DNA of 64,000 nucleotides from Synergistota bacterium. Its GTDB lineage: Bacteria; Synergistota; GBS-1. The notes under the pieces are model-generated. The model had not been told where the DNA came from, did not search any database, and worked only from the letters and a program-made list of their open reading frames with translations. The stretch covers positions 124,001 through 188,000 of the forward strand of contig JANXBX010000004.1 of NCBI GenBank assembly GCA_025060595.1, in the 5' to 3' direction. The translations under genes and the position numbers were made by a program. The stretch's first letter is position 1, and each line of letters opens with the position of its first letter. Of the stretch, positions 1-64,000 are shown in pieces.

Positions 1-1426
1 ACGCAGTTTTATCACAATGTAGTAATCCTTCCTCACGACAATAAGAAGAGATAAACCTACAAACTTCTTTTATATTATTTTCATTCCTCTCCATTTCCAC
101 ATCAAAGTCCACCTTTATTTTAAAAAGCTTTTTAAAGTCTTCATCAAAGAGCGAAAGAAGATGATATATCCACGGAGATCCAATAAGTAAAACTTTAACC
201 TTTACGGGTATAGGCTCCGGAACCAAACCAGACACAGGTATTAATCCTACGTGTTCTGCTATATTTTCTACCCTTATTTCCCCTGTTTTGAGAACTCTCT
301 TTAAAGCATCCCATGATCCAAAATTCCTTAAGACATCTATAACGTTAAGTATAAGATAACCACCGTTAGCCCTATGAATAGCCCCTGCTTTTATTTTAGT
401 GAAATCAGTGACTAAGAATCCCATTCTCTGCTCGTATTCAAGTTTACCAACCAGATTGTAATAAGTAGGGTTACTTTCAAAAACAACAGGTGCTCCTTCA
501 AGGCGAGAGTTATCAACAAGAAGATTAACCCTGTATTTATCAAATGATGGAGGCGCTTTCTTGTGCGGTTCCCCCTCTTCAGCAGTTATGAGAAAATCAT
601 GTAGGTGTTCAACCACATCCTCCATCATATCTTCAAGGAAAGCAACAACTTTTGGAAGATCCACATACTTTTCTTTCAAATCCTTAAACAACCCACCGAT
701 AACAAAAATACACAACTCTTTCTCTAAACGCTTTATCCTTTCTCTTGCTCCCTTCTCTAATCTTTGAACCTCTCTCATAATCTGCATCGTTCTCTCATGA
801 AGCTCTAGAGATCTTGCTTCTAATTCCTTCTTCTTTTCAAGAGGAAGAGCATTAAACTCCTCCTGCGTCATTTCCCTTCCATCAACCAATGGAACATTTA
901 TGAACCCTGTTGGAGTTCTCTTCAAAGCAAAACCAAGGAGTTCCGCCTCTCTATTTAATGCTTCCATAAGCTCGTTAACTTGCTCCTGAAGTTCCTTAAA
1001 GACAAGCCTCTTCCTCGCTTCAAACTCTTCTCCTTCAAAAGCTTTAGGAATTCTAGCTTTAAGCTCATCAAGAAGCTCCTCAATATCTTTCTTAAACTCT
1101 CTTCCCTTACCCGCCGGAAAGGATAAAGCTATCGGTCTTGAAGGATTTTTAAAGTTATAAACATAACACCAATCAGAAGGAACAGGCTCAGTTAGGGCGA
1201 TCTCCTGTGCTATTTTCTTCGCATAAGTCGTTCTCCCAGTACCTGTAATTCCAACAAAAAAGAGATTATACCCTGGACTCTTCACCCTTAGCCCAAAATG
1301 GGCAGCCTTAGCCACTCTATCCTGTCCAATTATGCCTTTACTCAATGGCTCTATATCTTCGGTAGTTCTGAAGTCAAAAACATTTAAGGGACATTTAACC
1401 CTAAGTTCCTCATAAGATAATTCCAA
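1..1426 (-). CDS. Lon-family ATP-dependent protease (AAA_32/LonB-like), N-terminal part
   Basis: The gene runs off the left edge; about 475 N-terminal residues are in the window. It belongs to the bacterial Lon-related group with an atypical AAA domain and a C-terminal Lon serine/lysine protease domain, which would lie beyond position 1. Residues about 59-67 form a Walker-A-like loop, GITGTGRTT, with Arg in place of the usual Lys, as is common in this group. A charged helical stretch follows at about residues 110-250. The start is TTG at 1426, placed 8 bases after an AAGGGGGTG ribosome site. ATG codons further in would remove the conserved N-terminus. Likely role: cytoplasmic protein quality control. 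Family assignment rests on whole-sequence resemblance, because the catalytic domain is not visible. Confidence 0.85.
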   Translation of the reverse strand, partial: MELSYEELRVKCPLNVFDFRTTEDIEPLSKGIIGQDRVAKAAHFGLRVKSPGYNLFFVGITGTGRTTYAKKIAQEIALTEPVPSDWCYVYNFKNPSRPIALSFPAGKGREFKKDIEELLDELKARIPKAFEGEEFEARKRLVFKELQEQVNELMEALNREAELLGFALKRTPTGFINVPLVDGREMTQEEFNALPLEKKKELEARSLELHERTMQIMREVQRLEKGARERIKRLEKELCIFVIGGLFKDLKEKYVDLPKVVAFLEDMMEDVVEHLHDFLITAEEGEPHKKAPPSFDKYRVNLLVDNSRLEGAPVVFESNPTYYNLVGKLEYEQRMGFLVTDFTKIKAGAIHRANGGYLILNVIDVLRNFGSWDALKRVLKTGEIRVENIAEHVGLIPVSGLVPEPIPVKVKVLLIGSPWIYHLLSLFDEDFKKLFKIKVDFDVEMERNENNIKEVCRFISSYCREEGLLHCDKTA

Positions 1427-1476
1427 TGAAGACACCCCCTTTTAAAAACCTTAAGTAAAATTATATCAAATTTTTG

Positions 1477-1485
1477 TGATATAAT
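1477..1485 (+). promoter_or_regulatory. Extended -10 promoter for the SurA-like gene
   Basis: TG at 1477-1478 is followed, after one base, by TATAAT at 1480-1485, the extended -10 form of a sigma-A promoter. No convincing -35 box is present, which fits that class. Transcription would start near 1492, leaving a leader of about 40 bases that holds the AAAGGAGG site before the ATG at 1531. Confidence 0.6.
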
Positions 1486-1530
1486 TCTAAGAGTAAGAAA
1501 AACCGAAAAAACCAAAGGAGGTAAGATCTC

Positions 1531-2640
1531 ATGTTCAAAACATTAAGAAACCAGATGAAGCTAATATTTATAATAGTTACTATTTTCTTCGCCCTATCCA
1601 TATACATAGGATATGACATCTATACACGAGGAAAAGGATCCCCAACACATTCTCCATCTACCACAGCAGCCATAGTTAATGGAGTACCTATATCAACAGC
1701 TCTTCTTAATGCAGCTATAAGAAATGAGCTATCAAATTATAAAGCAGAAGACTTAAAGAAATTAACAAAGGAAGATTTTGAAAATATTAGAAGAAATGTA
1801 TTACAGGCTCTTATAAATTATGAACTTGTATATCAGGAAGCCATAAAAGAGGGACTTAAACCGTCCTCTAAAGAAATAGACGACGCTATAAGCAACATTG
1901 AAAAAAGATTCTCAACTAAAGAAGAATTCTTAAACTTTCTTCAGAGACAAGGAATATCTCTAGCAGATCTGAGGAAAGGATTAGAAAGGGAGCTAACTGT
2001 CAATAAAATATTAAGAAAAATCCAAGAAAACGTTGTAATCGATGAAAATCAAATTAGAAGCATATATGAAAAACACAAAGATGCCTTAGTTGAACCTAAA
2101 AAGTTTGAAATAGCTTACAAAGTCTTTAACGAATTCCAAAAAGCAGAAGAATTTTACAAACAACTAAAAAGCGGCAAAAAGTGGGAGGAAATAGAACCAG
2201 AGATAAAACCCCAAGCCAGGAGCTTATATGAACTACCTAAATCCTTCTCAGAAAACGAGGGAGAGCTCAAAGAAAATTCTCCCTTCCTCATAAAAGGCGA
2301 AGAAACCTCATGGGTTGGATATGTTTTTTCAATAATACCACCTCGTCAAAAAAGCTATGAGGAGGTAAAAAAGCAGCTTGAAAGTATCCTTAAGTATACT
2401 GAAGGATTGGAAGCCCAGAGAAAATTTATTTTGTCCTTAAGAGAAAAAGCAGATATAAAATACCCTGATCCTTCTCTTGCTCCCTTGCCACCATCTCAGG
2501 ACAAAAAAGCAGAAAGTGAAGAAGAAAAATTAACCAAAGAGTCTACACCAGTTAAGGATAGTATAGAGAAAAGCTCAACAGAAACTAAAAGTGAAGAAAC
2601 CGAGAGGAAAACTCCTAAAGAAAACCAAAATAAACAATAA
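1531..2640 (+). CDS. Membrane-anchored SurA-N-type periplasmic chaperone
   Basis: The protein is 369 residues. One N-terminal membrane segment lies at about residues 10-28, followed by a linker and a SurA-N-like helical domain at about 47-180, marked by 'VNGVPIS' and the long amphipathic helices usual in SurA/PrsA/SlyD-type foldases. The region where a parvulin (rotamase) domain would follow, about 185-300, is short and lacks an obvious parvulin signature. The protein may therefore be a chaperone without isomerase activity. The last 60 residues are a Lys/Glu/Ser/Thr-rich, probably disordered tail. It starts at ATG 1531 after AAAGGAGG and stands alone between its own promoter and a hairpin terminator. 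Likely role: folding of exported proteins at the outer face of the inner membrane. Confidence 0.7.
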   Translation: MFKTLRNQMKLIFIIVTIFFALSIYIGYDIYTRGKGSPTHSPSTTAAIVNGVPISTALLNAAIRNELSNYKAEDLKKLTKEDFENIRRNVLQALINYELVYQEAIKEGLKPSSKEIDDAISNIEKRFSTKEEFLNFLQRQGISLADLRKGLERELTVNKILRKIQENVVIDENQIRSIYEKHKDALVEPKKFEIAYKVFNEFQKAEEFYKQLKSGKKWEEIEPEIKPQARSLYELPKSFSENEGELKENSPFLIKGEETSWVGYVFSIIPPRQKSYEEVKKQLESILKYTEGLEAQRKFILSLREKADIKYPDPSLAPLPPSQDKKAESEEEKLTKESTPVKDSIEKSSTETKSEETERKTPKENQNKQ

Positions 2641-2646
2641 TTTAAA

Positions 2647-2674
2647 GGGGTCTATCCTTTAAAGGATAGACCCC
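2647..2674. terminator. Perfect inverted repeat between convergent genes
   Basis: Fourteen bases, GGGGTCTATCCTTT, are followed directly by their exact complement, so RNA from either strand can fold into a strong hairpin. The repeat lies between the SurA-like gene (ends 2640) and the convergent ymdB (ends 2677). It is probably a shared bidirectional terminator, although neither flank carries a long T run. Confidence 0.7.
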
Positions 2675-2676
2675 TA

Positions 2677-3462
2677 TTAAGTAAGCACTCTATCAATCCT
2701 CTGAATCGAAACTGACCTAAGAGAACCAAGGTCAACCTCTATAAACACTCCTTGAAGAGAAACTTTTCCTTCAGCAACTTCTAGCTTTTCTGGAATACCA
2801 GTTAAAAATCTCCTTAAAACCTTTTCCGGCGTCATGCCAATTATTGAGTCAATAGGTCCAGTCATACCAACATCAGTTATATAAGCGGTCCCCCCAGGCA
2901 ATATCCTTTCATCCGCTGTTGGAACATGAGTATGCGTCCCAATGATAGCTGTTACCTTACCATCAAAGTAATATGCAAAAGCAAGCTTTTCTGAAGTGGC
3001 CTCAGCATGAAAATCAACGATTATGACATTCCTTTCTTCCCCAACTTTTAGCAATATTTCTTCCATTTTCTCAAAAGGACAATTCGAAGGAGGCATAAAT
3101 ATTCTTCCCTGTAAATTTACCACGACTACTCTGTCGAGCTTAATATAACCTCTGCCCGGTGCCCTGACAGGATAGTTATAAGGTCTAAGGAGAGGGTATT
3201 CCTCCTTTTGAAGGAGTTCAACCCCCTCCTTCTTATCCCAAACATGGTTTCCTGTAGTAATCACATCAACGCCAGCAGATAGGATCTCTTCGACTACATT
3301 CCGTGTCAAACCAAACCCTCCAGCACTATTCTCTCCATTAGCTATAACCAAATCAGGCTTAAGCTCCTCTCTTAGAGAAGGAAGCATCTCTTTTACAGCC
3401 TTTCGACCAGGGCTTCCTACAATATCCCCTATAAAGAGTACTTTAAAGATGCTATTTTGCAT
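2677..3462 (-). CDS. ymdB: YmdB-family metallophosphoesterase (2',3'-cyclic nucleotide phosphodiesterase)
   Basis: The protein has 261 residues, close to the family norm of about 265. The metal-binding motifs of the calcineurin-like fold are in order: '[11 protein letters not shown]' at about 9-19, 'NGENSAGG' at about 42-49, 'TTGNHVWD' at about 69-76, '[10 protein letters not shown]' at about 150, and '[10 protein letters not shown]' at about 175. Bacillus subtilis YmdB is a phosphodiesterase encoded just after rny. Here the order is the same and the two genes overlap by 11 bases (3452-3462), which implies translational coupling and perhaps a shared role in RNA turnover or cyclic nucleotide clearance. 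Confidence 0.92.
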
Positions 3463-4999
3463 AATCTACACTCCTCATCTCCCTTATTACAGTGACCTTT
3501 ATCTGTCCAGGATATTTAAGCTCGCCTTCTATTTTACGTGCTATTTCATAAGCAAGCTTTGCAGAAACGGCATCATCTACAATTTCAGGTTTAACTATTA
3601 CCCTTACTTCCCTACCAGCTTGAATAGCATAGGCCTTTTCAATTCCATTAAAAGAAGAAGCTATTCTCTCAAGATTCTCAAGTCTCTTTATATACTCCTC
3701 AAAGCTTTCCCTTCTTGCACCAGGCCTTGATGCAGAAATAGCATCAGCAGCTTGAACTAAAACAGCAATAACGCTTTGGGGCTCTACTTCACTATGGTGA
3801 GCTTCTATAGCATGAATCACCTCTTGAGACTCTCCATATTTCCTAGCAAGCTCCGCTCCTATCTGGGAATGAGTTCCTTCTACATCTGTATCAACGGCTT
3901 TACCGATATCATGCAACAAACCAGCTCTCTTAGCCAAAAGCACATCCTCACCTAGCTCAGCAGCCATAACACCAGCAAGATGTGCAACTTCAAGAGAGTG
4001 AGTCAATATATTTTGACCATAGCTAGTTCTATATTTGAGCATCCCTAAAAGTCTAACGAGCTCAGAATGCATTTTCCCAACCTTGGCCTGAAACACAGCA
4101 TCCTCTCCTGCTTCTCTTATATCATCTTCCAATTCCCTTAAAGCCTTTTCATACATTTCTTCTATACGTGCTGGGTGAATTCTCCCATCAGCTATCAGTT
4201 TTTCAAGAGTTCTCCTTGCTATCTCACGCCTTATAGGATTATGACAAGAAACTATTACTGCTTCAGGAGTATCGTCCACTATAAGATCCGCCCCAGTTAT
4301 AGTCTCAAAAGTTCTTATGTTTCTACCTTCCCTACCAATTATCCTCCCTTTCATGTCATCATTTGGAAGAGGTACAACAGAAACAGTGGCTTCAACCACA
4401 TGATCTACAGCACACCTCTGAATGGCGAGTGAAATAATCTCTCTTGCTTTTCGCTCTGCCTCTCGCTTAGCTTGGGCCTCCATCTCTTTTATCATTAAAC
4501 CTACATATCCCTCGATTTCCTTTCTGGCCTCCTCAAGAAGTAAGTTCTTAGCTTCTTCCGAAGTTAACCCAGCGATCTTCTCCAAAGTAGTTTTCTGCTC
4601 ACTCACCAATCTCTCAGCTTCCTTTCTAAGCTCTTCTATCTCCCTTTCTCTCTGCTTAAGGTCTTCCTCCTTGCGAGCTATTACTTCACCCCTTCTTTCA
4701 AGAAGCTCTTCTTTCTGCAAAAGCCTCTTCTCAAATCTCTGAAGTTCAGACCTTTTCTCTCTATACTCTCTTTCCCAGTCACTTCTAAGCCTTTGTATTT
4801 CCTCTCGCGCCTCACTTACCTTTTCCCTCTTAAGCGCTTCTCCTTCCTTTTCTGCCCTTGCTAAAATATCTTTAGCTATATCTTCAGCAGCTTTGATTTT
4901 CTTCTCAGCAACATGCTTTCTAAACCAATAACCAAAAGCAATACCTCCTGCTAAAGCCATCAGGATGTTTATAAGATACGAGAACCCGATGGTAATCAC
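3452..4999 (-). CDS. rny: Ribonuclease Y (membrane-anchored endoribonuclease)
   Basis: 515 residues from the GTG at 4999. The order is an N-terminal membrane helix (about 5-25), a long charged coiled coil (about 30-190), a KH RNA-binding domain ('[12 protein letters not shown]', about 218-229) and an HD phosphohydrolase domain with '[10 protein letters not shown]' (about 362-371). RNase Y starts mRNA decay in many Gram-positive and thermophilic bacteria. The start is odd: the Shine-Dalgarno AAGGGGG abuts the GTG with no spacing. The codon at the usual 8-base distance, in frame, is ATC at 4990-4988, so the true protein may begin three residues later with a non-standard start. Followed by the overlapping ymdB. 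Confidence 0.93.
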
Positions 5000-5055
5000 C
5001 CCCTTATTCTATTTCCAAGGATCGCTTAAAAGATAAGCTTTAAAGTAAGGTTAAG

Positions 5056-6120
5056 CTAGCCTTTCTCATCAAATAGAGCTTCCTTCCGGGATAGCTCCTG
5101 AACTTGCCCTTTTTTCTCTTCTCCTCTCAACTTTTCTAAGACAGCTCTCTCTATATCATCTATCAGCTCCGGTGTAGTCTCAAGGTAACTCCTCACGGCC
5201 TCTTTTCCTTGACCGAGGCGTTCATCTCTAAAGTAAAACCAAGAACCACTTTGCTTGACTACCCCAACTAGTAAAGCTGCTTCAAGAACACTTGAAGCCT
5301 TTGGAATTCCCAAACCATAGATTAAGTCAAACTCGGCCTCTTTAAAAGGAGGAGCAACCTTATTTTTCACTACTTTAACCCTTATCCTTGCACCTATCTG
5401 TTCTTGATTCCTCTTTATTGCCTCTCCTTTTCTAACATCAAGCCTAAGAGAAGAGTAAAACTTTAAAGCCCTACCCCCTGGGGTTGTCTCAACAGGACCA
5501 ACCTGATATCCAGTGGAAACTTTTTCCCTTATCTGGTTTATGAATACCACTATAGCTTTGGTTTTACCCACAGCGGCTGTTAGCTTCCTCAAAGCCTGAG
5601 ACATAAGTCTTGCTTGCAAGGCAACGTGAGCCTCTCCCATAGCGCCCTCTATCTCCGCTTGTGGTACAAGCGCAGCTACAGAATCAACCACTATAACATC
5701 GACCGCTCCGCTTCTCACCAAAGTCTCAACTATCTCTAAGGCCTGTTCTCCACTATCAGGCTGAGAAAGTAGGAGGTCTTCAACCCTAATTCCTAAGCCT
5801 TTAGCATAACGAGGATCGAGCGCATGTTCCGCATCTATAAAAGCTGCTACTCCACCCATCTTCTGTGCAGAAGCTATAAGATAAAGAGCAACCGTAGTCT
5901 TACCAGATCCTTCAGGACCAAATATTTCTACTATTCTTCCTCGAGGAAAACCCCCTACTCCCAATGCTATATCGAGAGGAAGAATCCCCGATGGAATAAC
6001 CTCAACAGGAGCTAAACTTTCTTCTCCCAACCTCATTATAGCTCCCTTACCAAATTCCTTTTCTATTCTTGCCACCGCTTCCTTGAGTATCTTTTCCCTT
6101 TCAGGAGCAATCCTATCCAA
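5056..6120 (-). CDS. recA: RecA recombinase
   Basis: 354 residues, normal length. Visible motifs are the Walker A loop GPEGSGKTT (about 68-76), the '[10 protein letters not shown]' segment, '[18 protein letters not shown]' (Walker B and loop 1), and 'VFINQIREK' followed by loop 2 '[11 protein letters not shown]'. It forms ATP-dependent filaments on single-stranded DNA for recombinational repair and SOS induction. The start is TTG at 6120, preceded by GGAGG about 12 bases away. It begins 8 bases after thpR ends, so it is probably cotranscribed with thpR and cinA; a cinA-recA link is common in bacteria. Confidence 0.97.
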
Positions 6121-6128
6121 GGCCTTTT

Positions 6129-6719
6129 CTAACCTCCTTCCAAAGCAAAAATGGCTAACGGAGTATAAACAGGCCCACTGGGGAAAAGCTGGCTTCTCAT
6201 AAGCACTATTTCATGAACGAAAAAAGCACCAAAACTTATATCTACTTTCTTCTCAAGATAAGCTTTAAGCTCAGAAGAAATTCTTCCTGTTTTTACCCTA
6301 CCGATAGTAATATGAGGGGAAAAAGCCTTTTCATCTTTAGGGAAATCTAGTTTTCTCGCTCTAGCTTCAATAAAATCTCTCAAAATTGTAAGCTGATTTA
6401 TCCCGTTTCCCTCAAGCCCAACCCATATAACCCTAGGACGATCGAAATTAGGGAATGCCCCTATGCTTTTTAAACAAAGTTCGAAAGGCGACAGCTTTAG
6501 ACCTGCTATTTCTTCCGATAAGACCTTTTTAATCTTTTCTACCTTAGTGACAGGTTCTTCACCAAGAAACTTTATAGTGACGTGAAGATTCTTTTCCTCT
6601 ACCCATTTAACACCCTTATCAAGATCTTTAGATTCATTTATGAAGTCCTGTATACTACTCCTAATATTTTTCGGAAGTTCAATACAAACAAAGGACCTAA
6701 TTATTTCCTTTCGATTCAA
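6129..6719 (-). CDS. thpR: RNA 2',3'-cyclic phosphodiesterase (LigT/ThpR, 2H superfamily)
   Basis: 196 residues with the two catalytic His-x-Thr motifs of the 2H phosphoesterases: '[10 protein letters not shown]' at about residues 45-54 and '[11 protein letters not shown]' at about 133-143. The usual 'RSFVCIELP' opening is present. The enzyme opens 2',3'-cyclic phosphates on RNA ends. The start is TTG at 6719, nine bases after a GGGGG ribosome site, inside the end of cinA (23-base overlap). Sits between cinA and recA in one transcription unit. Confidence 0.9.
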
Positions 6720-7926
6720 AAGGGCTCACCCCCAAAAGAAACCTCCTTAAGAGATCTAAAGCCCGCTGTGTAGCCCTATATTTCACAACATCTCTAGGTC
6801 CAGAAAAAAGATTTTTTTCTACAAAGCTTCCACCACCCCAAGACAAACCAATGTAAACAGTACCAACAGGCTTTTCCGGTCTGCCCCCCGTAGGCCCAGC
6901 TATACCTGTAATGCCAATACCCAAGTCACTTTTACCTAATCTTCTAACCTCTTTTGCCATTTTTTCGGCAACCTCTGCACTAACAGCTCCTACATCTTCT
7001 ATAAGAGAAAGAGGGACTCCAAGAATATCCTCCTTAGCTTTATTACTATAGCTAACTATTCCACAACTGAAATATTTTGAACTACCAGGAATATTGGTTA
7101 ACCTATGAGCTAAAAAACCACCTGTGCAAGATTCGGCCACTGAAAGAGTAAATCCTTTTTCCCATAAGAGCTCAGCTACAACCTCCTCTAAAGTTTTCCC
7201 CTCCTCTCCATACACATAAGCTCCCAAGGATCTTTTCAACAAATCTATAGAATAGGAAACGCTATCCTCACTTCCTCTCAAATAAAGAGTTACACCCGGA
7301 GGAGAAGCACATATACCAAGCTTGGTTCCTTGCAAATCAAGATCTTTAACCTTTAGGTAAAGCTCTGTTTCTCTTAATCCAGTAGTATGAATCCTTCTTA
7401 AAGTAATCCCACCTAAACGCGGCAACTTAGGAAGAAGATATTTACTAAACATCCTCTCAGCTTCCCACGGAACACCTGATAGAGCAACCACCATCTTCTC
7501 ACCAGATTTAAAGATAAAACCACACGCTGTTCCAAGCTCATTTGGTATTATTTCGGCCCCCTTGGGGAAGAGGGTCTGTTTATCTGACAAAAGAGGCGGC
7601 TTTCTTCCCAACTTTTCAAAAAACTTATGAAGCCATTCTCTCGCCTCTTCGCGTTCCTCAAGATCTACTCCAAAATAAGAAGCAACCGCTTCTCTAGTAA
7701 GATCATCATGAGTGGGGCCAAGTCCTCCAGTCATAATAATAAGATCAACATTATTAAAACCGAAATCCAAAGCTTTAAGTATCTTATCCATATCATCTTC
7801 AACTATCATCCTTGCAAGAACATCAAACCCACTCGCAACCAACTCTCTCGCTATAAAACCACCATTTTTTTCATCTACTTCACCTAAGAAAACTTCATCA
7901 CCTGTAGACATTATAAGTACCTTCAT
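6697..7926 (-). CDS. cinA: CinA: molybdopterin-binding-like domain plus nicotinamide-nucleotide amidohydrolase
   Basis: 409 residues, full length for the two-domain form. The N-terminal half is MoCF-like ('MSTGDEVFLGEV', 'MTGGLGPTHDDLTREAV'). The C-terminal half is the PncC-type amidohydrolase with 'VAESCTGGFLAHRLT' (about 270-285) and 'GIAGPTGGRPEKPVGTVYI' (about 353-371). The C-domain recycles NMN to nicotinate mononucleotide; the N-domain is reported in this family to hydrolyse ADP-ribose. Starts with ATG four bases after pgpA ends, following GGAGGTTAAAAG. Belongs to the pgpA-cinA-thpR-recA run. Confidence 0.94.
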   Translation of the reverse strand: MKVLIMSTGDEVFLGEVDEKNGGFIARELVASGFDVLARMIVEDDMDKILKALDFGFNNVDLIIMTGGLGPTHDDLTREAVASYFGVDLEEREEAREWLHKFFEKLGRKPPLLSDKQTLFPKGAEIIPNELGTACGFIFKSGEKMVVALSGVPWEAERMFSKYLLPKLPRLGGITLRRIHTTGLRETELYLKVKDLDLQGTKLGICASPPGVTLYLRGSEDSVSYSIDLLKRSLGAYVYGEEGKTLEEVVAELLWEKGFTLSVAESCTGGFLAHRLTNIPGSSKYFSCGIVSYSNKAKEDILGVPLSLIEDVGAVSAEVAEKMAKEVRRLGKSDLGIGITGIAGPTGGRPEKPVGTVYIGLSWGGGSFVEKNLFSGPRDVVKYRATQRALDLLRRFLLGVSPFESKGNN

Positions 7927-7929
7927 CTT

Positions 7930-8385
7930 TTAACCTCCAAGCCATAAACCTAAAAATATTAACATATTAGTAAGCAAGCCAGCTACCACATCATCTAACA
8001 TTATACCCCAACCACCAGGAAACTTTTCAAAAAACCTTATTGGAAAAGGTTTTATTACATCTAGAAGTCTAAATAGAAAGAAAGAGGGAATAAGCATAAT
8101 ATCATTTAAATTCCACATTGCTATAAAATATCCAACAAACTCATCTATAACTATAGACGAAGGATCTTCCTCTTTTAAAGCCTTAGAGTATCTTTCAGAT
8201 GCCCAAAGACCAAGCAAAAAAAGAAAAAATATAGAAAGCAGATCTACCTTTAAAAACCATCTTATCAATAAGGCTAAAAAAGATCCCACGGTCCCAGGCA
8301 TTCTTTCTCTTAAGACCCATCCCAAACCTCCTAAAGTCGCTACATAAAAGCTCCAATCTCTAACTCCTATATAACTTCCCCCCAT
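7930..8385 (-). CDS. pgpA: Phosphatidylglycerophosphatase A
   Basis: 151 residues. It shows the PgpA signature features: 'MPGTVGSFLAL' near residues 29-39, an Asp-rich cytoplasmic loop 'IVIDEFVGYFIAM' (about 78-90), and 'FRLLDVIKPFPIRFFEKFPGG' (about 105-125) with hydrophobic helices between. The enzyme removes phosphate from phosphatidylglycerol phosphate in the inner membrane. The first codon lies within the end of rimO (19-base overlap), so translation is probably coupled. Confidence 0.92.
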   Translation of the reverse strand: MGGSYIGVRDWSFYVATLGGLGWVLRERMPGTVGSFLALLIRWFLKVDLLSIFFLFLLGLWASERYSKALKEEDPSSIVIDEFVGYFIAMWNLNDIMLIPSFFLFRLLDVIKPFPIRFFEKFPGGWGIMLDDVVAGLLTNMLIFLGLWLGG

Positions 8386-9650
8386 AAGTCATGATCCCCC
8401 ACTTCTATTATTTTAACATTTACAAAGTTTCCTACTTCAGCACTCTTATCCAGATAAACTAGCCCATCTATCTCAGGAGCATCTCTATAACTTCTTCCGA
8501 TACCAGGCTTCTCAACGAGAACCTTTAAGGTTTTACCAACAAAAAGGCTATTACGCTCCTTTGATATTTCCTTCTGAAGCTCCATCAAAGTATCCCTTCT
8601 CCTCTTAGAAACTCTAAATGGAACGGGCTTAAAAATATAAGAAGAAGCTTCCCTTTGAGGAGAGTAAAGAAAGCTTCCTAACCTATCAAACTTAATATCA
8701 GATACGAAGTCAATCAACCTTTGAAAAGAGGATTTTCTTTCCCCTGGAAAACCAACCATTATCGTTGTTCTTAAACAAGCTAACATATCCAAAGATCTTA
8801 TCTTGTCAAAGAGCTTCCTTAGATCTCCTTCCCCATAGGGCCTATTCATCAGAAACAAAACATTATCATCTACATGTTGTATAGGTATATCAAAATAAGA
8901 ACATACCTTCTCTAAAGATAAGATAGTCTCTACTAATTCCCCATCTATTTTAGCTGGATGAAGATAAAGAACCCTTACCCAAAAATCCCCTCCTAACTCA
9001 GAAAGTTTTCTTAAGAGCAGGGAAAGAGACAAAGGATACAAAGTACTATCCTGAGACACCAGAACAACCTCTTTTTTTCCACTTCTTATAAAATCCTCAA
9101 CCTCTTTCAAAATCTCATCTAAAGGTCTAGCTCTATAGGGCCCTCTTATATTAGGAATAACACAATAACTACATCTATTATTACACCCCTCGGCTATTTT
9201 AACATAAGCATAAAAGGTTTTCTTTAAAGGGAAGCGTAATCCACTCTCAACCCATCTATCTGGAAAGGGCTTAAGGAAAAATTCCCCTTCAGCCTTATTC
9301 TTCAAAGCTTTAAATAAAAACTCCCCAACTTCCTGAGGATAGCTGGTACCTGCAAAATAGTCCACCTCTTCAAGTTCTTTTAAGCTCCTCTCTCCAAGTC
9401 TTTGAACTAGACATCCAACAAGAGCTATTCTTTTAATTACACCTTCCCTCTTAAGTTGAACAAGCTTTTTAAGCCAAGAGTAAGATTCGCTCACTGCTGA
9501 ATCTATAAAAGCACATGTATTCAACACAACAAGGTCAACATCCTCCAAACTTGATGAATAATCTAATCCTGCTTCAACAAGCTTACCAGCTATAAGCTCA
9601 CTATCGACTTCGTTTTTAGGACAACCTAAACTAATAATTCCAAATCTCAA
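8367..9650 (-). CDS. rimO: Ribosomal protein S12 methylthiotransferase RimO
   Basis: 427 residues. An N-terminal UPF0004 domain has cysteines in 'ISLGCPKNEVDSE' (Cys10), 'LNTCAFI' (about 46) and 'LVGCLVQR' (about 80). The radical SAM motif CNNRCSYC lies at about 155-162 and a C-terminal TRAM-like segment ends the protein. 'LGCPKNEVDSE' and the direct 'IRGPYRARP' match RimO rather than MiaB. The enzyme methylthiolates Asp89 of ribosomal protein S12 using two Fe-S clusters. The start is TTG at 9650, before 'RFGIISLGC'; no better ATG exists upstream. Confidence 0.94.
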   Translation of the reverse strand: MRFGIISLGCPKNEVDSELIAGKLVEAGLDYSSSLEDVDLVVLNTCAFIDSAVSESYSWLKKLVQLKREGVIKRIALVGCLVQRLGERSLKELEEVDYFAGTSYPQEVGEFLFKALKNKAEGEFFLKPFPDRWVESGLRFPLKKTFYAYVKIAEGCNNRCSYCVIPNIRGPYRARPLDEILKEVEDFIRSGKKEVVLVSQDSTLYPLSLSLLLRKLSELGGDFWVRVLYLHPAKIDGELVETILSLEKVCSYFDIPIQHVDDNVLFLMNRPYGEGDLRKLFDKIRSLDMLACLRTTIMVGFPGERKSSFQRLIDFVSDIKFDRLGSFLYSPQREASSYIFKPVPFRVSKRRRDTLMELQKEISKERNSLFVGKTLKVLVEKPGIGRSYRDAPEIDGLVYLDKSAEVGNFVNVKIIEVGDHDLWGEVI

Positions 9651-9677
9651 GTCCTCTAAACAACCTCCCTCTTTCCA

Positions 9678-10553
9678 CTATGGGAACACCATATCTACAA
9701 CTCCACCTTTACTTGAAGGTAAAGGAACCTCTTTATCATTAAAATAAACCTTAACACCAGCTATATTTCCAAATCTTACCATTATATTTTCCTCAGCTTC
9801 CCAAAGCTTTTCATCCCCTTTAACAAGAACTCCCTCAAAAATCTTCTTTCCGTCTGCTAATACTCTAATCCAACATCTTCCCACAGCTATAACCTTTAAC
9901 CTAAGCTTTTCTGCTTTATGAGTAACAGGCTTCTCTGGAGCTGACGAAGCTAAAGGCAAACTTTGGGTTGACATCATCGTTGGAAGAGAGGTAGTCGCAG
10001 AGGAAACCGCTTCTTCATGCTTGATCGATTGGGTTGAGTGAGCAACCAATCCCTCTTTAGCCTCGTTCTTTAAGCTCTCCGATGAAGGTACCTGAGCAAC
10101 TTGAGACCCTTTTAAAAAGGTCCGACTTAAAATGTTAATACTCCCTGTCCAAGAAGCATAAAAGTAAAGGCCCCCTCCTAAAAGAAGAACCAAAAGAAAA
10201 GTTATAAGCAACCACGGTCTTTTAGGTTTAACACTCTTTTCAACGTTAGCATCATAAGCAGGTAATTTCTCTTTAGCTTCTTTAAGGACCTGACTATCAT
10301 AAGACTCTTTTCTAATAGCCTTATAGATCTCCTTTAGCTCATCAGGATCAAGACCTAATGCTAAAGAAATATTCCTTATAAAACCCTTAACATATACATC
10401 CCCAGGAAGAACGTCAAAATTTTCCTCCTCTATAGCTTTTATAAATTCCTTACTTATTTTAGTAACATCCGAAAGATATTCTATACTTATACCCTTTTTC
10501 TCTCGCTCTCTCCTTATTATCTCCCCCAGACTTCTTCTTTCCCTAGCCTCCAT
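9678..10553 (-). CDS. rodZ: RodZ-like HTH / membrane / DUF4115 protein
   Basis: 291 residues from the ATG at 10553. An N-terminal HTH_25 domain (about 5-85; 'LGEIIRREREKKGISIEYLSD', 'PGDVYVKGFIRNISLALGL') is followed by a single membrane helix (about 115-135), a Ser/Thr-rich linker, and a C-terminal beta domain with 'GRCWIRVLADGKKIFEGVLVKG' in the DUF4115 style. In rod-shaped cells RodZ links MreB to the wall-elongation machinery. An in-frame GTG at 10565 gives four more residues but overlaps its own ribosome site AGAGGTG, so I prefer 10553. Lies between rpe and rimO. Confidence 0.8.
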   Translation of the reverse strand: MEARERRSLGEIIRREREKKGISIEYLSDVTKISKEFIKAIEEENFDVLPGDVYVKGFIRNISLALGLDPDELKEIYKAIRKESYDSQVLKEAKEKLPAYDANVEKSVKPKRPWLLITFLLVLLLGGGLYFYASWTGSINILSRTFLKGSQVAQVPSSESLKNEAKEGLVAHSTQSIKHEEAVSSATTSLPTMMSTQSLPLASSAPEKPVTHKAEKLRLKVIAVGRCWIRVLADGKKIFEGVLVKGDEKLWEAEENIMVRFGNIAGVKVYFNDKEVPLPSSKGGVVDMVFP

Positions 10554-10557
10554 AGCC

Positions 10558-11214
10558 TTAATCACCTCTTAAAACTTTTATTGCCGCAATCGGATCATCA
10601 CTACAAAAAACAGAAGCTCCTCCTACCAAAACTGTAGCACCAGCCTCCCTTAAAGCAAGGGCATTTGAAGAGTTTACACCACCATCTACAACTATTTCAA
10701 ATCCTAATCCTTCTTTATCCCTAAACTCTCTCAGAGATTTGATTTTTTCTAAAACCCACGATATGAAAGATTGTCCACTGAAACCAGGATCGACACTCAT
10801 CATCAAAACGTAATCTATCTCAGTTAATATAAACTTAGCGCTCTCCCATAAAGTGGCAGGATTAAAAGCTATTCCTGCCTTCTTCCCTTTCTCCTTTATA
10901 CTCCTTATAAGCCTTAAGGGGTGCCTTTCTGCCTCCCAATGAAATATCAAAATATCCCCACCACTTTCTATAAAGCGGTCTACCCAGAAGGAAGGGTTTT
11001 CCACCATAAGATGAACCTCTAATAAAAAAGAATTAAATTTTTTCTTTATATCTTCTACAAGCTTAGGTCCAAAAGATAAATTGGGTACAAAATGTCCATC
11101 CATAATATCTACATGAAGAAGATCCAACTCGTTTTCTATCTTACGCAAGGCTTCCCCCAAGTTTAGAATATCAGCAGCAAGAATAGAAGGAGCTACTTTT
11201 ACTCTTTTCTCCAT
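10558..11214 (-). CDS. rpe: Ribulose-phosphate 3-epimerase
   Basis: 218 residues, standard length. Motifs: 'VAPSILAADILNLGEAL', 'LHVDIMDGHFVPNLSFGPK' (metal-binding His and Asp), 'LEVHLMVENPSFW', 'MMSVDPGFSGQSF' and 'VDGGVNSSNA'. It interconverts ribulose 5-phosphate and xylulose 5-phosphate in the pentose phosphate pathway. It overlaps the end of the PASTA gene by 16 bases, and in many Gram-positive genomes rpe also follows rsmB and a PASTA kinase. The kinase is missing from this run. Confidence 0.95.
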   Translation of the reverse strand: MEKRVKVAPSILAADILNLGEALRKIENELDLLHVDIMDGHFVPNLSFGPKLVEDIKKKFNSFLLEVHLMVENPSFWVDRFIESGGDILIFHWEAERHPLRLIRSIKEKGKKAGIAFNPATLWESAKFILTEIDYVLMMSVDPGFSGQSFISWVLEKIKSLREFRDKEGLGFEIVVDGGVNSSNALALREAGATVLVGGASVFCSDDPIAAIKVLRGD

Positions 11215-12242
11215 GGATATCTATCCTCCGCATAAAACTCACCATCAAGTTGAACTCTTATAACATTATCACCAACAGCAGGAATTCTCAAGTTAATGGT
11301 TTCTCCAGACTTACATTTTTTGTTAAAAATTACATGCTGGCCACCCGAATCTATCTGGATAATCTCAACTAACCTTTCAGGTTTACCTGGAGGAACAGTA
11401 AAACTAAAATCTATTATTCTTCCCCCCTTGGGGACAGCAAGCTCGATCTTTTCCAAGCTACTTGTAGAAGGAGACACCATGCTTGTGGTCGTTGGAAGAA
11501 CAGTTTCCTGTTTTGTTTCCACAGGCTTCTCAACCACCTCCTTCGATGGCGCCTTTCTCACAACTAAATTAATTTCGCCACCAGGTGAAACAGAAGAGAA
11601 AGGAGACGGTTCCTGAGATAATACGATACCCTCCTCTCCACTTTCAACCTTCTCTGAGATTTTACCCAACTTAAATCCCTTTTCCTGAATAACCTTTTTC
11701 GCTTCATTTAAGGAAAGACCTACAAGATCAGGAACAGAAACCTCTTTTACTTCATAACCCAGACTAACAAGAAGATCAATTTTACTTCCCCTTTTAACTC
11801 TTCTACTAGGAGATATAGATTGACCAATTACTATGTTTTCAGCTCCCAAAAAGGATCTAATGCTTATAACATCTCCTATAACGAGACCGGCTTCCTTTAT
11901 AAAAGCATTAACTTCACTAAGCTTGCGCCCGATAAGCTCAGGAACCAAAACCATATCACCTTTACCACTTATGACCACCTCGATAGTACTTCCTTTTCTA
12001 ACGCTCAAGCCTGGAAGGGGTTTTTGCGAAACTATATAGTTTGGAGGAAACGTAGAACTTTCCTCCTCTCCGACCACTTTTATGTTAAGACCAACGCTAT
12101 TAAGTAACTTTGTAGCTGATGTAATTTCCTTACCAACTAAGGGAGGAACAGGAACCTTGGTAACTCCTATACTTAAGTAAACATAGAGAAAACCCAAAAC
12201 TACACCTATTAAGATCATCACCAAAAGTTTCCATCTTTTCAA
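11199..12242 (-). CDS. Membrane protein with three PASTA domains and no kinase domain
   Basis: 347 residues. A short cytoplasmic start and a membrane helix (about 7-27) lead into three PASTA repeats at about 30-95, 97-163 and 166-232, each with a 'VP.LVG/LIG' opening and a 'GxxxxV..Q.PxPG..V..G..I...VS' body. A Ser/Thr-rich linker and a C-terminal beta-like domain (about 265-345) follow. PASTA domains bind peptidoglycan fragments, usually in PknB-type kinases or penicillin-binding proteins. Here neither enzyme domain is present, although the position next to rsmB and rpe is where a PASTA kinase often lies. Starts at TTG after GGAGG. Confidence 0.85.
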   Translation of the reverse strand: MKRWKLLVMILIGVVLGFLYVYLSIGVTKVPVPPLVGKEITSATKLLNSVGLNIKVVGEEESSTFPPNYIVSQKPLPGLSVRKGSTIEVVISGKGDMVLVPELIGRKLSEVNAFIKEAGLVIGDVISIRSFLGAENIVIGQSISPSRRVKRGSKIDLLVSLGYEVKEVSVPDLVGLSLNEAKKVIQEKGFKLGKISEKVESGEEGIVLSQEPSPFSSVSPGGEINLVVRKAPSKEVVEKPVETKQETVLPTTTSMVSPSTSSLEKIELAVPKGGRIIDFSFTVPPGKPERLVEIIQIDSGGQHVIFNKKCKSGETINLRIPAVGDNVIRVQLDGEFYAEDRYPWRKE

Positions 12243-12248
12243 ATCTTC

Positions 12249-13547
12249 TCACCTCCTTAAAAGAAGAGCAAAAAAACCATCTTCTATGTAATAACCATAA
12301 TCAGTAGCTTTCATTACCATAGGTTTAAGCCATTCTGGATTAAGTATCTCATACTCCGGATGTATCTTCAAGAATTCTCTCACTATTTCTTCATTCTCCT
12401 CAGGGAAAAAAGTACAAGTAGAATAAACCAAATATCCTCCTCGCTTAAGGTATGCTGAAGAAACATCTATTAAACTTTTTTGAAGGTTAACCAGCTCTCT
12501 TATTCCTGCGGGAGTAATCCTAAGCTTTATCTCCGGTTTACCCCCAAGGTCAGCAAGATTAGAGCAAGGAACATCGAGCAAAATCTTCGAAGCCCAGCTT
12601 TTCAACTTAGGGTCTAAGATTCTCAAATCCATCGCAATCAGCGCATCTGCTTTGTAACTAAGCTTGCTCAAAAAACTCCTTAATACCTTAAGCTTCCATG
12701 GATAAATGTCTACAGAAACCAATTTTCCTTTACCATTCAACCTCTGAGCTATATCCGCAGATTTTACACCTCTACCCGCACACAAATCTAATACATTATC
12801 TCCCTCCTGAATTTCAAGGGATTTAACAGCAAGCATAGAAGATAAGCTCTCCATCCAAAAAAGCCCCTCATCCCAGCCTGGTATATCTCGAGGGAAAACA
12901 GAACTCCTGATTAAAAAACACCCTTTAAGCAAAGGGATTTTTTCTAAAATTAACCCTTTTTCTTTAAGAGAAATAGAAAAAGCCTCTTCATCAGTCTTTT
13001 TCAAGTTAACATGAACATATAACTTTGGTTTATCATTACCTCTTTTCAAAAGCTCTTTAACAAACTCTTCATCCTTAAAGTAGCCTAACAGAGCCTCAAC
13101 CAACCATTCAGGATAGGAAAACTTCAAAGCAAGATTATCTTGAGGAGGCTCAACTTTCTCTCTAAGGTAAGCTCTTAAAACAGCATTTACTAAATTACCA
13201 ATCCCCCCATGGAAATACTTCTTCGCAAGCTCAACAAGTCTAAAGCAAATAAAAGGTGCTTTTTCCGAAGAGTGAAATCTTAACTGGTAAAGCCCAATAA
13301 GTATAATCCATTTAGCTAAATTAGGAAGCTTCGCCCATTTTTTCTCACCAACAAGTCTCCTTGCTATCCACTTAAGAAGATAGATATAACGTACAACCCC
13401 ATAGCATATATCCGTCACAAACCTAGAAGCTTCAGACGGGATCTTCCCAGAATCTATGGAGCTCCTCAAAAGTGGCTCTAACCAACCACCTTTTTCTACT
13501 TTTATAAGAATATCAAAAGCGTACTCTTCCCAAATCTTTTCTCTCAA
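12249..13547 (-). CDS. rsmB: 16S rRNA (cytosine-967 C5)-methyltransferase RsmB
   Basis: 432 residues. A NusB-like RNA-binding domain (about 1-135) precedes a Rossmann methyltransferase domain: 'NVLDLCAGRGVKSADIAQRL' for SAM, 'LLDVPCSNLADLGGKPEIK' with the release cysteine, and 'YLVYSTCTFFPEENEEIV' with the catalytic cysteine. The PCS motif continues with Asn where Gly is usual, a mild deviation. Start TTG at 13547 with a TGAGGA site, inside the last 35 bases of the upstream gene. Confidence 0.9.
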   Translation of the reverse strand: MREKIWEEYAFDILIKVEKGGWLEPLLRSSIDSGKIPSEASRFVTDICYGVVRYIYLLKWIARRLVGEKKWAKLPNLAKWIILIGLYQLRFHSSEKAPFICFRLVELAKKYFHGGIGNLVNAVLRAYLREKVEPPQDNLALKFSYPEWLVEALLGYFKDEEFVKELLKRGNDKPKLYVHVNLKKTDEEAFSISLKEKGLILEKIPLLKGCFLIRSSVFPRDIPGWDEGLFWMESLSSMLAVKSLEIQEGDNVLDLCAGRGVKSADIAQRLNGKGKLVSVDIYPWKLKVLRSFLSKLSYKADALIAMDLRILDPKLKSWASKILLDVPCSNLADLGGKPEIKLRITPAGIRELVNLQKSLIDVSSAYLKRGGYLVYSTCTFFPEENEEIVREFLKIHPEYEILNPEWLKPMVMKATDYGYYIEDGFFALLLRR

Positions 13548-14202
13548 CAGTCCTCACAAAAAAGTCTGTGGGAATGTAAAAGAAAGGCAACCCCCACATT
13601 TTGATTCCCCTTCCACCATATTCTACTCCAACTATTTCCATATCCGTAACATCAGCGAAAGTAGTAAGCTTACGCTGAACCCACGGACCGAATAACGGAC
13701 CAAGAATATAAGATAGCGCAAGAGCTATAACTATATTTAATACTGTTAAATATCCTGTTACAAATAGTAAAAGCAAAAAGGCAACCGCAGAAACAAAATT
13801 AACCATTGCCATAGTAGTACCGCATCTTTTGTGAACAGCTAATTCCTTTTCCCCGTTTTTCAACCTAAATAAAGCAACACGAGCAGCCTCTTCAAGTAAA
13901 AAAGGGTCAACGAAACCCTTTATATAAAATCCATCCACTCTAGCTAAACCAGCTAAATTAGTCGGACCAAACCTCTCTTCTATAACATTTATAGTCGCAT
14001 GTTCAAGGGCATGATTCTTTCTAAGCTTCTTGTTTGTAGCTATCTTTAATATTTCCACAGGGACAGTAAGTATAGTATAAAGAGAATACATAATAAAGCC
14101 AAATGGAAGAAAGAAAAGAAGAGCTAAAAAAAAGAGGAGGAGAAAGGGAAAGAGCCAAGGAACAAAAAAGAGAAATAGCAAAAGGAATAATATTAGTGGC
14201 AA
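13513..14202 (-). CDS. DUF6391-type membrane protein
   Basis: 229 residues. Two very hydrophobic N-terminal segments (about 3-50) precede a soluble stretch with 'KNHALEHATINVIEERFG' (about 62-79), the conserved mark of the DUF6391 family. 'HKRCGTTMAMVNFVSAVAF' then leads into further membrane segments (about 125-170). Function unknown; the His/Glu pattern could bind metal. The start is TTG at 14202, one base after the stop of the YugP-like protease gene, and the gene overlaps rsmB by 35 bases. The pairing with a membrane metalloprotease suggests a joint role at the membrane, which is inference only. Confidence 0.75.
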   Translation of the reverse strand: MPLILFLLLFLFFVPWLFPFLLLFFLALLFFLPFGFIMYSLYTILTVPVEILKIATNKKLRKNHALEHATINVIEERFGPTNLAGLARVDGFYIKGFVDPFLLEEAARVALFRLKNGEKELAVHKRCGTTMAMVNFVSAVAFLLLLFVTGYLTVLNIVIALALSYILGPLFGPWVQRKLTTFADVTDMEIVGVEYGGRGIKMWGLPFFYIPTDFFVRTVERKDLGRVRF

Positions 14203-14203
14203 C

Positions 14204-14887
14204 CTATTCCCTCTCTCCTCTCAAGATTAAAAGTCTTACAAGTTGAAGGGCAGCCATCGCAGTTGCAGCAATATAAGTTAAAGCAGCTGCTCCCAGTACC
14301 TCTTCTATAGCCCTAACTTCCCTTCCAGACACATAGCCGCTTGAATAAAGCACCTTAACAGCCCTTGAGCTAGCATTAAACTCAACAGGAAGGGTTATAA
14401 GCTGAAATAGCACTGCTCCTGAAAAGGCTATTATACCCACATCCATAAGGCTCGGGATGCCAAAAATAAACCCTAGGAGGAAAAATGGTATAGCGAGTTG
14501 AGAACCAATGTTAGCCACAGGAACTATCGCATTTCTCAGAGAAAGAGGTAAGTAACCTGTAGCATGTTGAATAGCATGCCCTACCTCATGAGCTGCTATA
14601 CCTATAGCCGCTATTGAACGACTATTGTAAACTTCAGATGAGAGTCTTAGAATCCTTGAACGTGGATCATAATGATCTGTTAACTCTCCTGGAACCATAT
14701 CTACAGGAACGTGTGTTAAGCCACTCCTATCAAGCATTTCACGAGCAACAACCCAAGCCGGTTTGCCAATCCCTGCTGGAATAGCCGAATATTTTCTATA
14801 AGTCGATTGGACCTTCGCTTGAGCATATATTGCAAGAATCAACGCTGGCATGAGAAGTATAAAAGTCCAGTCTCCTAAATAAAGCAT
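14204..14887 (-). CDS. YugP-family membrane zinc metallopeptidase
   Basis: 227 residues. An N-terminal membrane helix is followed by 'GIAAHEVGHAIQHATGYLP' (about 95-113), which contains the HExxH zinc-protease motif as HEVGH, and by 'VPVDMVPGELTDHYDPRSRILRL' just upstream. Three or four further hydrophobic helices follow, with 'PVEFNASSRA' near residue 170, as in B. subtilis YugP (DUF2227-like proteases). The active site should face the membrane. Stops one base before the DUF6391 gene begins and starts directly after iorB. Confidence 0.88.
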   Translation of the reverse strand: MLYLGDWTFILLMPALILAIYAQAKVQSTYRKYSAIPAGIGKPAWVVAREMLDRSGLTHVPVDMVPGELTDHYDPRSRILRLSSEVYNSRSIAAIGIAAHEVGHAIQHATGYLPLSLRNAIVPVANIGSQLAIPFFLLGFIFGIPSLMDVGIIAFSGAVLFQLITLPVEFNASSRAVKVLYSSGYVSGREVRAIEEVLGAAALTYIAATAMAALQLVRLLILRGERE

Positions 14888-15451
14888 TCAAATCACCTCC
14901 TTAATCTCGGCTCTTTTACCCAAGTCAAAGGCCTTTAAGTTTATATCCCTAAACTTGTATGGAATTATATTCTCTATAACTTTCCTAAGGCCCTCTGACG
15001 GGAAAAGGTCCTCTCTCAAAGAGGAAAGAGCACCTAACATAACTACGTTTAAAACGCTAGGATTTCCAAGCTCCCAAAGAGCTACTTTATATCCATCTAC
15101 AATATAAAGCTTTATCTTTCTTCCCTTTATTAGCTCTTCTATAACAGGATGGTTAACTTTGAAATTAATATCACCATTTAAAACAGCAAGCCCTCCCTCT
15201 TTTAAGAAAGGCAAATTCATTAAACCCTCGTTCCAGTCAAAAGAAAGGAGTATGTCAGCTTCCCCTCTCATCACAAGAGGACTTTTGTAATGTCCTATCT
15301 TAAGATGAGATACAACGCTTCCGCCTCTCTGTGCCATTCCATGAATTTCAGAGCCTATCACATTAAATCCTTTAGATAGAGCATATTCTCCTATAGCGCG
15401 AGTAGCCAAAAGTATTCCCTGTCCTCCTATACCACAAAAGACCATCTGCAT
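14888..15451 (-). CDS. iorB: Indolepyruvate:ferredoxin oxidoreductase, beta subunit
   Basis: 187 residues. The gamma/beta-type POR domain is seen in 'MVFCGIGGQGILLATRAIGEYALSKG', 'SEIHGMAQRGGSVVSHLKIG' and 'ADILLSFDWNEGLMNLPFLK'. It works with IorA to oxidise aryl pyruvates from aromatic amino acids to acyl-CoA and CO2, reducing ferredoxin, as in anaerobic peptide fermentation. Starts with ATG four bases after iorA ends, following GAGGAGTAGATC. The cell compartment is the cytoplasm. Confidence 0.93.
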   Translation of the reverse strand: MQMVFCGIGGQGILLATRAIGEYALSKGFNVIGSEIHGMAQRGGSVVSHLKIGHYKSPLVMRGEADILLSFDWNEGLMNLPFLKEGGLAVLNGDINFKVNHPVIEELIKGRKIKLYIVDGYKVALWELGNPSVLNVVMLGALSSLREDLFPSEGLRKVIENIIPYKFRDINLKAFDLGKRAEIKEVI

Positions 15452-15454
15452 GAT

Positions 15455-17254
15455 CTACTCCTCCTTTATAGCTTTAACTGGACAAATTTGAGTACAAACA
15501 CCACAGTTAATACAAAACCTTAAATCTATAAAGGCCTTTCTTTTATCACTATTAAAACCTAAACCTGGACAACCAAACTCACTTATACAATATCTACAAC
15601 CAACACATTTCCCTTCATCCACATATATCTTTTTATCATAGCGCTTTCGCTCAAGAAGCTTACAAGGATGTTTAGATATCACCACTGCCACTTTACCTTC
15701 TTTCTTAACATAATTCCAAGCTTCTTTAAGAAGTTCTATAGTCTCAACAATATTATAAGGATCAACTGTCTTAACAAACTTTACACCACATCCCTCAACT
15801 AGCTTAATAAGATCCACCCTCTCTCCATCTTTCATTACGTTTACCCCTGACTCAGGAGTAGGTTGCCCTCCTGTCATAGCAGTAACATGATTATCGAGTA
15901 TAAAGAGTATGAACCTATGTTTATTATAAACAGCATTTATGAGCCCAGGAACTCCCATATGGTAAAAAGTAGAGTCTCCTATTGTAGACACAACCGGAAC
16001 ATTATCTCCTAAAGCTATACTAAAACCAGATCCCATCGTAACAGCTCCACCCATACACATAACACTATCTACAGCCTTTTGATTAATACCTAAAGTATAG
16101 CAACCTATATCACTCGGGTAAACACCGTCTGGAAAAGCTTTTCTCATGGCAAAGAAAGCCGCGCGATGCGGACACCCTGCACATAGTATTGGTCTTCTTA
16201 CACTAATCCCTAAAGAAGATAAGACCTCGTTATACCCTTCTGGCACTTTAAGAAAGTCAATTTTAAAAAACTTCGATAAGACAGAAGCTATAACCTCAGG
16301 TGTAAGCTCTCCCGCTGCAGGAACAATGCCATTCCACTTACCCAAGACCCTTTCTCTTTCAGGAAGCTGTACTTCTACTACAGGATAAGTCTCTTCAAAA
16401 ACTAATACTTTATCGCATAACGAGAGAAACTCCTCTATTATCCTTTCATCCACTGGAAAAGCTCTTCCTATCTTTAACAGCGGAACATCTATATGGTGCC
16501 TATCAATTATATCTTTAACCACAGAGTAACTCACACCACTTGCTATTATACCAAGCCCGGCCCTTTTAGGGTTCTCTATTCTAGAGAAAGGATCTTTCTC
16601 CTTACTGATTTCTTTCATTTTTTCATTTAACCTTTCATGATGCTTTCTTCTCACAGCTGGAAGGCAAACCCATCTCTGCGGATTTTTAAGAAAATTACCT
16701 TGCCGACGTTTAAAATCTATTTTCTCAACAGGCACATTTTGCCTCGCATGACACACTCTTAAACCAGGCCTAAGCATAACTAAAATATTATACTTCTCTG
16801 AAAAATCATATGCAAACTTCACCATTTCCTTAGCTTCCCTAGGAGAAGAGGGATCATAAACAGGCACCTTGGCCATCATAGCAGCAAATCTACTATCCTG
16901 CTCTGTTTGAGAACTATGAGGACCAGGATCATCAGCCGAGATAACTAAAAAACCAGCAGCTATATCGTTATAAGCCACACTCATAAAAGGATCAAAAGCA
17001 ACATTAAGACCCACCTGCTTCATAGCAACTGCTGCTCTTTTACCAGCAAAAGAAACAGTCGCAGCTATCTCAAAAGCAACCTTTTCGTTAACACACCACT
17101 CTACATTAGCATCTATTCCCTCCTCCTTATAGAAATCAGCAACTGCAGGAAGAATCTCAGAAGATGGAGTCCCAGGATAAGAGGTTACTACCTCTACGCT
17201 ACATTCTACTATTCCACGAGCTATGGCTTCATTTCCAAGCAAAAGCTTTTCCAT
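15455..17254 (-). CDS. iorA: Indolepyruvate:ferredoxin oxidoreductase, alpha subunit
   Basis: 599 residues. It opens with the pyrimidine-binding domain 'LLLGNEAIARGIVECSVEVVTSYPGTPSSE'. 'SADDPGPHSSQTEQDSR' follows, then the TPP-binding domain ('GDSTFYHMGVPGLINAVYN', about 425-445), and finally two 4Fe-4S clusters 'CVGCRYCISEFGCPG' and 'CINCGVCTQICPV' (about 555-595). It is a TPP- and Fe-S-dependent 2-oxoacid oxidoreductase for arylpyruvates. With iorB it forms the complete two-subunit enzyme. It indicates strict anaerobic amino acid metabolism. Confidence 0.95.
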   Translation of the reverse strand: MEKLLLGNEAIARGIVECSVEVVTSYPGTPSSEILPAVADFYKEEGIDANVEWCVNEKVAFEIAATVSFAGKRAAVAMKQVGLNVAFDPFMSVAYNDIAAGFLVISADDPGPHSSQTEQDSRFAAMMAKVPVYDPSSPREAKEMVKFAYDFSEKYNILVMLRPGLRVCHARQNVPVEKIDFKRRQGNFLKNPQRWVCLPAVRRKHHERLNEKMKEISKEKDPFSRIENPKRAGLGIIASGVSYSVVKDIIDRHHIDVPLLKIGRAFPVDERIIEEFLSLCDKVLVFEETYPVVEVQLPERERVLGKWNGIVPAAGELTPEVIASVLSKFFKIDFLKVPEGYNEVLSSLGISVRRPILCAGCPHRAAFFAMRKAFPDGVYPSDIGCYTLGINQKAVDSVMCMGGAVTMGSGFSIALGDNVPVVSTIGDSTFYHMGVPGLINAVYNKHRFILFILDNHVTAMTGGQPTPESGVNVMKDGERVDLIKLVEGCGVKFVKTVDPYNIVETIELLKEAWNYVKKEGKVAVVISKHPCKLLERKRYDKKIYVDEGKCVGCRYCISEFGCPGLGFNSDKRKAFIDLRFCINCGVCTQICPVKAIKEE

Positions 17255-17259
17255 AAAAA

Positions 17260-17655
17260 CTAGCCCTCCCTTCTTATAATTAAAAGAAACTCCTCTGGAA
17301 CCTTAACCATTTTACCATTTTTGTCTACAAAACAATGCTTTGTTCTTCCTAATGCTATTAGTTTACCATCCCGCTCAACTCTATATAAGAAACTCACAGA
17401 GTAATCTTTTATTTCCTCTATTTTAACTTTAATGGATATAAGGTCATCATAAAAAGCGGGTGCTTTATACCTACACCAAGATTCCACAGCCGGCATGAAT
17501 ATTCCTCTTTTCTCAAGCTCAGAGTATGGAAATCCCAAACTTCTGCAAAACTCTGTTCTGCCAACTTCAAACCAGTCTAAATACCTTCCATAGTAAACCA
17601 CACCCATTTTATCAGTTTCTCCATAACGAACTCTTAAACTAACTTCTACTTCCAT
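17260..17655 (-). CDS. YbgC/FcbC-type acyl-CoA thioesterase (4HBT hot-dog fold)
   Basis: 131 residues, typical size. 'RYGETDKMGVVYYGRYLDWFEVGRTEF' (about 9-35) carries the catalytic Asp of the 4HBT family within 'DKMGVVYYGRY'. The remainder, 'VKIEEIKDYSVSFLYRVERDGKLIALGRTKHCFVD' in pieces, follows the hot-dog pattern. It hydrolyses short acyl-CoA or aryl-CoA thioesters. It is encoded five bases before iorA, so it may release arylacetates from the arylacetyl-CoA made by IorAB; this functional link is inference from position. Confidence 0.85.
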   Translation of the reverse strand: MEVEVSLRVRYGETDKMGVVYYGRYLDWFEVGRTEFCRSLGFPYSELEKRGIFMPAVESWCRYKAPAFYDDLISIKVKIEEIKDYSVSFLYRVERDGKLIALGRTKHCFVDKNGKMVKVPEEFLLIIRREG

Positions 17656-17672
17656 GAAGATCCCCCCTGAAT

Positions 17673-17691
17673 AAAAAAACCGTGGTCGTGC
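17673..17691 (-). terminator. T-run terminator at the 3' end of SRP RNA
   Basis: The last 12 bases of the SRP RNA pair with its 5' end and are followed on the minus strand by seven T bases and then ATTC. The RNA's own closing helix plus this U tract should act as the intrinsic terminator. Confidence 0.6.
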
Positions 17692-17960
17692 ACCTACCTT
17701 CGATCAAACCTCTCCAGGACGTTCCTTAAACCTTTGGCTCCAGCCAAGCACCCCCGTGGCACCCAAAGATTACCGCTTACCGTTGCTCCCTTCCGGGCCT
17801 GGCGGGGTTCACGGATCTTTGCCGCACGGGACCCAGCTTTCAACGCCTCCGGCTTAAGGCTGCTCCTAAAGAAGATGACCTCTGGGTAGGAATTCAACCC
17901 CGCTATAGCGGATTGCGGGTTTTTAGGGCACCGCTACCTCCCCATCTAGCACGACCACGG
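17680..17960 (-). ncRNA. ffs: Signal recognition particle RNA, large (Alu-containing) type
   Basis: About 281 bases on the minus strand, from 17960 down to 17680. The two ends are exact 12-base complements (CCGTGGTCGTGC and GCACGACCACGG) closing helix 5. The conserved SRP54-binding hairpin is present: on the RNA strand 'GCCCGGAAGGGAGCAACGG' near 17804-17786, followed by the symmetric loop 'TAAGCGG'. A 5' Alu-like domain precedes it. Seven T bases follow the closing helix (A's at 17673-17679), so transcription should end there. Chance reading frames across this stretch are not genes. Confidence 0.93.
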
Positions 17961-17978
17961 CTACCTCTCAATATATAA

Positions 17979-18070
17979 TGGCGGAGAGGGAGGGATTTGA
18001 ACCCCCGGGGCGGGATCAACCGCCCACTCGCTCTCCAGGCGAGCGCCTTCGACCACTCAGCCACCTCTCC
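17979..18070 (-). tRNA. tRNA-Ser (anticodon GGA)
   Basis: Acceptor GGAGAGG pairs with CCTCTCC. The anticodon loop CTGGAGA sits on stem CTCGC/GCGAG and gives anticodon GGA (codons UCC/UCU). The long variable arm GGGCGG/CCGCCC is typical of class II tRNA-Ser, the T loop is TTCAAAT, and CCA is encoded. Confidence 0.96.
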
Positions 18071-18085
18071 GCATGATCCTTTTAA

Positions 18086-18179
18086 TGGCGGAGAGAGCGA
18101 GATTTGAACTCGCGAGACGGCTCTAACACCGCCTACTCGATTTCGAATCGAGCGCCTTTGACCTCTCGGCCATCTCTCC
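18086..18179 (-). tRNA. tRNA-Ser (anticodon CGA)
   Basis: Class II tRNA with acceptor GGAGAGA, anticodon stem CTCGA/TCGAG and loop TTCGAAA giving anticodon CGA (codon UCG). It has a long variable arm and an encoded CCA at 18086-18088. It lies 15 bases from the neighbouring tRNA-Ser and shares its acceptor core, so the two are probably cotranscribed. Confidence 0.95.
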
Positions 18180-18181
18180 GC

Positions 18182-18643
18182 CTATTTCCTCTTTTTGACA
18201 AAGAAAGACCGCAAAAGTTCCCGACTTTCTTCTGCCAAGACTCCTCCTTCTACCTCTACAAAATGATTAAAGCTATCATGTTGAAGTATATTTATAACGC
18301 TCCCTGCTGCACCAGCACGAGGGTCCGGCAAACCATAAACTAACCTTTTTATTCTTGCTTGAACCATTGCTCCCGCGCACATAGGACACGGTTCAAGAGT
18401 AACATATATAACCAAATCAGTCAAACGCCATGTCCCCAACTTTGATGCTACTTCCTTTATAACTAAAAGCTCTGCATGAGCCAAAGGATCCTGCAATTGC
18501 TCTCTCTTATTATGAGCACGCGCAACCACTTCATCATTTATAATTCCAACCGCCCCTACGGGAACTTCGTCTTCCTCTGCAGCCTTCCTAGCTTCCTCAA
18601 GAGCTATTCTCATAAAAAATTCGTCTTTGTCCAAAACCCTCAT
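18182..18643 (-). CDS. tadA: tRNA adenosine-34 deaminase TadA
   Basis: 153 residues. It shows the cytidine-deaminase-fold zinc site 'DPLAHAELLVIKE' (catalytic His-Ala-Glu, about 55-60) and 'TLEPCPMCAGAMVQARI' (two zinc cysteines, about 87-90), with 'GLPDPRAGAAGSVINIL' after it as in other TadA proteins. It converts wobble A34 to inosine in tRNA-Arg(ACG). That substrate tRNA is encoded directly upstream at 18657-18733 on the same strand, and two tRNA-Ser genes follow directly downstream, so the enzyme gene is embedded in a tRNA transcription unit. Confidence 0.95.
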   Translation of the reverse strand: MRVLDKDEFFMRIALEEARKAAEEDEVPVGAVGIINDEVVARAHNKREQLQDPLAHAELLVIKEVASKLGTWRLTDLVIYVTLEPCPMCAGAMVQARIKRLVYGLPDPRAGAAGSVINILQHDSFNHFVEVEGGVLAEESRELLRSFFVKKRK

Positions 18644-18656
18644 CTTTCAATATAAA

Positions 18657-18733
18657 TGGCGCGCCCGAGAGGACTTGAACCCCCAACCCGTGGATCCGTA
18701 GTCCACAGCTCTATCCAGTTGAGCTACGGGCGC
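18657..18733 (-). tRNA. tRNA-Arg (anticodon ACG)
   Basis: Acceptor GCGCCCG/CGGGCGC, anticodon stem GTGGA/TCCAC with loop CTACGGA giving anticodon ACG, T loop TTCAAGT, and encoded CCA. A34 in this tRNA is the standard TadA substrate, becoming inosine to read CGU, CGC and CGA. Confidence 0.96.
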
Positions 18734-18740
18734 GCTCCTT

Positions 18741-18830
18741 TGGCGGTGAGGGAGGGATTCGAACCCTCGAGAGGGATTACCTCTACTCGCTTAGCAGGCG
18801 AGCGCCTTCGACCTGCTCGGCCACCTCACC
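18741..18830 (-). tRNA. tRNA-Ser (anticodon GCT)
   Basis: Class II tRNA with acceptor GGTGAGG/CCTCACC, anticodon stem CTCGC/GCGAG and loop CTGCTAA giving GCT (codons AGC/AGU). A long variable arm and encoded CCA are present. It is the first gene of the tRNA-Ser/Arg/tadA/Ser/Ser run. Confidence 0.95.
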
Positions 18831-18924
18831 ATCCATTACTTGTAAAAATTTTAACAAGCCATAAAGATATTGTCAAGGCATAAAGCCCTTTCATAAAATT
18901 TCAAGTTAATAGCTAAAGAAAGAC

Positions 18925-18952
18925 TTGTATCAGGACAAAAATATGCGATAAT
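18925..18952 (+). promoter_or_regulatory. Sigma-A-like promoter for the REC-GGDEF gene
   Basis: TTGTAT (18925-18930), a 16-base spacer and GATAAT (18947-18952), with TG one base before the -10 giving an extended -10 element. The likely RNA start is near 18959. The rest of the 18831-18996 gap shows only the GAGGAGG ribosome site. Confidence 0.55.
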
Positions 18953-18996
18953 TCTAATTAAGAAACAAAGTAGAGAGGAGGGTAGAATAGTAATAG

Positions 18997-19956
18997 GTGA
19001 GAATTCTAATCGTAGATGACAGCAAACTTATACGAATCCTTCTTAAAGACATTTTGCAAATGGAAATAAAAGGCAATATCGACGAGGCTAGTAATGGAGA
19101 GGAAGCTATAACTAAACTGCATAATAATTCCTATGACCTTATAATTTTAGATGTCTTCCTTCCTGATATATTGGGTATAGAAATCATAGATCAAATAGCA
19201 GCTTTAAAGAAAGAATGGATACCTATAATAGTTATAACTTCAGCAGAAAACAAGGAATTCCTGAAAGAAGCTCTTGAAAAAGGAGCTATAGATTACATTA
19301 AAAAACCTTTTGATGAGATAGAAATCCTAGCAAGAGTAAAATCTGCTTTAAGGACAAAAAGGCTTTACGATGAGCTAAAAGAGGCAAATGAAAAACTAAA
19401 GGAAATGGCCATGACCGATGAACTCACCAAGCTCTATAACAGAAGATACACCATGATCATTCTTGGAACAGAATTTAAAAGAAGCAAAAGGTATAAAAAT
19501 CCACTTTCAGTAATAATAGGAGATATCGACCACTTTAAAAGCATAAATGACAATTATGGACATCTGATTGGGGACGAAGTATTAAGGATATGTGCAAAAC
19601 TAATTAAAGAAAACACAAGAGAAATAGATGTGGCAGGAAGATACGGTGGAGAAGAATTCTTGATAATATTGCCTAATACCACTCTTGATGGTGCTGTAAT
19701 TGTAGCTGAAAGATTGAGACGAAAGATAAAAGAAATTCCCTTTAAGGTTCTTGATAAAAACTTTCCCATTCATATAAGCATGAGTTTTGGAATATGCTCC
19801 TATCCAGAAAAAGACATAGAAAACGAAGAAGATATGCTTAAGTTAGCAGACGAAGCCCTTTACATATCAAAGCAAAATGGAAGAAACCAAACAACATTTT
19901 ACATAAATGGGAGATTCATAAGCTTACCTCAGGAGGTAATAAAAAGTGAAGCTTAA
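18997..19956 (+). CDS. Response regulator with diguanylate cyclase (REC-GGDEF)
   Basis: 319 residues. A receiver domain (about 1-118) has the acidic pair Asp7/Asp8, phosphoacceptor Asp52 in 'LIILDVFLPD', and Lys in 'YIKKPFD'. A coiled linker is followed by a GGDEF domain (about 140-305) with active-site motif RYGGEEF near residue 215. Eight residues before it is the RxxD (REID) inhibitory site, so the enzyme should make cyclic di-GMP with product feedback. The start is GTG at 18997; in-frame stops directly upstream rule out an earlier one, though the GGAGGG site lies an unusual 14 bases away. No partner kinase is nearby. Confidence 0.92.
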   Translation: MRILIVDDSKLIRILLKDILQMEIKGNIDEASNGEEAITKLHNNSYDLIILDVFLPDILGIEIIDQIAALKKEWIPIIVITSAENKEFLKEALEKGAIDYIKKPFDEIEILARVKSALRTKRLYDELKEANEKLKEMAMTDELTKLYNRRYTMIILGTEFKRSKRYKNPLSVIIGDIDHFKSINDNYGHLIGDEVLRICAKLIKENTREIDVAGRYGGEEFLIILPNTTLDGAVIVAERLRRKIKEIPFKVLDKNFPIHISMSFGICSYPEKDIENEEDMLKLADEALYISKQNGRNQTTFYINGRFISLPQEVIKSEA

Positions 19957-20719
19957 AGAGGGTGACACAGTTCTACTTTTTGCTGAATCAGGAACATCGT
20001 TTTTAACAAAGGTATCAAGAAAAAAGATCTCTACACATCTGGGGGAGTTAAATCTCGAAGATGCCATTGAAAAAAGCTATGGAGATTATATAGAAACACA
20101 TAAAGGAGAAAAGGTGTTCTTAGTTAAGCCTCCGGTAGGGGAATTTATAAGAAGGCTTAAAAGACAAACCCAGATTATCTTTCCAAAAGAGGCGGGCTAT
20201 ATACTTATGTATTTAGACATTTTCCCAGGAGCAAGAATAATAGAGTGCGGAACAGGAAGCGGCTCCCTTACCACAGTTTTTGCTCATTTCGTCGGGGAAA
20301 AGGGAAAGGTTTACTCTTATGAAAGAAGAAAAGAATTTGCCTCCTTAGCAGAAGAAAATCTTAGAAAGTGGGGAGTATCAGAAAGAGTAGAAATAAAAGT
20401 GAAAGATATAGAAGAAGGCTTCGATGAGGAAAGGGTAGATGCCGTATTTTTAGATCTCCCAAACCCATGGGATTATATAAAGCAAGTTAAAAAAGCTCTC
20501 CTTCCAGGAAGACATTTCGGAGCGATCTGCCCCACTTTTAATCAGGTAGAAAAGCTTACTGAAACCCTTAAAAGAGAACATTTCATTTGGATAAGGGTTT
20601 TGGAACTGCTACTAAGAGAAATAAGGCCGTCACCTGGAAAGATAAGACCCGAAGACAACATGATAGCCCACACAGGTTTTCTGATTTTTGCTACCTTAGT
20701 AAAAGAGAATGAGGGATAA
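19946..20719 (+). CDS. trmI: tRNA (adenine-58 N1)-methyltransferase TrmI
   Basis: 257 residues. An N-terminal beta-barrel-like region is followed by the SAM site 'IIECGTGSGSLTTVFAHFVG' (about 95-114), 'VYSYERRKEFASLAEENL' and 'VFLDLPNPWDYI' (the NPPY-equivalent DLPNPW typical of TrmI/Trm61). m1A58 in the T loop stabilises tRNA and is important in thermophiles. The start is GTG at 19946, eight bases after AGGAGGT, overlapping the GGDEF gene by 11 bases. Confidence 0.93.
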   Translation: MKLKEGDTVLLFAESGTSFLTKVSRKKISTHLGELNLEDAIEKSYGDYIETHKGEKVFLVKPPVGEFIRRLKRQTQIIFPKEAGYILMYLDIFPGARIIECGTGSGSLTTVFAHFVGEKGKVYSYERRKEFASLAEENLRKWGVSERVEIKVKDIEEGFDEERVDAVFLDLPNPWDYIKQVKKALLPGRHFGAICPTFNQVEKLTETLKREHFIWIRVLELLLREIRPSPGKIRPEDNMIAHTGFLIFATLVKENEG

Positions 20720-21266
20720 AATTTTACTTCATATATGCTGTGCTCCTGATGCAACATACCCCTTCTTAGAGCTCTCAAGAGCATACGAGGTTATTGGATA
20801 TTTCTATGGCTCCAATATCCAACCAGAAGAAGAGTACATTAAAAGACTAGAGGCCATTAAAAAGCTCTCTAAAGAATGGAACCTCAAAGTGCTAGTTGAT
20901 GAATATAATCCAATAAGCTGGTTTGAAGAGATAAAGGGGCTTGAAAACGAACCAGAGGGAGGGAAAAGATGTGAACGCTGTTTTTACGTCCAACTTAAAA
21001 GAGCAGCAGAAACAGCAAAAAGCGAAAGAGTAAAAACTTTTACCACAACTTTAACCATAAGCCCTCACAAGGATGTGAAGCTTATTAACCAAATTGGTAA
21101 AGAAATAGACAAAGAGATAGGTATAGCTTTTTTAGAAAGGGTTTTCAGAAAGAATGAAGGGTTTAAAAAAAGCATAGAACTAAGTAGAAATCTCAACCTT
21201 TATAGACAATCTTATTGCGGATGCATCTTTAGTTTAAGAAAGGAGGAAAGATTAAAATGGAGCTAG
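20709..21266 (+). CDS. queH: Epoxyqueuosine reductase QueH
   Basis: 185 residues with the DUF208/QueH cysteine pattern: 'LLHICCAPDATYP' near the N-terminus, 'GGKRCERCFYVQLKRAAE' in the middle (about 90-107) and 'YRQSYCGCIFSLR' near the C-terminus (about 165-177). These ligate a 4Fe-4S cluster and an iron site. It performs the last step of queuosine formation in tRNA and replaces the cobalamin enzyme QueG in many anaerobes. Overlaps trmI by 11 bases, so two tRNA-modification genes are coupled. Confidence 0.93.
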   Translation: MRDKILLHICCAPDATYPFLELSRAYEVIGYFYGSNIQPEEEYIKRLEAIKKLSKEWNLKVLVDEYNPISWFEEIKGLENEPEGGKRCERCFYVQLKRAAETAKSERVKTFTTTLTISPHKDVKLINQIGKEIDKEIGIAFLERVFRKNEGFKKSIELSRNLNLYRQSYCGCIFSLRKEERLKWS

Positions 21267-22213
21267 GTAAACTCTCCCCAAAATTAATGGAAAAGCTAAT
21301 TTTCCCCTATCTTGGAGCACCAAATACCCGTGTAGAGCTTGGCCCTGCTGTAGGAGAAGATGCAGCTGTTATAAACGTAGAAGGAGAGAAATATCTCGTT
21401 GTTTCTTCAGACCCAATAGTAGGAGCTGATGAAGAAATGGGCTTTTACTTAGTTCATATAAATGCAAATGACGTGGCATCTAAAGGAGGAGACCCCTCTT
21501 TTTTCATTACTACTATTATAGTCCCTGAAAGCTGGAACGAAAACGCCTTGGAAAACTTGATGAGAGAAATCGACAGAGAATGCAAAAAGATAAAGATATC
21601 CCTCATAGGAGGGCATACTGAAGTAACTAAAAAATTTAAATACCCGATCCTCTCAGGAACTATGTTTGGGTTTGCACCTAAATTAATGAAAGCAGACAAC
21701 ATAAGACCCGGAGATAAAATAATCTTAACAAAGGGAGCAGGAATAGAGGGCACCTCCATATTAGCAAGGGTTTTTAAAGAAGAGCTTTCCAAAGTATTAA
21801 AAGAGACCGAACTAATAGAAGCTCTTGAGCTTAAAGAAAAAATTTCAGTAGTAGAAGAAGCAAGAATTCTAAGAAAATGGGCTGTATTTATGCATGACCC
21901 TACAGAAGGCGGTATTTTAGGAGGATTGTACGAGTTAAAGCTGAGAAGCGGTCTTAATATAAATATAAACCTTGAAGATATACCCATTCCCCAAATTACC
22001 CAAAAAATTTGTAGCTACTTTAAAATAGATCCCTTAAAGCTTATAGGGTCAGGTGCTCTATTAGCTGTGATACCAGAAAGCGATATAGAAGATGCTATAG
22101 CAACCCTTTTAAACCATGGTATAAAAGCAAATGTGATCGGCACTTTCACAGATAAAGATGGAAACTTACCTTATTCCGAAGGTGACGAACTATGGAAGCT
22201 TTTAAGTTGGTGA
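21257..22213 (+). CDS. AIR-synthase-related ATP-binding protein (HypE/ThiL-like)
   Basis: 318 residues with the two-domain PurM/AIR-synthase fold: 'VGEDAAVINVEGEKYLVVSSDPIVGA' (about 32-57), 'HINANDVASKGGDPSFFITTI', 'GGHTEVTKKFKYPILSGTM' (about 117-135), then 'RPGDKIILTKGAGIEGTSIL' and 'MHDPTEGGILGGLYEL' of the C-terminal domain. It lacks the C-terminal Cys of hydrogenase maturation HypE, and it is not a clear ThiL. The family phosphorylates or dehydrates small substrates with ATP; the substrate here is unknown. Overlaps queH by 10 bases, and its last 43 bases overlap the convergent THEP1 gene. Confidence 0.8.
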   Translation: MELGKLSPKLMEKLIFPYLGAPNTRVELGPAVGEDAAVINVEGEKYLVVSSDPIVGADEEMGFYLVHINANDVASKGGDPSFFITTIIVPESWNENALENLMREIDRECKKIKISLIGGHTEVTKKFKYPILSGTMFGFAPKLMKADNIRPGDKIILTKGAGIEGTSILARVFKEELSKVLKETELIEALELKEKISVVEEARILRKWAVFMHDPTEGGILGGLYELKLRSGLNININLEDIPIPQITQKICSYFKIDPLKLIGSGALLAVIPESDIEDAIATLLNHGIKANVIGTFTDKDGNLPYSEGDELWKLLSW

Positions 22214-22695
22214 GGCAGTTCATTCCTATTAGTTAAGGTGACCTCTATTATTCTCACATCGCTTCTTTTTCGTATAGCCGCAATTACAGGGTGATTTATC
22301 CTGCCCATAGTGGCTAAAACCTTAGAACTATCCAAAGCCCTAAATAATACTTTTATAAACTTCTCTGAATAAAGCTCCATTTTACCTATCTCATCTATAA
22401 CTATAAGAGGGGATCCTTCTTTGATCCCCTCCTCTATCTCTCCGACTCCAATGTCTTCAAAAGCTCTCAAGTCAACTCCATATTTTCCAACTCTATAAGA
22501 AGAAGAAAAGCTTTCATGAGCTAATATTGCCTCCTTCCCAGAAAGGGTCAAAAGTTTAAACCCTTTCCTTACCCCTCCTTCCCTAATCTCTTCCGTAAAG
22601 AATCCCCTGATACCCTCTTTTCCTTCTATAAGCTTTTTAATAAGCGTAGTTTTACCAATACCAGGCAAACCTGTCAGTATAATATGTTTCATCAC
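22171..22695 (-). CDS. Nucleoside-triphosphatase THEP1 family
   Basis: 174 residues. The P-loop 'LTGLPGIGKTTLIKKL' (about 7-22) is followed by 'GFFTEEIREGGVRKGFKL' and the Walker B 'LIVIDEIGKMELYS' (about 98-111), the set that defines the THEP1/DUF265 NTPases known from thermophiles. They hydrolyse NTPs slowly; the cellular role is not settled. The gene overlaps homoserine dehydrogenase by four bases on the same strand and is tail-to-tail with the AIR-synthase-like gene over 43 bases. Confidence 0.92.
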   Translation of the reverse strand: MMKHIILTGLPGIGKTTLIKKLIEGKEGIRGFFTEEIREGGVRKGFKLLTLSGKEAILAHESFSSSYRVGKYGVDLRAFEDIGVGEIEEGIKEGSPLIVIDEIGKMELYSEKFIKVLFRALDSSKVLATMGRINHPVIAAIRKRSDVRIIEVTLTNRNELPHQLKSFHSSSPSE

Positions 22696-23723
22696 ATCTT
22701 TAGCATCTTTCTTGAAAGAGAGATCAAATCTGAAAGAAGCGCATATCCAGCTTCTCTGCCTCCTGCTCCTCTACCTACTATAGTAACATCTCCTATAGTA
22801 TCCGTTGAAAAAGTTATAGCATTAAGCGTTCCCAAGATGTTAGCTAGAGGATCGCTTAAAGGAACTTCTTCAGGAGCAACAGCAACCCTTACAAGATTGC
22901 CTTCTTTATAGCCCTTAGCTATAAGCTTATACCTTCTACTTCTAGAAAGGGCAGATTTTATATCTTCAACTTTAATATCCGTTATACCTTCACAACAAAT
23001 ATCATCAAGCTTTAAAGTTGCACCCATCACAACATTAGCCAATATAAGGGCTTTCGCCCCTGCGTCCCATCCCTCTACATCCATAGTAGGATCAGCCTCA
23101 GCATATCCTAAGCGTTGCGCTTCTTTCAAAGCTTCTTCAAAGCTCATACCTTCCTCCATTTTTGTTAGAATATAATTGGTAGTTCCATTCAAAATCCCCC
23201 TAAAAGAAATTATCTCACTTCCAGGCAAACACTCTCTCACTAAATTAAACACAGGAGTTCCTGAAAGAACCACTCCCTCAAAGCGAAACTCAACACCGTT
23301 TATTTCCGCAAGTCTTTGTAGATCCTTTAAATAAAGCAACACAGGACCTTTATTAGTAGTTATAACATGTCTTTTTGCAGACAAAGCTTCTCTCATATGA
23401 GTATAAGCCGGTTCCCCAGTCTTAAGGTCAGTCCATGTTGCTTCAAGAACCACGTTAGCGTTCGTCTTGGTTATCGCAGACAAGGGATCTAAATCAGTTA
23501 TTACCCCCGGATAAGAAGATATTTCAGACTTTGATGCGAGATCAAGCACTTTAGATAAGTTCAAACCATCAGGATCATAAGCAGAACCTCTAAGCTTGTC
23601 ACAAACAGCAACTACATTAATCCTAAGCCCCTGCGATTCTAGCTCCCTTTTTTTCTCAAGAAGCAAACTTAAAAAGCCTTGACCTACATTGCCACAACCT
23701 ATAAGAGCAACGTTAATGGCCAA
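22692..23723 (-). CDS. hom: Homoserine dehydrogenase (no ACT domain)
   Basis: 343 residues from TTG 23723. An NAD-binding Rossmann domain 'VALIGCGNVGQGFLSLL' is followed by 'TTNKGPVLLYLKDL', 'GVVLSGTPVFNLVRECLPG', 'RGILNGTTNYILTKM', and 'EADPTMDVEGWDAGAKALILANV' with the catalytic Asp/Lys. It reduces aspartate semialdehyde to homoserine for Thr/Met synthesis. The protein ends soon after the catalytic domain, so it lacks the regulatory ACT domain of longer forms. The TTG is eight bases after AAGGGGG; the ATG at 23732 abuts that site and an upstream TTG at 23750 precedes it. Confidence 0.92.
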   Translation of the reverse strand: MAINVALIGCGNVGQGFLSLLLEKKRELESQGLRINVVAVCDKLRGSAYDPDGLNLSKVLDLASKSEISSYPGVITDLDPLSAITKTNANVVLEATWTDLKTGEPAYTHMREALSAKRHVITTNKGPVLLYLKDLQRLAEINGVEFRFEGVVLSGTPVFNLVRECLPGSEIISFRGILNGTTNYILTKMEEGMSFEEALKEAQRLGYAEADPTMDVEGWDAGAKALILANVVMGATLKLDDICCEGITDIKVEDIKSALSRSRRYKLIAKGYKEGNLVRVAVAPEEVPLSDPLANILGTLNAITFSTDTIGDVTIVGRGAGGREAGYALLSDLISLSRKMLKM

Positions 23724-23754
23724 GAGCATCACCCCCTTTATAGATATCAACTAG

Positions 23755-24879
23755 CTATAAACCAGTTAACCTTGTTTTTAAAAAATTAAACCAATTTTTA
23801 GCATCATTAGCTATGGCAAAAGTTTCATAAACATCTTTCCTTCCCTCCAAAGAAAAAACATAAAGCGATATACCGTGAGAAAGAGGAAATATACCATCAC
23901 TAAGATGCCATTCCGATAAGACTACTTCTTTAAGCGTCTTCTTAAGACTTTCAAGGATAGAATTAACCGAATCAGAAAGACTTAAACCTTTAACTTTCTC
24001 ACAGAAATCATAAAGATCTCTAAAACAAAAGCTCTCCCCTGCTTTAATAAAGTAAGTTTGCGTTTGGGCAATTGCTCCCCAGAGAGCAAAAACATCTCTA
24101 AAGTTAATAAGTTCATTCCCAAGTTTATCAAGTCCTTCTAAAAGGTTAGAAAGCTTAGCCAGAGAGACCATCGATATGGCAACTTCTTTTCTCTTGCTAT
24201 AAAGGCTTTTAAAATTATCAATAAAAGCTTTCCCAATTTCAGATGCCCCCTGCCCAGGATTTCTAACTATGCTTTGCAAAACTTGCTCATAATCAAAACC
24301 ATCATCAGGCATTATTCCTTGCAAAGCAATAACGAAAGAAACGCTATTTTTAACTTCGTTAAGAAGCTCAATTTCAGCTTTAGCGGAAGAGTCAAGAACT
24401 AATAAATCCACTTTAGACTTAAAAGATGAGAAAACCTTGAGAAGTTTTACCCACTCTACTAATCCATTCCATATGTCTGGATGATCCCTCTCCCAGAGAA
24501 CCAGCATGTATTTTTCAGCCGAATAGTTTTCAATACACCAGTTAACAAAAGAAAGCAAATCACTTGGAGAAGTAGGAGATGCTTCTGGTAAAGTATTAAG
24601 AAGCTCTAAGTTCCCCTCCCCAACGAAATACCGAACCATACCTCTGCCGCTACTAGAGCATCTTTGAACTAACACCTTTACATGATTCGAGGAACCCACC
24701 CTTCTCATCTCATACAAATCTATTCCTCCGAGCTCCCTTGAAGTAGAACTAGAATCGTTCATAAAAACCATAACCGTCCATTTAGGTATTAATGGTTCCG
24801 AACCCCCACCACTATCACCACATCCATAAAGAACAAACACGAATAAAAAAGCTAATAAAAGAAAAAAGGACAATCTCAC
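23755..24879 (-). CDS. Lipoprotein, clostripain-like fold lacking the catalytic His-Cys pair
   Basis: 374 residues from GTG 24879, which overlaps the upstream stop as GTGA and follows GGGGGTGAG. A lipoprotein signal ends at 'LYGCGDSGGG' (lipid Cys about 20). The body follows the neighbouring C11 protease: 'KWTVMVFMND' opens it, and 'YMLVLWERDHPDIW' replaces the catalytic 'WDHGDGW'. 'VDLLVLDSSAKAEIE' replaces 'FDACLMG', so both the histidine context and the nucleophilic Cys are gone. It is probably a non-catalytic, membrane-tethered paralogue that binds substrate, partners or the active protease. Last gene of the secreted-protein operon. Confidence 0.8.
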   Translation of the reverse strand: MRLSFFLLLAFLFVFVLYGCGDSGGGSEPLIPKWTVMVFMNDSSSTSRELGGIDLYEMRRVGSSNHVKVLVQRCSSSGRGMVRYFVGEGNLELLNTLPEASPTSPSDLLSFVNWCIENYSAEKYMLVLWERDHPDIWNGLVEWVKLLKVFSSFKSKVDLLVLDSSAKAEIELLNEVKNSVSFVIALQGIMPDDGFDYEQVLQSIVRNPGQGASEIGKAFIDNFKSLYSKRKEVAISMVSLAKLSNLLEGLDKLGNELINFRDVFALWGAIAQTQTYFIKAGESFCFRDLYDFCEKVKGLSLSDSVNSILESLKKTLKEVVLSEWHLSDGIFPLSHGISLYVFSLEGRKDVYETFAIANDAKNWFNFLKTRLTGL

Positions 24880-26807
24880 CTTTTTCTCACCCCCAAAAGG
24901 GAAATCCAACCAAAGGAGAGTAAAATCAAAACGCTTAAACTTCCTTTATAACCCAAAGTACATCCCGAAGAAACTACAAACTCGTCATCATCACCGTTAC
25001 CATTAGCAGGATTAAGCTTAAGGGCGTAATACATAAGAGGTTCAATACGAGCCGGAATGTAAATGGTTGGAACCTGTTCTTCACTTCCCATAGAAGATAA
25101 AAGTGGGTATTCCCCAATGAAAGAAGAACTACCGCCATCATAAACTTGGAAATAATAACCTACAGTTGAGCCTGCTTTGAAAGGGAATCTCCCGGATCCA
25201 ATCGGTATCTTAACCTCAACTTCAAGAAAACCATCCTCACGTATACCTCCCTTAACTTCAACTTCTGGACAAAAGGAGGGATCCAAGAAGCGTACCCTAT
25301 ATTGAGAGTAATCATACCAAAGCGGATAAAAGTAAGCTACCCAATGATTCCCATCATAGGATATCTTAAGCATGCCCTCACAACTATTCCTATCTAAAGG
25401 AAAGGAGGCATTTCCATCAGAATCTATATAAATAACTATAGAATCCCCCACATCTAAAGAAGTATCATCATAAACCTCAAAAGCCACGTAAAGCGCATCT
25501 TTAGTATTTTTAAAATAAGCCTTAAAGGGAAAAGAATCAAAAGATGGCAATTTAAGAGCACCTTCTACTTCACTATTGCCAACTAGACCATCTATTTTAA
25601 AAGACCCATACCCAACGCTCATGACTTCCCTTGTCTCTTTAAGATAAGTCTTTATAAACTCACCCCACCCAGTCATGCTCGAAAAGTCATGCCTCGAATC
25701 ATCATAGAATCTATCATACGCTCCTTCTCCTCTCTCTGGAAAATATATACTCAAACCATGAGCATTTTCATAGGAGGAATAGCTCTCTACAACAGCTTTC
25801 CTTATAGCTTCACACAGCGAAGAAGCAAGTTCGGTTGAAGAGCTTCTCCAACCCGCTAAGTAAGACACAAAGGAATAGAGGTCTATTATAGAAGGATCAT
25901 AAAATACTTGAGCTCTAGCCCTTGCGAGCTTTGCAAGTGATATCTCGTTTCGCAGCTTTGAAGAAAGCTCTTTTAATAAAGAAACAACATCATCTATTCT
26001 GCTAAGATCTATCAGGGAAAGAGTGCTTCCAGAGGTTTCCCTATAATTTTTTACTATAATCTTACCCAACTCCCTTGGTGATACGTCTACTCCATTACTT
26101 AATAGAGACACAAGTTCTTCTAAGATTAGGTCATAGCGCCATCCTTCCCCAGGAATTACGTCCTCAGAAGCAACCATAAATGAAGCATAATCCTTAAGCT
26201 CATAAGCTACCTCAACCATTCCCATAAGACAAGCATCAAAACCTATAAGATCTACTCTATAACCTCCATTACTTAAAATTCTTAAAGCAGTTTGAACCTC
26301 ATCCATGTAAAGATAATCATTATCTGTTTGATCATAACCAGCAACCTTCCAAGCTCTATTGAGTCCCCCTCCTCTTTTCCTCCATCCATCACCATGATCC
26401 CAAATTATAAGAGCATAATGCTGAGCAGGATAGTTATCAATTGCCCAAGAAACAAAATCTACTAACGCATCTGACTTCCCCATGTTTACCTCTCCAAGAT
26501 TTTGGACCGCATTAACAAAAACAGGAGCCATAAAACGAGACAAAGCAAATCTCAATGTACCAGCCCAATTATCGCAGATACCCTCAATAGTTCCAATATA
26601 ACCTGGAGCCCTATCAAGCTGAACAACAACATTAATAAGCTGAGAATCTAAAGGTGCAAGAACCATCTCAACAAAATCAGCTATAGCAGCTTCTTCAAGA
26701 TCGTTATCAGCATTCATAAAAACCATTATTGTCCAAGAAGGTAAAGCAAAAGCAACCATCGAAAAACCTAGGACGAAAAGTAGCGATAAAAAAACAGGCC
26801 TCATCAT
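24876..26807 (-). CDS. Secreted clostripain-family (C11) cysteine protease with C-terminal sorting tail
   Basis: 643 residues. A signal peptide (about 1-21) leads into a C11 caspase-like domain (about 24-385) with catalytic His138 in 'IIWDHGDGW' and Cys193 in 'FDACLMGMVEVAYEL'. A beta-rich domain (about 400-600) resembling a sugar- or ligand-binding module follows. The end is a Gly-Cys site, a hydrophobic helix and Arg/Lys ('SSGCTLG' ... 'VRKR'), like the Synergist-CTERM sorting signal. It is probably exposed at the cell surface and cleaves after basic residues, suiting a peptide fermenter. Overlaps neighbours by four bases on each side. Confidence 0.9.
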   Translation of the reverse strand: MMRPVFLSLLFVLGFSMVAFALPSWTIMVFMNADNDLEEAAIADFVEMVLAPLDSQLINVVVQLDRAPGYIGTIEGICDNWAGTLRFALSRFMAPVFVNAVQNLGEVNMGKSDALVDFVSWAIDNYPAQHYALIIWDHGDGWRKRGGGLNRAWKVAGYDQTDNDYLYMDEVQTALRILSNGGYRVDLIGFDACLMGMVEVAYELKDYASFMVASEDVIPGEGWRYDLILEELVSLLSNGVDVSPRELGKIIVKNYRETSGSTLSLIDLSRIDDVVSLLKELSSKLRNEISLAKLARARAQVFYDPSIIDLYSFVSYLAGWRSSSTELASSLCEAIRKAVVESYSSYENAHGLSIYFPERGEGAYDRFYDDSRHDFSSMTGWGEFIKTYLKETREVMSVGYGSFKIDGLVGNSEVEGALKLPSFDSFPFKAYFKNTKDALYVAFEVYDDTSLDVGDSIVIYIDSDGNASFPLDRNSCEGMLKISYDGNHWVAYFYPLWYDYSQYRVRFLDPSFCPEVEVKGGIREDGFLEVEVKIPIGSGRFPFKAGSTVGYYFQVYDGGSSSFIGEYPLLSSMGSEEQVPTIYIPARIEPLMYYALKLNPANGNGDDDEFVVSSGCTLGYKGSLSVLILLSFGWISLLGVRKR

Positions 26808-27544
26808 ACTCCCCTCCTCATAAAGAAGCCTAAAAGGGAAACAAAAGATAAAAATATAAAAGACAAATCAAAACTTCCTTCTCTCAAAGAACAACCAGCA
26901 CTAAGATAAAACTCCCCCTTTGCAGATTCTGTTCTAACTTCGATTTCAGGAGAAGATGTTCTTCCAGCACTATTAAACGCTAAAACTCTATAAGTATACT
27001 TGGTATTTTCAGAAAGACCTGTATCTACATAACTTTCAGAGTTTGGAGGAAGAATACAAACCTCAACCCAGTTACTACCATGCTTTCTCTCAACTATGAA
27101 GCCATCCTCGTTATCTGAAATATCTTTCCACCTAAGCTCTACTTCTGATGAGGAAAGAGCTTCACCTTTTAAATCAGAGGGAGGCTCTGGATATCCTATA
27201 GTGGTCACAGGAAAGGAAAGTTCACAATAATTCGTATAGTAGTTTCCCTTATAAGCCTTAACCCTATAAAAATAACTTTCTCCTGGTGTTAGCCCCACAT
27301 CATTATATACATTTAAATCTGGAGGAAGTATCGCAATTCTAATCCAATTATCACCAATTTTTTTTCTCTCAACTATAAAACCATCTTCATCTACCGAGTT
27401 ATCCCACCATGTTAATCTCACGTGAGTTGGAGAAATTATTTGGGCCTCCAAATTAGAGGGAGGAAGGGGAAGAGAAAAAGCCCCTTGAGGAAACAAAAGC
27501 ATAAAAAATAAAAAGACCACGCAAAAGATTCTACCTTTTCTCAT
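26804..27544 (-). CDS. Secreted protein with two fibronectin type III domains and a CTERM-like tail
   Basis: 246 residues. A signal peptide (about 1-25) is followed by two fibronectin III repeats at about 27-115 and 118-205; both contain 'SDLKGE/SNLEAQ', 'L.W.D.S.DEDGFIVERK' and 'YRV.A'. The C-terminus, 'SAGCSLREG' then a hydrophobic run ending 'MRRGV', matches the tail of the adjacent protease. Both may therefore be processed or anchored by one sorting system. The role is likely adhesion or scaffolding. It overlaps the TPR gene by 14 bases and the protease gene by four. Confidence 0.85.
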   Translation of the reverse strand: MRKGRIFCVVFLFFMLLFPQGAFSLPLPPSNLEAQIISPTHVRLTWWDNSVDEDGFIVERKKIGDNWIRIAILPPDLNVYNDVGLTPGESYFYRVKAYKGNYYTNYCELSFPVTTIGYPEPPSDLKGEALSSSEVELRWKDISDNEDGFIVERKHGSNWVEVCILPPNSESYVDTGLSENTKYTYRVLAFNSAGRTSSPEIEVRTESAKGEFYLSAGCSLREGSFDLSFIFLSFVSLLGFFMRRGV

Positions 27545-28160
27545 TTCTAGCCCTCCTTAACTGGTCTAAAAGATACTTAGCTACTTTATCTTTACTATCT
27601 AAAGCTAAAGCCCTCTCAAGATACCATTCAGCTTTATCATAATTTCCTAACTCAAAAGCCACTCTCCCAGCCCAAAGAAAAGCTTTCTGAAAATCGGGAT
27701 TCAAAGCACAGGATTTTTCATAAAGAGCTAACGCCTTCTCCTTTTCCCCTCGAGAATAAAAAATATAAGCCTTCTCATAAATTTCAAATGGCTCTTTTCC
27801 TTGCCTTATTATTTCCTCACATACCTTAACAAAGTACTGAGCTACTTTGTTATCTGGTTGAACCTCAGCTAACTTTTTCCAAGTACTTAATGCATCATGA
27901 TACAAACCAAGCTCTTGATACAACCTCGCTAACCAGTAAAGGGCTTTAGCATGTTTGGGATCTCTTTCTAAAACCATGTTGTAGAATCTTATGGCCATAT
28001 CATAAAACCCTTCTTGATAGTAGTTATAAGCACCTTCAAAATATCTTTCGGTAACGAGCTTCTCTATATCCTCACTTTCTCCCACCTCAGCTAAAGCGAA
28101 AGACTCCAAAACCACAAGCAAGAAAAGAAGTGAACAAAATAAAAAATTGGATTTTCTCAT
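27531..28160 (-). CDS. Exported TPR-repeat protein
   Basis: 209 residues. A signal peptide (about 1-25) precedes tetratricopeptide repeats, for example 'AYNYYQEGFYDMAIRFYNMVLERDPKHAKALYWLARLY' in part and 'WYLERALALDSKDKVAKYLL' near the end, about four to five repeats. TPR proteins mediate protein contacts; here it is the first gene of the operon for a fibronectin protein, a protease and its inactive paralogue, so a role in assembly or export is possible. Start ATG after GGAGGGG. Confidence 0.85.
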   Translation of the reverse strand: MRKSNFLFCSLLFLLVVLESFALAEVGESEDIEKLVTERYFEGAYNYYQEGFYDMAIRFYNMVLERDPKHAKALYWLARLYQELGLYHDALSTWKKLAEVQPDNKVAQYFVKVCEEIIRQGKEPFEIYEKAYIFYSRGEKEKALALYEKSCALNPDFQKAFLWAGRVAFELGNYDKAEWYLERALALDSKDKVAKYLLDQLRRARNEKR

Positions 28161-28221
28161 TTTTTCAACCCCTCCCTAAGAAATTATAGCATAAGGTTTT
28201 TTAAAAATTATACTCTCATAC

Positions 28222-28251
28222 TTGATTTTATCGTAGGATTAGTTTTATAAT
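28222..28251 (+). promoter_or_regulatory. Promoter for dksA-like/gltX/tRNA unit
   Basis: TTGATT (28222-28227), 18-base spacer, TATAAT (28246-28251). It drives the plus-strand unit of DksA-like gene, gltX and two tRNAs. A second TATAAT lies at about 28264-28269, closer to the gene, and could be an alternative -10. Confidence 0.6.
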
Positions 28252-28285
28252 TTTAAGGAACTTTATAATAACAAGGGGTGAAAAG

Positions 28286-28633
28286 ATGAGAGATCTGTCA
28301 CGCTTTAAAAAACACCTTGAAGAAATACGAGAAACACTTAAAACGAGACTAAAGGTAATAGAGGGAGAAGGTCCTCGATATGCAGGCTCAGAAGAGGTAG
28401 ATGTAGCAAATTATATGAATGAAATGGATTCTTTATTCAGGGAAAAGGAAGAAGCTGAAAAAACTTTGAAAAGGGTTGAAAAGGCCTTGAAGAGATTTGA
28501 AAAAGGGACTTACGGATTATGCGTAGATTGTGGAAAGGAGATAAGCGAGGAAAGGTTAGAGGTCGTTCCCTTTGCCGAAAGATGCATAGAGTGCGAGAAA
28601 AAACTTAATAAAGTAGGGAGGAAATTAGGATAG
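28286..28633 (+). CDS. DksA/TraR-family C4 zinc-finger protein
   Basis: 115 residues. A helical hairpin (about 1-75, coiled-coil-like) ends in a four-cysteine zinc finger 'YGLCVDCGKEISEERLEVV' and 'AERCIECEKK' (about 79-106). Family members act in the secondary channel of RNA polymerase in the stringent response, or as small regulators (YteA-like). The acidic tip residues that define true DksA are not evident, so the exact role is open. Start ATG 28286 after GGGGTGAAAAG; its stop overlaps the gltX start by one base. Confidence 0.85.
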   Translation: MRDLSRFKKHLEEIRETLKTRLKVIEGEGPRYAGSEEVDVANYMNEMDSLFREKEEAEKTLKRVEKALKRFEKGTYGLCVDCGKEISEERLEVVPFAERCIECEKKLNKVGRKLG

Positions 28634-29913
28634 TGGTAAGAGTCAGATTTGCCCCAAGCCCAACAGGTGCCCTCCATGTAGGAGGTGCAAGAACTGCCCT
28701 CTTTAACTGGCTTTTTGCCAGAAATAAGAAGGGCGTTTTTATTTTGAGAATAGAGGATAGTGATTTTCAAAGATCAACTAAAGAAGCAGAGGAAACCATA
28801 CTTCAAGGATTGCTTTGGCTTGGCTTAGAATGGGATGAGGGACCATACAGACAAAGCGAAAGATTAGATATATATAGAAAATACGCTGAAAAGCTTGTTA
28901 GCGATGGCAAAGGTTATGAGGAAAACGGAGCTCTTATATTTAAGGTCCCTCCCGGTGAAACAAGCTTTAATGATATAGTTTGGGGAGAGATAAAAATTAA
29001 AAATGAGACCCTTAAAGACATCGTTATGATTAAGTCAGATGGTACTCCAACCTATAATTTTGCTGTTGTGGTGGACGACCATGATATGGGCATAACTCAC
29101 GTGATACGCGGTGAAGACCATATAGCTAACACGCCTAAACAAATCTTAATCTACCAAGCTTTTGGCTGGGAGATTCCAAAATTTGCTCATTTACCAATGA
29201 TATTGGGACCAGACAAATCCAAACTAAGTAAAAGACATGGTGCTACCTCTGTAGCTGAGTATAAAAATCTAGGGTTTCTTCCTGATGCCTTCTTCAACTA
29301 TTTAGCCTTACTGGGGTGGAGCCCGGGTTTCGATCAAGAGATATTTTCCCGTGAAGAGTTAATTAACCTTTTCTCCCTTGAGCGAGTTATAAAAAGAGGT
29401 GCGGTGTTTGATATAAAGAAGCTCGAATGGATGAATGCCCAATATATAAAAAGTACCCCTGGAGAAAAGCTACTTGAGCTTGTTTTACCATTTTGGGAAA
29501 ACAAGGGATGGATCAAAGAGGAAAATATTGATAAGGGATATCTTATAAAAGTCATAGATTTGGTAAAAGAGCGTTGTAAAACCCTTATAGACGTGGTTAA
29601 TTTTAGCGATTACTTCTTGCAAAAAGAACCAACCTATGATAAAATCTTTGTCAGTCAGGAGATAAAAGGCAAAGAAAAGTTACTTTTAGAGGTTGCCGAG
29701 AGATTAGAAAAAATTCAATCTTTCGATGCTTCAAGTATAGAAACTTGTCTTAAAAGCTTTGCAGAAGAAAAGGGTATAAAATTAAAGGAACTTGCCCAAG
29801 CCATAAGGGTAGCTATAAGTGGGAAAAAAGTTACTCCTCCTCTCTTTGAAGTAATGGAGACTCTTAATAAAGATATAGTAGTTGAAAGACTAAAACGCTG
29901 GGGAATCGTCTAA
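28633..29913 (+). CDS. gltX: Glutamyl-tRNA synthetase
   Basis: 426 residues, somewhat short for GluRS (usually 460-500). The class I HIGH motif appears as 'PSPTGALHVGGARTALFNWL' (about 8-27) and the KMSKS motif as 'DKSKLSKRHGATS' (about 196-208). It charges tRNA-Glu and, in bacteria without GlnRS, also tRNA-Gln for later amidation. The start is GTG overlapping the previous stop. The last 15 bases of the gene are also the first 15 of tRNA-Gln(CTG), followed by tRNA-Glu, so the enzyme and two likely substrates share a transcript. Confidence 0.96.
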   Translation: MVRVRFAPSPTGALHVGGARTALFNWLFARNKKGVFILRIEDSDFQRSTKEAEETILQGLLWLGLEWDEGPYRQSERLDIYRKYAEKLVSDGKGYEENGALIFKVPPGETSFNDIVWGEIKIKNETLKDIVMIKSDGTPTYNFAVVVDDHDMGITHVIRGEDHIANTPKQILIYQAFGWEIPKFAHLPMILGPDKSKLSKRHGATSVAEYKNLGFLPDAFFNYLALLGWSPGFDQEIFSREELINLFSLERVIKRGAVFDIKKLEWMNAQYIKSTPGEKLLELVLPFWENKGWIKEENIDKGYLIKVIDLVKERCKTLIDVVNFSDYFLQKEPTYDKIFVSQEIKGKEKLLLEVAERLEKIQSFDASSIETCLKSFAEEKGIKLKELAQAIRVAISGKKVTPPLFEVMETLNKDIVVERLKRWGIV

Positions 29914-29973
29914 TTGGCAGGACACGGGACTCTGGATCCCGCTGTGGAGGTTCGAGTCCTCCTTCCCCAGCCA
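29899..29973 (+). tRNA. tRNA-Gln (anticodon CTG), overlapping the end of gltX
   Basis: Acceptor TGGGGAA/TTCCCCA, anticodon stem CGGGA/TCCCG with loop CTCTGGA giving CTG (codon CAG), T loop TTCGAGT, encoded CCA. Its first 15 bases encode the last residues and stop codon of gltX. Cutting out this tRNA with RNase P would remove the stop codon from the gltX message. Confidence 0.95.
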
Positions 29974-29994
29974 CATAACGGAAAAGGTAGAGGT

Positions 29995-30070
29995 GGCCCC
30001 TTCGTCTAGCGGCCTAGGATGTCGGGTTCTCAGTCCGACGACGCGGGTTCAAATCCCGCAGGGGCTGCCA
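29995..30070 (+). tRNA. tRNA-Glu (anticodon CTC)
   Basis: Acceptor GGCCCCT/AGGGGCT, anticodon stem TCGGG/TCCGA with loop TTCTCAG giving CTC (codon GAG), T loop TTCAAAT, encoded CCA. Seven T bases at 30072-30078 follow and probably end the transcript. Confidence 0.95.
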
Positions 30071-30076
30071 CTTTTT

Positions 30077-31000
30077 TTATTTCAAAGCTCTATTAGTCTT
30101 ATTAACGAAGTAAACCCCTATTAATATTAAAATTCCACCAAATATCAGAGAAAAACTCATTTCCTCTCCTAAAACAATTGAAGCTGCTACCATGCCTACT
30201 ACAGGCTGTATGTTCATAAAAACCCCTACTTTCGAGGCCTCTAAAGCATCTAAAGCATCATACCAAAAAGCATAAGCAAGACCCGTACTCAGAAGCCCCA
30301 AGAAAAGCACTGCAACTAAGAGCTTAAAATCTCTTAAAACGATAATTAGATCATTAAAATATCCCTTCAGGATAAAGGTAATACCTATTAAAATAAAACC
30401 AAAAAGCACAGTATAAAAGATACTTACAAGCTGAGGAATCTCCCTATGCCTATGAAGGAAAAGCCTTGAAATAACAGAGAAAAAGGCCCAATTAAAAGAT
30501 GTAACCAGAATTATAATGTCTCCTACCGTGCTTATACCCTGCTTTAAGACTAAGCTAATATCTCCCTCGCTCACTACAACTAAAACTCCAAAAAAGGAAA
30601 TAGCTATTCCTAAGATCTTTAAATAAGAAAGATTTTCCTTAAGCAAGAACCTACTCAATATAGCAATGAATATTGGAGTTGTGGCTACTATCCAGGTAGC
30701 AGTTGAAGCTTTAGAAGAGTAAAGAGCATAAGCTTGAACCCATAAGTGCATGTATATCGCTATAACTCCAAAAAATAAAAACCAAGGAATAACGGACTTT
30801 GAGACTCTTAAGGACACGTTCCTTTTTCTAAGCAATATACCTAACACCATTAATCCGATTAAAACGCGAGAGAAAACAACCGAAATAGGAGCTATATGAG
30901 GAATTAAGTATTTGGTAGCTACAAATGACATACCCCAAACAAAAACAGTAAGAAAAAGCTTTAGGTATAATAACCAAAGATCCTTACTCTTTAAAACCAA
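30077..31000 (-). CDS. EamA/DMT-superfamily transporter
   Basis: 307 residues from TTG 31000. Ten hydrophobic helices in two EamA halves are visible; the first half opens 'TVFVWGMSFVATKYLI' and the second 'NWAFFSVISRLFL'. Such proteins are usually exporters or exchangers of amino acids or metabolites in the inner membrane. I place the start at TTG 31000, six bases after AGAGGTG; an upstream TTG at 31033 lies before that site. Its end meets the T run after tRNA-Glu. Substrate unknown. Confidence 0.82.
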   Translation of the reverse strand: MVLKSKDLWLLYLKLFLTVFVWGMSFVATKYLIPHIAPISVVFSRVLIGLMVLGILLRKRNVSLRVSKSVIPWFLFFGVIAIYMHLWVQAYALYSSKASTATWIVATTPIFIAILSRFLLKENLSYLKILGIAISFFGVLVVVSEGDISLVLKQGISTVGDIIILVTSFNWAFFSVISRLFLHRHREIPQLVSIFYTVLFGFILIGITFILKGYFNDLIIVLRDFKLLVAVLFLGLLSTGLAYAFWYDALDALEASKVGVFMNIQPVVGMVAASIVLGEEMSFSLIFGGILILIGVYFVNKTNRALK

Positions 31001-31102
31001 AAGAGCACCTCTTTTACAACACAAGATAAACAAACCAACTTTTATACTATTTTAGCAAAGCAACTTCTAAAAACAAACGGCTTCTTGAATTAAATTTACT
31101 CC

Positions 31103-32314
31103 TTAACCTCTATACTTTTCAACTAAAATTAAGAATTCCTCATCTGTTAAACTCCTTTTCTTTTCTATACCAGCCCTTTTAACATCCTCTAACAGTAATC
31201 TCTTCTTATCCTCATCAAGCTCTATACCGTATTCTTTTAATTTAAAGTTAATAGAAGCCATTCCACTCTTCTTACCCAAAAGAAGTTTAGGACTCTTTTT
31301 CAAAAAGGCCGGATTTAAGGCAAACATAGCAAGGGGAGCCTTAAATATAACGTCCGCCCCTATCCCAGACTCCCTACTAAATATCTCAGCTCCCACTATA
31401 GGCTTATTAGGTGGGATAGCAAAACCTGTAGTCTCCCTGACCAAATCAGAAAGCTCCTGAAGCTTTGAAAGGTCTATACCTATGTCTATTCCCATAAGGA
31501 GAGTTATAACTGTAACTACTTCTTCAGTGCTACAGTTACCAGTTCTTTCCCCCATTCCATTAACGCAACAATGGATAACTTCCGCTCCCGCCTTTAAAGC
31601 GGCAATGCTATTAGCTACAGCTAAACCAAAATCGTTATGAGTGTGAACTTCAACAGGTACATCCCAGAGTGATTTTATCAGAGTAACAATATACTCCATA
31701 GATTCAGGAAGAGCACACCCCATAGTATCAACAACCGCTATCGAATCCGGAAGAATATTAACCTTTTTTAACTCGGTCAACAATTTGACAAGATCTTCCT
31801 CTTCTGCTCTCGTAGTATCAAAGGGGAAGAAAACTGTATATAGTCCCATTTCTTTAGCTTTGCTTATAGATTTCACACTCTCCTCTATAGCTCTTTCCAC
31901 AGGCCAATTAAACTGATACTCAAGTTTTGGCTTACTTATAGGAACTTCGATTATAATACCATCCACTTCACAATCAGCTGCAGCTACTATATCTTCCTCT
32001 CTAGCTCTAACAAAGCCAAAGATTTTCGACGGAAGTCTCATCTTTCTTATCTCCTTTATTGCCTCTCTGTCCTCGGTCGAGACCACAGGCATTCCTGCTT
32101 CAATCCTGTGTATACCAACTTCACTAAGTTTTACAGCGATTTTGACCTTCTCATCCTTTCTCAAGACCACACCTGGAGTTTGTTCCCCATCACGTAGTGT
32201 AGCATCATGAATCTGGATAGTAGAAGGAAGATTCCACCTTTTCCTAATTTCATTCTTAAAATTATAAGGACTAACCCACCAATTTTCAGACCTATAGCCA
32301 TGAACTGCTTTCAT
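31103..32314 (-). CDS. Homocitrate/isopropylmalate-synthase-like DRE-TIM enzyme
   Basis: 403 residues. TIM-barrel motifs of the family are 'IHDATLRDGEQTPGV' (about 35-49), 'RIEAGMPVVSTED', 'VDTMGCALPE' and 'EVHTHNDFGLAVAN' (metal His-x-His), then 'VNGMGERTGNCSTEEVV' (about 255-271). The C-terminal region is short and lacks the LeuA regulatory domain. Members condense acetyl-CoA with a 2-oxoacid (homocitrate, citramalate, isopropylmalate) or cleave the reverse. The gene ends a GntR/TAXI/DUF6282/TRAP operon (four-base overlap with the permease) and has no leu or lys genes beside it, so a catabolic role is more likely. Confidence 0.78.
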   Translation of the reverse strand: MKAVHGYRSENWWVSPYNFKNEIRKRWNLPSTIQIHDATLRDGEQTPGVVLRKDEKVKIAVKLSEVGIHRIEAGMPVVSTEDREAIKEIRKMRLPSKIFGFVRAREEDIVAAADCEVDGIIIEVPISKPKLEYQFNWPVERAIEESVKSISKAKEMGLYTVFFPFDTTRAEEEDLVKLLTELKKVNILPDSIAVVDTMGCALPESMEYIVTLIKSLWDVPVEVHTHNDFGLAVANSIAALKAGAEVIHCCVNGMGERTGNCSTEEVVTVITLLMGIDIGIDLSKLQELSDLVRETTGFAIPPNKPIVGAEIFSRESGIGADVIFKAPLAMFALNPAFLKKSPKLLLGKKSGMASINFKLKEYGIELDEDKKRLLLEDVKRAGIEKKRSLTDEEFLILVEKYRG

Positions 32315-34149
32315 GAAATTCCCTCCTTAGTTTTAGGTTTTAGAACATATATAAATGATACTATAAGCAAACCTACTAAATCAGTAAATAACCCTTCCTT
32401 GATCAATAACATTCCCGCCCCAAAAAGAAGAAATCTTTGCCATAACTTAAGATCACCTTTAAAATAACCAACTATACTTGCAGCGATAGCTAAAACCCCT
32501 ATTATGGAAAAAACAATAGAAAACAAAATATTAAACAACGTACCTTCTAAAAGCAAAGTCGAACCATAAACAAACATAAAGGGTAACACAAAGCTAACCA
32601 AACCATATTTAAAAGCTGTCCAACCCACTTTATTTAAGTCTGCCTTCGCAATACTGGCAGCAACATATGAAGCTAAGGCAACTGGCGGAGTTATGGTTGA
32701 TATACATCCAAAGAAAAACACAAACATATGAGCAGCCAATAATGAAACTCCCATCTTCACAAGGGTCGGAGCTACAACTGAAGCAAGTATAAGGTAAGCA
32801 GCAGTTGTAGGAAGCCCCATCCCTAAGATTATGGAAAATACCATAGTCCAAATAAGAGCTAATAACTTATTACCCCATGAAAAAACAAAAATCAGAGAAG
32901 AAACTCTTACTCCCAAACCAGTTAAAGATAAGACCCCTACTATAATACCAGAAGCTGCACATGCAATTGCTATCGGTACAGTATCTCGTGCTCCCTTCTC
33001 CAAAGCATTTAAAATCTTGAAAACAAGATCTTTATCTACCTTATGTTTTGAAACTATATGAACAATGAGAAGAGACAAAATAGAATAATATGCAGCTTTG
33101 AATGGAGAAAAGCCTATCACAAGCATATAAGTTAGAACGACTATAGGTATAATAAAATACCATCCTTCCTTCATCACTCTATAAAAGGAAACTTCCTCTT
33201 TCTCATGTACTTTGAACCTTATTCTCTTGGCCTCCAAATGAACTATGATAAATATCGAAAGAAAATACAAAATAGCAGGTAAAACAGCAGCTCTCATGAT
33301 ATGAACATAAGGTTTACCTATAATTTCAGCCATGATAAAGGCAGCAGCTCCCATTATAGGAGGCATTATTTGTCCTCCTGTTGCTGCTACCGCAGATATA
33401 GCACCAGCCTTCACAGGTTCATAGCCTTCCCTTATCATCATAGGAATAGTTAAGCTTCCTGTTATAGCCACATTCCCAGCTGCAGATCCAGAAATCATAC
33501 CTACCAAAGCGCTAAAAATAATTGACGTTTTCGCAGCAGCCGCAGTAACGTTTTTAGTAATGGACAGCGCAAACTTATAAAGAAATTCGCTTGCCCCAAA
33601 CTCGCTTAGAAAAGCTCCATATATGCAAAATAGTATAATATAGGTTGAAGATACCCCTATTGGTATCCCAAACAATCCCTCGGTTGAAGTAAATAAAAAG
33701 GCTGTAACTCTGCTTAAAGTGTAACCTTTACCTTTTAAAATAGACGGAAGATATGGAGCTATAAAAGGATAAACTAAAAATAGTCCACTTATTATAGCTA
33801 AAGCAAAACCTGTTGCCCTGCGCGTAGCTTCTAATACTAAAAAAATTGCCAGAATCCCCACCAAGATATCAAGTTTAGTAGTAACTCCTCCACTTGATGT
33901 TATACTTTCCCACCTCACCAAGATATAAACCCCGCTTATTAAAGCTAAGACTGCCTCTAGGGATCTAATAAAGCGATTTAGCTTACTCCATTGCTGAGAT
34001 CTTTCAAGGAAACTCCAAAAACATATAAACAACATCATCATCAGATGAAATGTCCTAATTGTCATTGCAGAAAACGAAACAATTCCAGACACATTTACTA
34101 GATGAATAAGGGAAGTTAAAATAGCTGCTACAAAAATTATCTTTTTCAT
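32311..34149 (-). CDS. TRAP transporter, fused 4TM-12TM permease
   Basis: 612 residues and about 16 membrane helices. The N-terminal four-helix (DctQ-like) region runs to about residue 110; the DctM-like part follows with 'SALVGMISGSAAGNVAITGSLTIPMM' and 'AVAATGGQIMPPIMGAAAFIMAEI' (about 215-265), and the duplicated 'GMGLPTTAAYLILASVVAPTLVKMG' near 440-465, in each case only the pieces quoted being diagnostic. This fused form pairs with TAXI-type binding proteins. It imports an organic acid with sodium or protons. Adjacent TAXI gene at 35055. Confidence 0.92.
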   Translation of the reverse strand: MKKIIFVAAILTSLIHLVNVSGIVSFSAMTIRTFHLMMMLFICFWSFLERSQQWSKLNRFIRSLEAVLALISGVYILVRWESITSSGGVTTKLDILVGILAIFLVLEATRRATGFALAIISGLFLVYPFIAPYLPSILKGKGYTLSRVTAFLFTSTEGLFGIPIGVSSTYIILFCIYGAFLSEFGASEFLYKFALSITKNVTAAAAKTSIIFSALVGMISGSAAGNVAITGSLTIPMMIREGYEPVKAGAISAVAATGGQIMPPIMGAAAFIMAEIIGKPYVHIMRAAVLPAILYFLSIFIIVHLEAKRIRFKVHEKEEVSFYRVMKEGWYFIIPIVVLTYMLVIGFSPFKAAYYSILSLLIVHIVSKHKVDKDLVFKILNALEKGARDTVPIAIACAASGIIVGVLSLTGLGVRVSSLIFVFSWGNKLLALIWTMVFSIILGMGLPTTAAYLILASVVAPTLVKMGVSLLAAHMFVFFFGCISTITPPVALASYVAASIAKADLNKVGWTAFKYGLVSFVLPFMFVYGSTLLLEGTLFNILFSIVFSIIGVLAIAASIVGYFKGDLKLWQRFLLFGAGMLLIKEGLFTDLVGLLIVSFIYVLKPKTKEGIS

Positions 34150-34160
34150 TTAAAACCCCT

Positions 34161-35042
34161 CTAAAGACTAAGCAACTTTGATGGATTATCTTTTGTCATC
34201 ATATCTAACTCCTTCTGGGTAACACCATACCTTAGAAGAAGATAACAATACGCTCTCAACCCTTCCACAGGAGATGGGCTGTACACTTGACCATAGTCTG
34301 TGATTAAAATGCAATTCTGTGCTCCAACTTCCTTTATTATTTTTACTATTTCACTGGGATCCTGTTTACCATTATAAGAGGAACAAACACCGTAAGAGAG
34401 CGTTAAGGTAGCCCCGAGAGAAACGAGTTCCCTTAAAACATCCAAGGTAAAGTCTTCCGTCCAAGCATTAGGATGTGTTATCTCAAGCTTGCTATAGCCT
34501 ATGGCTTTGCTCTCTTTAGCCAAAGCAAGACACTCTTGAGGGGATACATGTCCTGACGCTAAGATAGCATCATATTCCTTACAAGCTCTTAGGATCTCGT
34601 GAACCTCCTCCTTTAATTTCCCTCTATCATCTAATATGGATATCGGCTCTATCTTTTTACCGAAAGAAGAAGTGTTAACATATGCTTTTATCCAGTGTCC
34701 CCTCTCAGCTTTCCTGATACCATATTCTGCATCAGTGGTAGGCAACCAGATTACCTTTCCACCAGACTTAAGAGTAGCTATAACAGTTCTTACATTTAAC
34801 CCTCCCGTAGGGCCATTTAACGCTATGCCTCCAAACACTTTAACCTTCAATCCAAGCTGATTTGCAACATGGGCATCTCCTACCGTAGAAGCTAAATGCT
34901 TTTTAACAACTATGGCTTTCATTCCCCTAGAATCCGCCTCTTTTGCAAGCCTAAGGCTATCTCCATAACGAGGAACATAATCAGGCCCTACATGAATATG
35001 GAGATCGATCATCCCTTCTAAAATTCCATCATCTACAAACAT
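34161..35042 (-). CDS. DUF6282 amidohydrolase-like protein
   Basis: 293 residues. 'GMIDLHIHVGPDYVPRYGDSL' (about 10-30) carries a His-x-His metal motif. Later ligands are probable in 'ILASGHVSPQE' (about 160-170), 'LEITHPNAW' (about 187) and 'CILITDYGQ' (about 247). The pattern is that of a metal-dependent TIM-barrel hydrolase or lactonase. No function is assigned to the family that I can name. Set between a TAXI binding protein and the TRAP permease, it probably acts on the imported compound or its first product. Confidence 0.75.
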   Translation of the reverse strand: MFVDDGILEGMIDLHIHVGPDYVPRYGDSLRLAKEADSRGMKAIVVKKHLASTVGDAHVANQLGLKVKVFGGIALNGPTGGLNVRTVIATLKSGGKVIWLPTTDAEYGIRKAERGHWIKAYVNTSSFGKKIEPISILDDRGKLKEEVHEILRACKEYDAILASGHVSPQECLALAKESKAIGYSKLEITHPNAWTEDFTLDVLRELVSLGATLTLSYGVCSSYNGKQDPSEIVKIIKEVGAQNCILITDYGQVYSPSPVEGLRAYCYLLLRYGVTQKELDMMTKDNPSKLLSL

Positions 35043-35054
35043 CTGTCTCCCCCC

Positions 35055-36011
35055 CTATTTTCTAGATCTTTCATCGAAGTACCTTTTAGCTCCAGGATGG
35101 AGAGGGATTGGCACCTTAGAAGCCTCCTCTAAATCTATCTGTTTGGCAATGGCATTCATATTTCTAAGCTCTTCCAAGTTATCAAAAATAGCCTTTGTTA
35201 TTTGATATACTAGGATCTCATCTACATCAGATCTTACTATAAGAACGTTTCTTATCCCTATAGCAACAGCATCTTTCTCAAGCTTATAAACATCCTTAGG
35301 AACAACTATCTTTGAATAGTAAGGATGCTTCTTCATAATGTTGGCCATTTTATCATCCTCAATGTTTATAAATTTTATTCTCTTATTAGCAGTTAACTCT
35401 AAAACAGCAGAGGCAGGATAACCAGACAAAGCCAATGCTATATCAACATTTCCATCAGCTAAATTCATAAAACCGTCACTATACGAAAGATAACTCGGCA
35501 ATATATCTTTAATACTAAGACCATACTCTTCAAGAACAACCTCTAAAACAGGAATAGTTCCACCCCCAGCTGGTCCAACGGCAATCCTTTTACCTTTAAA
35601 GTCAGAAACAGCGTTTATAGGAGAATTTCCCAACGTTATAATGTGAAAAACACTCGGATGAAGCGAAGCTACAGCACTTATCTTAAGTTTGTCCTTATAA
35701 GGAGGCATACCCATAACACCAAAGTAAGCTAAATTGGCATTAGTAAGACCAAATTCTACATCTCCCTGAGAAACCAACCTGGGATTTTCAACCGATCCCC
35801 CTGTTACCTCTGCAACCATCTCTACATCCTTAACATACTTATTAACTATATTAGCAATACTCTGTCCCAAAGAAAAATAAGCTCCTCCAACGCTTGCTGT
35901 TCCGATACTGATATACTTTTTGCTCCCACTTGCAGCTACAGCTTTACCTAAAGAAAAAGAAATAATTAACGCTAGCACCATTAAAATCCCTGCCAACCTT
36001 TTGCCCCCCAT
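35055..36011 (-). CDS. TAXI-family TRAP solute-binding protein
   Basis: 318 residues. A signal peptide (about 1-26) is followed by 'YISIGTASVGGAYFSLGQSIANIVN', the TAXI family opening, 'NPRLVSQGDVEFGLTNANLAYFG' and 'GKRIAVGPAGGGTIPVLEVVL' (about 145-165). This periplasmic protein presents substrate to the fused TRAP permease encoded downstream. Related proteins bind glutamate or other dicarboxylates; the ligand here is not known. Second gene of the GntR operon, 30 bases after gntR. Confidence 0.9.
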   Translation of the reverse strand: MGGKRLAGILMVLALIISFSLGKAVAASGSKKYISIGTASVGGAYFSLGQSIANIVNKYVKDVEMVAEVTGGSVENPRLVSQGDVEFGLTNANLAYFGVMGMPPYKDKLKISAVASLHPSVFHIITLGNSPINAVSDFKGKRIAVGPAGGGTIPVLEVVLEEYGLSIKDILPSYLSYSDGFMNLADGNVDIALALSGYPASAVLELTANKRIKFINIEDDKMANIMKKHPYYSKIVVPKDVYKLEKDAVAIGIRNVLIVRSDVDEILVYQITKAIFDNLEELRNMNAIAKQIDLEEASKVPIPLHPGAKRYFDERSRK

Positions 36012-36041
36012 GCTCTTCCCCTCCTTTAAAACAGAAAAATT

Positions 36042-36698
36042 TTATTTAAACTTAGACTCCTTCAAGGCCTTTATAAAACTTTCTGCAGCCCTTTTACGAT
36101 GCTCCCTTATAAAAGTCTCCAATTCTTCCTTTTTCTTATTTTTTATTAACTCGACGATCTTTTCATGCTCCAACAAAGACTCCTCCCCCCTATCTGGAGA
36201 AAGCATAAATACTGCACGAGTCCTTTCCCACCTATTCCAAAGCTCCATAATCAATTCATAAAGCTTTTTATAAGGATTTAACGAACATATATAAGCATGA
36301 AATTCCTTATTAAGGTTTCCGTATCTTACATAATCTTTGTTCTCCAGGGCTTTACGCATCTCCCCTAAAAGCTCCTCTAATCTCTTAAAATCCTTTTCAG
36401 TAAAGCGATCAACACCTTCTCTCGCAGCAAATCCCTCAAGCACTCCTCTTATGATATAGGACTCCATGATGTCAACATCTTCGACCCCTCTAACTACTGG
36501 ACCTACATGTGAACGAATTTCAACTAATCCTTCTCTTTCAAGAATCCTTAAGGCTTCCCTAATTGGAGTTTCACTGACCCCTAATTCCTGAGCGATCTTC
36601 CCAATTACTAAACGTTCTCCTGGCTTGTAAACACCGCTTACGATATTCTCTCTAAGCTTTTCATAAACAGCTTCTACCTTAGTTTTATAAACTATCAC
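36042..36698 (-). CDS. GntR-family (FadR-type) transcription regulator
   Basis: 218 residues. An N-terminal winged helix ('VYEKLRENIVSGVYKPGERL', 'ELGVSETPIREALRILEREGLV') is followed by an all-helical FCD domain (about 80-215) with the metal-binding pattern 'RYGNLNKEFHAYICSLN'. It likely senses an organic acid and controls the downstream TRAP operon. The start is GTG 36698. Its promoter (36721-36749) carries an inverted repeat over the -10, suggesting autoregulation. Confidence 0.9.
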   Translation of the reverse strand: MIVYKTKVEAVYEKLRENIVSGVYKPGERLVIGKIAQELGVSETPIREALRILEREGLVEIRSHVGPVVRGVEDVDIMESYIIRGVLEGFAAREGVDRFTEKDFKRLEELLGEMRKALENKDYVRYGNLNKEFHAYICSLNPYKKLYELIMELWNRWERTRAVFMLSPDRGEESLLEHEKIVELIKNKKKEELETFIREHRKRAAESFIKALKESKFK

Positions 36699-36716
36699 AC
36701 CTTCTCACCACCTATC

Positions 36717-36749
36717 ATATAGTATATATCCTATATAAAATCTAGTCAA
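36717..36749 (-). promoter_or_regulatory. Promoter and putative operator of the GntR/TRAP operon
   Basis: On the minus strand TTGACT (36749-36744), a 17-base spacer and TATACT (36726-36721) form a near-consensus promoter. The dyad ATATAG-N8-CTATAT (36717-36736) covers the -10 region. FadR-type GntR proteins bind short dyads of this kind, so it is the likely operator. The RNA start would be near 36714. Confidence 0.65.
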
Positions 36750-36764
36750 GCGAAAAACTTAAAA

Positions 36765-36793
36765 TTGAACATGAAGATAAAGTGTGATATAAT
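36765..36793 (+). promoter_or_regulatory. Promoter of the thiamine operon
   Basis: TTGAAC (36765-36770), a 17-base spacer and TATAAT (36788-36793) with an extended -10 (TG one base before). It is one of the best sigma-A promoters in the window. It diverges from the gntR promoter, the -35 boxes being 15 bases apart, and places the RNA start near 36800, before the riboswitch. Confidence 0.75.
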
Positions 36794-36821
36794 GTTAATC
36801 GAAGACGAAAACTATAATAGG

Positions 36822-36925
36822 TTACTCCGTGGGGGAGCTCCTACTAAGGGGCTGAGAGGAGGACGTAAAGTCCTCGACCCCTTGAACCTGATCCGGGTAA
36901 TGCCGGCGGAGGGAAACGGAAGTTA
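36822..36925 (+). promoter_or_regulatory. TPP riboswitch aptamer (THI element)
   Basis: Contains the conserved core 'GGGGCTGAGAGGA' (36848-36860), 'CCTTGAACCTGATCCGGGTA' (36880-36899) and 'AATGCCGGCGGAGGGAAACG', with P1 formed by TCCGT (36826-36830) and ACGGA (36916-36920). It binds thiamine pyrophosphate and controls thi4-thiC directly downstream. Its 3' segment GGCGGAGGGA (36905-36914) can pair with the first arm of the following terminator. Confidence 0.96.
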
Positions 36926-36938
36926 AATCTTAGAAAAA

Positions 36939-36973
36939 ATCCCTCCGCCTGTATGGCGGAGGGATAAATTTTT
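36939..36973 (+). terminator. Riboswitch-controlled intrinsic terminator
   Basis: Stem ATCCCTCCGCC (36939-36949), loop TGTAT, stem GGCGGAGGGAT (36955-36965), then AAATTTTTT. The first arm is equally complementary to aptamer bases 36905-36914, because those ten bases are identical to the terminator's second arm. Without TPP an antiterminator should form; with TPP the terminator should form and stop transcription before thi4. Confidence 0.9.
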
Positions 36974-36989
36974 TAAGGAGGGGAAAAAA

Positions 36990-37742
36990 ATGAGAGACAT
37001 AATCATATCAAAAGCTATTTTAGAGAGTTTTTTTAAGAAGCTTGTAAGTTCCTTAGAGCTGGATGTAGCTATAGTGGGAGCAGGTCCAAGCGGTCTAGTA
37101 GCATCTTATGAACTTGCTAAGAAAAATTTTAAAGTAGCAATATTCGAGGAAAGAAATACACCAGGAGGAGGAATTTGGGGAGGAGGAATAATGTTTAATG
37201 AAGTAGTTTTAGAAAGAGAACTTGAGAGTTTCCTAAAAGAGCTTGACGTAAAATATAAGATTATCGAAGATCATATAGTAGTAGACTCTTGTCATTTTGC
37301 ATCTGCCCTAATATACCATACAACTAAAGCCGGAGCTCTTCTATTTAACAACGTAAGCGTTGAGGACGTAGCTATGAAAGATGGTAAAATCTGCGGAGTA
37401 GTAGTCAACTGGGGACCAGTTAAAAAATTAGGGCTTCATGTAGACCCTATAACTATTAAAGCTTCCTATGTTGTAGATGGAACAGGACACCCAGCAAACG
37501 TTGTATCTCTCCTTGTAAAGCGAGGGCTTATGGAAAAGAAAACCGAATTCCCAATGAACGCAGATGAAGCTGAAAAGTTTGTCGTTGAAAAAACCGGTGA
37601 GGTTTTTCCAGGACTCTTAGTTTCAGGAATGGCTGTGTGTGAAGTCTATGGAGGACCTAGAATGGGACCAATATTTGGAGGTATGATTTTATCCGGAAAG
37701 AGAATAGCAGAAATAATAAGCGAAAGGGTGTCCAGGAAATGA
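36990..37742 (+). CDS. thi4: Thi4-type thiazole synthase (archaeal/sulfide-dependent type)
   Basis: 250 residues. The FAD/NAD Rossmann motif '[20 protein letters not shown]' (about 26-45), '[20 protein letters not shown]' (about 52-71), and '[21 protein letters not shown]' near the end are present. It makes the thiazole precursor of thiamine from NAD and glycine. At the place of the sulfur-donating Cys of yeast Thi4 the sequence reads '[15 protein letters not shown]', with no cysteine, so it should use free sulfide catalytically. Under TPP riboswitch control; start ATG after AAGGAGGGG; overlaps thiC by four bases. Confidence 0.93.
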
Positions 37743-39013
37743 CACAAATGGAAATGGCTAAAAGAGGAATAATATCTGAAGAAATGAAAAGTGTAGCAGA
37801 ATACGAGGAAGTGGACGTAAAATTAGTCTGCCAAAAAGTTGCTCAAGGAAAGGCAGTTATACCCAAAAACAAATTACATAAGGTTGAAAAGCCTATGATA
37901 GTAGGAGAAAATTTTAGCGTTAAGGTAAACGCAAATATAGGAACATCAAAGGGATTCTCATCTCTTGAGGAAGAAAAAGAAAAAGCAAAAATAGCTATTG
38001 AATACGGAGCAGATGCCTTAATGGTTCTTTCAACTTGGGGGAATCTAAGAGAGATTAGGAAAGCTATAGTTGAAATCTCTCCCGTACCAGTAGGCTCAGT
38101 ACCTATTTATGACTCTGCAGTTAAAAGCTATGAACTTAATAAAAATGTAGTGGACTTCTCTGAAAAAGACTTTTTAGACATGGTAATTACTCACGCTGAA
38201 GATGGAATAGACTTTATGACTATACATGTTGGCATTACAAAGAGATTATTGGAGTATATAAAAAAGTCCAAGAGGATCTTGAAAATAGTAAGTAGAGGGG
38301 GAAGCATAATAGCTGGTTGGATGATAAAGAACAACAAAGAAAACCCCTTTTACAAACACTTTGATGAGCTTTTAGATATAGCTAAAGAATATGATATCAC
38401 CCTGAGTTTAGGAGATGGGATGCGTCCAGGAGCAATAGTAGATGCAAGTGACTCTCAACAATTTGAAGAACTTTTCACCCTTGGAGAGCTTGTAGACGAA
38501 GCAAGAAAAAAGGGAGTCCAAGTAATGATAGAAGGACCAGGTCATATACCCCTGAATGAAGTAGAAATGAACGTTAGACTAATGAAAAAAGTTGGGAAAG
38601 AAGCTCCTATCTTTCTTCTTGGTCCTCTTCCAACAGATAGAGCCATGGGTTACGACCATATAGCCTGTGCCATAGGTGGAGCATTAGCTGGATATTTTGG
38701 AGCAGATTTTCTATGCTATGTTACTCCGGCTGAACACATCTCTTTACCAACTGTTGAAGACGTAAAGGAGGGAGTAATAGCCTCAAAGATAGCAGCAACA
38801 ATTGCAGATGTCGCTAGAAGAAATCCAAAAGCATTAGAATTAGAGAGAGAAATGGCCTTAGCGAGAAAACACTTCGACTGGGAAAAGATGTTCAAACTCG
38901 CATTAGCTGGAAACGTAGCAAAAGAAAAACACTTTAAACGTCCTTATGATGACAAGGGATGTTCTATGTGCGGCCCATTTTGTGCTATCAAAATAGCTGA
39001 AGAATACATATGA
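37739..39013 (+). CDS. thiC: Phosphomethylpyrimidine synthase ThiC
   Basis: 424 residues, the shorter form lacking the N-terminal domain of proteobacterial ThiC. Motifs: '[19 protein letters not shown]', '[13 protein letters not shown]', '[17 protein letters not shown]', '[14 protein letters not shown]', and the C-terminal radical SAM cluster '[11 protein letters not shown]' (CxxCxxxxC, about 410-420). It converts aminoimidazole ribotide to HMP phosphate. It is paired with thi4 in a two-gene riboswitch operon; HMP kinase and coupling enzymes (thiD, thiE) must be elsewhere. Confidence 0.96.
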
Positions 39014-39025
39014 TAAAATTTAATT

Positions 39026-39946
39026 ATGGGGCTAAATCAATGGCTTTTAAATAAACTTCTATCAAAGGAAAAACAAGAACGAAAATCTATAGGATACCTT
39101 GAAGGATGGATTAGCATAATAGGGAATACAATCTTATTTTTATTTAAGTTAATAGCGGGTATGTATCTAAACAGTATATCTTTGATAGCGGACGCTTTTC
39201 ATTCTCTTTCCGACGTTTTAACATCCGGAATAGTAATCTTAGGCTTCAAACTAGGGGATAAACCCGCAGATGAGAAACATCCTTTTGGTCATGGAAGAAT
39301 AGAACAAATATCTGCAATTTTTATAGCCTTTATACTAATCATAGTAGCATACGACTTAGGAAAGAGCTCCCTTAACAGAATCTTACATCCACAAAAAACC
39401 GAATTTAATACATACGTGCTTTTAATATTAATCCTTGCAGCCATCTTTAAAGAGTGGATGGCTAGATTTTCCACATACCTTGGGAAAGAGATAAACTCCA
39501 CAGCTTTAATTGCAGACGCTTGGCATCATAGAAGCGACGCTATAGCTACGCTTTTAGTAGCTATAGGTTTAATAATGGCAAAGCTAAGCTTCCTTAAAAT
39601 AGACGGCATAATAGGATTAATAGTCTCCATACTCATAGGTTGGATTGGGATAGACATAGTTAAAAGCTCATCAAGCTTTCTTATTGGAGAAACACCTGAT
39701 AAGAAACTACTAGAGCTTGTGAAGATAGCAACCTCTTCTACTCCAGGAGTAATAGACTACCATGACGTTTCAGTCCACGATTATTCAAGTAACAAGGTTA
39801 TAACCCTTCATATAGAAGTAGATAGAAATATAACTATAAAGGAAGCCCATGATATAGCACTAAAGATACAACGCATTATACAAAATGGAATTAAAGAAGC
39901 AAAAGTTATAATACATATTGATCCTCTAGGAGAAAAAGAAGATTAA
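39026..39946 (+). CDS. Cation diffusion facilitator (CDF) family transporter
   Basis: 306 residues. Six membrane helices (about 25-215) are followed by a cytoplasmic ferredoxin-like domain. Metal site residues are visible in helix II 'ADAFHSLSD' and helix V 'ADAWHHRSDA', a D/H-rich pattern of zinc, iron or manganese exporters (FieF-like). There is no ribosome site before the ATG, and TAAAAT lies seven bases upstream, so a short or leaderless mRNA is possible. It follows thiC by 12 bases and may also be read through from the thiamine operon. Confidence 0.92.
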   Translation: MGLNQWLLNKLLSKEKQERKSIGYLEGWISIIGNTILFLFKLIAGMYLNSISLIADAFHSLSDVLTSGIVILGFKLGDKPADEKHPFGHGRIEQISAIFIAFILIIVAYDLGKSSLNRILHPQKTEFNTYVLLILILAAIFKEWMARFSTYLGKEINSTALIADAWHHRSDAIATLLVAIGLIMAKLSFLKIDGIIGLIVSILIGWIGIDIVKSSSSFLIGETPDKKLLELVKIATSSTPGVIDYHDVSVHDYSSNKVITLHIEVDRNITIKEAHDIALKIQRIIQNGIKEAKVIIHIDPLGEKED

Positions 39947-39984
39947 ACTAAAAATCTATTAAAGCGGTATTGCCCCTTCCATAC

Positions 39985-41400
39985 TTATCTATCACATCTT
40001 TGATCAACCCTTAAGTTTCCCCTTGCAAGAGAAGCCGATATTGCAGCTAAACAAAGTACAGTAAATACTAAAAAAGAAGTCTTCAAGCTTAAAATAAACG
40101 AAAGATATTTATCAGGAGTAATCTGAACTCTACCTATATATATGGAAAATATAAGCATAACTATTCCCATACTAAACATCTGACCAAGAAGACGCATAGT
40201 GGCTACCATTCCTGATGCTACTCCATAAAAGCGCCTTTCAACAGAACCCATTATAGCACTAGTATTGGGGGAGGAAAAAAATGCAAAGCCAAACCCCAGG
40301 ACTATAAGAGATACTATTATATAGTTTATAGCTGTGCCCTCCTTTAAAAAACTAAGCAAAAATACTCCCAAAGCTGTAATCCCCATTCCAAAAGATGCTA
40401 TTATCCTCGGCTCAATTCTGTCAGAAAGCCTACCCGCAATGGGAGAAAAAAGAGCCATCATGAGAGGCTGAAATATAATTATAGAACCAGCAAAACGAGG
40501 ATTTAATCCCTTTATGTATTGCAAATACAAACTTAATAAGAAGGTCACAGCAAAGGTTGCACTATAGTGAATTAAAGCAGCTAGGCTTGAAAAGGCAAAA
40601 ACCCTATTACTTTTAAAAAGGGATATATCAAGTAAAGGATATTTCACTCTACTCTCCCACAGAACAAAAAATATAAAGATTCCACACCCCAAGGCAAGCA
40701 AAGCAAATCCAGAAATATCTGGAACTCGCGAAAAACCACTCATTAAAGATACAATTAAAAAAGCATAAAGCAGGAACCCCATCTTATCGAAGCTCTCATT
40801 CTTAGCTTCAGCCCATTCTCCTTTAACTTTTCTAAAAGCGAGAAAAGCAGATAGTAAGGTTAAAGCGAAACCAATAAAAAATATACTTCTCCATCCAATG
40901 CAATAGGTCAAATACCCTCCAATGAAAGGGCCTAAAGACATACCGGAGTATGTGGAAGCCACATTTATACCTAAAACTTTACCTCTTTCTCTTGAAGGGA
41001 AAACAGAGGTTAAAATCGCTATGTTAGTAGCAAATATCATAGCTCCTCCTATACCTTGTAAAATACGAAAAACTATAAGAAAATATGGATCTTTGGGCGT
41101 ACCACATAGGAAAGAGAAAACAGCATAAAATAAAAGTCCCATTAAAAAAATTTTTCTTCTACCGTATATATCCGCTATTCTACCAAAAGGAACGGTAAAA
41201 ACTGCACAAGATATTATGTAAGCAGTAGCAACCCAGTTTAGTAAAATTGCATCCATTTTAAACTCTCTTCCTATAGTTGGAAGAGCAATATTAATAGAAG
41301 AAACCATAAAGGGAATAATAAAGGAAGTTAAAACAGCAATTAATAAAATAGCTCTCTTATTAACTTGTATTTCCATCGTATATCCACTATTAGAACTCAC
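39985..41400 (-). CDS. MFS transporter, DHA2 (14-helix) family
   Basis: 471 residues and about 13-14 membrane segments. Motif A appears as 'GRIADIYGRRKIFLMG' (about 73-88), motif C as 'GMSLGPFIGGYL', and the A-like repeat in the second half as 'GRLSDRIEPRIIA'. DHA2 proteins are proton-coupled exporters of drugs or metabolites. The start overlaps the stop of the methyltransferase/ATP-grasp gene by four bases, so the two are translationally coupled and this protein probably exports that enzyme's product. Confidence 0.88.
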   Translation of the reverse strand: MSSNSGYTMEIQVNKRAILLIAVLTSFIIPFMVSSINIALPTIGREFKMDAILLNWVATAYIISCAVFTVPFGRIADIYGRRKIFLMGLLFYAVFSFLCGTPKDPYFLIVFRILQGIGGAMIFATNIAILTSVFPSRERGKVLGINVASTYSGMSLGPFIGGYLTYCIGWRSIFFIGFALTLLSAFLAFRKVKGEWAEAKNESFDKMGFLLYAFLIVSLMSGFSRVPDISGFALLALGCGIFIFFVLWESRVKYPLLDISLFKSNRVFAFSSLAALIHYSATFAVTFLLSLYLQYIKGLNPRFAGSIIIFQPLMMALFSPIAGRLSDRIEPRIIASFGMGITALGVFLLSFLKEGTAINYIIVSLIVLGFGFAFFSSPNTSAIMGSVERRFYGVASGMVATMRLLGQMFSMGIVMLIFSIYIGRVQITPDKYLSFILSLKTSFLVFTVLCLAAISASLARGNLRVDQRCDR

Positions 41401-43331
41401 CTTGCTACAATAAGCCCATTCTTTCGCTCACCATTAATAGCACGAATTCCTAAGCGGCGCTCTGCTGCCTCCAATATAGCCCTAAGCATCTCCGAATAAG
41501 AAAATCCTGCTATCTTAGCCATCTTAGCCAAATGTCCATCCCAACACCAACCAGGATTGGGATTTACCTCTAAAAGCTTAGGCACACCCCGAGAGTCAAG
41601 TCTCCAATCAAACCTACAATAATCCCTCGCTTCCAACCTTTCAAAAAGCTTTAAACAACACTCTATTATAAACTTCTCCGTTTCCTCGGGAAGATTGGCA
41701 GGAATAGACCTTATCTTCCAATAAGGGGAGTCAGGCAACCACTTAGCCTCGTATCCACAAATAGGAGGAAGCTCTGGGGGGAGAACGGAATAGTCCTCTT
41801 CAGTGATAGGCAAAACAATATAGTTTCCTGGAACATTTCCTATTATACCTACAGTTAAATCGCTCCCAGTCAAAAACTCCTCTACTAATATAGGCTTATC
41901 ATACCCAAACTTCTCTCTTACATCCAATATAGCGTTTATCAATCCTTCAATATCATTAACCACACTCTTTTGAGTTATACCAAAACTTGAATCACCAAAG
42001 TTAGGCTTAACTATAACTGGAAACCCAAAAGGAATCTCAAAAGATGTATCTTCAGGTTTAACAAGGAAGGCCTCCGGCACAGGAATACCCATCTCCTTGG
42101 CCACACCACGCACAAGAGATTTATCATAGCAATGAGCAAGACACTGAGGGCCAGCACCTGTATATGGTATTTCAAGCATATCTAAAAGAGCCGGAATGTG
42201 AAGCTCTTTTCTTGGGTCGTTATTGAAACCCTCGTCACACAAGTTAAAAACTAAATCAATCTTATTCTTAAGCCTTAATAGATCATAAATTAAGGTATCA
42301 TGATTATCAAGATACACAAAGTTATACTCAGTAAGCTCCCTCAAAGCATCTTTCATTCTGTTAATAGTATATATATCATCATCATCGAAAACACCAAAGG
42401 GCTTTAACGGATCAGCCTTACGAGGATCCCCTAATATAACGGCTACAGTAGCTATCTTCTCCTTCTTTTTCTTCTTAACTGGCGTCCAATCCTTTTTGGC
42501 TACAGCAGTTACTATAATCCTACGTTCCATCATACCTAAGTCCTGATTCCGCTGAGAGACAGATTTAACCTCCCCATGAATAGTTACATCGCTAAAGCCG
42601 GCAGCAGTAAGAAGTTCCTTTAAACTTTCACGTGTATAGAGCCTTTCTGCATAAAATTGATCCGCTATAACACCTTTCTCAACATGGGTTATAACCTCTC
42701 GAGTGATCAAACGTTGCTTATCCCAAGACAATGATCTCTCCCTACAAACAAAGTGCTTTCTATCTATCCATTCCCAAGACCTCGCTTGGAAATTCTCTCG
42801 CAAATACTCACCATCAGCTACGTCTATAAGAATGCGCCCTTGAGGCTTAAGGACCTTAAAAACCTCTTTTAAAACTCTTATATCATCCTGAACCGTTTCA
42901 AAATAGCCAAAGCTATTACCTAATAGCATGACTACATCAAAAGAATCTGCTTGATATGGTAACTTACGAGCATCTCCTTCCCTAAACTTTACATTTAAGC
43001 CCTCCTTCTTAACCCTCGCCTTGGCCTTCTGAATAAGATAGTGTGAGCGATCAAGCCCCTCTACGTTTTTGAATCCTCTCCTCGCCAGCTCAATAGAATG
43101 TCTTCCTTGACCACAGCAAAGGTCTAATATCTTGTCCTCCTTAGAAAGGTTTAAAATGCTTAAAAAGAGGTCCACTTCAGCTTTAGTGATAGCCTTGTCT
43201 TCCACCACATCAGCATCTGTTTTTAAATACATAGAGTTAAATATTCTTCGCCACCAATCAGGATGAACGTGCTCTTCTAAATCCTCAACAGGCCCTAATA
43301 CCTTCCTGTGCCTCTCATGCCTTTTCTCCAT
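41397..43331 (-). CDS. Fusion of a SAM methyltransferase and a D-Ala-D-Ala-ligase-like ATP-grasp enzyme
   Basis: 644 residues. Residues about 1-285 are a class I methyltransferase: 'ILDLCCGQGRHSIELARRG' (about 68-86), 'FREGDARKLPYQADSFDVV', 'GRILIDVADGEY'. A Lys-rich linker 'KKKKKEK' (near 298) leads into an ATP-grasp ligase (about 300-630) with 'LCDEGFNNDPRKELHIPALL', 'PYTGAGPQCLAHCYDKSLVRG', 'FPVIVKPNFGDSSFGI' (P-loop-like), and the metal-binding end 'RFDWRLDSRGVPKLLEVNPNPG'. The ligase half resembles D-alanine--D-alanine ligase, but that enzyme is not normally fused to a methyltransferase. Likely product: a methylated dipeptide-like compound. An MFS exporter gene overlaps its end. Confidence 0.85.
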   Translation of the reverse strand: MEKRHERHRKVLGPVEDLEEHVHPDWWRRIFNSMYLKTDADVVEDKAITKAEVDLFLSILNLSKEDKILDLCCGQGRHSIELARRGFKNVEGLDRSHYLIQKAKARVKKEGLNVKFREGDARKLPYQADSFDVVMLLGNSFGYFETVQDDIRVLKEVFKVLKPQGRILIDVADGEYLRENFQARSWEWIDRKHFVCRERSLSWDKQRLITREVITHVEKGVIADQFYAERLYTRESLKELLTAAGFSDVTIHGEVKSVSQRNQDLGMMERRIIVTAVAKKDWTPVKKKKKEKIATVAVILGDPRKADPLKPFGVFDDDDIYTINRMKDALRELTEYNFVYLDNHDTLIYDLLRLKNKIDLVFNLCDEGFNNDPRKELHIPALLDMLEIPYTGAGPQCLAHCYDKSLVRGVAKEMGIPVPEAFLVKPEDTSFEIPFGFPVIVKPNFGDSSFGITQKSVVNDIEGLINAILDVREKFGYDKPILVEEFLTGSDLTVGIIGNVPGNYIVLPITEEDYSVLPPELPPICGYEAKWLPDSPYWKIRSIPANLPEETEKFIIECCLKLFERLEARDYCRFDWRLDSRGVPKLLEVNPNPGWCWDGHLAKMAKIAGFSYSEMLRAILEAAERRLGIRAINGERKNGLIVAR

Positions 43332-43377
43332 TTAATTTCCACTCTCCCCCATTTATTTTTTTATGTTTTTATTTACC

Positions 43378-44778
43378 TCACACTCCAAGTATTATACTAG
43401 CCACACCAAGATATACCCCTGTACCAATTATATCTGCAAGAGTAGTTATAAGAGGCGTGCTTGCAGAAGCTGGATCCTTCTTAAACTTGACAAATATAAA
43501 GGGTAATAAAACCCCAACAAGACTACCAGCTATAACGTTTATGATCATTGAAGTAACTACAACCAAACATACCTTTAAACTTCCACTCCTAATTATGCCC
43601 ATTACAGAAATTCCCAAACCCATTAATATTCCTAATATACTTGCAATCACAAGTTCTCTTCCAAAAAGATACAACCAGTCTTTTAAACGCACCGTTTCGA
43701 GAGCAAGAGCCCTTATAACAAGCGTAGCCGCTTGCGAACCAGCATTACCTGCGGTATCTACCAAAACTGGGAGAAAGGTGACTAAAACTATATATTTTGC
43801 TATAGTCTCTTCAAACGAGCTTATTATACTACCTGTAACAAAATCCATAACCAGAAGTATGATAAGCCAAGTAAGTCTACTCCTCAATATCTTTTTTATA
43901 GGAGCTTCCTTTATATTTGTCAAAAGCTCTATACTCTCAGGAGGAGCTTCTATAGCAGAATATTTAACAAAATCTTCAGTATGCTCCTCCTGAATAACAT
44001 CTAATAAGTCATCTACAGTAACTATACCTAAAAGGTGCCCCTCTGAATCAGTAACGGGTAAAGCTATTAAGTTATATCTCCTTGCTAACTTTATAGCTTC
44101 CTCCTGATCTTGATCAGCAGTGATAGAAACTACCTCAAAGTCCATTATAGACTCAACAACCTGATTGGGATCTGCTAAAAGCAACTTCCTTATGGGTATA
44201 TCGTCGAGCAAACGCCATCCATCATCTACCACATAAACTATATCTATCGTTTCCGAATCCTTTCCCCACTCTCTAATATGTTCCAAAGCTTTGCTTACCG
44301 TCCAACCCCGTTTAATAGCCACATAATCAGGTGTCATCAACCTACCAACGCTGTTCTCCGGATAACCTAAGAGCTGGAGCGCTTCCCTTCTTTCCTCAGC
44401 AGAGAGAAGATTCAAAAGCCTTCTTAAGAGCCTTGGAGACAAACGTTCAAAAATTCTTGTCCTCTCATCAGGATCAAGCTCGTTAACTATAGACCTAACG
44501 TGTTCATCAGGTAAAGCCTTTAATATATACTCCTGCACGCTTCCATCAAGCTCAAAGAAAACATCTGCTTGAAGATCTGGAGGCAAAAGTCTTAAAGCTA
44601 GAGGTCTATCTTTAGGATCGATCTCCCTAAAAAGCTCCGCAATATCAGGTGCCGACCATGATGATAATATATCCTTGGCTCGTTTCCAATCCCTGTTTTC
44701 AATAGCCTCAATCCCTTCCATTAGCTCTAACTCCCTTTTTTCTATCCCACTATCCTCACTCCTTTCAAAAGCTTCCAC
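43378..44778 (-). CDS. mgtE: Magnesium transporter MgtE
   Basis: 466 residues, full length. An MgtE N-domain of helical repeats (about 25-145; 'ADVFFELDGSVQEYILKALPDEHV') is followed by a CBS pair (about 150-275; 'VGRLMTPDYVAIK', 'LPVTDSEGHLLGIVTVDDLLDVI') and five membrane helices with 'LPVLVDTAGNAGSQAATLVIRAL' (about 335-357). It is a Mg2+-gated channel in the inner membrane, closed when cytoplasmic Mg2+ binds the CBS region. About 46 bases separate it from the fusion gene downstream. Confidence 0.95.
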   Translation of the reverse strand: MEAFERSEDSGIEKRELELMEGIEAIENRDWKRAKDILSSWSAPDIAELFREIDPKDRPLALRLLPPDLQADVFFELDGSVQEYILKALPDEHVRSIVNELDPDERTRIFERLSPRLLRRLLNLLSAEERREALQLLGYPENSVGRLMTPDYVAIKRGWTVSKALEHIREWGKDSETIDIVYVVDDGWRLLDDIPIRKLLLADPNQVVESIMDFEVVSITADQDQEEAIKLARRYNLIALPVTDSEGHLLGIVTVDDLLDVIQEEHTEDFVKYSAIEAPPESIELLTNIKEAPIKKILRSRLTWLIILLVMDFVTGSIISSFEETIAKYIVLVTFLPVLVDTAGNAGSQAATLVIRALALETVRLKDWLYLFGRELVIASILGILMGLGISVMGIIRSGSLKVCLVVVTSMIINVIAGSLVGVLLPFIFVKFKKDPASASTPLITTLADIIGTGVYLGVASIILGV

Positions 44779-44832
44779 TTTGGGTTTATTTTAACAAGAT
44801 GACTTGAATTTATCCATAACTCTCCATAAAAA

Positions 44833-45258
44833 TTATCCCTTATCTTTCTCAGCGAAAAAGCTTTCTATCCATCTTTTTATATCATCACGAACCTCTCTAA
44901 ACTTATTAATAATCTCCTCTTCGCTCCCAACAGCCTGCGACGGATCTTCGAATCCCTTGTGAATATATTCCTTACCCCCTGGGAAAAATGGACAAGAATC
45001 CCGGGCACTATCACATACGGTTACAACATAATCAAACTCCTCCCCTAAAAACTCCTCTAAACCTTTAGAACGATGATGAGAAATATCTATACCAATTTCA
45101 GCCATGACTTTTATAGCATAAGGATTAACCCTGGATGGTTTAGTTCCAGCACTATAAGCTTCATAAATATCCCCGTAAATAGCATTAAGAAAACCTTCCG
45201 CCATTTGAGACCTGGCAGAATTATGAGTACATACAAATAAAACCCTCTTTTTTGACAT
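44833..45258 (-). CDS. arsC: Arsenate reductase, thioredoxin-coupled (low-Mr phosphatase fold)
   Basis: 141 residues from ATG 45258, eight bases after GGGGGTG. The P-loop 'CTHNSARSQ' begins at Cys10; two more cysteines lie in 'VVTVCDSARDSCPFF', at about residues 80 and 87. Three such cysteines match the thioredoxin-coupled ArsC relay of Gram-positive bacteria. It reduces arsenate to arsenite. No ars operon regulator or arsenite pump is adjacent, so a plain low-Mr protein phosphatase is a less likely alternative. Confidence 0.88.
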   Translation of the reverse strand: MSKKRVLFVCTHNSARSQMAEGFLNAIYGDIYEAYSAGTKPSRVNPYAIKVMAEIGIDISHHRSKGLEEFLGEEFDYVVTVCDSARDSCPFFPGGKEYIHKGFEDPSQAVGSEEEIINKFREVRDDIKRWIESFFAEKDKG

Positions 45259-45278
45259 GCTCATCACCCCCTCTAACC

Positions 45279-45307
45279 TTGACTTTCCTTATAAACATAA
45301 ATAAAAT
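45279..45307 (+). promoter_or_regulatory. Promoter giving a leaderless RlmI-like mRNA
   Basis: TTGACT (45279-45284), 17-base spacer, TAAAAT (45302-45307). The expected RNA start, six to eight bases after the -10, is at or next to the ATG at 45315. No Shine-Dalgarno sequence precedes that ATG. It diverges from arsC. Confidence 0.65.
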
Positions 45308-45314
45308 AGCTTAC

Positions 45315-46496
45315 ATGAAAAAAAGAGTTATAATTACAGAAAAAGCAGAGCAAAAACTAAGGAAAGGTTTTTTATGGATTTACGATAACGAAATATTAAA
45401 AATAGAAGGAGAACCTTCGCCTGGGGATATAGTTAGCATACACAATGCTAACAGAAGCTTTCTTGGAAAAGGATATATAAACCCAAGGTCCAAAATAACT
45501 ATAAGAATTTTAACAAGAAAAGATGAAGAAATAAACAGGGATTTTTTAAAAAATAGAATTGTTAACGCATGGGAATATAGACAAAAGATCATCAACTCAG
45601 ACTCTTTCAGAGTTGTTTTCAGTGAGGCAGACCTCCTACCGGGACTAATAGTAGACAAGTTCAAGGACATACTGGTCTTACAAATTCTTACCCTAGGAGT
45701 AGAAAGATTTAAGGAACAGATAGCAGATGTTCTAAACGAAATCTTTAACCCGAGAGGCATATATGAGAGAAATGATATATCAACAAGGGAATTGGAAGGT
45801 TTACCGCAAGTTAAGGGCTTCCTGAAGGGTCCTTTTGAAACCCAACTGGAAATAGAAGAAAACGGCCTCAGAATATTAGTAGATGTTGAAAATGGGCAGA
45901 AAACCGGCTATTTTCTTGATCAAAATGAAAACAGAAAAGCCTTAAAGGGATTAGTGGAAGGAGCAGAAGTGCTAGACGCCTTCTGCTATACAGGGGGCTT
46001 TTCACTACATGCCCTTAAATACGGAGCTAAAAACGTGGTAGCTATTGATTCCTCGAAAAAAGCTATAGAGCTCGCTAAAGAAAACGCCAAGCTCAATGGT
46101 TTCGAAAATAAAATCGAATTTATAGAAGATAACGCTTTTGATATATTGAGGAAATTCCATAAGAGCAGGAAAACGTTCGATGTTGTGATCCTAGATCCTC
46201 CTTCCTTCGTAAAATCACAGAAAAACTTAGAGGGAGCTATAAAAGGGTACAAGGAGATAAACTTGAGAGCCATGAAAATATTAAGGGATGGGGGATTCTT
46301 AATAACTTGTTCTTGTTCCCATCATATAACTCCCACGCTATTCCAGCAAATTATAGAATCAGCAGCAGTTGATGCAAATAAAATTTTACGTCTTGTTGAA
46401 TTAAGATATCAGTCAAAAGATCACCCCATTCTTCTATCTCATCCGGAAACACTCTATCTTAAATGCGGAATATACCAGGTTCTTAAGAAACCTTAA
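45315..46496 (+). CDS. RlmI-like rRNA (cytosine-C5)-methyltransferase
   Basis: 393 residues from ATG 45315. An N-terminal PUA domain (about 1-75; 'RKGFLWIYDNEILKIEGEPSPGDIV') is followed by the catalytic domain: 'GQKTGYFLDQNENRKAL', SAM site 'VLDAFCYTGGFSLHALKYGA', 'FDVVILDPPSFVKSQKNL' and the catalytic cysteine in 'FLITCSCSHHI'. RlmI methylates C1962 of 23S rRNA in E. coli. A reading frame open from 45252 adds 21 residues of no family match that would overlap the promoter, so the internal ATG is preferred. Confidence 0.9.
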   Translation: MKKRVIITEKAEQKLRKGFLWIYDNEILKIEGEPSPGDIVSIHNANRSFLGKGYINPRSKITIRILTRKDEEINRDFLKNRIVNAWEYRQKIINSDSFRVVFSEADLLPGLIVDKFKDILVLQILTLGVERFKEQIADVLNEIFNPRGIYERNDISTRELEGLPQVKGFLKGPFETQLEIEENGLRILVDVENGQKTGYFLDQNENRKALKGLVEGAEVLDAFCYTGGFSLHALKYGAKNVVAIDSSKKAIELAKENAKLNGFENKIEFIEDNAFDILRKFHKSRKTFDVVILDPPSFVKSQKNLEGAIKGYKEINLRAMKILRDGGFLITCSCSHHITPTLFQQIIESAAVDANKILRLVELRYQSKDHPILLSHPETLYLKCGIYQVLKKP

Positions 46497-46498
46497 CC

Positions 46499-47785
46499 TC
46501 ATTCAACTTTTACATTAGCTCCCAAGTCAGTCATTAAGGTGAAGAAATTTGGAAATGATACTGAAACGCAATCTACATCATTAACCGTGGTCTCACCATC
46601 AGCAAACAACCCAGCTACAGTTAAAGCCATTGCAATTCTATGATCTCCATGACTATTAACCTCAGATCCCCTGAGGCCTCCAGCTCCATTTATAAATAGA
46701 ACTCCTTCTCTTAAACCTATACGAGCTCCCATCTTAGAAAGCTCCTCAATCATAACAGCAACCCTATCCGTCTCCTTAAACCTAATAGTATCAAGACCTC
46801 TTATTGACGACTCGCCTTTCGCAAAACAACCCAAAACGGTTAATATAGGAAAGAGGTCAGGACTATTTGAACAATCAACCTCAAAAGCTCTCAGATCTCT
46901 TCCCCCTCCAACCAGTATTGAATTATCTGAAAAGTTCACTTTCAAATCCGCTCCCATGCCCATAAGTATATCCAGTAACACAGAGTCAGCCTGTGTAAAG
47001 GAAAGATCAACGTTTTCAAACCTGATTTCAGAGCTAGTCACAACCGCAGCAACTATAAAGAAAGATAAAGAGCTCCAATCGCTAGGTATGAGAAAATCCA
47101 CAGGCTTAAAATCCTGTGGACCCTCGACCTCGAAAAACTTCAACTCCGGATCATAGTTTAACCTAATACCTGTCCTTTTAAGCCATTCAAGCGTCATCTT
47201 TATGTAAGGTTTCTCCTTAGGATCCCTTACCTCGATACAAGTTTTACCATTTACAAGAGGCGTAGCTATTAAAAGGGATGAAAGAAACTGGGAAAACTTA
47301 CCATCAAGCTGAGCTTTTCCTCCCTTCATGATACCTCTAACTACCACGGGAGGAGCATCCACGTTCTCCCTTGTTCTAAAAGCCGTCGCGCCTAACGATC
47401 TTAAGGCAGTTAAAAGCTCCTCTATCGGTCTTCTCCGAATCTGATAGTCCCCAGTTAGAACGCTCCAACCCTCAAGAAGTCCCGCCACCCCTGTCATAAA
47501 ATATATAGTGGTACCAGAGTTACCTACATTAACGACATCATCAGGTACCTTTAAGTTCCTTCCAACACCACGAATAACCCAATGATCTTGCTTAAGCTCA
47601 ATTTCAGCTCCGTAAAGCTTACAAGCCCTAACTGCAGATAAAGTATCCTCACTGTACAGGGGCTTTCTTATTATTGTTTCTCCCTCCGTCAAAGTTCCTA
47701 TCACTACTCCCCTTATGGTATGACTTTTAGAACCAGGAACGGAAGCTATTCCCCTTAAGCTACTTACCCTTACAACAGCTTTCAT
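46499..47785 (-). CDS. aroA: 3-phosphoshikimate 1-carboxyvinyltransferase (EPSP synthase)
   Basis: 428 residues. Motifs: 'ASVPGSKSHTIRGVVIG' (about 14-30), 'NVGNSGTTIYFMTGVAGL' (about 87-104), 'RRRPIEELLTALRSLGA', 'DGKFSQFLSSLLIATPL', and 'FKETDRVAVMIEELSKMGA' with 'NSHGDHRIAMALTVAGL' near the C-terminus. It joins phosphoenolpyruvate to shikimate 3-phosphate. The Gly-Asn-Ser-Gly-Thr form is normal for the family. It overlaps tctA by four bases, an unusual partner: no other shikimate gene is nearby. Confidence 0.95.
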   Translation of the reverse strand: MKAVVRVSSLRGIASVPGSKSHTIRGVVIGTLTEGETIIRKPLYSEDTLSAVRACKLYGAEIELKQDHWVIRGVGRNLKVPDDVVNVGNSGTTIYFMTGVAGLLEGWSVLTGDYQIRRRPIEELLTALRSLGATAFRTRENVDAPPVVVRGIMKGGKAQLDGKFSQFLSSLLIATPLVNGKTCIEVRDPKEKPYIKMTLEWLKRTGIRLNYDPELKFFEVEGPQDFKPVDFLIPSDWSSLSFFIVAAVVTSSEIRFENVDLSFTQADSVLLDILMGMGADLKVNFSDNSILVGGGRDLRAFEVDCSNSPDLFPILTVLGCFAKGESSIRGLDTIRFKETDRVAVMIEELSKMGARIGLREGVLFINGAGGLRGSEVNSHGDHRIAMALTVAGLFADGETTVNDVDCVSVSFPNFFTLMTDLGANVKVE

Positions 47786-49260
47786 CTCCCCTCTCCCCTA
47801 AAAACTTTAATACCACGCAAATTAAAAGCCAGCCAAAAGAGCAGCATAAGTATTAGAACTAAAGTAATAGGCCTATAAACCAGCGCTAACCAAAAATTAT
47901 CACTGGTTTGAGCAAGGGCAACAGCTTTCCTTAAGTTAAAATCCATCATGTTTCCAAGAACTAATCCTAATACAAGAGGGGCAACAGCGTAATCCTTCAT
48001 TCTCATAATAAAACCAAGTACACCAAACAAAAGCATTAACGAAGTTTCAAAAAGGCTATTATTAACTGCATATGCTCCAATAACGCAGAGAACGGAAACG
48101 CTTGGCAAAAGGAAACACTTAGGTACGGTAACGACACGAGCCAAAAGAGGAGCTAAAGAAACTGCTAGAATCAAAACAGCGAAAGCACCCACAAAACCAC
48201 CTATAACTACGGCATAAAATAATTCTGGCGTCTGAATAAAAAGCGTTGGGCCAGGACGCAATCCATGAACATAAAAGGCAGCTAGCATAACAGCAGTTAC
48301 AGCATCTCCAGGAACAGCCATAGTTAACATAGGTATTAAAGCTCCTCCTATACATGCATTATTTGCTGCCTCGCTTGCAATTACCCCTTCTATAGCTCCT
48401 TCTCCAAAGGGCTTAGATGGCCTCTTAACGGTTCTTTTAGCAGCATCATAGGCCATCAAAGCAGCGATAGGTCCGCCCACACCAGGCAAGGCCCCAATGA
48501 AGGTTCCAATCAATGAAGACTGTATAGACAAACGCCAATGCTTTATTATCTCCCAAAGATCAACCCTTTCCTTAACTATCTTCTCAGCTATAGTTCCAAG
48601 ACCTTTCTGAGATATCTGGATCAAAACTTCAGAAAAACCAAATAACCCTATAAGCGCTGGAACTATATTGATACCACTAAGGAGGCTTGTAGAACCAAAT
48701 GTAAATCGACCAACACCAAAAACAGGATCCATACCTACTAAACTCAAGATCACCCCTATAGTTGCACTTATTAAACCTTTTAAAAAGCTCCTCGAAGTGA
48801 GGGAACCAACCATAGTAAGTCCAAACAGAGCAAAAAGAAAGTAATCAAAAGGGGTAAAGGCTAAAGCGATCTTCGTTACAGGTTTAGCCACTGTAAGAAG
48901 AATAATTAAACCTATTATGCTTCCAATAAAAGAGTGAATCGCAGCAGCATAAAGAGCAGTTTTAGCCTTACCTTGTCTAGCCAGGGGAAAGCCATCAAAG
49001 GTCGTTGCCACTGAGGAAGGAGCTCCCGGGATGTTTATCAAAACGGCAGAAATCGCACCCGCATAAACTCCAACGACATAAACTCCCATTATAACCGCAA
49101 GGGCATCAACCATGGGCCACGGCATGGTTATAGAAACAAGAAGCGCCGTGGCCATAGTCACAGTTAACCCTGGTAATGCCCCTACAACTAATCCTAATAA
49201 GGAACCTACAAAAACCAAAGCGAAAAACTTAAGGGTAAAAAAATCAGCTATACTTACCAT
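47782..49260 (-). CDS. tctA: Tripartite tricarboxylate transporter, large permease TctA
   Basis: 492 residues and about 11-12 membrane helices. The TctA signature 'GLVVGALPGLTVTMATALLV' (about 19-38), 'AVLINIPGAPSSVATTFDGFPLARQG' in pieces, and 'GALPGVGGPIAALMAYDAAKRT' (about 258-280) are visible. Together with TctB and TctC it imports citrate-like or other carboxylates using an ion gradient. Starts eight bases after tctB ends. Confidence 0.95.
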   Translation of the reverse strand: MVSIADFFTLKFFALVFVGSLLGLVVGALPGLTVTMATALLVSITMPWPMVDALAVIMGVYVVGVYAGAISAVLINIPGAPSSVATTFDGFPLARQGKAKTALYAAAIHSFIGSIIGLIILLTVAKPVTKIALAFTPFDYFLFALFGLTMVGSLTSRSFLKGLISATIGVILSLVGMDPVFGVGRFTFGSTSLLSGINIVPALIGLFGFSEVLIQISQKGLGTIAEKIVKERVDLWEIIKHWRLSIQSSLIGTFIGALPGVGGPIAALMAYDAAKRTVKRPSKPFGEGAIEGVIASEAANNACIGGALIPMLTMAVPGDAVTAVMLAAFYVHGLRPGPTLFIQTPELFYAVVIGGFVGAFAVLILAVSLAPLLARVVTVPKCFLLPSVSVLCVIGAYAVNNSLFETSLMLLFGVLGFIMRMKDYAVAPLVLGLVLGNMMDFNLRKAVALAQTSDNFWLALVYRPITLVLILMLLFWLAFNLRGIKVFRGEGR

Positions 49261-49268
49261 AGCACCCT

Positions 49269-49676
49269 CTAAGGAAGCACCACCCTTAACAAAACACCAA
49301 AGGTATAGTAAATAGATGCAGTTAACCCAATTGGAAGGATAGTTAAAATCAGGATATTTCGAACCCCCAGAATTAAGAGGAAGAGAAAAGAATAAACAAT
49401 GGTAGAAAGATTAAAGTGAAGAATAGGAAGAGATAAAATATAACCCATGCATAAAACTATACTAAGCAGCGTAGTTTTCCAATCACTAACACTTCCCCTT
49501 TCAGCCTTTTTTACTCCATAAGTTTTTCTCAAAAGGAAAACGGAAAGTATCAGAAGTACAACACCTAGAATTAGCGGGAAAAGGCCAGGTGAAAGAGCCC
49601 ACTCTCCAAAAGAATGAAGAGAAAGAGCGTGATATATAATAAAAAGTGAGATAATTAGAAAAAGTACTCCCTCCAT
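49269..49676 (-). CDS. tctB: Tripartite tricarboxylate transporter, small permease TctB
   Basis: 135 residues with four membrane helices (about 3-20, 32-49, 70-90, 95-130) and 'FGEWALSPGLFPLILGVVLLILS', the usual TctB opening after the first helix. It completes the TctA permease. Weakly conserved family, identified by size, topology and place between tctC and tctA. Confidence 0.88.
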   Translation of the reverse strand: MEGVLFLIISLFIIYHALSLHSFGEWALSPGLFPLILGVVLLILSVFLLRKTYGVKKAERGSVSDWKTTLLSIVLCMGYILSLPILHFNLSTIVYSFLFLLILGVRNILILTILPIGLTASIYYTFGVLLRVVLP

Positions 49677-49683
49677 CTTAGAA

Positions 49684-50673
49684 TCAAGGTTTAGGTATAC
49701 CGAACTCCTCAGGACTATGCTTAGCTACACCAGCCTCATAAAGCAGCCAGGACACAACAGATTCCCAGTGCTTCCAGTAATTCAAGACCGCCTGTCCTTC
49801 AAGATGATGCATAGTAACATAGTGGACCTTCTTAACAAATTCAAGCCACTGAGGATCATTAACTGCAGCTTTTGCAGCCTTTAGCAGAACCTGTTTAACA
49901 TCCTCCGGCGTTCCCTTTTTAACTAACAAGCAGTTTGGAAACTCCAATGGGAAATATTTTTTAAGCTCAGGAATCACTTGAGTTATAGGAGGAACCCCAG
50001 GAAAAGCCTCCACAGGCTTGTCAGACCAGACTGCTAAAATCCTCATATCCCCAGAGGCAACATACCCCAAAGCGGGAGCCGTATTAGGAGAAGTAAACTC
50101 GACCTGTCCGCCTAAAACAGCAAGCATTGCTTCTTGCCCTCCACCGAAGGGGATAAGAGCAACATCCAAACCAACTTTCCTAAGAAGTAACCCTTGAATG
50201 TGTCCACTTGCACCAGGTCCAGAGTAAGACATACGAACTTTTCCAGGACGTGCCTTTATATCTGCTATCAGATCCTCTATTTTGTTATATGGAGACTTAG
50301 AGGAAACCGCTATAACCTTAGTATCATAAACCATCATAATCAAGGGATCAAAATCGTTAAAGCTTAACTTGCTTATACCCATTACACGGAAGCTTCCAGG
50401 AGTTTCAGCCGAAAACAGAACAGTATAACCATCAGCCGGTTTGGAGTAAACGAATTCCGTTCCGACTCCTCCAGAGGCTCCAGGTTTGTTTAAAACCACA
50501 ACAGGCTTTCCTAAATGTTTCTCAAATATGGGTGCAAATGCCCTAGCTACCGTATCAGTAACTCCACCAGCGCTCCAAGGAACAACTAAAGTTATAGGCT
50601 GCTCTGGAAAGGCTCCAAAAGCTGGCGAAGAGAAAAGCACGATAAAAAGCATTAATACCAAAAGCCTCTTCAT
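49684..50673 (-). CDS. tctC: Tripartite tricarboxylate transporter substrate-binding protein TctC
   Basis: 329 residues from ATG 50673, after AGGAGGTGTTTATCT. A signal peptide (about 1-20) is followed by 'FPEQPITLVVPWSAGGVTDTVARAF' (about 21-45), 'GKPVVVLNKPGASGGVGTEFV' and 'RMSYSGPGASGHIQGLLL', the Bug/TctC family pattern. Periplasmic receptor for a carboxylate. An in-frame start seven codons upstream lies before the ribosome site and is unlikely. A TATAGT box on the minus strand about 45 bases upstream may be its promoter. Confidence 0.93.
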   Translation of the reverse strand: MKRLLVLMLFIVLFSSPAFGAFPEQPITLVVPWSAGGVTDTVARAFAPIFEKHLGKPVVVLNKPGASGGVGTEFVYSKPADGYTVLFSAETPGSFRVMGISKLSFNDFDPLIMMVYDTKVIAVSSKSPYNKIEDLIADIKARPGKVRMSYSGPGASGHIQGLLLRKVGLDVALIPFGGGQEAMLAVLGGQVEFTSPNTAPALGYVASGDMRILAVWSDKPVEAFPGVPPITQVIPELKKYFPLEFPNCLLVKKGTPEDVKQVLLKAAKAAVNDPQWLEFVKKVHYVTMHHLEGQAVLNYWKHWESVVSWLLYEAGVAKHSPEEFGIPKP

Positions 50674-50915
50674 AGATAAACACCTCCTATACAACTAATA
50701 TACAGGGAAACTACTATATAAAGATATCAAAAGATTTGAAAACAATCAATATGAAAAAATCTACTACATAACTCTTCTTAATACACGGATTAACCGTTTT
50801 AACTTTCAGAGGAAGTTTAAGACATAACCCTAAATCTTCTTAAGAGGACTCGAATAAAAACAAGTGAGGCACATCTTTCTGAGGTTATCGACAAAAAGCT
50901 CATCCTATATAAAAA

Positions 50916-50991
50916 TGGCTCCGGCGGCAGGACTCGAACCTGCAACCTAGTGGTTAACAGCCACCCGCTCTGCCGGTTGAGCTACGCCGGA
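50916..50991 (-). tRNA. tRNA-Asn (anticodon GTT)
   Basis: Acceptor TCCGGCG/CGCCGGA, anticodon loop CTGTTAA on GGTGG/CCACT giving GTT, T loop TTCGAGT, encoded CCA. Last gene of the six-tRNA array. Confidence 0.95.
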
Positions 50992-51016
50992 GCATCTTAA
51001 TAACGCCTTATTAACT

Positions 51017-51091
51017 TGGAGGCGGCGCCCGGATTTGAACCGGGGTATAAGGGATTTGCAGTCCCCTGCCTTGCCGCTTGGCTACACCGCC
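51017..51091 (-). tRNA. tRNA-Cys (anticodon GCA)
   Basis: Acceptor GGCGGTG/CGCCGCC, anticodon loop CTGCAAA on GGGGA/TCCCT giving GCA, discriminator T, encoded CCA. Confidence 0.95.
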
Positions 51092-51101
51092 ATCAAAATA
51101 A

Positions 51102-51177
51102 TGGAGCGGAAGACGGGACTTGAACCCGCGACCTTCTCCTTGGCAAGGAGACGCTCCACCACCTGAGCTACTTCCGC
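51102..51177 (-). tRNA. tRNA-Gly (anticodon GCC)
   Basis: Acceptor GCGGAAG/CTTCCGC, anticodon loop TTGCCAA on TCTCC/GGAGA giving GCC, T loop TTCAAGT, encoded CCA. Confidence 0.95.
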
Positions 51178-51195
51178 TCATCTATAAACTAATAG

Positions 51196-51271
51196 TGGTG
51201 GCGAGACCTGGAGTCGAACCAGGGACACACGGATTTTCAGTCCGCTGCTCTACCACCTGAGCTATCTCGCC
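51196..51271 (-). tRNA. tRNA-Phe (anticodon GAA)
   Basis: Acceptor GGCGAGA/TCTCGCC, anticodon loop CTGAAAA on GCGGA/TCCGT giving GAA, discriminator A, encoded CCA. Confidence 0.95.
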
Positions 51272-51293
51272 ACTTCTCAAGGATCTTTAATAA

Positions 51294-51371
51294 TGGCGGG
51301 GCTGACGGGACTTGAACCCGCGATCTCCTGTGTGACAGACAGGTGTGTTAACCGGGCTACACCACAGCCCC
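51294..51371 (-). tRNA. tRNA-Asp (anticodon GTC)
   Basis: Acceptor GGGGCTG/CAGCCCC, anticodon loop CTGTCAC on CCTGT/ACAGG giving GTC, discriminator G, encoded CCA. Confidence 0.95.
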
Positions 51372-51389
51372 GCACATTTCAACTCTAAA

Positions 51390-51464
51390 TGGTGGGCGAA
51401 ACAGGGTTCGAACCTGTGACCTCCTGCTTGTAAGGCAGGCGCTCTCCCGCTGAGCTATCCGCCC
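51390..51464 (-). tRNA. tRNA-Val (anticodon TAC)
   Basis: Acceptor GGGCGGA/TTCGCCC, anticodon loop CTTACAA on CCTGC/GCAGG giving TAC, T loop TTCGAAC, discriminator A, encoded CCA. First gene of the array, directly after its promoter. Confidence 0.95.
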
Positions 51465-51476
51465 AACCCGGTATTA

Positions 51477-51505
51477 AGTATAATAGAGAAGCTTCACAAA
51501 GTCAA
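51477..51505 (-). promoter_or_regulatory. Promoter of the six-tRNA array
   Basis: On the minus strand TTGACT (51505-51500), 17-base spacer, TATACT (51482-51477). The RNA start would be near 51470, six bases before tRNA-Val. One transcript should cover Val, Asp, Phe, Gly, Cys and Asn tRNAs. Confidence 0.8.
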
Positions 51506-51571
51506 GTAGTTATAAACTATTATGCCTCTCTGTCAAGCAACTAAGAACCTTTGCAAAGCGCTTTCAAGTCA

Positions 51572-52642
51572 TCATTCATCCTCAAACTCTATTCCAAGTT
51601 GAGTAAATGCCTCCTTTACCTTCATCTCATAATCACTTTCGTTTATTTCTCCCTCTTCCGCCCTTATCCTGATCTCCACCATATTAAACTTCTGTCTCAA
51701 AAAAGATATTATCTTCATAACATCTGAAGCCCTTCCTTCGGGAAGTTTAAATTTTAACTTCACTCTATCTTTCTTGGATATACCTAAAGATAAAGTCCCT
51801 TCAGGCTCTTTTATCACTGATTTTGATTTATCAGGAAACCCTATATATCTGTCCTTTTCCTCAATTTTTAAGGAGGATTCTACCTCAGGGCTTTTTGGTT
51901 CGATCTTATTTTTTCTTTCTTTTACTTTTTGTTCACATATCTCTTTCTTTATTAGGATCTCTTCTTCTTTAAAGCATATCTCTGGATTTTGTCCTTCTCC
52001 ATAATAGTTTAAAACAATCTCATTACCACGAAGCTCCCCAAGCCCTAAGATCTTCCCTTCAATAGCCCTTTTAATTCCATCAACCAAAACCTCTTTATTG
52101 GCAAATCTCAGTGCTCCTGGCGTTCTATAGCTGGAATCCAAAATATTTTTAGTAGATACATAATCTTTATCACCTAAAAGCCTTTCCTTTATAACTATTG
52201 GATCAATAGCTTCCAGTATGTTACCTTCTCTTTTCAGAGCATCATATACTAATATATTTAAAGCTCTTTTTTCTCCTACAGTAGGTAATCCTAAATCTTC
52301 CTTTTCGCTCTTTCCAGGTATAAAAATATTTCTATAAGCTCTTCTAAGCTGATCCCCTAAAGTTCCTCCCAAAGTTTTCAACCTCTCTTCCACTTCTCTC
52401 TTTTGCTCATCGGAAAGATTTAAGTTTTCATTTTTTATATACTCACAGGCTAAATAGTCCCTTATCGTATTTTTTAAGGCTAAGCGCTCACTTTCTATGG
52501 GAATTAATAAAAATATCGTGTTTACATTTACTCTTGGAGTTTCACCTTTAAATCCAAATATCTTATCAATCAACTCCCTTTTCTCTTCTTTTAAAATTAC
52601 AAGCTTAAACTCTTCGTTATCAGAAACAGATTGAAAGACCAC
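51572..52642 (-). pseudogene. C-terminal remnant of a DUF499-type ATPase
   Basis: 356 residues. 'TPRVNVNTIFLLIPIESERL', 'IRDYLACEYIKNENLNLSDEQ' and 'RRAYRNIFIP' resemble the part of DUF499 proteins that follows their N-terminal AAA core. Intact members are about 1000 residues and carry a P-loop; none is present here, and an in-frame TAA directly precedes the GTG at 52642. DUF499 proteins occur with DUF1156 methylases and SNF2 helicases in predicted phage-defence loci. It is probably a truncated leftover, although an open frame of this length might still be translated. A charged linker (about 230-290) precedes a small C-terminal domain. Confidence 0.6.
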
Positions 52643-52719
52643 TTATAAACCAGGTTTTACTTTTTAAGAACAGCAATAATTCAAGCCCGTTTCCTTTAAT
52701 CTATGATATCCTCCCTCAC

Positions 52720-54615
52720 TTAATGATTGTTCTGAATTATCTTTTTCAGAAAACCCAAAGTTTCATCATCTTCACAATATATATAAGTGCCTAGTACCCC
52801 TCGTGTAAGAAATATTCTATACCTGTTTATCAACAATTTCATTGCAAGCTTCTTTGAATCCATATCTCCCTTCTTAGCTTTATTAAAAATTACCCTTAAA
52901 CTAGGCCTACCAATTGTATCCTCACAACTATCCCCTAAAGTCCATTCAGTTTCTCTCCAAACTAAATCCCTTCCCCAAATTAGTCCTATATAGTCAGCTT
53001 CAAAACCTTGAACTCCGTAAATTGAGGCACAATGAGTTAGCTTATTACTTTCTCCCCCAAGCCAAAAATTGGGATACTGAATCTTTTCATCCATAAGCCA
53101 ATAAATGAACACATTTTTGTTTTTGTACCTTTCAAATCCGCTATATAAAGGATATCCAACTCGCAGGTTTTTCTCACTTTTTTCAGTTTTATTCTTTCTA
53201 TCCCCTGGAGATTCAGTAAAAGATGCTATAATAGCTATTTTATGTTTTTTTTCTCCCTTCTTCTTCAAATAGGAAATGAAATCTTCAATATTTGAGAATA
53301 CTTTTAATTCATAATTAGTCAGTCGTGGGAAAACTATATCTTTAGGATTAACCAAAAGCTTTTCAATAAATTGATGATATAAAGCTCCTCCTTGCACCCT
53401 ATATATTCCTTTTAGAACTATTTCTTTATAAGGTATATCTAGCTCTTTAGCTGTGTTTATAAAGTTTTCTCTCCAACCTTCTTCTTCTGCATTTAATATT
53501 TGATTCTCATCAAAGAAAAAAACAGTAATATCCCCTCGCTGCATTGCAACTCTTATATTCTCTTTAGTCATTCTCTGCGCTTCATCATAAATCACCAGCT
53601 TAAAATGAGGATAATAAGGGTCCCCTTCAGCAAGACCATTATTTCTACCAGTAGAATAAAATTTTATAACACTATCAAGACCAGGTGCACATTCGAAAAA
53701 TATTTTCCTAATAGTGTTTATAAGCCTATTATTCCTATAACTAAGAATAGCAAGATTAGAACAATTATCTCCAATCTCACTAAAAACCTTCAAAAGAAGT
53801 AAAACCGCAACATAAGATTTACCTGAACCAGGTAGCCCACTTATTATGTAACACAATTTATTATTACTTTTTAACTCATTAATAATCTCTTCTATTATTT
53901 TTATCTGCTCCTCAGATGGACCAAACCCCCTTGCGCAGAGAGATTCATAGGCTCCTTTCCTCAAAATTTCAAAATTTTCTCTTATAGCGTTTAACAACAA
54001 TGTAGATTGAATATACTCCCCATTTATAAAAGACTGAACTACTTCCTCCTCTAATACTCCAGATATGTTTTCTTTAATATAATTCAATATTTTACCCGGA
54101 TCTCTTGTTATTAGTATTTCACTACACCTTGAACTAATGTTTTCAGAAAGAGAATTGTAAAGCCATCCAACTCCAAATATATTAAAGTTTACTGCTGATG
54201 AGTGACAGTATTTTAATTTACCTATATAATTAAGTAACTGAATTCGTGGATGCTGATATATCTGCCCATTTGCCTTCACAATATTTTCACTAATTTCCTC
54301 GATTCTATTCCAACCTTTCAGTTCAAATATCAATGCAACAGGCTTTCCTAAACTATTCTTCCCAAATATTATAAGATCAATTCTCTCATTACTCATTGGA
54401 AGTTTATATTCCATAGCAAAAAAAAGATCCCCGTTAAGATTTTTAAATAATTTCCTAACATGCAATAATGCTCCTTCCCATGCTCTTTTCTCCTCCAAAC
54501 TAGGGTATTCTCCAGAAACATTATAAATTCCTTCAAATAATCTTAATAAAATACTTTGGTTGCTTTCTTTTAAAAAACTTTTTATGGTATCAACTAATAC
54601 TAATGGCTTAAACAT
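52720..54615 (-). CDS. Nuclease-helicase fusion: PD-(D/E)XK-like domain plus DUF2075 SF1-type ATPase
   Basis: 631 residues. The N-terminal part (about 1-200) has 'NERIDLIIFG' (Asp80) and 'ALIFELKGW' (Glu98, Lys100), the spacing of a PD-(D/E)XK nuclease. The rest is a DUF2075 helicase-like ATPase: Walker A GLPGSGKS (260-267), Walker B 'KLVIYDEAQRM' (about 339), 'VFFFDENQIL', and C-terminal motifs 'SIYGVQGFEADYIGLIWG' and 'YRIFLTRGVLGTYIYC'. All motor motifs look intact. It starts one base after the stop of the helicase fragment, with a weak AGG ribosome site. Probably an antiphage or DNA-processing enzyme; base composition looks more AT-rich than the neighbouring genes. Confidence 0.8.
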   Translation of the reverse strand: MFKPLVLVDTIKSFLKESNQSILLRLFEGIYNVSGEYPSLEEKRAWEGALLHVRKLFKNLNGDLFFAMEYKLPMSNERIDLIIFGKNSLGKPVALIFELKGWNRIEEISENIVKANGQIYQHPRIQLLNYIGKLKYCHSSAVNFNIFGVGWLYNSLSENISSRCSEILITRDPGKILNYIKENISGVLEEEVVQSFINGEYIQSTLLLNAIRENFEILRKGAYESLCARGFGPSEEQIKIIEEIINELKSNNKLCYIISGLPGSGKSYVAVLLLLKVFSEIGDNCSNLAILSYRNNRLINTIRKIFFECAPGLDSVIKFYSTGRNNGLAEGDPYYPHFKLVIYDEAQRMTKENIRVAMQRGDITVFFFDENQILNAEEEGWRENFINTAKELDIPYKEIVLKGIYRVQGGALYHQFIEKLLVNPKDIVFPRLTNYELKVFSNIEDFISYLKKKGEKKHKIAIIASFTESPGDRKNKTEKSEKNLRVGYPLYSGFERYKNKNVFIYWLMDEKIQYPNFWLGGESNKLTHCASIYGVQGFEADYIGLIWGRDLVWRETEWTLGDSCEDTIGRPSLRVIFNKAKKGDMDSKKLAMKLLINRYRIFLTRGVLGTYIYCEDDETLGFLKKIIQNNH

Positions 54616-54616
54616 T

Positions 54617-55000
54617 TTACCTATAGGCGCTTACTTTATGATTTATATAACCATATACAGCTTCTATTTGATGGGGGAGAGGATCTATCTTGGAAACATT
54701 TACTGCAAGAAGCGGATCATAAAGAGACGCATATTTATATCTAAGAACTTCTAAAGAAAGGAATACTTTCCAAGCTTCTTCCTTGAATAATCTATTTATA
54801 GTTTTTAATTTTATTTTATCAAGATCCTTTAAGGGAATTAGATCGTCAACACGTCCACCGCTTTTTAGCAAAGATCCAATTATGTGAAGATAACTCTCGT
54901 AACTTTCAACCAAATCAACCTTTACAGGCTCTGGCCAAAAAGGTCCAGAAATCACACTTCCTCGTTTCAGATCCGCTAAAATCGCTTCCTTATCTTTCAC
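54617..55000 (-). pseudogene. N-terminal fragment of a SNF2-type defence helicase
   Basis: 127 residues. 'VISGPFWPEPVKVDLVESY', 'EVLRYKYASLYDPLLAVN' and 'VSKIDPLPHQIEAVYGYI' match the opening of SNF2-family helicases that accompany DUF499/DUF1156 proteins. In intact proteins the last motif leads straight into the Walker A loop; here the frame stops nine residues later. The start is GTG 55000, seven bases after AAAGGGGG, a strong site, so the fragment is probably still translated and may serve to load ribosomes for the nuclease-helicase gene one base downstream. Confidence 0.65.
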
Positions 55001-55053
55001 AAAAGCACCCCCTTTAATTTACTATTTATATGCAACATATTCTGTATAAATAG

Positions 55054-55074
55054 CTTTGATTTTTATTTTATCAA
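55054..55074. repeat. AT-rich inverted repeat upstream of the defence remnant
   Basis: TTTGAT, nine bases, ATCAAA. It lies in the 220-base gap between the divergent defence island and the YgiQ-like gene and could be an operator for the island. Such AT-rich dyads also arise by chance. Confidence 0.3.
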
Positions 55075-55152
55075 AAATAAATAATACTCTACAAGCTAAA
55101 GGCTTAATAGGCTAAAATCTCAAGTAAAACTGAAGAGCAACTATTCCACGGT

Positions 55153-55182
55153 TTGATTAAAGATAGCCTTTTATGATATCAT
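55153..55182 (+). promoter_or_regulatory. Promoter of the YgiQ-like gene
   Basis: TTGATT (55153-55158), 18-base spacer, TATCAT (55177-55182). The RNA start near 55189 lies after the ATG at 55173 and before the ATG at 55221, which supports the second start. Confidence 0.5.
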
Positions 55183-55220
55183 TTTACAGCCCTTGGTTAG
55201 AAAGAGATGGTGATTATAAG

Positions 55221-56984
55221 ATGCTCGATTTTTTACCTATAACCATAGAAGAGGCAAAGAAAAAAGGCTGGGATGAGCTGGATGTAATAATAGTAACGGG
55301 AGACTCATATATCGATCACCCCTCCTTTGGAGCAGCCGTAATAGGAAGGATCTTAGAATTTCATGGCTTTAGGGTGGGCATACTCCCTCAACCTGATTGG
55401 AAGGATAAAAACACCTTTAAGGCATTAGGAAAGCCTAGATTATTCTTTGGTATAACCGCTGGAAGCGTAGACTCCCTTGTAGCTAACTATACCCCCAACA
55501 AGAGAAAACGAGAAAGCGATGCTTATACACCAGATGGCAAGCCTGGTAGACGACCTGATAGAGCAACTATAGTATATGCAAATGTAGTCCACGAAATTTA
55601 CCCTGATGTTCCAATAATACTAGGAGGTATAGAAGCAAGCTTAAGAAGATTTTCTCACTATGATTATTGGGAAGATAGAGTAAGACACTCCATACTTCTT
55701 GACGCCAGAGCAAAAATATTAGTGTATGGAATGGGAGAAAAGCAAGTGGTTGAAATCGCTAAGAGGTTATCGTTACAAAAGCCTTGGTATGAAATATATC
55801 AGACACCAGGAATAGTCTACTCATTAAGTGAAAAGGAGTTCGCTGAGCTTTTCAAGGATAGGAAGTTTTTGCTCCTTCCATCTTTCGAAGATGTATCTCA
55901 AGATAAGGAAGCCTATTACGAGTTTCAGCAAAAGCTTATAAGGGGATTAAGAGAAAGGTTAACGCTAGTTCAAAAGGATGGTAAAAGATATGTTATACAG
56001 AATCCACCTACCATTTATACTACCGAAGATCTTGACTTAGTTTATTCTTTACCCTTTAAGAGGCTACCTCATCCCTCTTACAAGGAGAGGATTCCCGCCT
56101 TAGATACGGTAATTACATCTATAACATCTCATAGGGGATGTTTCGGAAGTTGCACATTCTGCTCCCTGAATATCCATCAAGGTTGGCAAGTAATATCAAG
56201 AAGTCAAAATTCTATTCTAAAAGAGGCCTTTAAACTAACATCTCACAAAAGCTTTAAGGGGACGATATCAGATATAGGTGGACCCACAGCTAATATGTAT
56301 CAAATCAAATGCAAGTTAAATAAGATACCTGGGACATGCTTGAAGAGAGAATGCCTATTCCCAGAAGTGTGCGAATATTTAGAGCTAGATTATTCCGCCC
56401 AACTTGATTTACTTAGAAAAGTAAAAGATATACCTAAAATAAAGCACGTTTTTATAGCTTCAGGAATAAGGTACGATCTAGTGTTAGAAAATGAAAATTA
56501 CTTAAGAGATCTGATAAAAGAGGGATTTATTGGTGGACATCTATCAGCTGCACCAGAACATGTTAAGGACCACGTCCTTGAGATAATGAAAAAACCCTCT
56601 TTTAAGACTTATGAAAAGTTTGTCGAAATTTTTGAGAGAGAAACTAAGAGCCTTGATAAGGAACTATATATAATCCCATACTTTATCTCAGGTCATCCTG
56701 GAGCAACAATTAAAGATGCTTGGGATTTAGCAATCTATGTTAAAAATCTAGGACACTATTTAGAACAGATACAGGATTATACACCACTTCCTTTAACAGT
56801 AGCATCTTGTGCTTTCTATACAGGGTTTCATACCTTAAGGAAAGAAAAAATTTATGTTCCTAAAAGCTACGAAGAGAGAAGACTCCAGAGGGCATTAGTT
56901 CAATGGAGGGACAGAAAAAATAAGGAGTTTCTCCTTAAAAATAGGGATAAGATTCCATTCCCCCTAGAGAGGATTATAAAATAA
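55221..56984 (+). CDS. YgiQ-family radical SAM protein
   Basis: 587 residues from ATG 55221. An N-terminal cobalamin-binding-like region ('ELDVIIVTGDSYIDHPSFGAAVIGRILE') is followed by the radical SAM cluster CFGSCTFC (about 312-319) in 'TSHRGCFGSCTFCSLNIHQ', 'HLSAAPEHVKD' and 'YFISGHPGATIKDAWDL'. The family (UPF0313) is widespread and its reaction is not established. An upstream ATG at 55173 would lie inside the predicted promoter; the chosen start is preceded by GATGGTGAT. Ends at a hairpin shared with htrA. Confidence 0.9.
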   Translation: MLDFLPITIEEAKKKGWDELDVIIVTGDSYIDHPSFGAAVIGRILEFHGFRVGILPQPDWKDKNTFKALGKPRLFFGITAGSVDSLVANYTPNKRKRESDAYTPDGKPGRRPDRATIVYANVVHEIYPDVPIILGGIEASLRRFSHYDYWEDRVRHSILLDARAKILVYGMGEKQVVEIAKRLSLQKPWYEIYQTPGIVYSLSEKEFAELFKDRKFLLLPSFEDVSQDKEAYYEFQQKLIRGLRERLTLVQKDGKRYVIQNPPTIYTTEDLDLVYSLPFKRLPHPSYKERIPALDTVITSITSHRGCFGSCTFCSLNIHQGWQVISRSQNSILKEAFKLTSHKSFKGTISDIGGPTANMYQIKCKLNKIPGTCLKRECLFPEVCEYLELDYSAQLDLLRKVKDIPKIKHVFIASGIRYDLVLENENYLRDLIKEGFIGGHLSAAPEHVKDHVLEIMKKPSFKTYEKFVEIFERETKSLDKELYIIPYFISGHPGATIKDAWDLAIYVKNLGHYLEQIQDYTPLPLTVASCAFYTGFHTLRKEKIYVPKSYEERRLQRALVQWRDRKNKEFLLKNRDKIPFPLERIIK

Positions 56985-56985
56985 A

Positions 56986-57007
56986 GGGGGCTTTTTCCTC
57001 AGCCCCC
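56986..57007. terminator. Shared terminator hairpin between YgiQ-like gene and htrA
   Basis: GGGGGCT (56986-56992), an eight-base loop, AGCCCCC (57001-57007), then TATTT. It touches the htrA stop codon and lies between two convergent genes. Confidence 0.65.
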
Positions 57008-58395
57008 TATTTACCTAAACTTATTGAAACATAGAAAGTACTTCCACTTCTTGAAACTAAAAGCACAAGAGAATCCTCCTTTAAGCTTGAAAGAGCCTCA
57101 TCCCAATCTTTAAGGTTACGTATCTCTTTTCCATTAACTTCAACTATAACATCTCCTTCTTTAAGACCAACCATACCTGCAGGGCTCTCAGGATCAACAT
57201 ATGTTATAACAACGCCATTATCCTCTATAAGATTATACTTACGTCTAAAATCTGAGGTAATATCAGAAACCTTTATACCAATATTAATTTCAGGGGTTTT
57301 AGAAATCCTCTCCTCTTGTGGAGGTTCACCTAAAACAACGGTTATATTTACAGTTCTATCCTTTCTCCAAACAGATATATTAACCTTTTCCCCAGCTTTA
57401 CGGCTTCTTATAGCAATCTGAAGCTCTGCTGGAGAGTTAACCTCTTTACCATCAACACTTAAAATCACATCTCCTCTTCTTAAACCGTATTTCTCCGCTG
57501 GACTACCAGGAACTATACGAGCTATTATTACTCCCTTGGCCTCCTTTAAACCAAAGCCTTTAGCTAAAGATGGAGTCATAGCCTGAAGATACACTCCAAG
57601 CCATCCCCTTTTAACTTTGCCAAACTCAATTAAATCCTGTAATATCTGCTTTGCTGTGTTTATTGGAATGGCAAAGCCTATACCCTGAGCATAGGGAATT
57701 ATCGCAGTGTTTATACCTATAACTTCACCGTTTAGATTCAAGAGCGGCCCTCCACTATTCCCAGGGTTTATAGCAGCATCAGTTTGAAGAAAGTTCTCAA
57801 AGCTACGATCTCCCGCAGTAATAGTCCTACCCTTAGCGCTTATAACTCCCACAGTAACTGTGTGAGATAAACCAAAGGGATTTCCGATAGCAACAACCCA
57901 CTCACCAACCTCTACCTTATCAGAATCTCCAAGAGGAAGAGAAGGAAGACCTTTAGCGTCTATTTTTATAACAGCTAAGTCAACCGTTGGATCTGTTCCA
58001 ACAACCTTAGCATTAAATTTTCTATTGTCAGCAAGAGTGACTATTATCTCATCAGCATTCTGGACAACATGGTTATTAGTTAATATATACCCATCCTCAG
58101 AAATTATAAACCCTGACCCCTTACCTCTCATAGGAATTATACGAGTAAATCTCTCATATTCCTCTCCAAAGAATCTTTTCCATAAAGGATCATCCATAAA
58201 CGGGAAAGGTATAAGGGATCTTCTCACCATGGTCACAGTATCAATGTTAACAACAGCCGGACCAACTTTCCTAACTATCTCCGCTATATTTATACCCGCT
58301 AATCCCTGAGGAGCCGAAACAGCAAAAGTCATACCGCTTGAGAAAACTCCCAAAAGAGCAAAAGCAATAAACGTGTAGAATATTAGCTTCCGCAA
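57007..58395 (-). CDS. HtrA/DegP-family periplasmic serine protease with two PDZ domains
   Basis: 462 residues. A signal peptide or anchor (about 1-25) precedes a trypsin-like domain with the triad His in 'TNNHVVQNADEI' (about 106), Asp in 'TDPTVDLAVIKI' (about 136) and Ser in 'NPGNSGGPLL' (about 214). Two PDZ domains follow (about 265-355 and 370-460). It degrades or refolds damaged exported proteins. It lies directly after hsp20, separated by a terminator; its own promoter must lie within the 68-base gap or read-through supplies it. Confidence 0.95.
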   Translation of the reverse strand: MRKLIFYTFIAFALLGVFSSGMTFAVSAPQGLAGINIAEIVRKVGPAVVNIDTVTMVRRSLIPFPFMDDPLWKRFFGEEYERFTRIIPMRGKGSGFIISEDGYILTNNHVVQNADEIIVTLADNRKFNAKVVGTDPTVDLAVIKIDAKGLPSLPLGDSDKVEVGEWVVAIGNPFGLSHTVTVGVISAKGRTITAGDRSFENFLQTDAAINPGNSGGPLLNLNGEVIGINTAIIPYAQGIGFAIPINTAKQILQDLIEFGKVKRGWLGVYLQAMTPSLAKGFGLKEAKGVIIARIVPGSPAEKYGLRRGDVILSVDGKEVNSPAELQIAIRSRKAGEKVNISVWRKDRTVNITVVLGEPPQEERISKTPEINIGIKVSDITSDFRRKYNLIEDNGVVITYVDPESPAGMVGLKEGDVIVEVNGKEIRNLKDWDEALSSLKEDSLVLLVSRSGSTFYVSISLGK

Positions 58396-58428
58396 ATTTT
58401 CATTCCCCCTTTCTAGACAAAAAATTAA

Positions 58429-58455
58429 AGGAGGGGCTCTCAGAGAACCCCTCCT
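58429..58455 (-). terminator. Intrinsic terminator of hsp20
   Basis: On the minus strand AGGAGGGG, an 11-base loop, CCCCTCCT, then TTAATTTTTT. It sits eight bases after the hsp20 stop and upstream of htrA. Confidence 0.75.
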
Positions 58456-58463
58456 ATATTTTA

Positions 58464-58955
58464 CTACTCTTCCTTTTCAATCTCTACTCTGAAACCTTCC
58501 TCCTTTTCCGGCTCAGCCTTAGGAAGAATTAAAGTTAGAATTCCATTTTTGTAAGAAGCTTTGGACTCGGATGGCTTAACATCCACAGGTAGAGGTATAG
58601 TCCTTGCAAAGCTACCATAAACTCTTTCACATCTGTAATAGCTTTCATCCTTAATCTCTTCATCCCTTCTCAACTCACCCTTCATAATAACTCGATCCTC
58701 AAGCACTCTTATATCTACATCTTTAGGATCGATGCCAGGTAACTCCGCTCTAAGAACGAGCTCCTTCCCTTGATCGTAAAGCTCAATCCGCGGACTGCAA
58801 GATGTAACGCTCCATTCTCTCAAAGAGGGTTTATCCCAACTTCCAAAGAAGGTACTTACTACATCGTTAAACCACCTATCAAGCTCCTCGTGGATCCTAT
58901 CTAAGGAGCTAAATATACCCTCCTCTCTCCTCATGGGCAACCACCTTCTTCTCAT
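58464..58955 (-). CDS. Small heat-shock protein (Hsp20/alpha-crystallin)
   Basis: 163 residues from ATG 58955, eight or nine bases after AAGGAGG. The N-terminal arm 'REEGIFSSLDRIHEELDRWF' is followed by an alpha-crystallin domain (about 50-145): 'PRIELYDQGKELVLRAELPGI', 'VDIRVLEDRVIMKGELR', 'FARTIPLPVDVKPSESKASYKNGILTLILPKAEP' in parts, with the I/L-x-I/L anchor near the C-terminus ('FRVEIEKEE'). An ATP-independent holdase. The frame is open for 39 codons upstream but that stretch contains the promoter. Confidence 0.93.
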   Translation of the reverse strand: MRRRWLPMRREEGIFSSLDRIHEELDRWFNDVVSTFFGSWDKPSLREWSVTSCSPRIELYDQGKELVLRAELPGIDPKDVDIRVLEDRVIMKGELRRDEEIKDESYYRCERVYGSFARTIPLPVDVKPSESKASYKNGILTLILPKAEPEKEEGFRVEIEKEE

Positions 58956-58999
58956 AACTACCACCTCCTTAATCTGACTTTCTTTGACTTTCCGATTTA

Positions 59000-59029
59000 A
59001 TTTTATTGACCAAATAGTTTTTAGGTCAA
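59000..59029 (-). promoter_or_regulatory. hsp20 promoter with an internal inverted repeat
   Basis: On the minus strand TTGACC (59029-59024), 18-base spacer, TAAAAT (59005-59000). The spacer's end mirrors the -35: TTGACC-N12-GGTCAA (59006-59029) is a perfect dyad covering the -35 and reaching the -10. It is neither a CIRCE element (TTAGCACTC) nor an HspR-type site (CTTGAGT), so a different heat-shock regulator may bind here. The remaining 59030-59198 stretch shows nothing I can identify. Confidence 0.6.
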
Positions 59030-59198
59030 ACAGCTTAAAGCCGTTTAAAAGAAAACTAAAAGCGAATATCAATCAAAATTACATATATTTAACCCATATC
59101 TAACTATATCTTTAAATTACGCTTGTTTTCTTTCAAATATCATTTCTACCAGACGTGTTACAACATCAATCATCGAGAAGCATTCCCTTAAAAAAATT

Positions 59199-59230
59199 AA
59201 ATCCCCCACTTATATCAAAGTGGGGGATTT
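59199..59230 (-). terminator. Terminator of the bpsA-dnaK-hit-rpsU unit
   Basis: AAATCCCCCACTT pairs perfectly with AAGTGGGGGATTT across a six-base loop. On the minus strand it is followed by AATTTTTTTAAGG. A strong intrinsic terminator 17 bases after rpsU. Confidence 0.9.
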
Positions 59231-59246
59231 AATTTCATTCCCTTAC

Positions 59247-59417
59247 TTACTTTTTCTTGCGACGAGAAGTACGACGCTTACGACGTTCGCTCGGCTTCTC
59301 ATAGAAAGAACGTCTCTTCATCTCGGCAATGAGACCAGAACGCTCGCACTTCTTTTTAAAGCGGCGTAAGGCGTCATCTATAGTCTCATTTTTACCGACG
59401 ATTATTTCTGCAGCCAT
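59247..59417 (-). CDS. rpsU: 30S ribosomal protein S21
   Basis: 56 residues. The sequence opens '[20 protein letters not shown]', continues '[20 protein letters not shown]' and ends in a very basic tail '[12 protein letters not shown]', which is diagnostic for S21. The protein binds the 30S platform during initiation. Start ATG after GGAGGGTGAGTTA. It is the last gene before a strong terminator and 24 bases after hit. Confidence 0.97.
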
Positions 59418-59441
59418 TAACTCACCCTCCCTTCAAAAAAA

Positions 59442-59801
59442 TCAACCTGGTGGCCAACCCATGGAACGCCCGCCAAGAAGATGGAAATGAAGATGATATA
59501 TAGTTTGACCTCCGTCATCGCCACAATTATTAACCACCCTAAAACCCTTCTCAGCAAGTTTATACTCCTCTGCTAAAAACTTAATAATCTCAAAGATATG
59601 AGATATAATACGCCAATCCTTAACTTCTAATAAACTTTCTACATGCTCTTTGCTTATAAGAAGAGCATGAAAAGGAGCTTGACGATTTATATCCTCTATA
59701 GCAATAATCTTGTCATCTTCATACAGCTTAACACTAGGAAGCTCTCCCTCTATTATCCTACAAAAAACACAGTCTTTACTCGTCCTTTTTTCAGCTACCA
59801 A
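59442..59801 (-). CDS. HIT-family nucleotide hydrolase (HinT-like)
   Basis: 119 residues from TTG 59801. 'DCVFCRIIEGELPSVKLYED' has the N-terminal zinc-type cysteines, and the histidine triad is 'HLHFHLLGG' (about 103-111). It hydrolyses adenosine phosphoramidates. The TTG lies eight bases after GAGGGTG and overlaps the stop of the J-domain gene; an upstream GTG at 59825 adds eight residues. It sits between the J/HEAT gene and rpsU. Confidence 0.92.
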   Translation of the reverse strand: MVAEKRTSKDCVFCRIIEGELPSVKLYEDDKIIAIEDINRQAPFHALLISKEHVESLLEVKDWRIISHIFEIIKFLAEEYKLAEKGFRVVNNCGDDGGQTIYHLHFHLLGGRSMGWPPG

Positions 59802-60559
59802 TTTTCCAGCACCCTCTTTACCCACATCCTAACTTCCGCATCCCGTTCTACGTTAAGAAGAGCTTTTAAGTAAGGAGTAGCTCTCTTGTCACCCAAAAAC
59901 ATCAAACCCCTTATCCCAGCTAACCTCACCTCCACAAGAGGATAATTAAGTAGAGATATTAACACCTGAAGTGCTTCCTCACCTCCCATTCTAACTATTG
60001 CTTCAAGAGCCATCTTTTTAAGGTCAGATGTTCTCCCATTAATAAGAATGTCTTTGAGTTTAGGTAATGCTGACTTATGGTTAACTTTTTCTAAGGCTTT
60101 TATTGCGATCTTAACTATCTCATCATCTTGATCTCCCAAAAGCTCAACGAAAGCATCTAAAACCTTCTGCTCATAAGCAAAGTTCAAAAGATATTTTACA
60201 ACCTCTCTCCTTAAGTATAGATTATCACTTTTTAGCCTATCTAATAGCAAATCTATAGAAACCCTTAAATTTGCCCTTTTCGCTTTATTTTCCAACTTCC
60301 TAAGTATATCTATGGCTTGTTCTGAAAGCTTCCTCTTTTTATCCCTATTTTCTCCCTTTGAACACTGAGTAAAAGCCTTTCTTGTAAGATAGTGATAAGC
60401 TCTAACAATCTCCTCATACTTATCTTGGAACTCCTGAGATGCAACATCCGGGTGATATTTCAGAGCTAGCTTTCTAAAAGCCCTTTTTACTTCCTCTACA
60501 GAAGCTCCTACAGGGAGGCCTAAAATCTTATAATAAAGAGCTAACTCTTCTCCCTGCAC
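59795..60559 (-). CDS. J-domain protein with HEAT repeats
   Basis: 254 residues. A J domain (about 6-62) has 'YYKILGLPVGASVEEVKRAF' and the DnaK-stimulating HPD at 36-38. A basic linker precedes about four or five HEAT/PBS-type repeats (about 100-250; 'DDEIVKIAIKALEKV', 'SDLKKMALEAIVRMGGEEALQVLISLL', 'PLVEVRLAGIRGLMFLGDKRATPYL' in parts). There is no Gly/Phe region or zinc finger, so it is not classic DnaJ. Encoded directly after dnaK (start GTG overlaps the dnaK stop by one base), it should be a dedicated co-chaperone that selects clients through the HEAT array. Confidence 0.88.
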   Translation of the reverse strand: MQGEELALYYKILGLPVGASVEEVKRAFRKLALKYHPDVASQEFQDKYEEIVRAYHYLTRKAFTQCSKGENRDKKRKLSEQAIDILRKLENKAKRANLRVSIDLLLDRLKSDNLYLRREVVKYLLNFAYEQKVLDAFVELLGDQDDEIVKIAIKALEKVNHKSALPKLKDILINGRTSDLKKMALEAIVRMGGEEALQVLISLLNYPLVEVRLAGIRGLMFLGDKRATPYLKALLNVERDAEVRMWVKRVLENW

Positions 60560-62271
60560 TACCTTCCCAACTCCCTCTCAAACTCGCTAAGTAACTTTAA
60601 AATGTCTTCTAACTCTGACTTTTCTGCAATTCCTACCCTTTCCCTCAGACCTTCAAGAACCTCTCTAACTCTTTTAGCTTCATCAGCTTCAAGAAAAACA
60701 ATCTTCTTCTCTAAAGAGGCCAAAGTAGAGTTAACCCTTTCTCTAAGTTGCCTTACTTCAAGTTCCTTTTTATCCCTTTCTTTTTGAATCTCCGCCTCTC
60801 TTATTATTCTTTCTACTTCCTTATGCGGAAGCTCCTTAACCCCTTTTATCTCTATCTTCTGCTCTTTTCCTGTATCAAGATCCTTCGCTTTAACATGAAC
60901 TATCCCATTAACATCTATGAAAAAGGTTACCTCGATTCTAGGCACACCCTTGGGAGCTAATCTTATTCCAGTAAGCTGAAATCTTCCCAAGGATATATTC
61001 TCCTCAGCCAATGGTCTTTCTCCCCGAAGAACATGAATCTCAACCGTAGACTGATTATCCGCAACCGTCGTAAATATCCTTGAAGCTGAAACAGGAATAG
61101 GGGTATTCCTTTCGATTATCTTGGTGAATATACCTCCTACAGTTTCGACTCCAAGAGACAAAGGTGTAACGTCTACAAGAACTATGCCAGTTACCTCCCC
61201 TTTTACCATTGCTGCTTGAATAGCAGCCCCTAAAGCCACACATTCATCGGGGTTTACCCCTCTTAAAGGCTCCTTTTTAAGAATTTCTCTTACTTTTCTT
61301 TGAACCAACGGAACCCTTGTAGAACCACCAACAAGTAAGACCTGATCTATATCTGCTGGAGAGAGGTTTGCATCCTCCAGTGCCCTTAAAACAGGCTCTT
61401 CAACTCTATCAACTAAATCTTTAATTAAATCCTCAAAAAGATCTCTCCGCAATACATGGTAAAAATGCTTTGGCCCAGACTCATCAGCAGCTATAAATGG
61501 TATGTTAATTTCCGTTTCATAAACCTCCGAAAGCTCTATTTTGGCACGCTCAGATTCCTCCTTAAGCTTCTGCAAAGCCATTCTATCTTGAGACAAATCA
61601 ATACCAGTTTCCTTCTTGAACTCTTCTAATAAATACTCCATTATCCTATCATCGAAGTCATCCCCACCTAAATGATTATCACCAGATGTGGCTTTAACCT
61701 CGAAAACCCCTTCAGCTATCTCTAATATAGAAACGTCAAATGTACCTCCTCCAAGATCAAAAACAAGAATCTTAAGTTCCCTATCAAGTTTTTCTTTCCC
61801 CAAACCATAGGCTAAGGCAGCAGCTGTAGGTTCGTTTATAATCCTTAAAACTTTAAGCCCAGCAAGTTCCCCTGCCTCCTTCGTAGCTTGCCTTTGAGCA
61901 TCACTAAAATAAGCGGGAACAGTTATAACAGCCTCCTTAATGCTATCGCCTAAAAACTCCTCAGCATCCTCCTTAAGCTTCTTTATTATCAAAGCAGCTA
62001 TGTCTTGTGGTCTGAAAAACTTACCATCTATTTCAACCTTATAATCACTACCCATGTATCTTTTTATAGATGATATGGTTCTATCGGGATTAATAACAGC
62101 CTGATTCTTAGCAGGCTCACCAACCAATATTTCTCCGCTTTTAGAAAATGCCACAATTGAAGGAGTAACCCTCTTACCACGCCTGTTAGGTATAATCTCT
62201 GGCTTATCTCCATTCATAAAAGCTATTGCAGAATAGGTAGTTCCAAAATCTATACCAACTACTTTACTCAA
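60559..62271 (-). CDS. dnaK: Hsp70 chaperone DnaK, shortened C-terminus
   Basis: 570 residues, about 30-70 fewer than usual. Nucleotide-binding domain: '[21 protein letters not shown]', '[23 protein letters not shown]', '[16 protein letters not shown]', '[14 protein letters not shown]'. The linker '[14 protein letters not shown]' and the substrate domain ('GIPRIEV'-like '[19 protein letters not shown]') follow, then a compact helical lid. The Gly-rich disordered C-terminal tail is missing. It starts at TTG 62271 after TTAGGAGC. It is 17 bases after bpsA and overlaps its J/HEAT partner; grpE is not in the window. It might be a second, specialised DnaK. Confidence 0.93.
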
Positions 62272-62288
62272 GCTCCTAAGACACCTCT

Positions 62289-63335
62289 TTAAGTGGTCGA
62301 GCTCTCCTCATCCTCATATATATCTTCAGATAGGGGCTCATTCCACCTCTGGAAACCATCAAGAGTCTCTATCCTGTATAAAGCGGAAACATACCAAATA
62401 CCCTTAGGATCGCTTTTAAGCGGATTAAGATCCCACGCTTTCATACTCCGATAATAGGGCCAGTTAACATATTCATTAAACTCATTTATTATGTCTGTTA
62501 TCACAAGGCCAGCATCCACCAAGAATTTCTGAATATTTCTCCACTTGTTCAATGACGTTTCAACATGCGTCAGCCCCACATATCCAGCACAACCAGAACC
62601 TTTAAGAGTAGCTATGCCTCTATACACAAACGCTTTAAAGCCAGCTAAAGTTTCCTCCGGATCTGTAAAGAAGACGTCAAATTTCCCCAGCAATTCATCA
62701 GGCAACGGCTCTCTAAGGTCAACCCTTCTAACCTCAAGATTGCTTAACCCCTTTTCCTCTCTAATCTTGCTCTCAAAATCAAGGATTCTCCTATCTATAT
62801 CAATCACAACCACCTTTCTGGGCAACCTTGTGAGAGCTAAAGCTAACCCCACAAGATCATCATCTCCCAGAGTTATAATATCCTTCCCTCTCACATCCCC
62901 TCTCATATCAGCAAAAGCTACCCTCGCTAAGGTAGTCTCAGGTGTAACATATCCCTGGTCGTACCGATGAAGAGCTTCAGGCCTGTTCTCCTGGATTTTG
63001 AGAAACTCCTCATAAACCTCCTTGAAAGCGTCAATTGTAACACTCTTGCCACCACACTTATCACATATATATCTTCTGTAAGGTTGAATACCAAGGGATT
63101 CAGCTCCTTTTCTCCCCTTTTCCGTTAATACTATCTCTTCACCTTGATACTCTACCCACCCTTCCCTTTCGAGAAGCTTGATCAAAGACGCCACAGCCGG
63201 AAGGGAAACCATAGAGTATCTAACTATCTCCCAAAAATCACCTGTAACAAACAAAACAGAAAGAACCCTTTCTACGTCCCTTGGGAAAATCGGTATATTA
63301 GTTTCCTTTCTAACTTGAGAAGCGTATATTTCCAT
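62289..63335 (-). CDS. bpsA: N4-bis(aminopropyl)spermidine synthase BpsA (branched polyamines)
   Basis: 348 residues from ATG 63335, after GGAGGAGGG. An N-terminal winged-helix-like region (about 1-90) is followed by '[11 protein letters not shown]', a Rossmann domain with '[17 protein letters not shown]' (about 150-166; the GDDD motif holds the catalytic Asp), '[14 protein letters not shown]', and '[23 protein letters not shown]'. BpsA adds two aminopropyl groups to spermidine, giving quaternary branched polyamines that protect nucleic acids at high temperature in Thermus, Thermotoga relatives and Thermococcus. Cotranscribed with dnaK. An in-frame TTG at 63371 would add 12 residues. Confidence 0.85.
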
Positions 63336-63406
63336 CAATTTCAATCCCTCCTCCATCTCTCTTATTAACAAATAAATTTTACTATACCACCTTGGATTTG
63401 AAAAGG

Positions 63407-63415
63407 TGCTATAAT
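63407..63415 (+). promoter_or_regulatory. Extended -10 promoter of the last gene
   Basis: TG (63407-63408), one base, TATAAT (63410-63415); no clear -35. The RNA start near 63422 leaves a 29-base leader with AAAGGAGGG. It overlaps the divergent bpsA upstream region. Confidence 0.55.
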
Positions 63416-63450
63416 TAAGGGAGATACAAAAAGCAAAAGGAGGGAGTTAA

Positions 63451-64000
63451 ATGATAGGCTGGAGCGTATCCCACCAAGAGTTCACTATAGAAGATCACTA
63501 CTATTTCTCAATCTTAAAAAACACCATTAAATATAAGCTGTTAAACTCCATTAAAGAGGCTTGGGATTGTAATGTTATAGTCTTTAACTATCCTGAGAAA
63601 CCATTCAGCAAAGATGAAATAGATGATATCATCTCCCTTGTAAAAATGGGTAAGAAAGTTATAGCTTTAGGATACTACATGAATGAGGATAATGTCGCTT
63701 CAATCTTAAATGAGCTTTCTCTTCCTTTTGGTTTGAAGATGCTACCTTCGGCTGTAATAGATAACATCAATTCCCTACAAAACGATCCATATCTTGTTAT
63801 CACAGGCAAGGTTAAGAAATTCAATGAAGGCGTTAAGAGGCTACTAATGCCTTGTGTAGCTCCTATAGAGATAATAGGAGGAGAAGGAGAACCTATCATC
63901 TTAAGTGAAGATTCTTCTTCTCCTCCATATCAAATACTCGGAGCTTACTCTAGATATGGTAAAGGAGAATTTATCCTCATAGGAACGTGCGTTTTTTGGG
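63451..64000 (+). CDS. Unknown protein, GATase/DUF4350-like start, cut by the window edge
   Basis: The first 183 residues are in the window; the reading frame is open to the end. It starts at ATG 63451 after AAAGGAGGGAGTTAA. I do not recognise a family for certain. Features: 'WSVSHQEFTIEDHYYFSILK', an alpha/beta alternation with 'NVIVFNYPEKPFSKDEID' and 'MGKKVIALGYYMNED', later 'LITGKV'-like strands and 'GAYSRYGKGEFILIGT'. The pattern fits a GATase-like or DUF4350-type domain, where a Lys-Gly-Glu strand such as 'GKGEFILIG' is common. No signal peptide is visible. Divergent from bpsA. Confidence 0.6.
   Translation, partial: MIGWSVSHQEFTIEDHYYFSILKNTIKYKLLNSIKEAWDCNVIVFNYPEKPFSKDEIDDIISLVKMGKKVIALGYYMNEDNVASILNELSLPFGLKMLPSAVIDNINSLQNDPYLVITGKVKKFNEGVKRLLMPCVAPIEIIGGEGEPIILSEDSSSPPYQILGAYSRYGKGEFILIGTCVFW

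Follow-up and report, generated by a model that had tools for sequence, protein, structure and literature searches.

The window, a 64,000-nt stretch of a Synergistota genome, encodes on its minus strand (41397..43331) a 644-residue protein in which an N-terminal class I SAM methyltransferase is joined by a basic tether to a C-terminal ATP-grasp ligase resembling D-Ala-D-Ala ligase (Ddl), and we give about an even chance (roughly 0.5) to its being a self-sufficient synthase of an N-methylated amino acid–amine product, a metabolite undescribed so far. This protein of about 640 residues is ~70% identical between bacteria and archaea and preserves both active sites, with a few exceptions at single residues, which suggests that the fusion makes a useful product on its own. 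The product is probably a small molecule common to many lineages, and the exporter gene beside the fusion in the window a local feature.

A two-enzyme fusion in bacteria and archaea

According to the open reading frame and its translation, the gene starts with the ATG at 43331 and ends at 41397. In Pfam searches, for which the query began at residue 2 so that the true residue number is the reported number plus 1, Methyltransf_31 (E = 2.9e-23, residues 62-172) and Dala_Dala_lig_C (E = 1.1e-25, residues 413-620) were both found far over their gathering scores. The Lys/Arg-rich tether (about residues 283-294; 42450..42485, minus strand) measures 10-15 residues with 40% K + R among 131 distinct full-length copies; in the predicted structure it is poorly modelled (pLDDT below 50 at residues 286-290), and the relative orientation of the two domains is unsure in the model of the whole fusion (pTM 0.55). 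Since two curated domains occur in one architecture in these 131 copies, with the order of domains and the active sites kept, the fusion is more than a chance juxtaposition. Sequence and model thus confirm a real two-enzyme fusion with a complete set of catalytic residues, in agreement with an earlier sequence-only reading that had described a 644-residue class I methyltransferase joined to a Ddl-like ligase by a Lys-rich linker. The identity matrices of the two domains correlate with r = 0.81 across the 131 copies, as compared to at most 0.15 in 200 permutations, and the methyltransferase and ligase domains evolve together. In one locus (L093) a 1022-residue ORF seemed to hold a third domain, which was rejected after inspection by eye as low-complexity, GC-rich read-through in the extra N-terminal part; in two other loci the N-terminus is partly repeated.

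The family search that the sequence-only reading had proposed yielded at least 586 relatives in one sequence collection. Of these relatives, 80 loci were kept in the genome-wide scan, and 78 aligned relatives share 68-89% identity with the window protein. Carriers belong to many bacterial phyla and to the archaea, as seen from the relatives and their tree, and comprise 36 of the 246 genomes from the phylum to which the Methanophagales anchor genome (G161) belongs; two loci (L199 and L203) in which the genome search matched and the ORF calls gave no copy were excluded from the counts. A near-identical protein in such scattered bacteria and archaea probably makes a widely common small molecule. 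No relative was found in viral contigs (53 pattern-matching stretches), and no plasmid record contains 80% of the fusion protein among the 773 that match it in part, the match in the best 10 of these 773 being to the ligase half only. No described enzyme of this architecture was found in the open-access literature, NCBIfam and Pfam gave domain-level matches only, and the accessible part of a study of fused proteins in archaea (PMC11237513) does not mention it.

Active sites of the methyltransferase and the ligase

The methyltransferase domain (about residues 12-282; 42486..43298, minus strand), delimited by Pfam, structure model, fold search and copy alignment, is modelled on its own with a pLDDT of 89.5 and a pTM of 0.87. 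Its SAM motif, D70-G74-G76, D94 and D120, is kept in 131/131 copies (D120 in 130/131), and Y35, N139-S140, W186, W188, R197, E198 and R199 are invariant in the 131-copy alignment. A match to PADLOC mad2 extends over residues 47-183 only (274-406 of 492 in mad2), and a role in anti-phage defence was rejected on this account together with the outcome of the viral and plasmid searches. By sequence, the closest solved structure is NmbA (9ri2; E = 5.6e-24), homologous across core and cap at ~30% identity, with 65 of 216 aligned residues identical and residues 34-255 covered; in the accessible part of its description, NmbA is said to N-methylate bacillithiol at the Cys nitrogen (PMC12719100). However, NmbA is a standalone protein that follows BshABC, has F-S in place of G138-N139 of the fusion, and does not share W186 and W188.

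NCBIfam matches range across UbiE, arsenite and other methyltransferases, and those spanning most of the domain are a glycine/sarcosine N-methyltransferase (NF051855, along residues 31-262, yet at 62.9 bits, where the cut-off is 350) and a daptide methyltransferase, a family which we take to act on nitrogen. By reading of the sequence, Y35 and an LGNSF motif are common to the fusion and glycine/sarcosine N-methyltransferase, with the GNMT letters as we assume them to be. In structure comparison, many fold neighbours are N-methyltransferases (TylM1, CypM, GSMT, GNMT, DesVI, CcbJ, the N-methyl chemistry of some of which is our assumption), and C- and O-methyltransferases (SeMT, PsmD, SgMT, TleD, RebM) lie within about 1-4 Z of them; N-methylation is therefore likely but not certain. 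These neighbours, together with the spread of the family-level matches, would also suit an enzyme whose two domains act on one small molecule and whose methyl group goes onto O, C or S, e.g. as a methyl ester. Such a reading is rather unlikely, given that nitrogen is indicated both by the top sequence match and by the NCBIfam matches that span most of the domain.

The ligase domain (about residues 295-627; 41451..42449, minus strand; Pfam, fold search and alignments) has the Ddl fold, with Z up to 29.7 over 294-315 residues when its model is compared to solved structures. It shares with Ddl the ATP and Mg2+ residues, namely K404, K442, K530, R573, D575 and N590 (131/131 copies), E484 and E588 (130/131) and D491 (129/131), as well as one Arg that in Ddl presumably grips the carboxylate of the second substrate. 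In contrast, alignment with two Ddl-like proteins (L039 and L006) and PDB chains indicates that the substrate side, whose positions were assigned from the roles that we take the residues to have in E. coli DdlB, diverges from Ddl. The fusion departs there from the motifs EHEVS, KY and NT.PG..S(L/M): EHEVS is absent from the aligned ligase, the Tyr of the KY loop is replaced by Trp in 131/131 copies, and the Ser-Leu ending the NT.PG loop by Gly-His inside WCWDGH (His in 130/131). The altered substrate-side residues are W531, W597, D598 and H600, of which W531, D598 and H600 occur in at least 130/131 copies.

Although nothing matches the fold and family better than Ddl, it is therefore very improbable, and was already disfavoured, that the ligase is an ordinary cell-wall D-Ala-D-Ala ligase with the methyltransferase as a passenger. 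Apart from the residues altered in 131 copies, the score for the Ddl family TIGR01205 (117.7 bits for the full protein, 119.9 for the domain alone) is half of the cut-off of 245.65, and every other listed Ddl cut-off in NCBIfam is likewise undershot. Moreover, the fusion, joined to a methyltransferase as Ddl is not, is present in many archaea, which are without murein, and hosts can hold a separate Ddl, as does the window's genome, where the protein of L006 is Ddl-like and keeps the usual motifs. Ligases ~30-36% identical to that of the fusion are found in the window's phylum in a cassette of tandem Ddl-like ATP-grasp and GNAT genes (six loci, L105-L110), some with NPNP and KW motifs and some near transporters; however, this cassette has two ligases, and an acetyltransferase instead of the fused methyltransferase.

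A putative two-step synthase

The whole system might be a mobile and self-sufficient synthase that makes one small metabolite in two steps. As the fold and the catalytic residues suggest, the ATP-grasp domain would turn the carboxylate of an amino-acid-like substrate into an acyl phosphate and then join the activated acyl group to an amine, giving an amide or a dipeptide other than D-Ala-D-Ala. Judging from its nearest relatives, the methyltransferase domain would N-methylate a primary amine, either of the product or of a building block, so that the order of the steps could be the one or the other. Given such a short basic tether, the intermediate may pass between the two sites, a conjecture in view of the unsure domain orientation. 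In most hosts the product would be kept inside the cell or moved by other carriers.

A more specific version assumes an N-methylated aminoacyl amide of low molecular weight, perhaps a thiol built on cysteine, that would be common to methanogenic and other archaea and to many bacterial phyla and would have spread as a single gene. The ATP-grasp domain would play the role of BshC, whose job in bacillithiol synthesis, as we take it to be, serves as the model for the ligase, and the methylation would be NmbA-like; we consider this version improbable. BshC (PF10079) was found in 5 of the 28 carrier genomes searched and also in 3 of 14 control genomes, and is absent from the other 23 carriers, including the window's; G000, G001 and G003 are among the genomes in which it is absent. 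A bacillithiol pathway in the window's genome was rejected on the basis of this search for BshC. If true, the thiol version would add a novel archaeal and bacterial low-molecular-weight thiol of the kind anticipated in an archaeal thiol review, the accessible part of which expects novel thiols of unique structure (PMC7278568).

Gene neighbourhood in the window and among relatives

Directly downstream of the fusion lies a gene for a 471-residue MFS transporter (39985..41400, minus strand; Pfam MFS_1, E = 2.3e-68, 231.1 bits against a gathering score of 33.4), whose best NCBIfam match is to the EmrB/DHA2 efflux permeases (TIGR00711), yet with 198.5 bits under the cut-off of 230.2. The DHA2 exporter of the sequence-only reading is thus recovered as an MFS protein of DHA2 type by best match. 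Its overlap with the stop of the fusion, claimed in the same place, amounts to 4 nt (GTGA) only when translation begins at the GTG at 41400; with the ATG at codon 9 (41376), which agrees better with the N-terminus of the relative in L018, the genes would be 20 nt apart, and the junctions of relatives differ (a 26-nt gap in L018, a 38-nt overlap of the longest ORFs in L019). Upstream, at a distance of 46 nt, there is an mgtE-type Mg2+ transporter gene (43378..44778, minus strand; TIGR00400, 395 bits, over the cut-off), and the same-strand run is headed by a low-MW phosphatase/arsenate-reductase-like gene (44833..45267, minus strand; Pfam, and NCBIfam under the arsC cut-offs). The order arsC-like/mgtE/fusion/MFS is kept in three genomes of the window's family, its own and those of the relatives L018 and L019.

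Elsewhere the fusion is usually a standalone gene: in 71 of 119 copies, the 100 nt to each side are free of co-directional ORFs, and in the 80-locus set no gene family recurs beside it beyond close relatives. An MFS gene lies within three ORFs in 3/78 copies of the genome-wide scan, two of them from the window's own family, in 3/37 of a second set, which overlaps the first in some genomes, and in 0/18 of a third, as counted with an HMM built from nine MFS proteins that distant MFS genes may escape; a Pfam scan of neighbour proteins gave 2/40 matches to MFS_1, and one locus (L046) has a weak P0002 match at another place in it. Exporter coupling as a general rule is rejected by these counts. It holds only in the window's family and in three archaeal genomes where the MFS gene within three ORFs comes from a different family: L162, which also holds a second Ddl-like ligase, L172, which has a SET gene and whose transporter matches Pfam MFS_1, and L173.

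With MFS genes near so few copies, export is placed outside the core function, and the adjoining MFS protein may in addition carry the product out of the cell in the window's family. Of the exported, methylated small peptide proposed earlier, a methylated amino-acid amide is still the best guess, and export as a general part falls. The gene order kept in three genomes and the transporters in the three archaeal ones would be in keeping with a fusion that makes a methylated small peptide, be it an antibiotic, a signal or an osmolyte, for secretion through the MFS protein; against this, and rendering it improbable, stand the low counts, the variable fusion–MFS junction, the commonness of DHA2 proteins as efflux pumps, and the mgtE and arsC-like genes, which suggest a mixed operon.

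The main rival to the synthase assumes a peptide or protein to which the ligase attaches an amino acid, with the methyltransferase providing a cap, either as a tag or for protection. Peptide and protein ligases do exist among ATP-grasp enzymes, and in seven loci, all of one archaeal group, the co-directional gene directly downstream encodes a PAN-like proteasomal ATPase (Pfam check on one of the seven, L166), an adjacency that fits protein modification equally well. Also SET-domain genes, whose products often methylate proteins, are found next to a relative that has the methyltransferase only (L152) and next to one full copy (L172). In one genome (G270) a methyltransferase-only relative (53% identity) sits behind two SET-domain genes, and the single other match to the ligase there has 30% identity, so that the methyltransferase is able to occur without this ligase, which likewise counts against the synthase. 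Nevertheless, protein modification is unlikely: the PAN adjacency is limited to the one archaeal group, most bacterial carriers are without a proteasome, no co-conserved substrate gene lies beside the 80 loci, and the closest relatives of both halves work on small molecules or short peptides.

Thin leads came from single loci, of which one has polyamine genes upstream of the fusion (PvlArgDC, deoxyhypusine-synthase-like and arginase family) and another 7TM_transglut and ATPgrasp_ST genes. Two of 40 neighbour proteins belong to the AstE/AspA hydrolase family, and in one locus a ligase-only second gene (54% identity) lies near a full copy.

Domain architecture and conserved residues

The fusion gene (window 43331-41397, minus strand) encodes 644 residues with two Pfam matches, a class I methyltransferase at 62-172 (Methyltransf_31, E 2.9e-23) and, at 413-620, the C-terminal domain of a D-alanine--D-alanine ligase (Ddl; E 1.1e-25), the residue numbers being one too low as the query started at residue 2. 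The sequence-only reading had placed a methyltransferase and a Ddl-like ligase on one chain, and, with the window's own copy counted, 131 distinct full-length copies share this architecture. Across these copies the SAM motif residues of the methyltransferase and the ATP/Mg residues of the ligase are invariant or nearly so and, given this retention of catalytic residues, both the SAM methyltransferase half and the acyl phosphate ligase half are probably active. Across the 131 copies the identity matrices of the two halves correlate with r = 0.81, and none of 200 permutations exceeded 0.15; this fits joint work of the halves as well as simple linkage. Both halves are members of known superfamilies; no description of the fused, strongly conserved family with its altered ligase pocket was found in the open-access literature searched.

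With respect to the methyltransferase (domain model with pLDDT 89.5 and pTM 0.87), the nearest solved structure in sequence is PDB 9ri2, named in the fold search as NmbA, the bacillithiol N-methyltransferase; N-, C- and O-methyltransferases are all among its fold neighbours at much the same Z. According to PMC12719100, NmbA methylates bacillithiol at its cysteine nitrogen, and a complete bacillithiol pathway was not found in archaea; deletion data are given in PMC6282198. The bacillithiol-pathway protein BshC (PF10079) was not found in the window's family nor in 23 of 28 carrier genomes searched, which argues against bacillithiol as the methyl acceptor in most hosts.

In a fold search on the predicted structure the ligase model adopts the Ddl fold (Z up to 29.7; full fusion model pLDDT 85.7, pTM 0.55). 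An assignment as Ddl by family score was rejected, the score reaching about half of the Ddl cut-off. Whereas Ddl-like proteins such as that encoded separately in the window's genome (L006) and that beside the Atribacteria copy (L039) carry the motifs EHEVS, KY and NT.PG, their places in the fusion ligase are taken by an acidic DD..T segment, KW and NPNPGWCWDGH, and the acidic pair D318/D319 may stand in for the Ddl glutamate holding the amino group. A ligase-only relative of 54% identity (L151:6317-7438), which shares its contig with a full copy 4 kb away, retains the KW and WCWD motifs.

Distribution and transfer

A pattern and tblastn scan over about 85,000 species genomes yielded at least 586 relatives (586 of 589 matched stretches encode one), of which the best 80 were retained as a locus set. 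Their record titles include Planctomycetes, Atribacteria, Aminicenantes, Deltaproteobacteria, Thermotogota, Dehalococcoidia, Zixibacteria and Omnitrophota as well as Jordarchaeia, Methanophagales, Nitrososphaerales and others. In an alignment of 79 rows, made up of the window protein and 78 of these 80, identity to the window protein is 68-89% and the mean column identity is 68%.

Presence across the sampled phyla is patchy, each sample including its own anchor genome. A match at E 1e-20 occurs in 59 of 149 genomes from the window's phylum, just three of them full-length and all three in the window's family, where one of four genomes is without the fusion. At 1e-80 there are matches in 8 of 247 genomes from the phylum of Desulfonema magnum (one methyltransferase-only) and in 33 of 195 from that of the Jordarchaeum genome (one split across two contigs). 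At 1e-60 the counts are 6/246 for the phylum of the Planctomycetota anchor, 2/29 (one partial) and 1/251 (the anchor itself) for two others, and 36/246 for that of the Methanophagales genome, where many of the matches sit on large contigs and five are partial or broken.

A tree of 94 copies (56 labelled Bacteria, 17 Archaea), built by a quick method with SH-aLRT as its sole branch support, requires six switches between these two labels, and starred branches force three or more of them. Both these switches and an identity of about 70% between bacterial and archaeal copies point to transfer rather than vertical descent, with contaminated bins as a possible contribution. Indeed, the genes in bins titled Methanophagales (L059) and Nitrosotalea (L074) are almost identical, with end branches of 0.008 and 0.019, probably through contamination.

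Gene neighbourhood

In the window the fusion is followed by an MFS transporter gene (41400-39985, minus) and preceded on the same strand by mgtE and an arsC-like gene, an order also found in two relatives from the window's family (L018, L019). A DHA2 exporter overlapping the fusion stop had been proposed; the MFS gene does lie directly downstream, but the four-base overlap depends on a GTG start, and the protein, although nearest to DHA2/EmrB in the family search, scores below the cut-off of that model. An alternative ATG at codon 9, which would leave a 20-nt gap, is the better fit to the N-terminus of L018. Elsewhere in the window are a TPP riboswitch (36821-36932, plus; 81.4 bits) followed by genes read as a Thi4-like thiazole synthase and ThiC (36990-39013, plus), a cluster of six tRNA genes (50919-51464, minus) and a large bacterial SRP RNA adjoining four tRNA genes (17686-18830, minus).

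Coupling to an exporter is not supported as a general feature of the copies: those with an MFS gene no more than three ORFs away number 3 of 78 (L018, L019, L081), 3 of 37 (L162, L172, L173) and 0 of 18. The first two sets have some genomes in common, and two fetched regions (L199, L203) yielded no copy in the ORF calls. The archaeal MFS neighbours (L162, L172, L173) belong to another family than that of the window. Close relatives excepted, no neighbour family recurs at a fixed place in the 80-locus set; of the 119 copies whose neighbours on both sides could be seen, 71 are free of co-directional ORFs within 100 nt in either direction. The simplest account, to which we give a probability of 0.5, is that the fusion would make one N-methylated amide from common precursors, self-sufficiently and as a single transferable gene.

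Certain individual loci offer leads, not rules. L162 has an extra Ddl-like ligase besides its MFS gene, and in L172 (6635-11008) a SET-domain gene sits between the full copy and the MFS gene. Two SET genes also adjoin a methyltransferase-only relative (L152:7939-9642), which in genome G270 lies behind them; one of their products shares 46% identity with the L172 SET protein, and the genome yielded no ligase partner exceeding 30% identity. A co-directional gene for a PAN-like proteasomal ATPase is directly downstream at seven loci of one archaeal group (L156, L158, L160, L166, L174, L175, L179). The main rival, namely that the fusion modifies proteins or peptides, is considered unlikely.

At one locus only (L060:5335-7894), a run of PvlArgDC, deoxyhypusine-synthase-like and arginase-family genes ends 7 nt before the fusion. 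The ORF after the Desulfonema magnum copy (L097:9919-10938) resembles an AstE/AspA-type hydrolase by eye; among 40 neighbour proteins scanned, two, not necessarily including this one, fall into that Pfam family.

Candidate products and a second cassette

One appealing, albeit improbable, form of the N-methylated amide would be a cysteine-based thiol. A cell-wall dipeptide was also considered as the product and is disfavoured by the host range of the fusion.

Several genomes of the window's phylum carry a tandem pair of Ddl-like ATP-grasp genes with a GNAT gene behind it (L105-L110, e.g. L106:4496-8454), a possible second peptide or amide pathway besides the fusion. A radical-SAM gene, lysine-2,3-aminomutase-like by eye, then follows in L102, L106 and L110, and MFS genes lie near the cassette in L105, L106 and L110.

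Follow-up and report, generated by a model that had tools for sequence, protein, structure and literature searches.

The 64,000-nucleotide stretch of Synergistota DNA analysed here, hereafter the window, carries the two outer ends of an Hma defence locus on either side of a complete nuclease-helicase gene. In the reading that we favour, to which we give a probability of about 0.7, the core of an Hma island was lost, and its place, in register behind the start of hmaA, is now occupied by a nuclease-helicase imported from a lineage of stand-alone genes. The Hma system was named in PMC8565338 and has been recast as a Type-1 (DUF499-centred) BREX-related system in PMC12839542.

An island between tRNA-Val and ygiQ

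An ORF check of the window placed three minus-strand ORFs, in the order head, nuclease-helicase, tail, at 51572-55000, as the earlier note had reported. The island is wider than that note's limits, as it fills the whole gap between tRNA-Val and ygiQ. The features of the region are as follows.

54617-55000, minus strand: head, remnant of hmaA, 127 codons (PADLOC HmaA; alignment with four intact HmaA proteins)
52720-54615, minus strand: complete 631-aa PD-(D/E)XK plus SLFN-g3 (DUF2075) SF1-type helicase (Pfam PF09848, motifs, AlphaFold2)
52643-52719, minus strand: junction of 77 nt from the nuclease-helicase stop to the HmaC tail, in-frame stops present
51572-52642, minus strand: tail, remnant of hmaC, 356 codons (PADLOC HmaC; alignment with HmaC C-termini)
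~51480-55150, no strand: whole island, from the tRNA-Val promoter region to ygiQ (gap compared with sister genus G003)
51390-51464, minus strand: tRNA-Val(tac), marker flanking the insertion site
55173-56984, plus strand: ygiQ-type radical SAM gene, opposite flanking marker (77% identical orthologue in G003)

In G003, the sole outgroup that is readable at this site, the ygiQ orthologue adjoins the same tRNA cluster as in the window. The tRNA-ygiQ gap is ~90 bp there and 3.7 kb in the window, where it is filled by exactly three ORFs. The GC content of the island is 32.6%, compared with 38.6% for the window. The island would be an insertion relative to G003, or else it was lost in G003. The genome is a 99%-complete draft of 34 contigs, and a single contig of 197 kb contains both junctions. 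Elsewhere in the window, Rfam detected a TPP riboswitch at 36821-36932 and a bacterial large SRP RNA at 17686-17954, both of them ordinary.

The head and tail are remnants of an Hma locus

The head matches positions 5-117 of the 1176-position PADLOC HmaA profile with an E-value of 1.2e-12. It aligns with four intact HmaA proteins from their start until ~6 residues short of GAGKT, the Walker A motif, so that the description of this ORF as the start of an SNF2 helicase that stops just before Walker A was correct. The helicase core is absent from the ORF. The earlier note had called this head regulatory; what can be seen to be retained from HmaA is the ribosome-binding site, the start and the N-terminal domain: the native GTG start of hmaA is still in place, with a strong Shine-Dalgarno sequence, AAAGGGGGTG, upstream of it. 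Homologues of the head were found in 61 plasmid records and, among the matches listed, nearly all are annotated as helicases.

The tail had been proposed to be the end of DUF499. It does match the C-terminal end of the DUF499 ATPase HmaC (profile positions 584-842 of 941, PADLOC E-value 7.4e-10), while the DUF499 profile itself gives an E-value of only 0.008. The aligned part corresponds to about the C-terminal third of HmaC and stops at the native C-terminus; the AAA+ core is gone. No ribosome-binding site is evident for this ORF. The predicted structure of the tail is weak (pLDDT 60, from a shallow alignment) and confidence is low over its first ~47 residues, a hint that the cut point falls within a domain. 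No HmaC homology is detectable in the 77-nt junction, as adding the junction to the tail did not raise the profile score. A search of the breakpoints for repeats or microhomology returned short matches only, with no clear tie to the breakpoints. Among full-length proteins, those closest to the tail are HmaC variants of ~900 aa that lack HEPN and are encoded on viral contigs (L189, L191, L198, L200); scanning the viral contigs with the tail as a single protein gave no match, and an alignment-based search was needed.

Because the two pieces lie on the same strand, keep the polarity of intact loci and match two independent profiles, a chance resemblance can be ruled out. The in-frame codon usage of both frames is native-like and of the coding type, and the chance of an open 356-codon frame at the local composition is ~2e-15. 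DUF499 (Type-2) loci and DrmD/DISARM were considered as the source of the fragments and rejected, since HmaA and HmaC score clearly better.

Intact loci of this kind are present in the same phylum. The A-B-C operon order was found in five loci, three of them complete (L020, L022, L024) and two with hmaA clipped by the end of the fetched stretch (L016, L018), and the full order also occurs on a Thermus oshimai plasmid and on several viral contigs. In 188 genomes of the phylum, homologues of the tail lie inside HmaC frames of 589-1159 aa, with the exception of one copy, truncated at a contig end, in the sister genus G002, and 36 viral-contig loci carry homologues of the head or tail as parts of long proteins. 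Homologues in which both short ORFs have the same length, which the earlier note had named as the result that would speak against it, were searched for and none was found: apart from the cut G002 frame, head and tail always lie within long proteins. Since all relatives found hold both pieces in this way, head and tail are remnants and not small genes. These comparisons confirm that the two are leftovers of one helicase-methylase-ATPase locus.

Compared with an intact Hma locus, the two remnants, derived from HmaA and HmaC, retain the gene order and strand, helicase first and ATPase last, but the methylase between them is missing, as are the cores of the helicase and the ATPase, and only HmaA residues 5-117 of 1176 and the C-terminal third of HmaC are left. 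Searches of the organism's own genome with HmaA and HmaC found neither core elsewhere, and HmaB (the DUF1156 methyltransferase, PF06634) had no match there, although the same search was positive in G003. With the methylase, helicase core and ATPase core gone from the genome, the locus is unable to work as Hma, and the suggestion that an ancestral middle was deleted or replaced is supported.

Several related loci have features of their own. Cargo genes lie between hmaA, hmaB and hmaC in L016, L018 and L020, for example AAA ATPase genes beside small unidentified genes, and those in L020 are apparently duplicated. On Thermus oshimai pTHEOS01 (L028:8562-12626), an IS4-family transposase splits the Hma methylase. 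A Type-2 BREX-related locus in G003 (L123, G003:C13, 339-6087) consists of a DUF499 ATPase, a 189-aa gene (perhaps DUF3780) and a DUF1156 methylase. The HmaC tail in G002 (L025, G002:C35, 5037-5537) is 39% identical and runs off the contig end; HmaA and DUF1156 genes were not found in this 96%-complete assembly, and the tail is possibly a second remnant.

A complete nuclease-helicase lies between the remnants

The 631-aa protein matches the SLFN-g3_helicase/DUF2075 profile PF09848 over positions 3-354 of 354 (E-value 2e-66, 225 bits against a cut-off of 24). The N-terminal, nuclease half has no Pfam match of its own and was assigned from motifs and fold. The PD-(D/E)XK residues D80, E98-L-K100 and Q126xxxY130, and the helicase residues Walker A K266, the DEAQ box and motif VI R605, are conserved among 38 homologues. 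The AlphaFold2 model has a pLDDT of 89 and a pTM of 0.89, and its best PDB fold matches are Schlafen helicases, SF1 helicases and RecD/Dna2. With its motifs intact and its predicted fold confident, the gene is judged to encode a complete nuclease-helicase, in agreement with the earlier description of an intact PD-(D/E)XK plus DUF2075 protein. It is not a component of Hma: the genes nearest to it stand alone in thermophilic archaea.

How does this protein compare with known systems? Its best PADLOC match is the candidate PDC-S41 (E-value 8.7e-19), but the match is partial, in two stretches of a 657-position profile, the best at 546-622. We found no published test of this candidate, nor any paper on DUF2075 in defence. 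A related helicase domain is present in Nhi and AbiO (E-values 5e-15 and 9e-12), with which the protein shares the logic of nuclease and helicase in a single chain. The Nhi match, however, is confined to the helicase half, 185-393 of 470 profile positions, and the nuclease half is unmatched. The C-terminal helicases of human SLFN11 and SLFN14, the best PDB fold matches, belong to the same helicase group, but the TM-score is low (0.35) and the Schlafen RNase core has no sequence match.

The closest relatives are stand-alone archaeal genes

A search of 187 further genomes from this phylum detected no copy of the nuclease-helicase. Genome and viral contigs scanned with the 631-aa protein as a single query gave no match, and alignments were required. 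Among the best 80 genome matches, seven stand apart at 35-42% identity, the remainder being at 21-26%, and all seven come from thermophilic archaea: Thermoplasmata, Sulfolobus, Marsarchaeota and another member of the Crenarchaeota. The nearest archaeal relatives, at 35-44% identity overall, are stand-alone genes of ~600 aa, and in archaeal loci the nuclease-helicase is single, with no constant neighbours; MazG or Hma genes were found at none of seven and none of a further twelve close loci. These archaeal SLFN-g3 genes (L036-L042, L152-L163) equal the window gene in length, domains and motifs, whereas the window gene is bacterial and lies within a gutted Hma locus, behind the HmaA start. The earlier note had supposed that the middle gene may have come to act alone through the remodelling; the archaeal relatives are already stand-alone genes, so it did not turn solitary in that way.

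Whole-phylum searches found the gene in 16 of 390 Thermoplasmatota genomes and, for the Sulfolobus phylum, in 9 of 398, a sporadic presence that fits a mobile accessory gene. In a phylogenetic tree, the window gene and the archaeal set form a 20-row clade at 100/100, beside a Ferroplasmaceae-type group at 94/86, and the branch leading to the window gene is long, its best identity being 42-44%. Transfer between thermophilic archaea and this bacterial lineage is the simplest reading of these sequences, and the nesting together with the wider archaeal spread suggests that its direction was from archaea to the bacterium.

The more distant homologues appear in another context. A MazG-like nucleotide pyrophosphohydrolase gene adjoins 42 of 73 distant DUF2075 PD-(D/E)XK homologues, in what looks like a conserved two-gene module (for example L030:7438-9680, L031:7519-9773, L035:9631-11857, L034:3064-5180 and ~40 genome loci); L034 additionally carries a GIY-YIG-DUF2075 protein. 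The window protein has the two-domain architecture and catalytic motifs in common with MazG-linked proteins (L030, L031, L035, L044 and others), but the identity is only 20-27% and the window contains no MazG-like gene.

Discussion

The explanation that we prefer starts from an Hma (Type-1 BREX-related) island that would originally have occupied the site flanked by ygiQ and the tRNA-Val operon. This island would have lost the whole of hmaB, the greater part of hmaA and the AAA+ part of hmaC, and the place of the core would have been taken by one complete nuclease-helicase gene from the thermophilic-archaeal stand-alone lineage. The promoter and Shine-Dalgarno sequence of hmaA would drive the 127-codon head as a leader ORF, transcription presumably starting from that promoter. 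Since the leader stop codon lies 1 nt ahead of the nuclease-helicase ATG (TAA-A-ATG), translation of the enzyme probably relies on coupling or re-initiation, and the hmaC tail downstream would be vestigial. The protein would most likely attach to the ends or single-stranded gaps of invading DNA, where its SF1 motor would translocate and its PD-(D/E)XK domain would cut, a single-protein defence of the kind represented by Nhi and other nuclease-helicases. Nhi, discussed in PMC10732053, is the precedent for a single nuclease-helicase acting on phage replication complexes. An antiviral role is likely. Support for this explanation comes from the Hma-matching ends, the intact loci elsewhere, the lack of Hma in trans and the ~90 bp site in G003, and further from the completeness of the enzyme, the archaeal stand-alone clade at 100/100, the lack of another copy in the phylum and the sporadic presence of the gene. 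Against it, no intermediate, that is an intact Hma locus carrying the nuclease-helicase gene, was found, and the long branch of the window gene weakens the case for the suggested direction of transfer. A retained function of head and tail would also fit frames that are still open and have native codon usage.

A variant of this explanation differs in the order of events only: the nuclease-helicase would first have been carried as cargo by an Hma locus that was still whole, and the flanking host genes would afterwards have been trimmed by two deletions while selection kept the cargo. This order is possible, though we consider it the less probable one. Cargo genes between hmaA and hmaB and between hmaB and hmaC are common in the phylum (L016, L018, L020), and embedded nucleases in BREX-related loci have been reported (PMC12839542). 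Yet none of the best 80 nuclease-helicase loci lies in an Hma locus; the lone SNF2 neighbour of a distant homologue (L098) was examined as an HmaA and rejected, since ZorD and DpdE match it better.

A role in DNA repair or at the replication fork, rather than against viruses, is somewhat harder to sustain and we regard it as unlikely. Around the gene in Thermoplasma species (L038, L041, L158, L161) the neighbourhood is conserved and ordinary, as would suit such an enzyme, and because the archaeal relatives lie mostly in ordinary chromosomal neighbourhoods, context there does not imply an antiviral function. However, the gene is present in only ~2-4% of the genomes of two archaeal phyla, it sits here in the remnant of a defence island, and its family is matched by the candidate defence profile PDC-S41.

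That head, nuclease-helicase and tail make up a new three-part system, with the N-terminal (Tudor-like) module of HmaA and the wHTH/RRM tail of HmaC as recognition adaptors for a swapped-in effector, is improbable. Both fragments are open frames with coding-type codon usage, the tail retains its native C-terminus, head and effector nearly overlap so that co-translation is likely, and a related HmaC tail is present in G002, in whose assembly neither HmaA nor a DUF1156 gene was found. But the short ORFs occur in no homologue, the head ends inside the helicase domain and the tail begins inside a domain with a stretch that is not confidently folded, the tail has no evident ribosome-binding site, and the G002 copy, being cut by a contig end, is unreadable. 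A modular locus of Hma recognition ends with an archaeal effector, of which the G002 tail would be a second case, is if anything slightly more doubtful still. An assembly artefact, in which two misjoins put an unrelated gene between the fragments of a 34-contig draft, is very improbable, as both junctions lie within a single contig with syntenic flanks, all three ORFs are alike in composition and codon usage, the searches gave no archaeal sequence above 44% identity that might be a contaminant, and the lost Hma parts do not turn up at any other place in the assembly.

The embedding of nucleases in BREX-related loci is already known, as auxiliary nucleases were reported in PMC12839542; the parts described here are of known kinds, their arrangement is unusual, and they do not make a new type of system. 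In the portions of the literature on Hma and BREX-related loci available to us, replacement of a whole core with both outer ends left was not found described. On the preferred explanation, the island is a defence locus seen after a single unrelated enzyme had taken over from its entire working core, the outer ends being left in place. The partnerless PD-(D/E)XK-SLFN-g3 clade, which extends across thermophilic archaea and into a bacterium, is a candidate one-gene antiviral enzyme.
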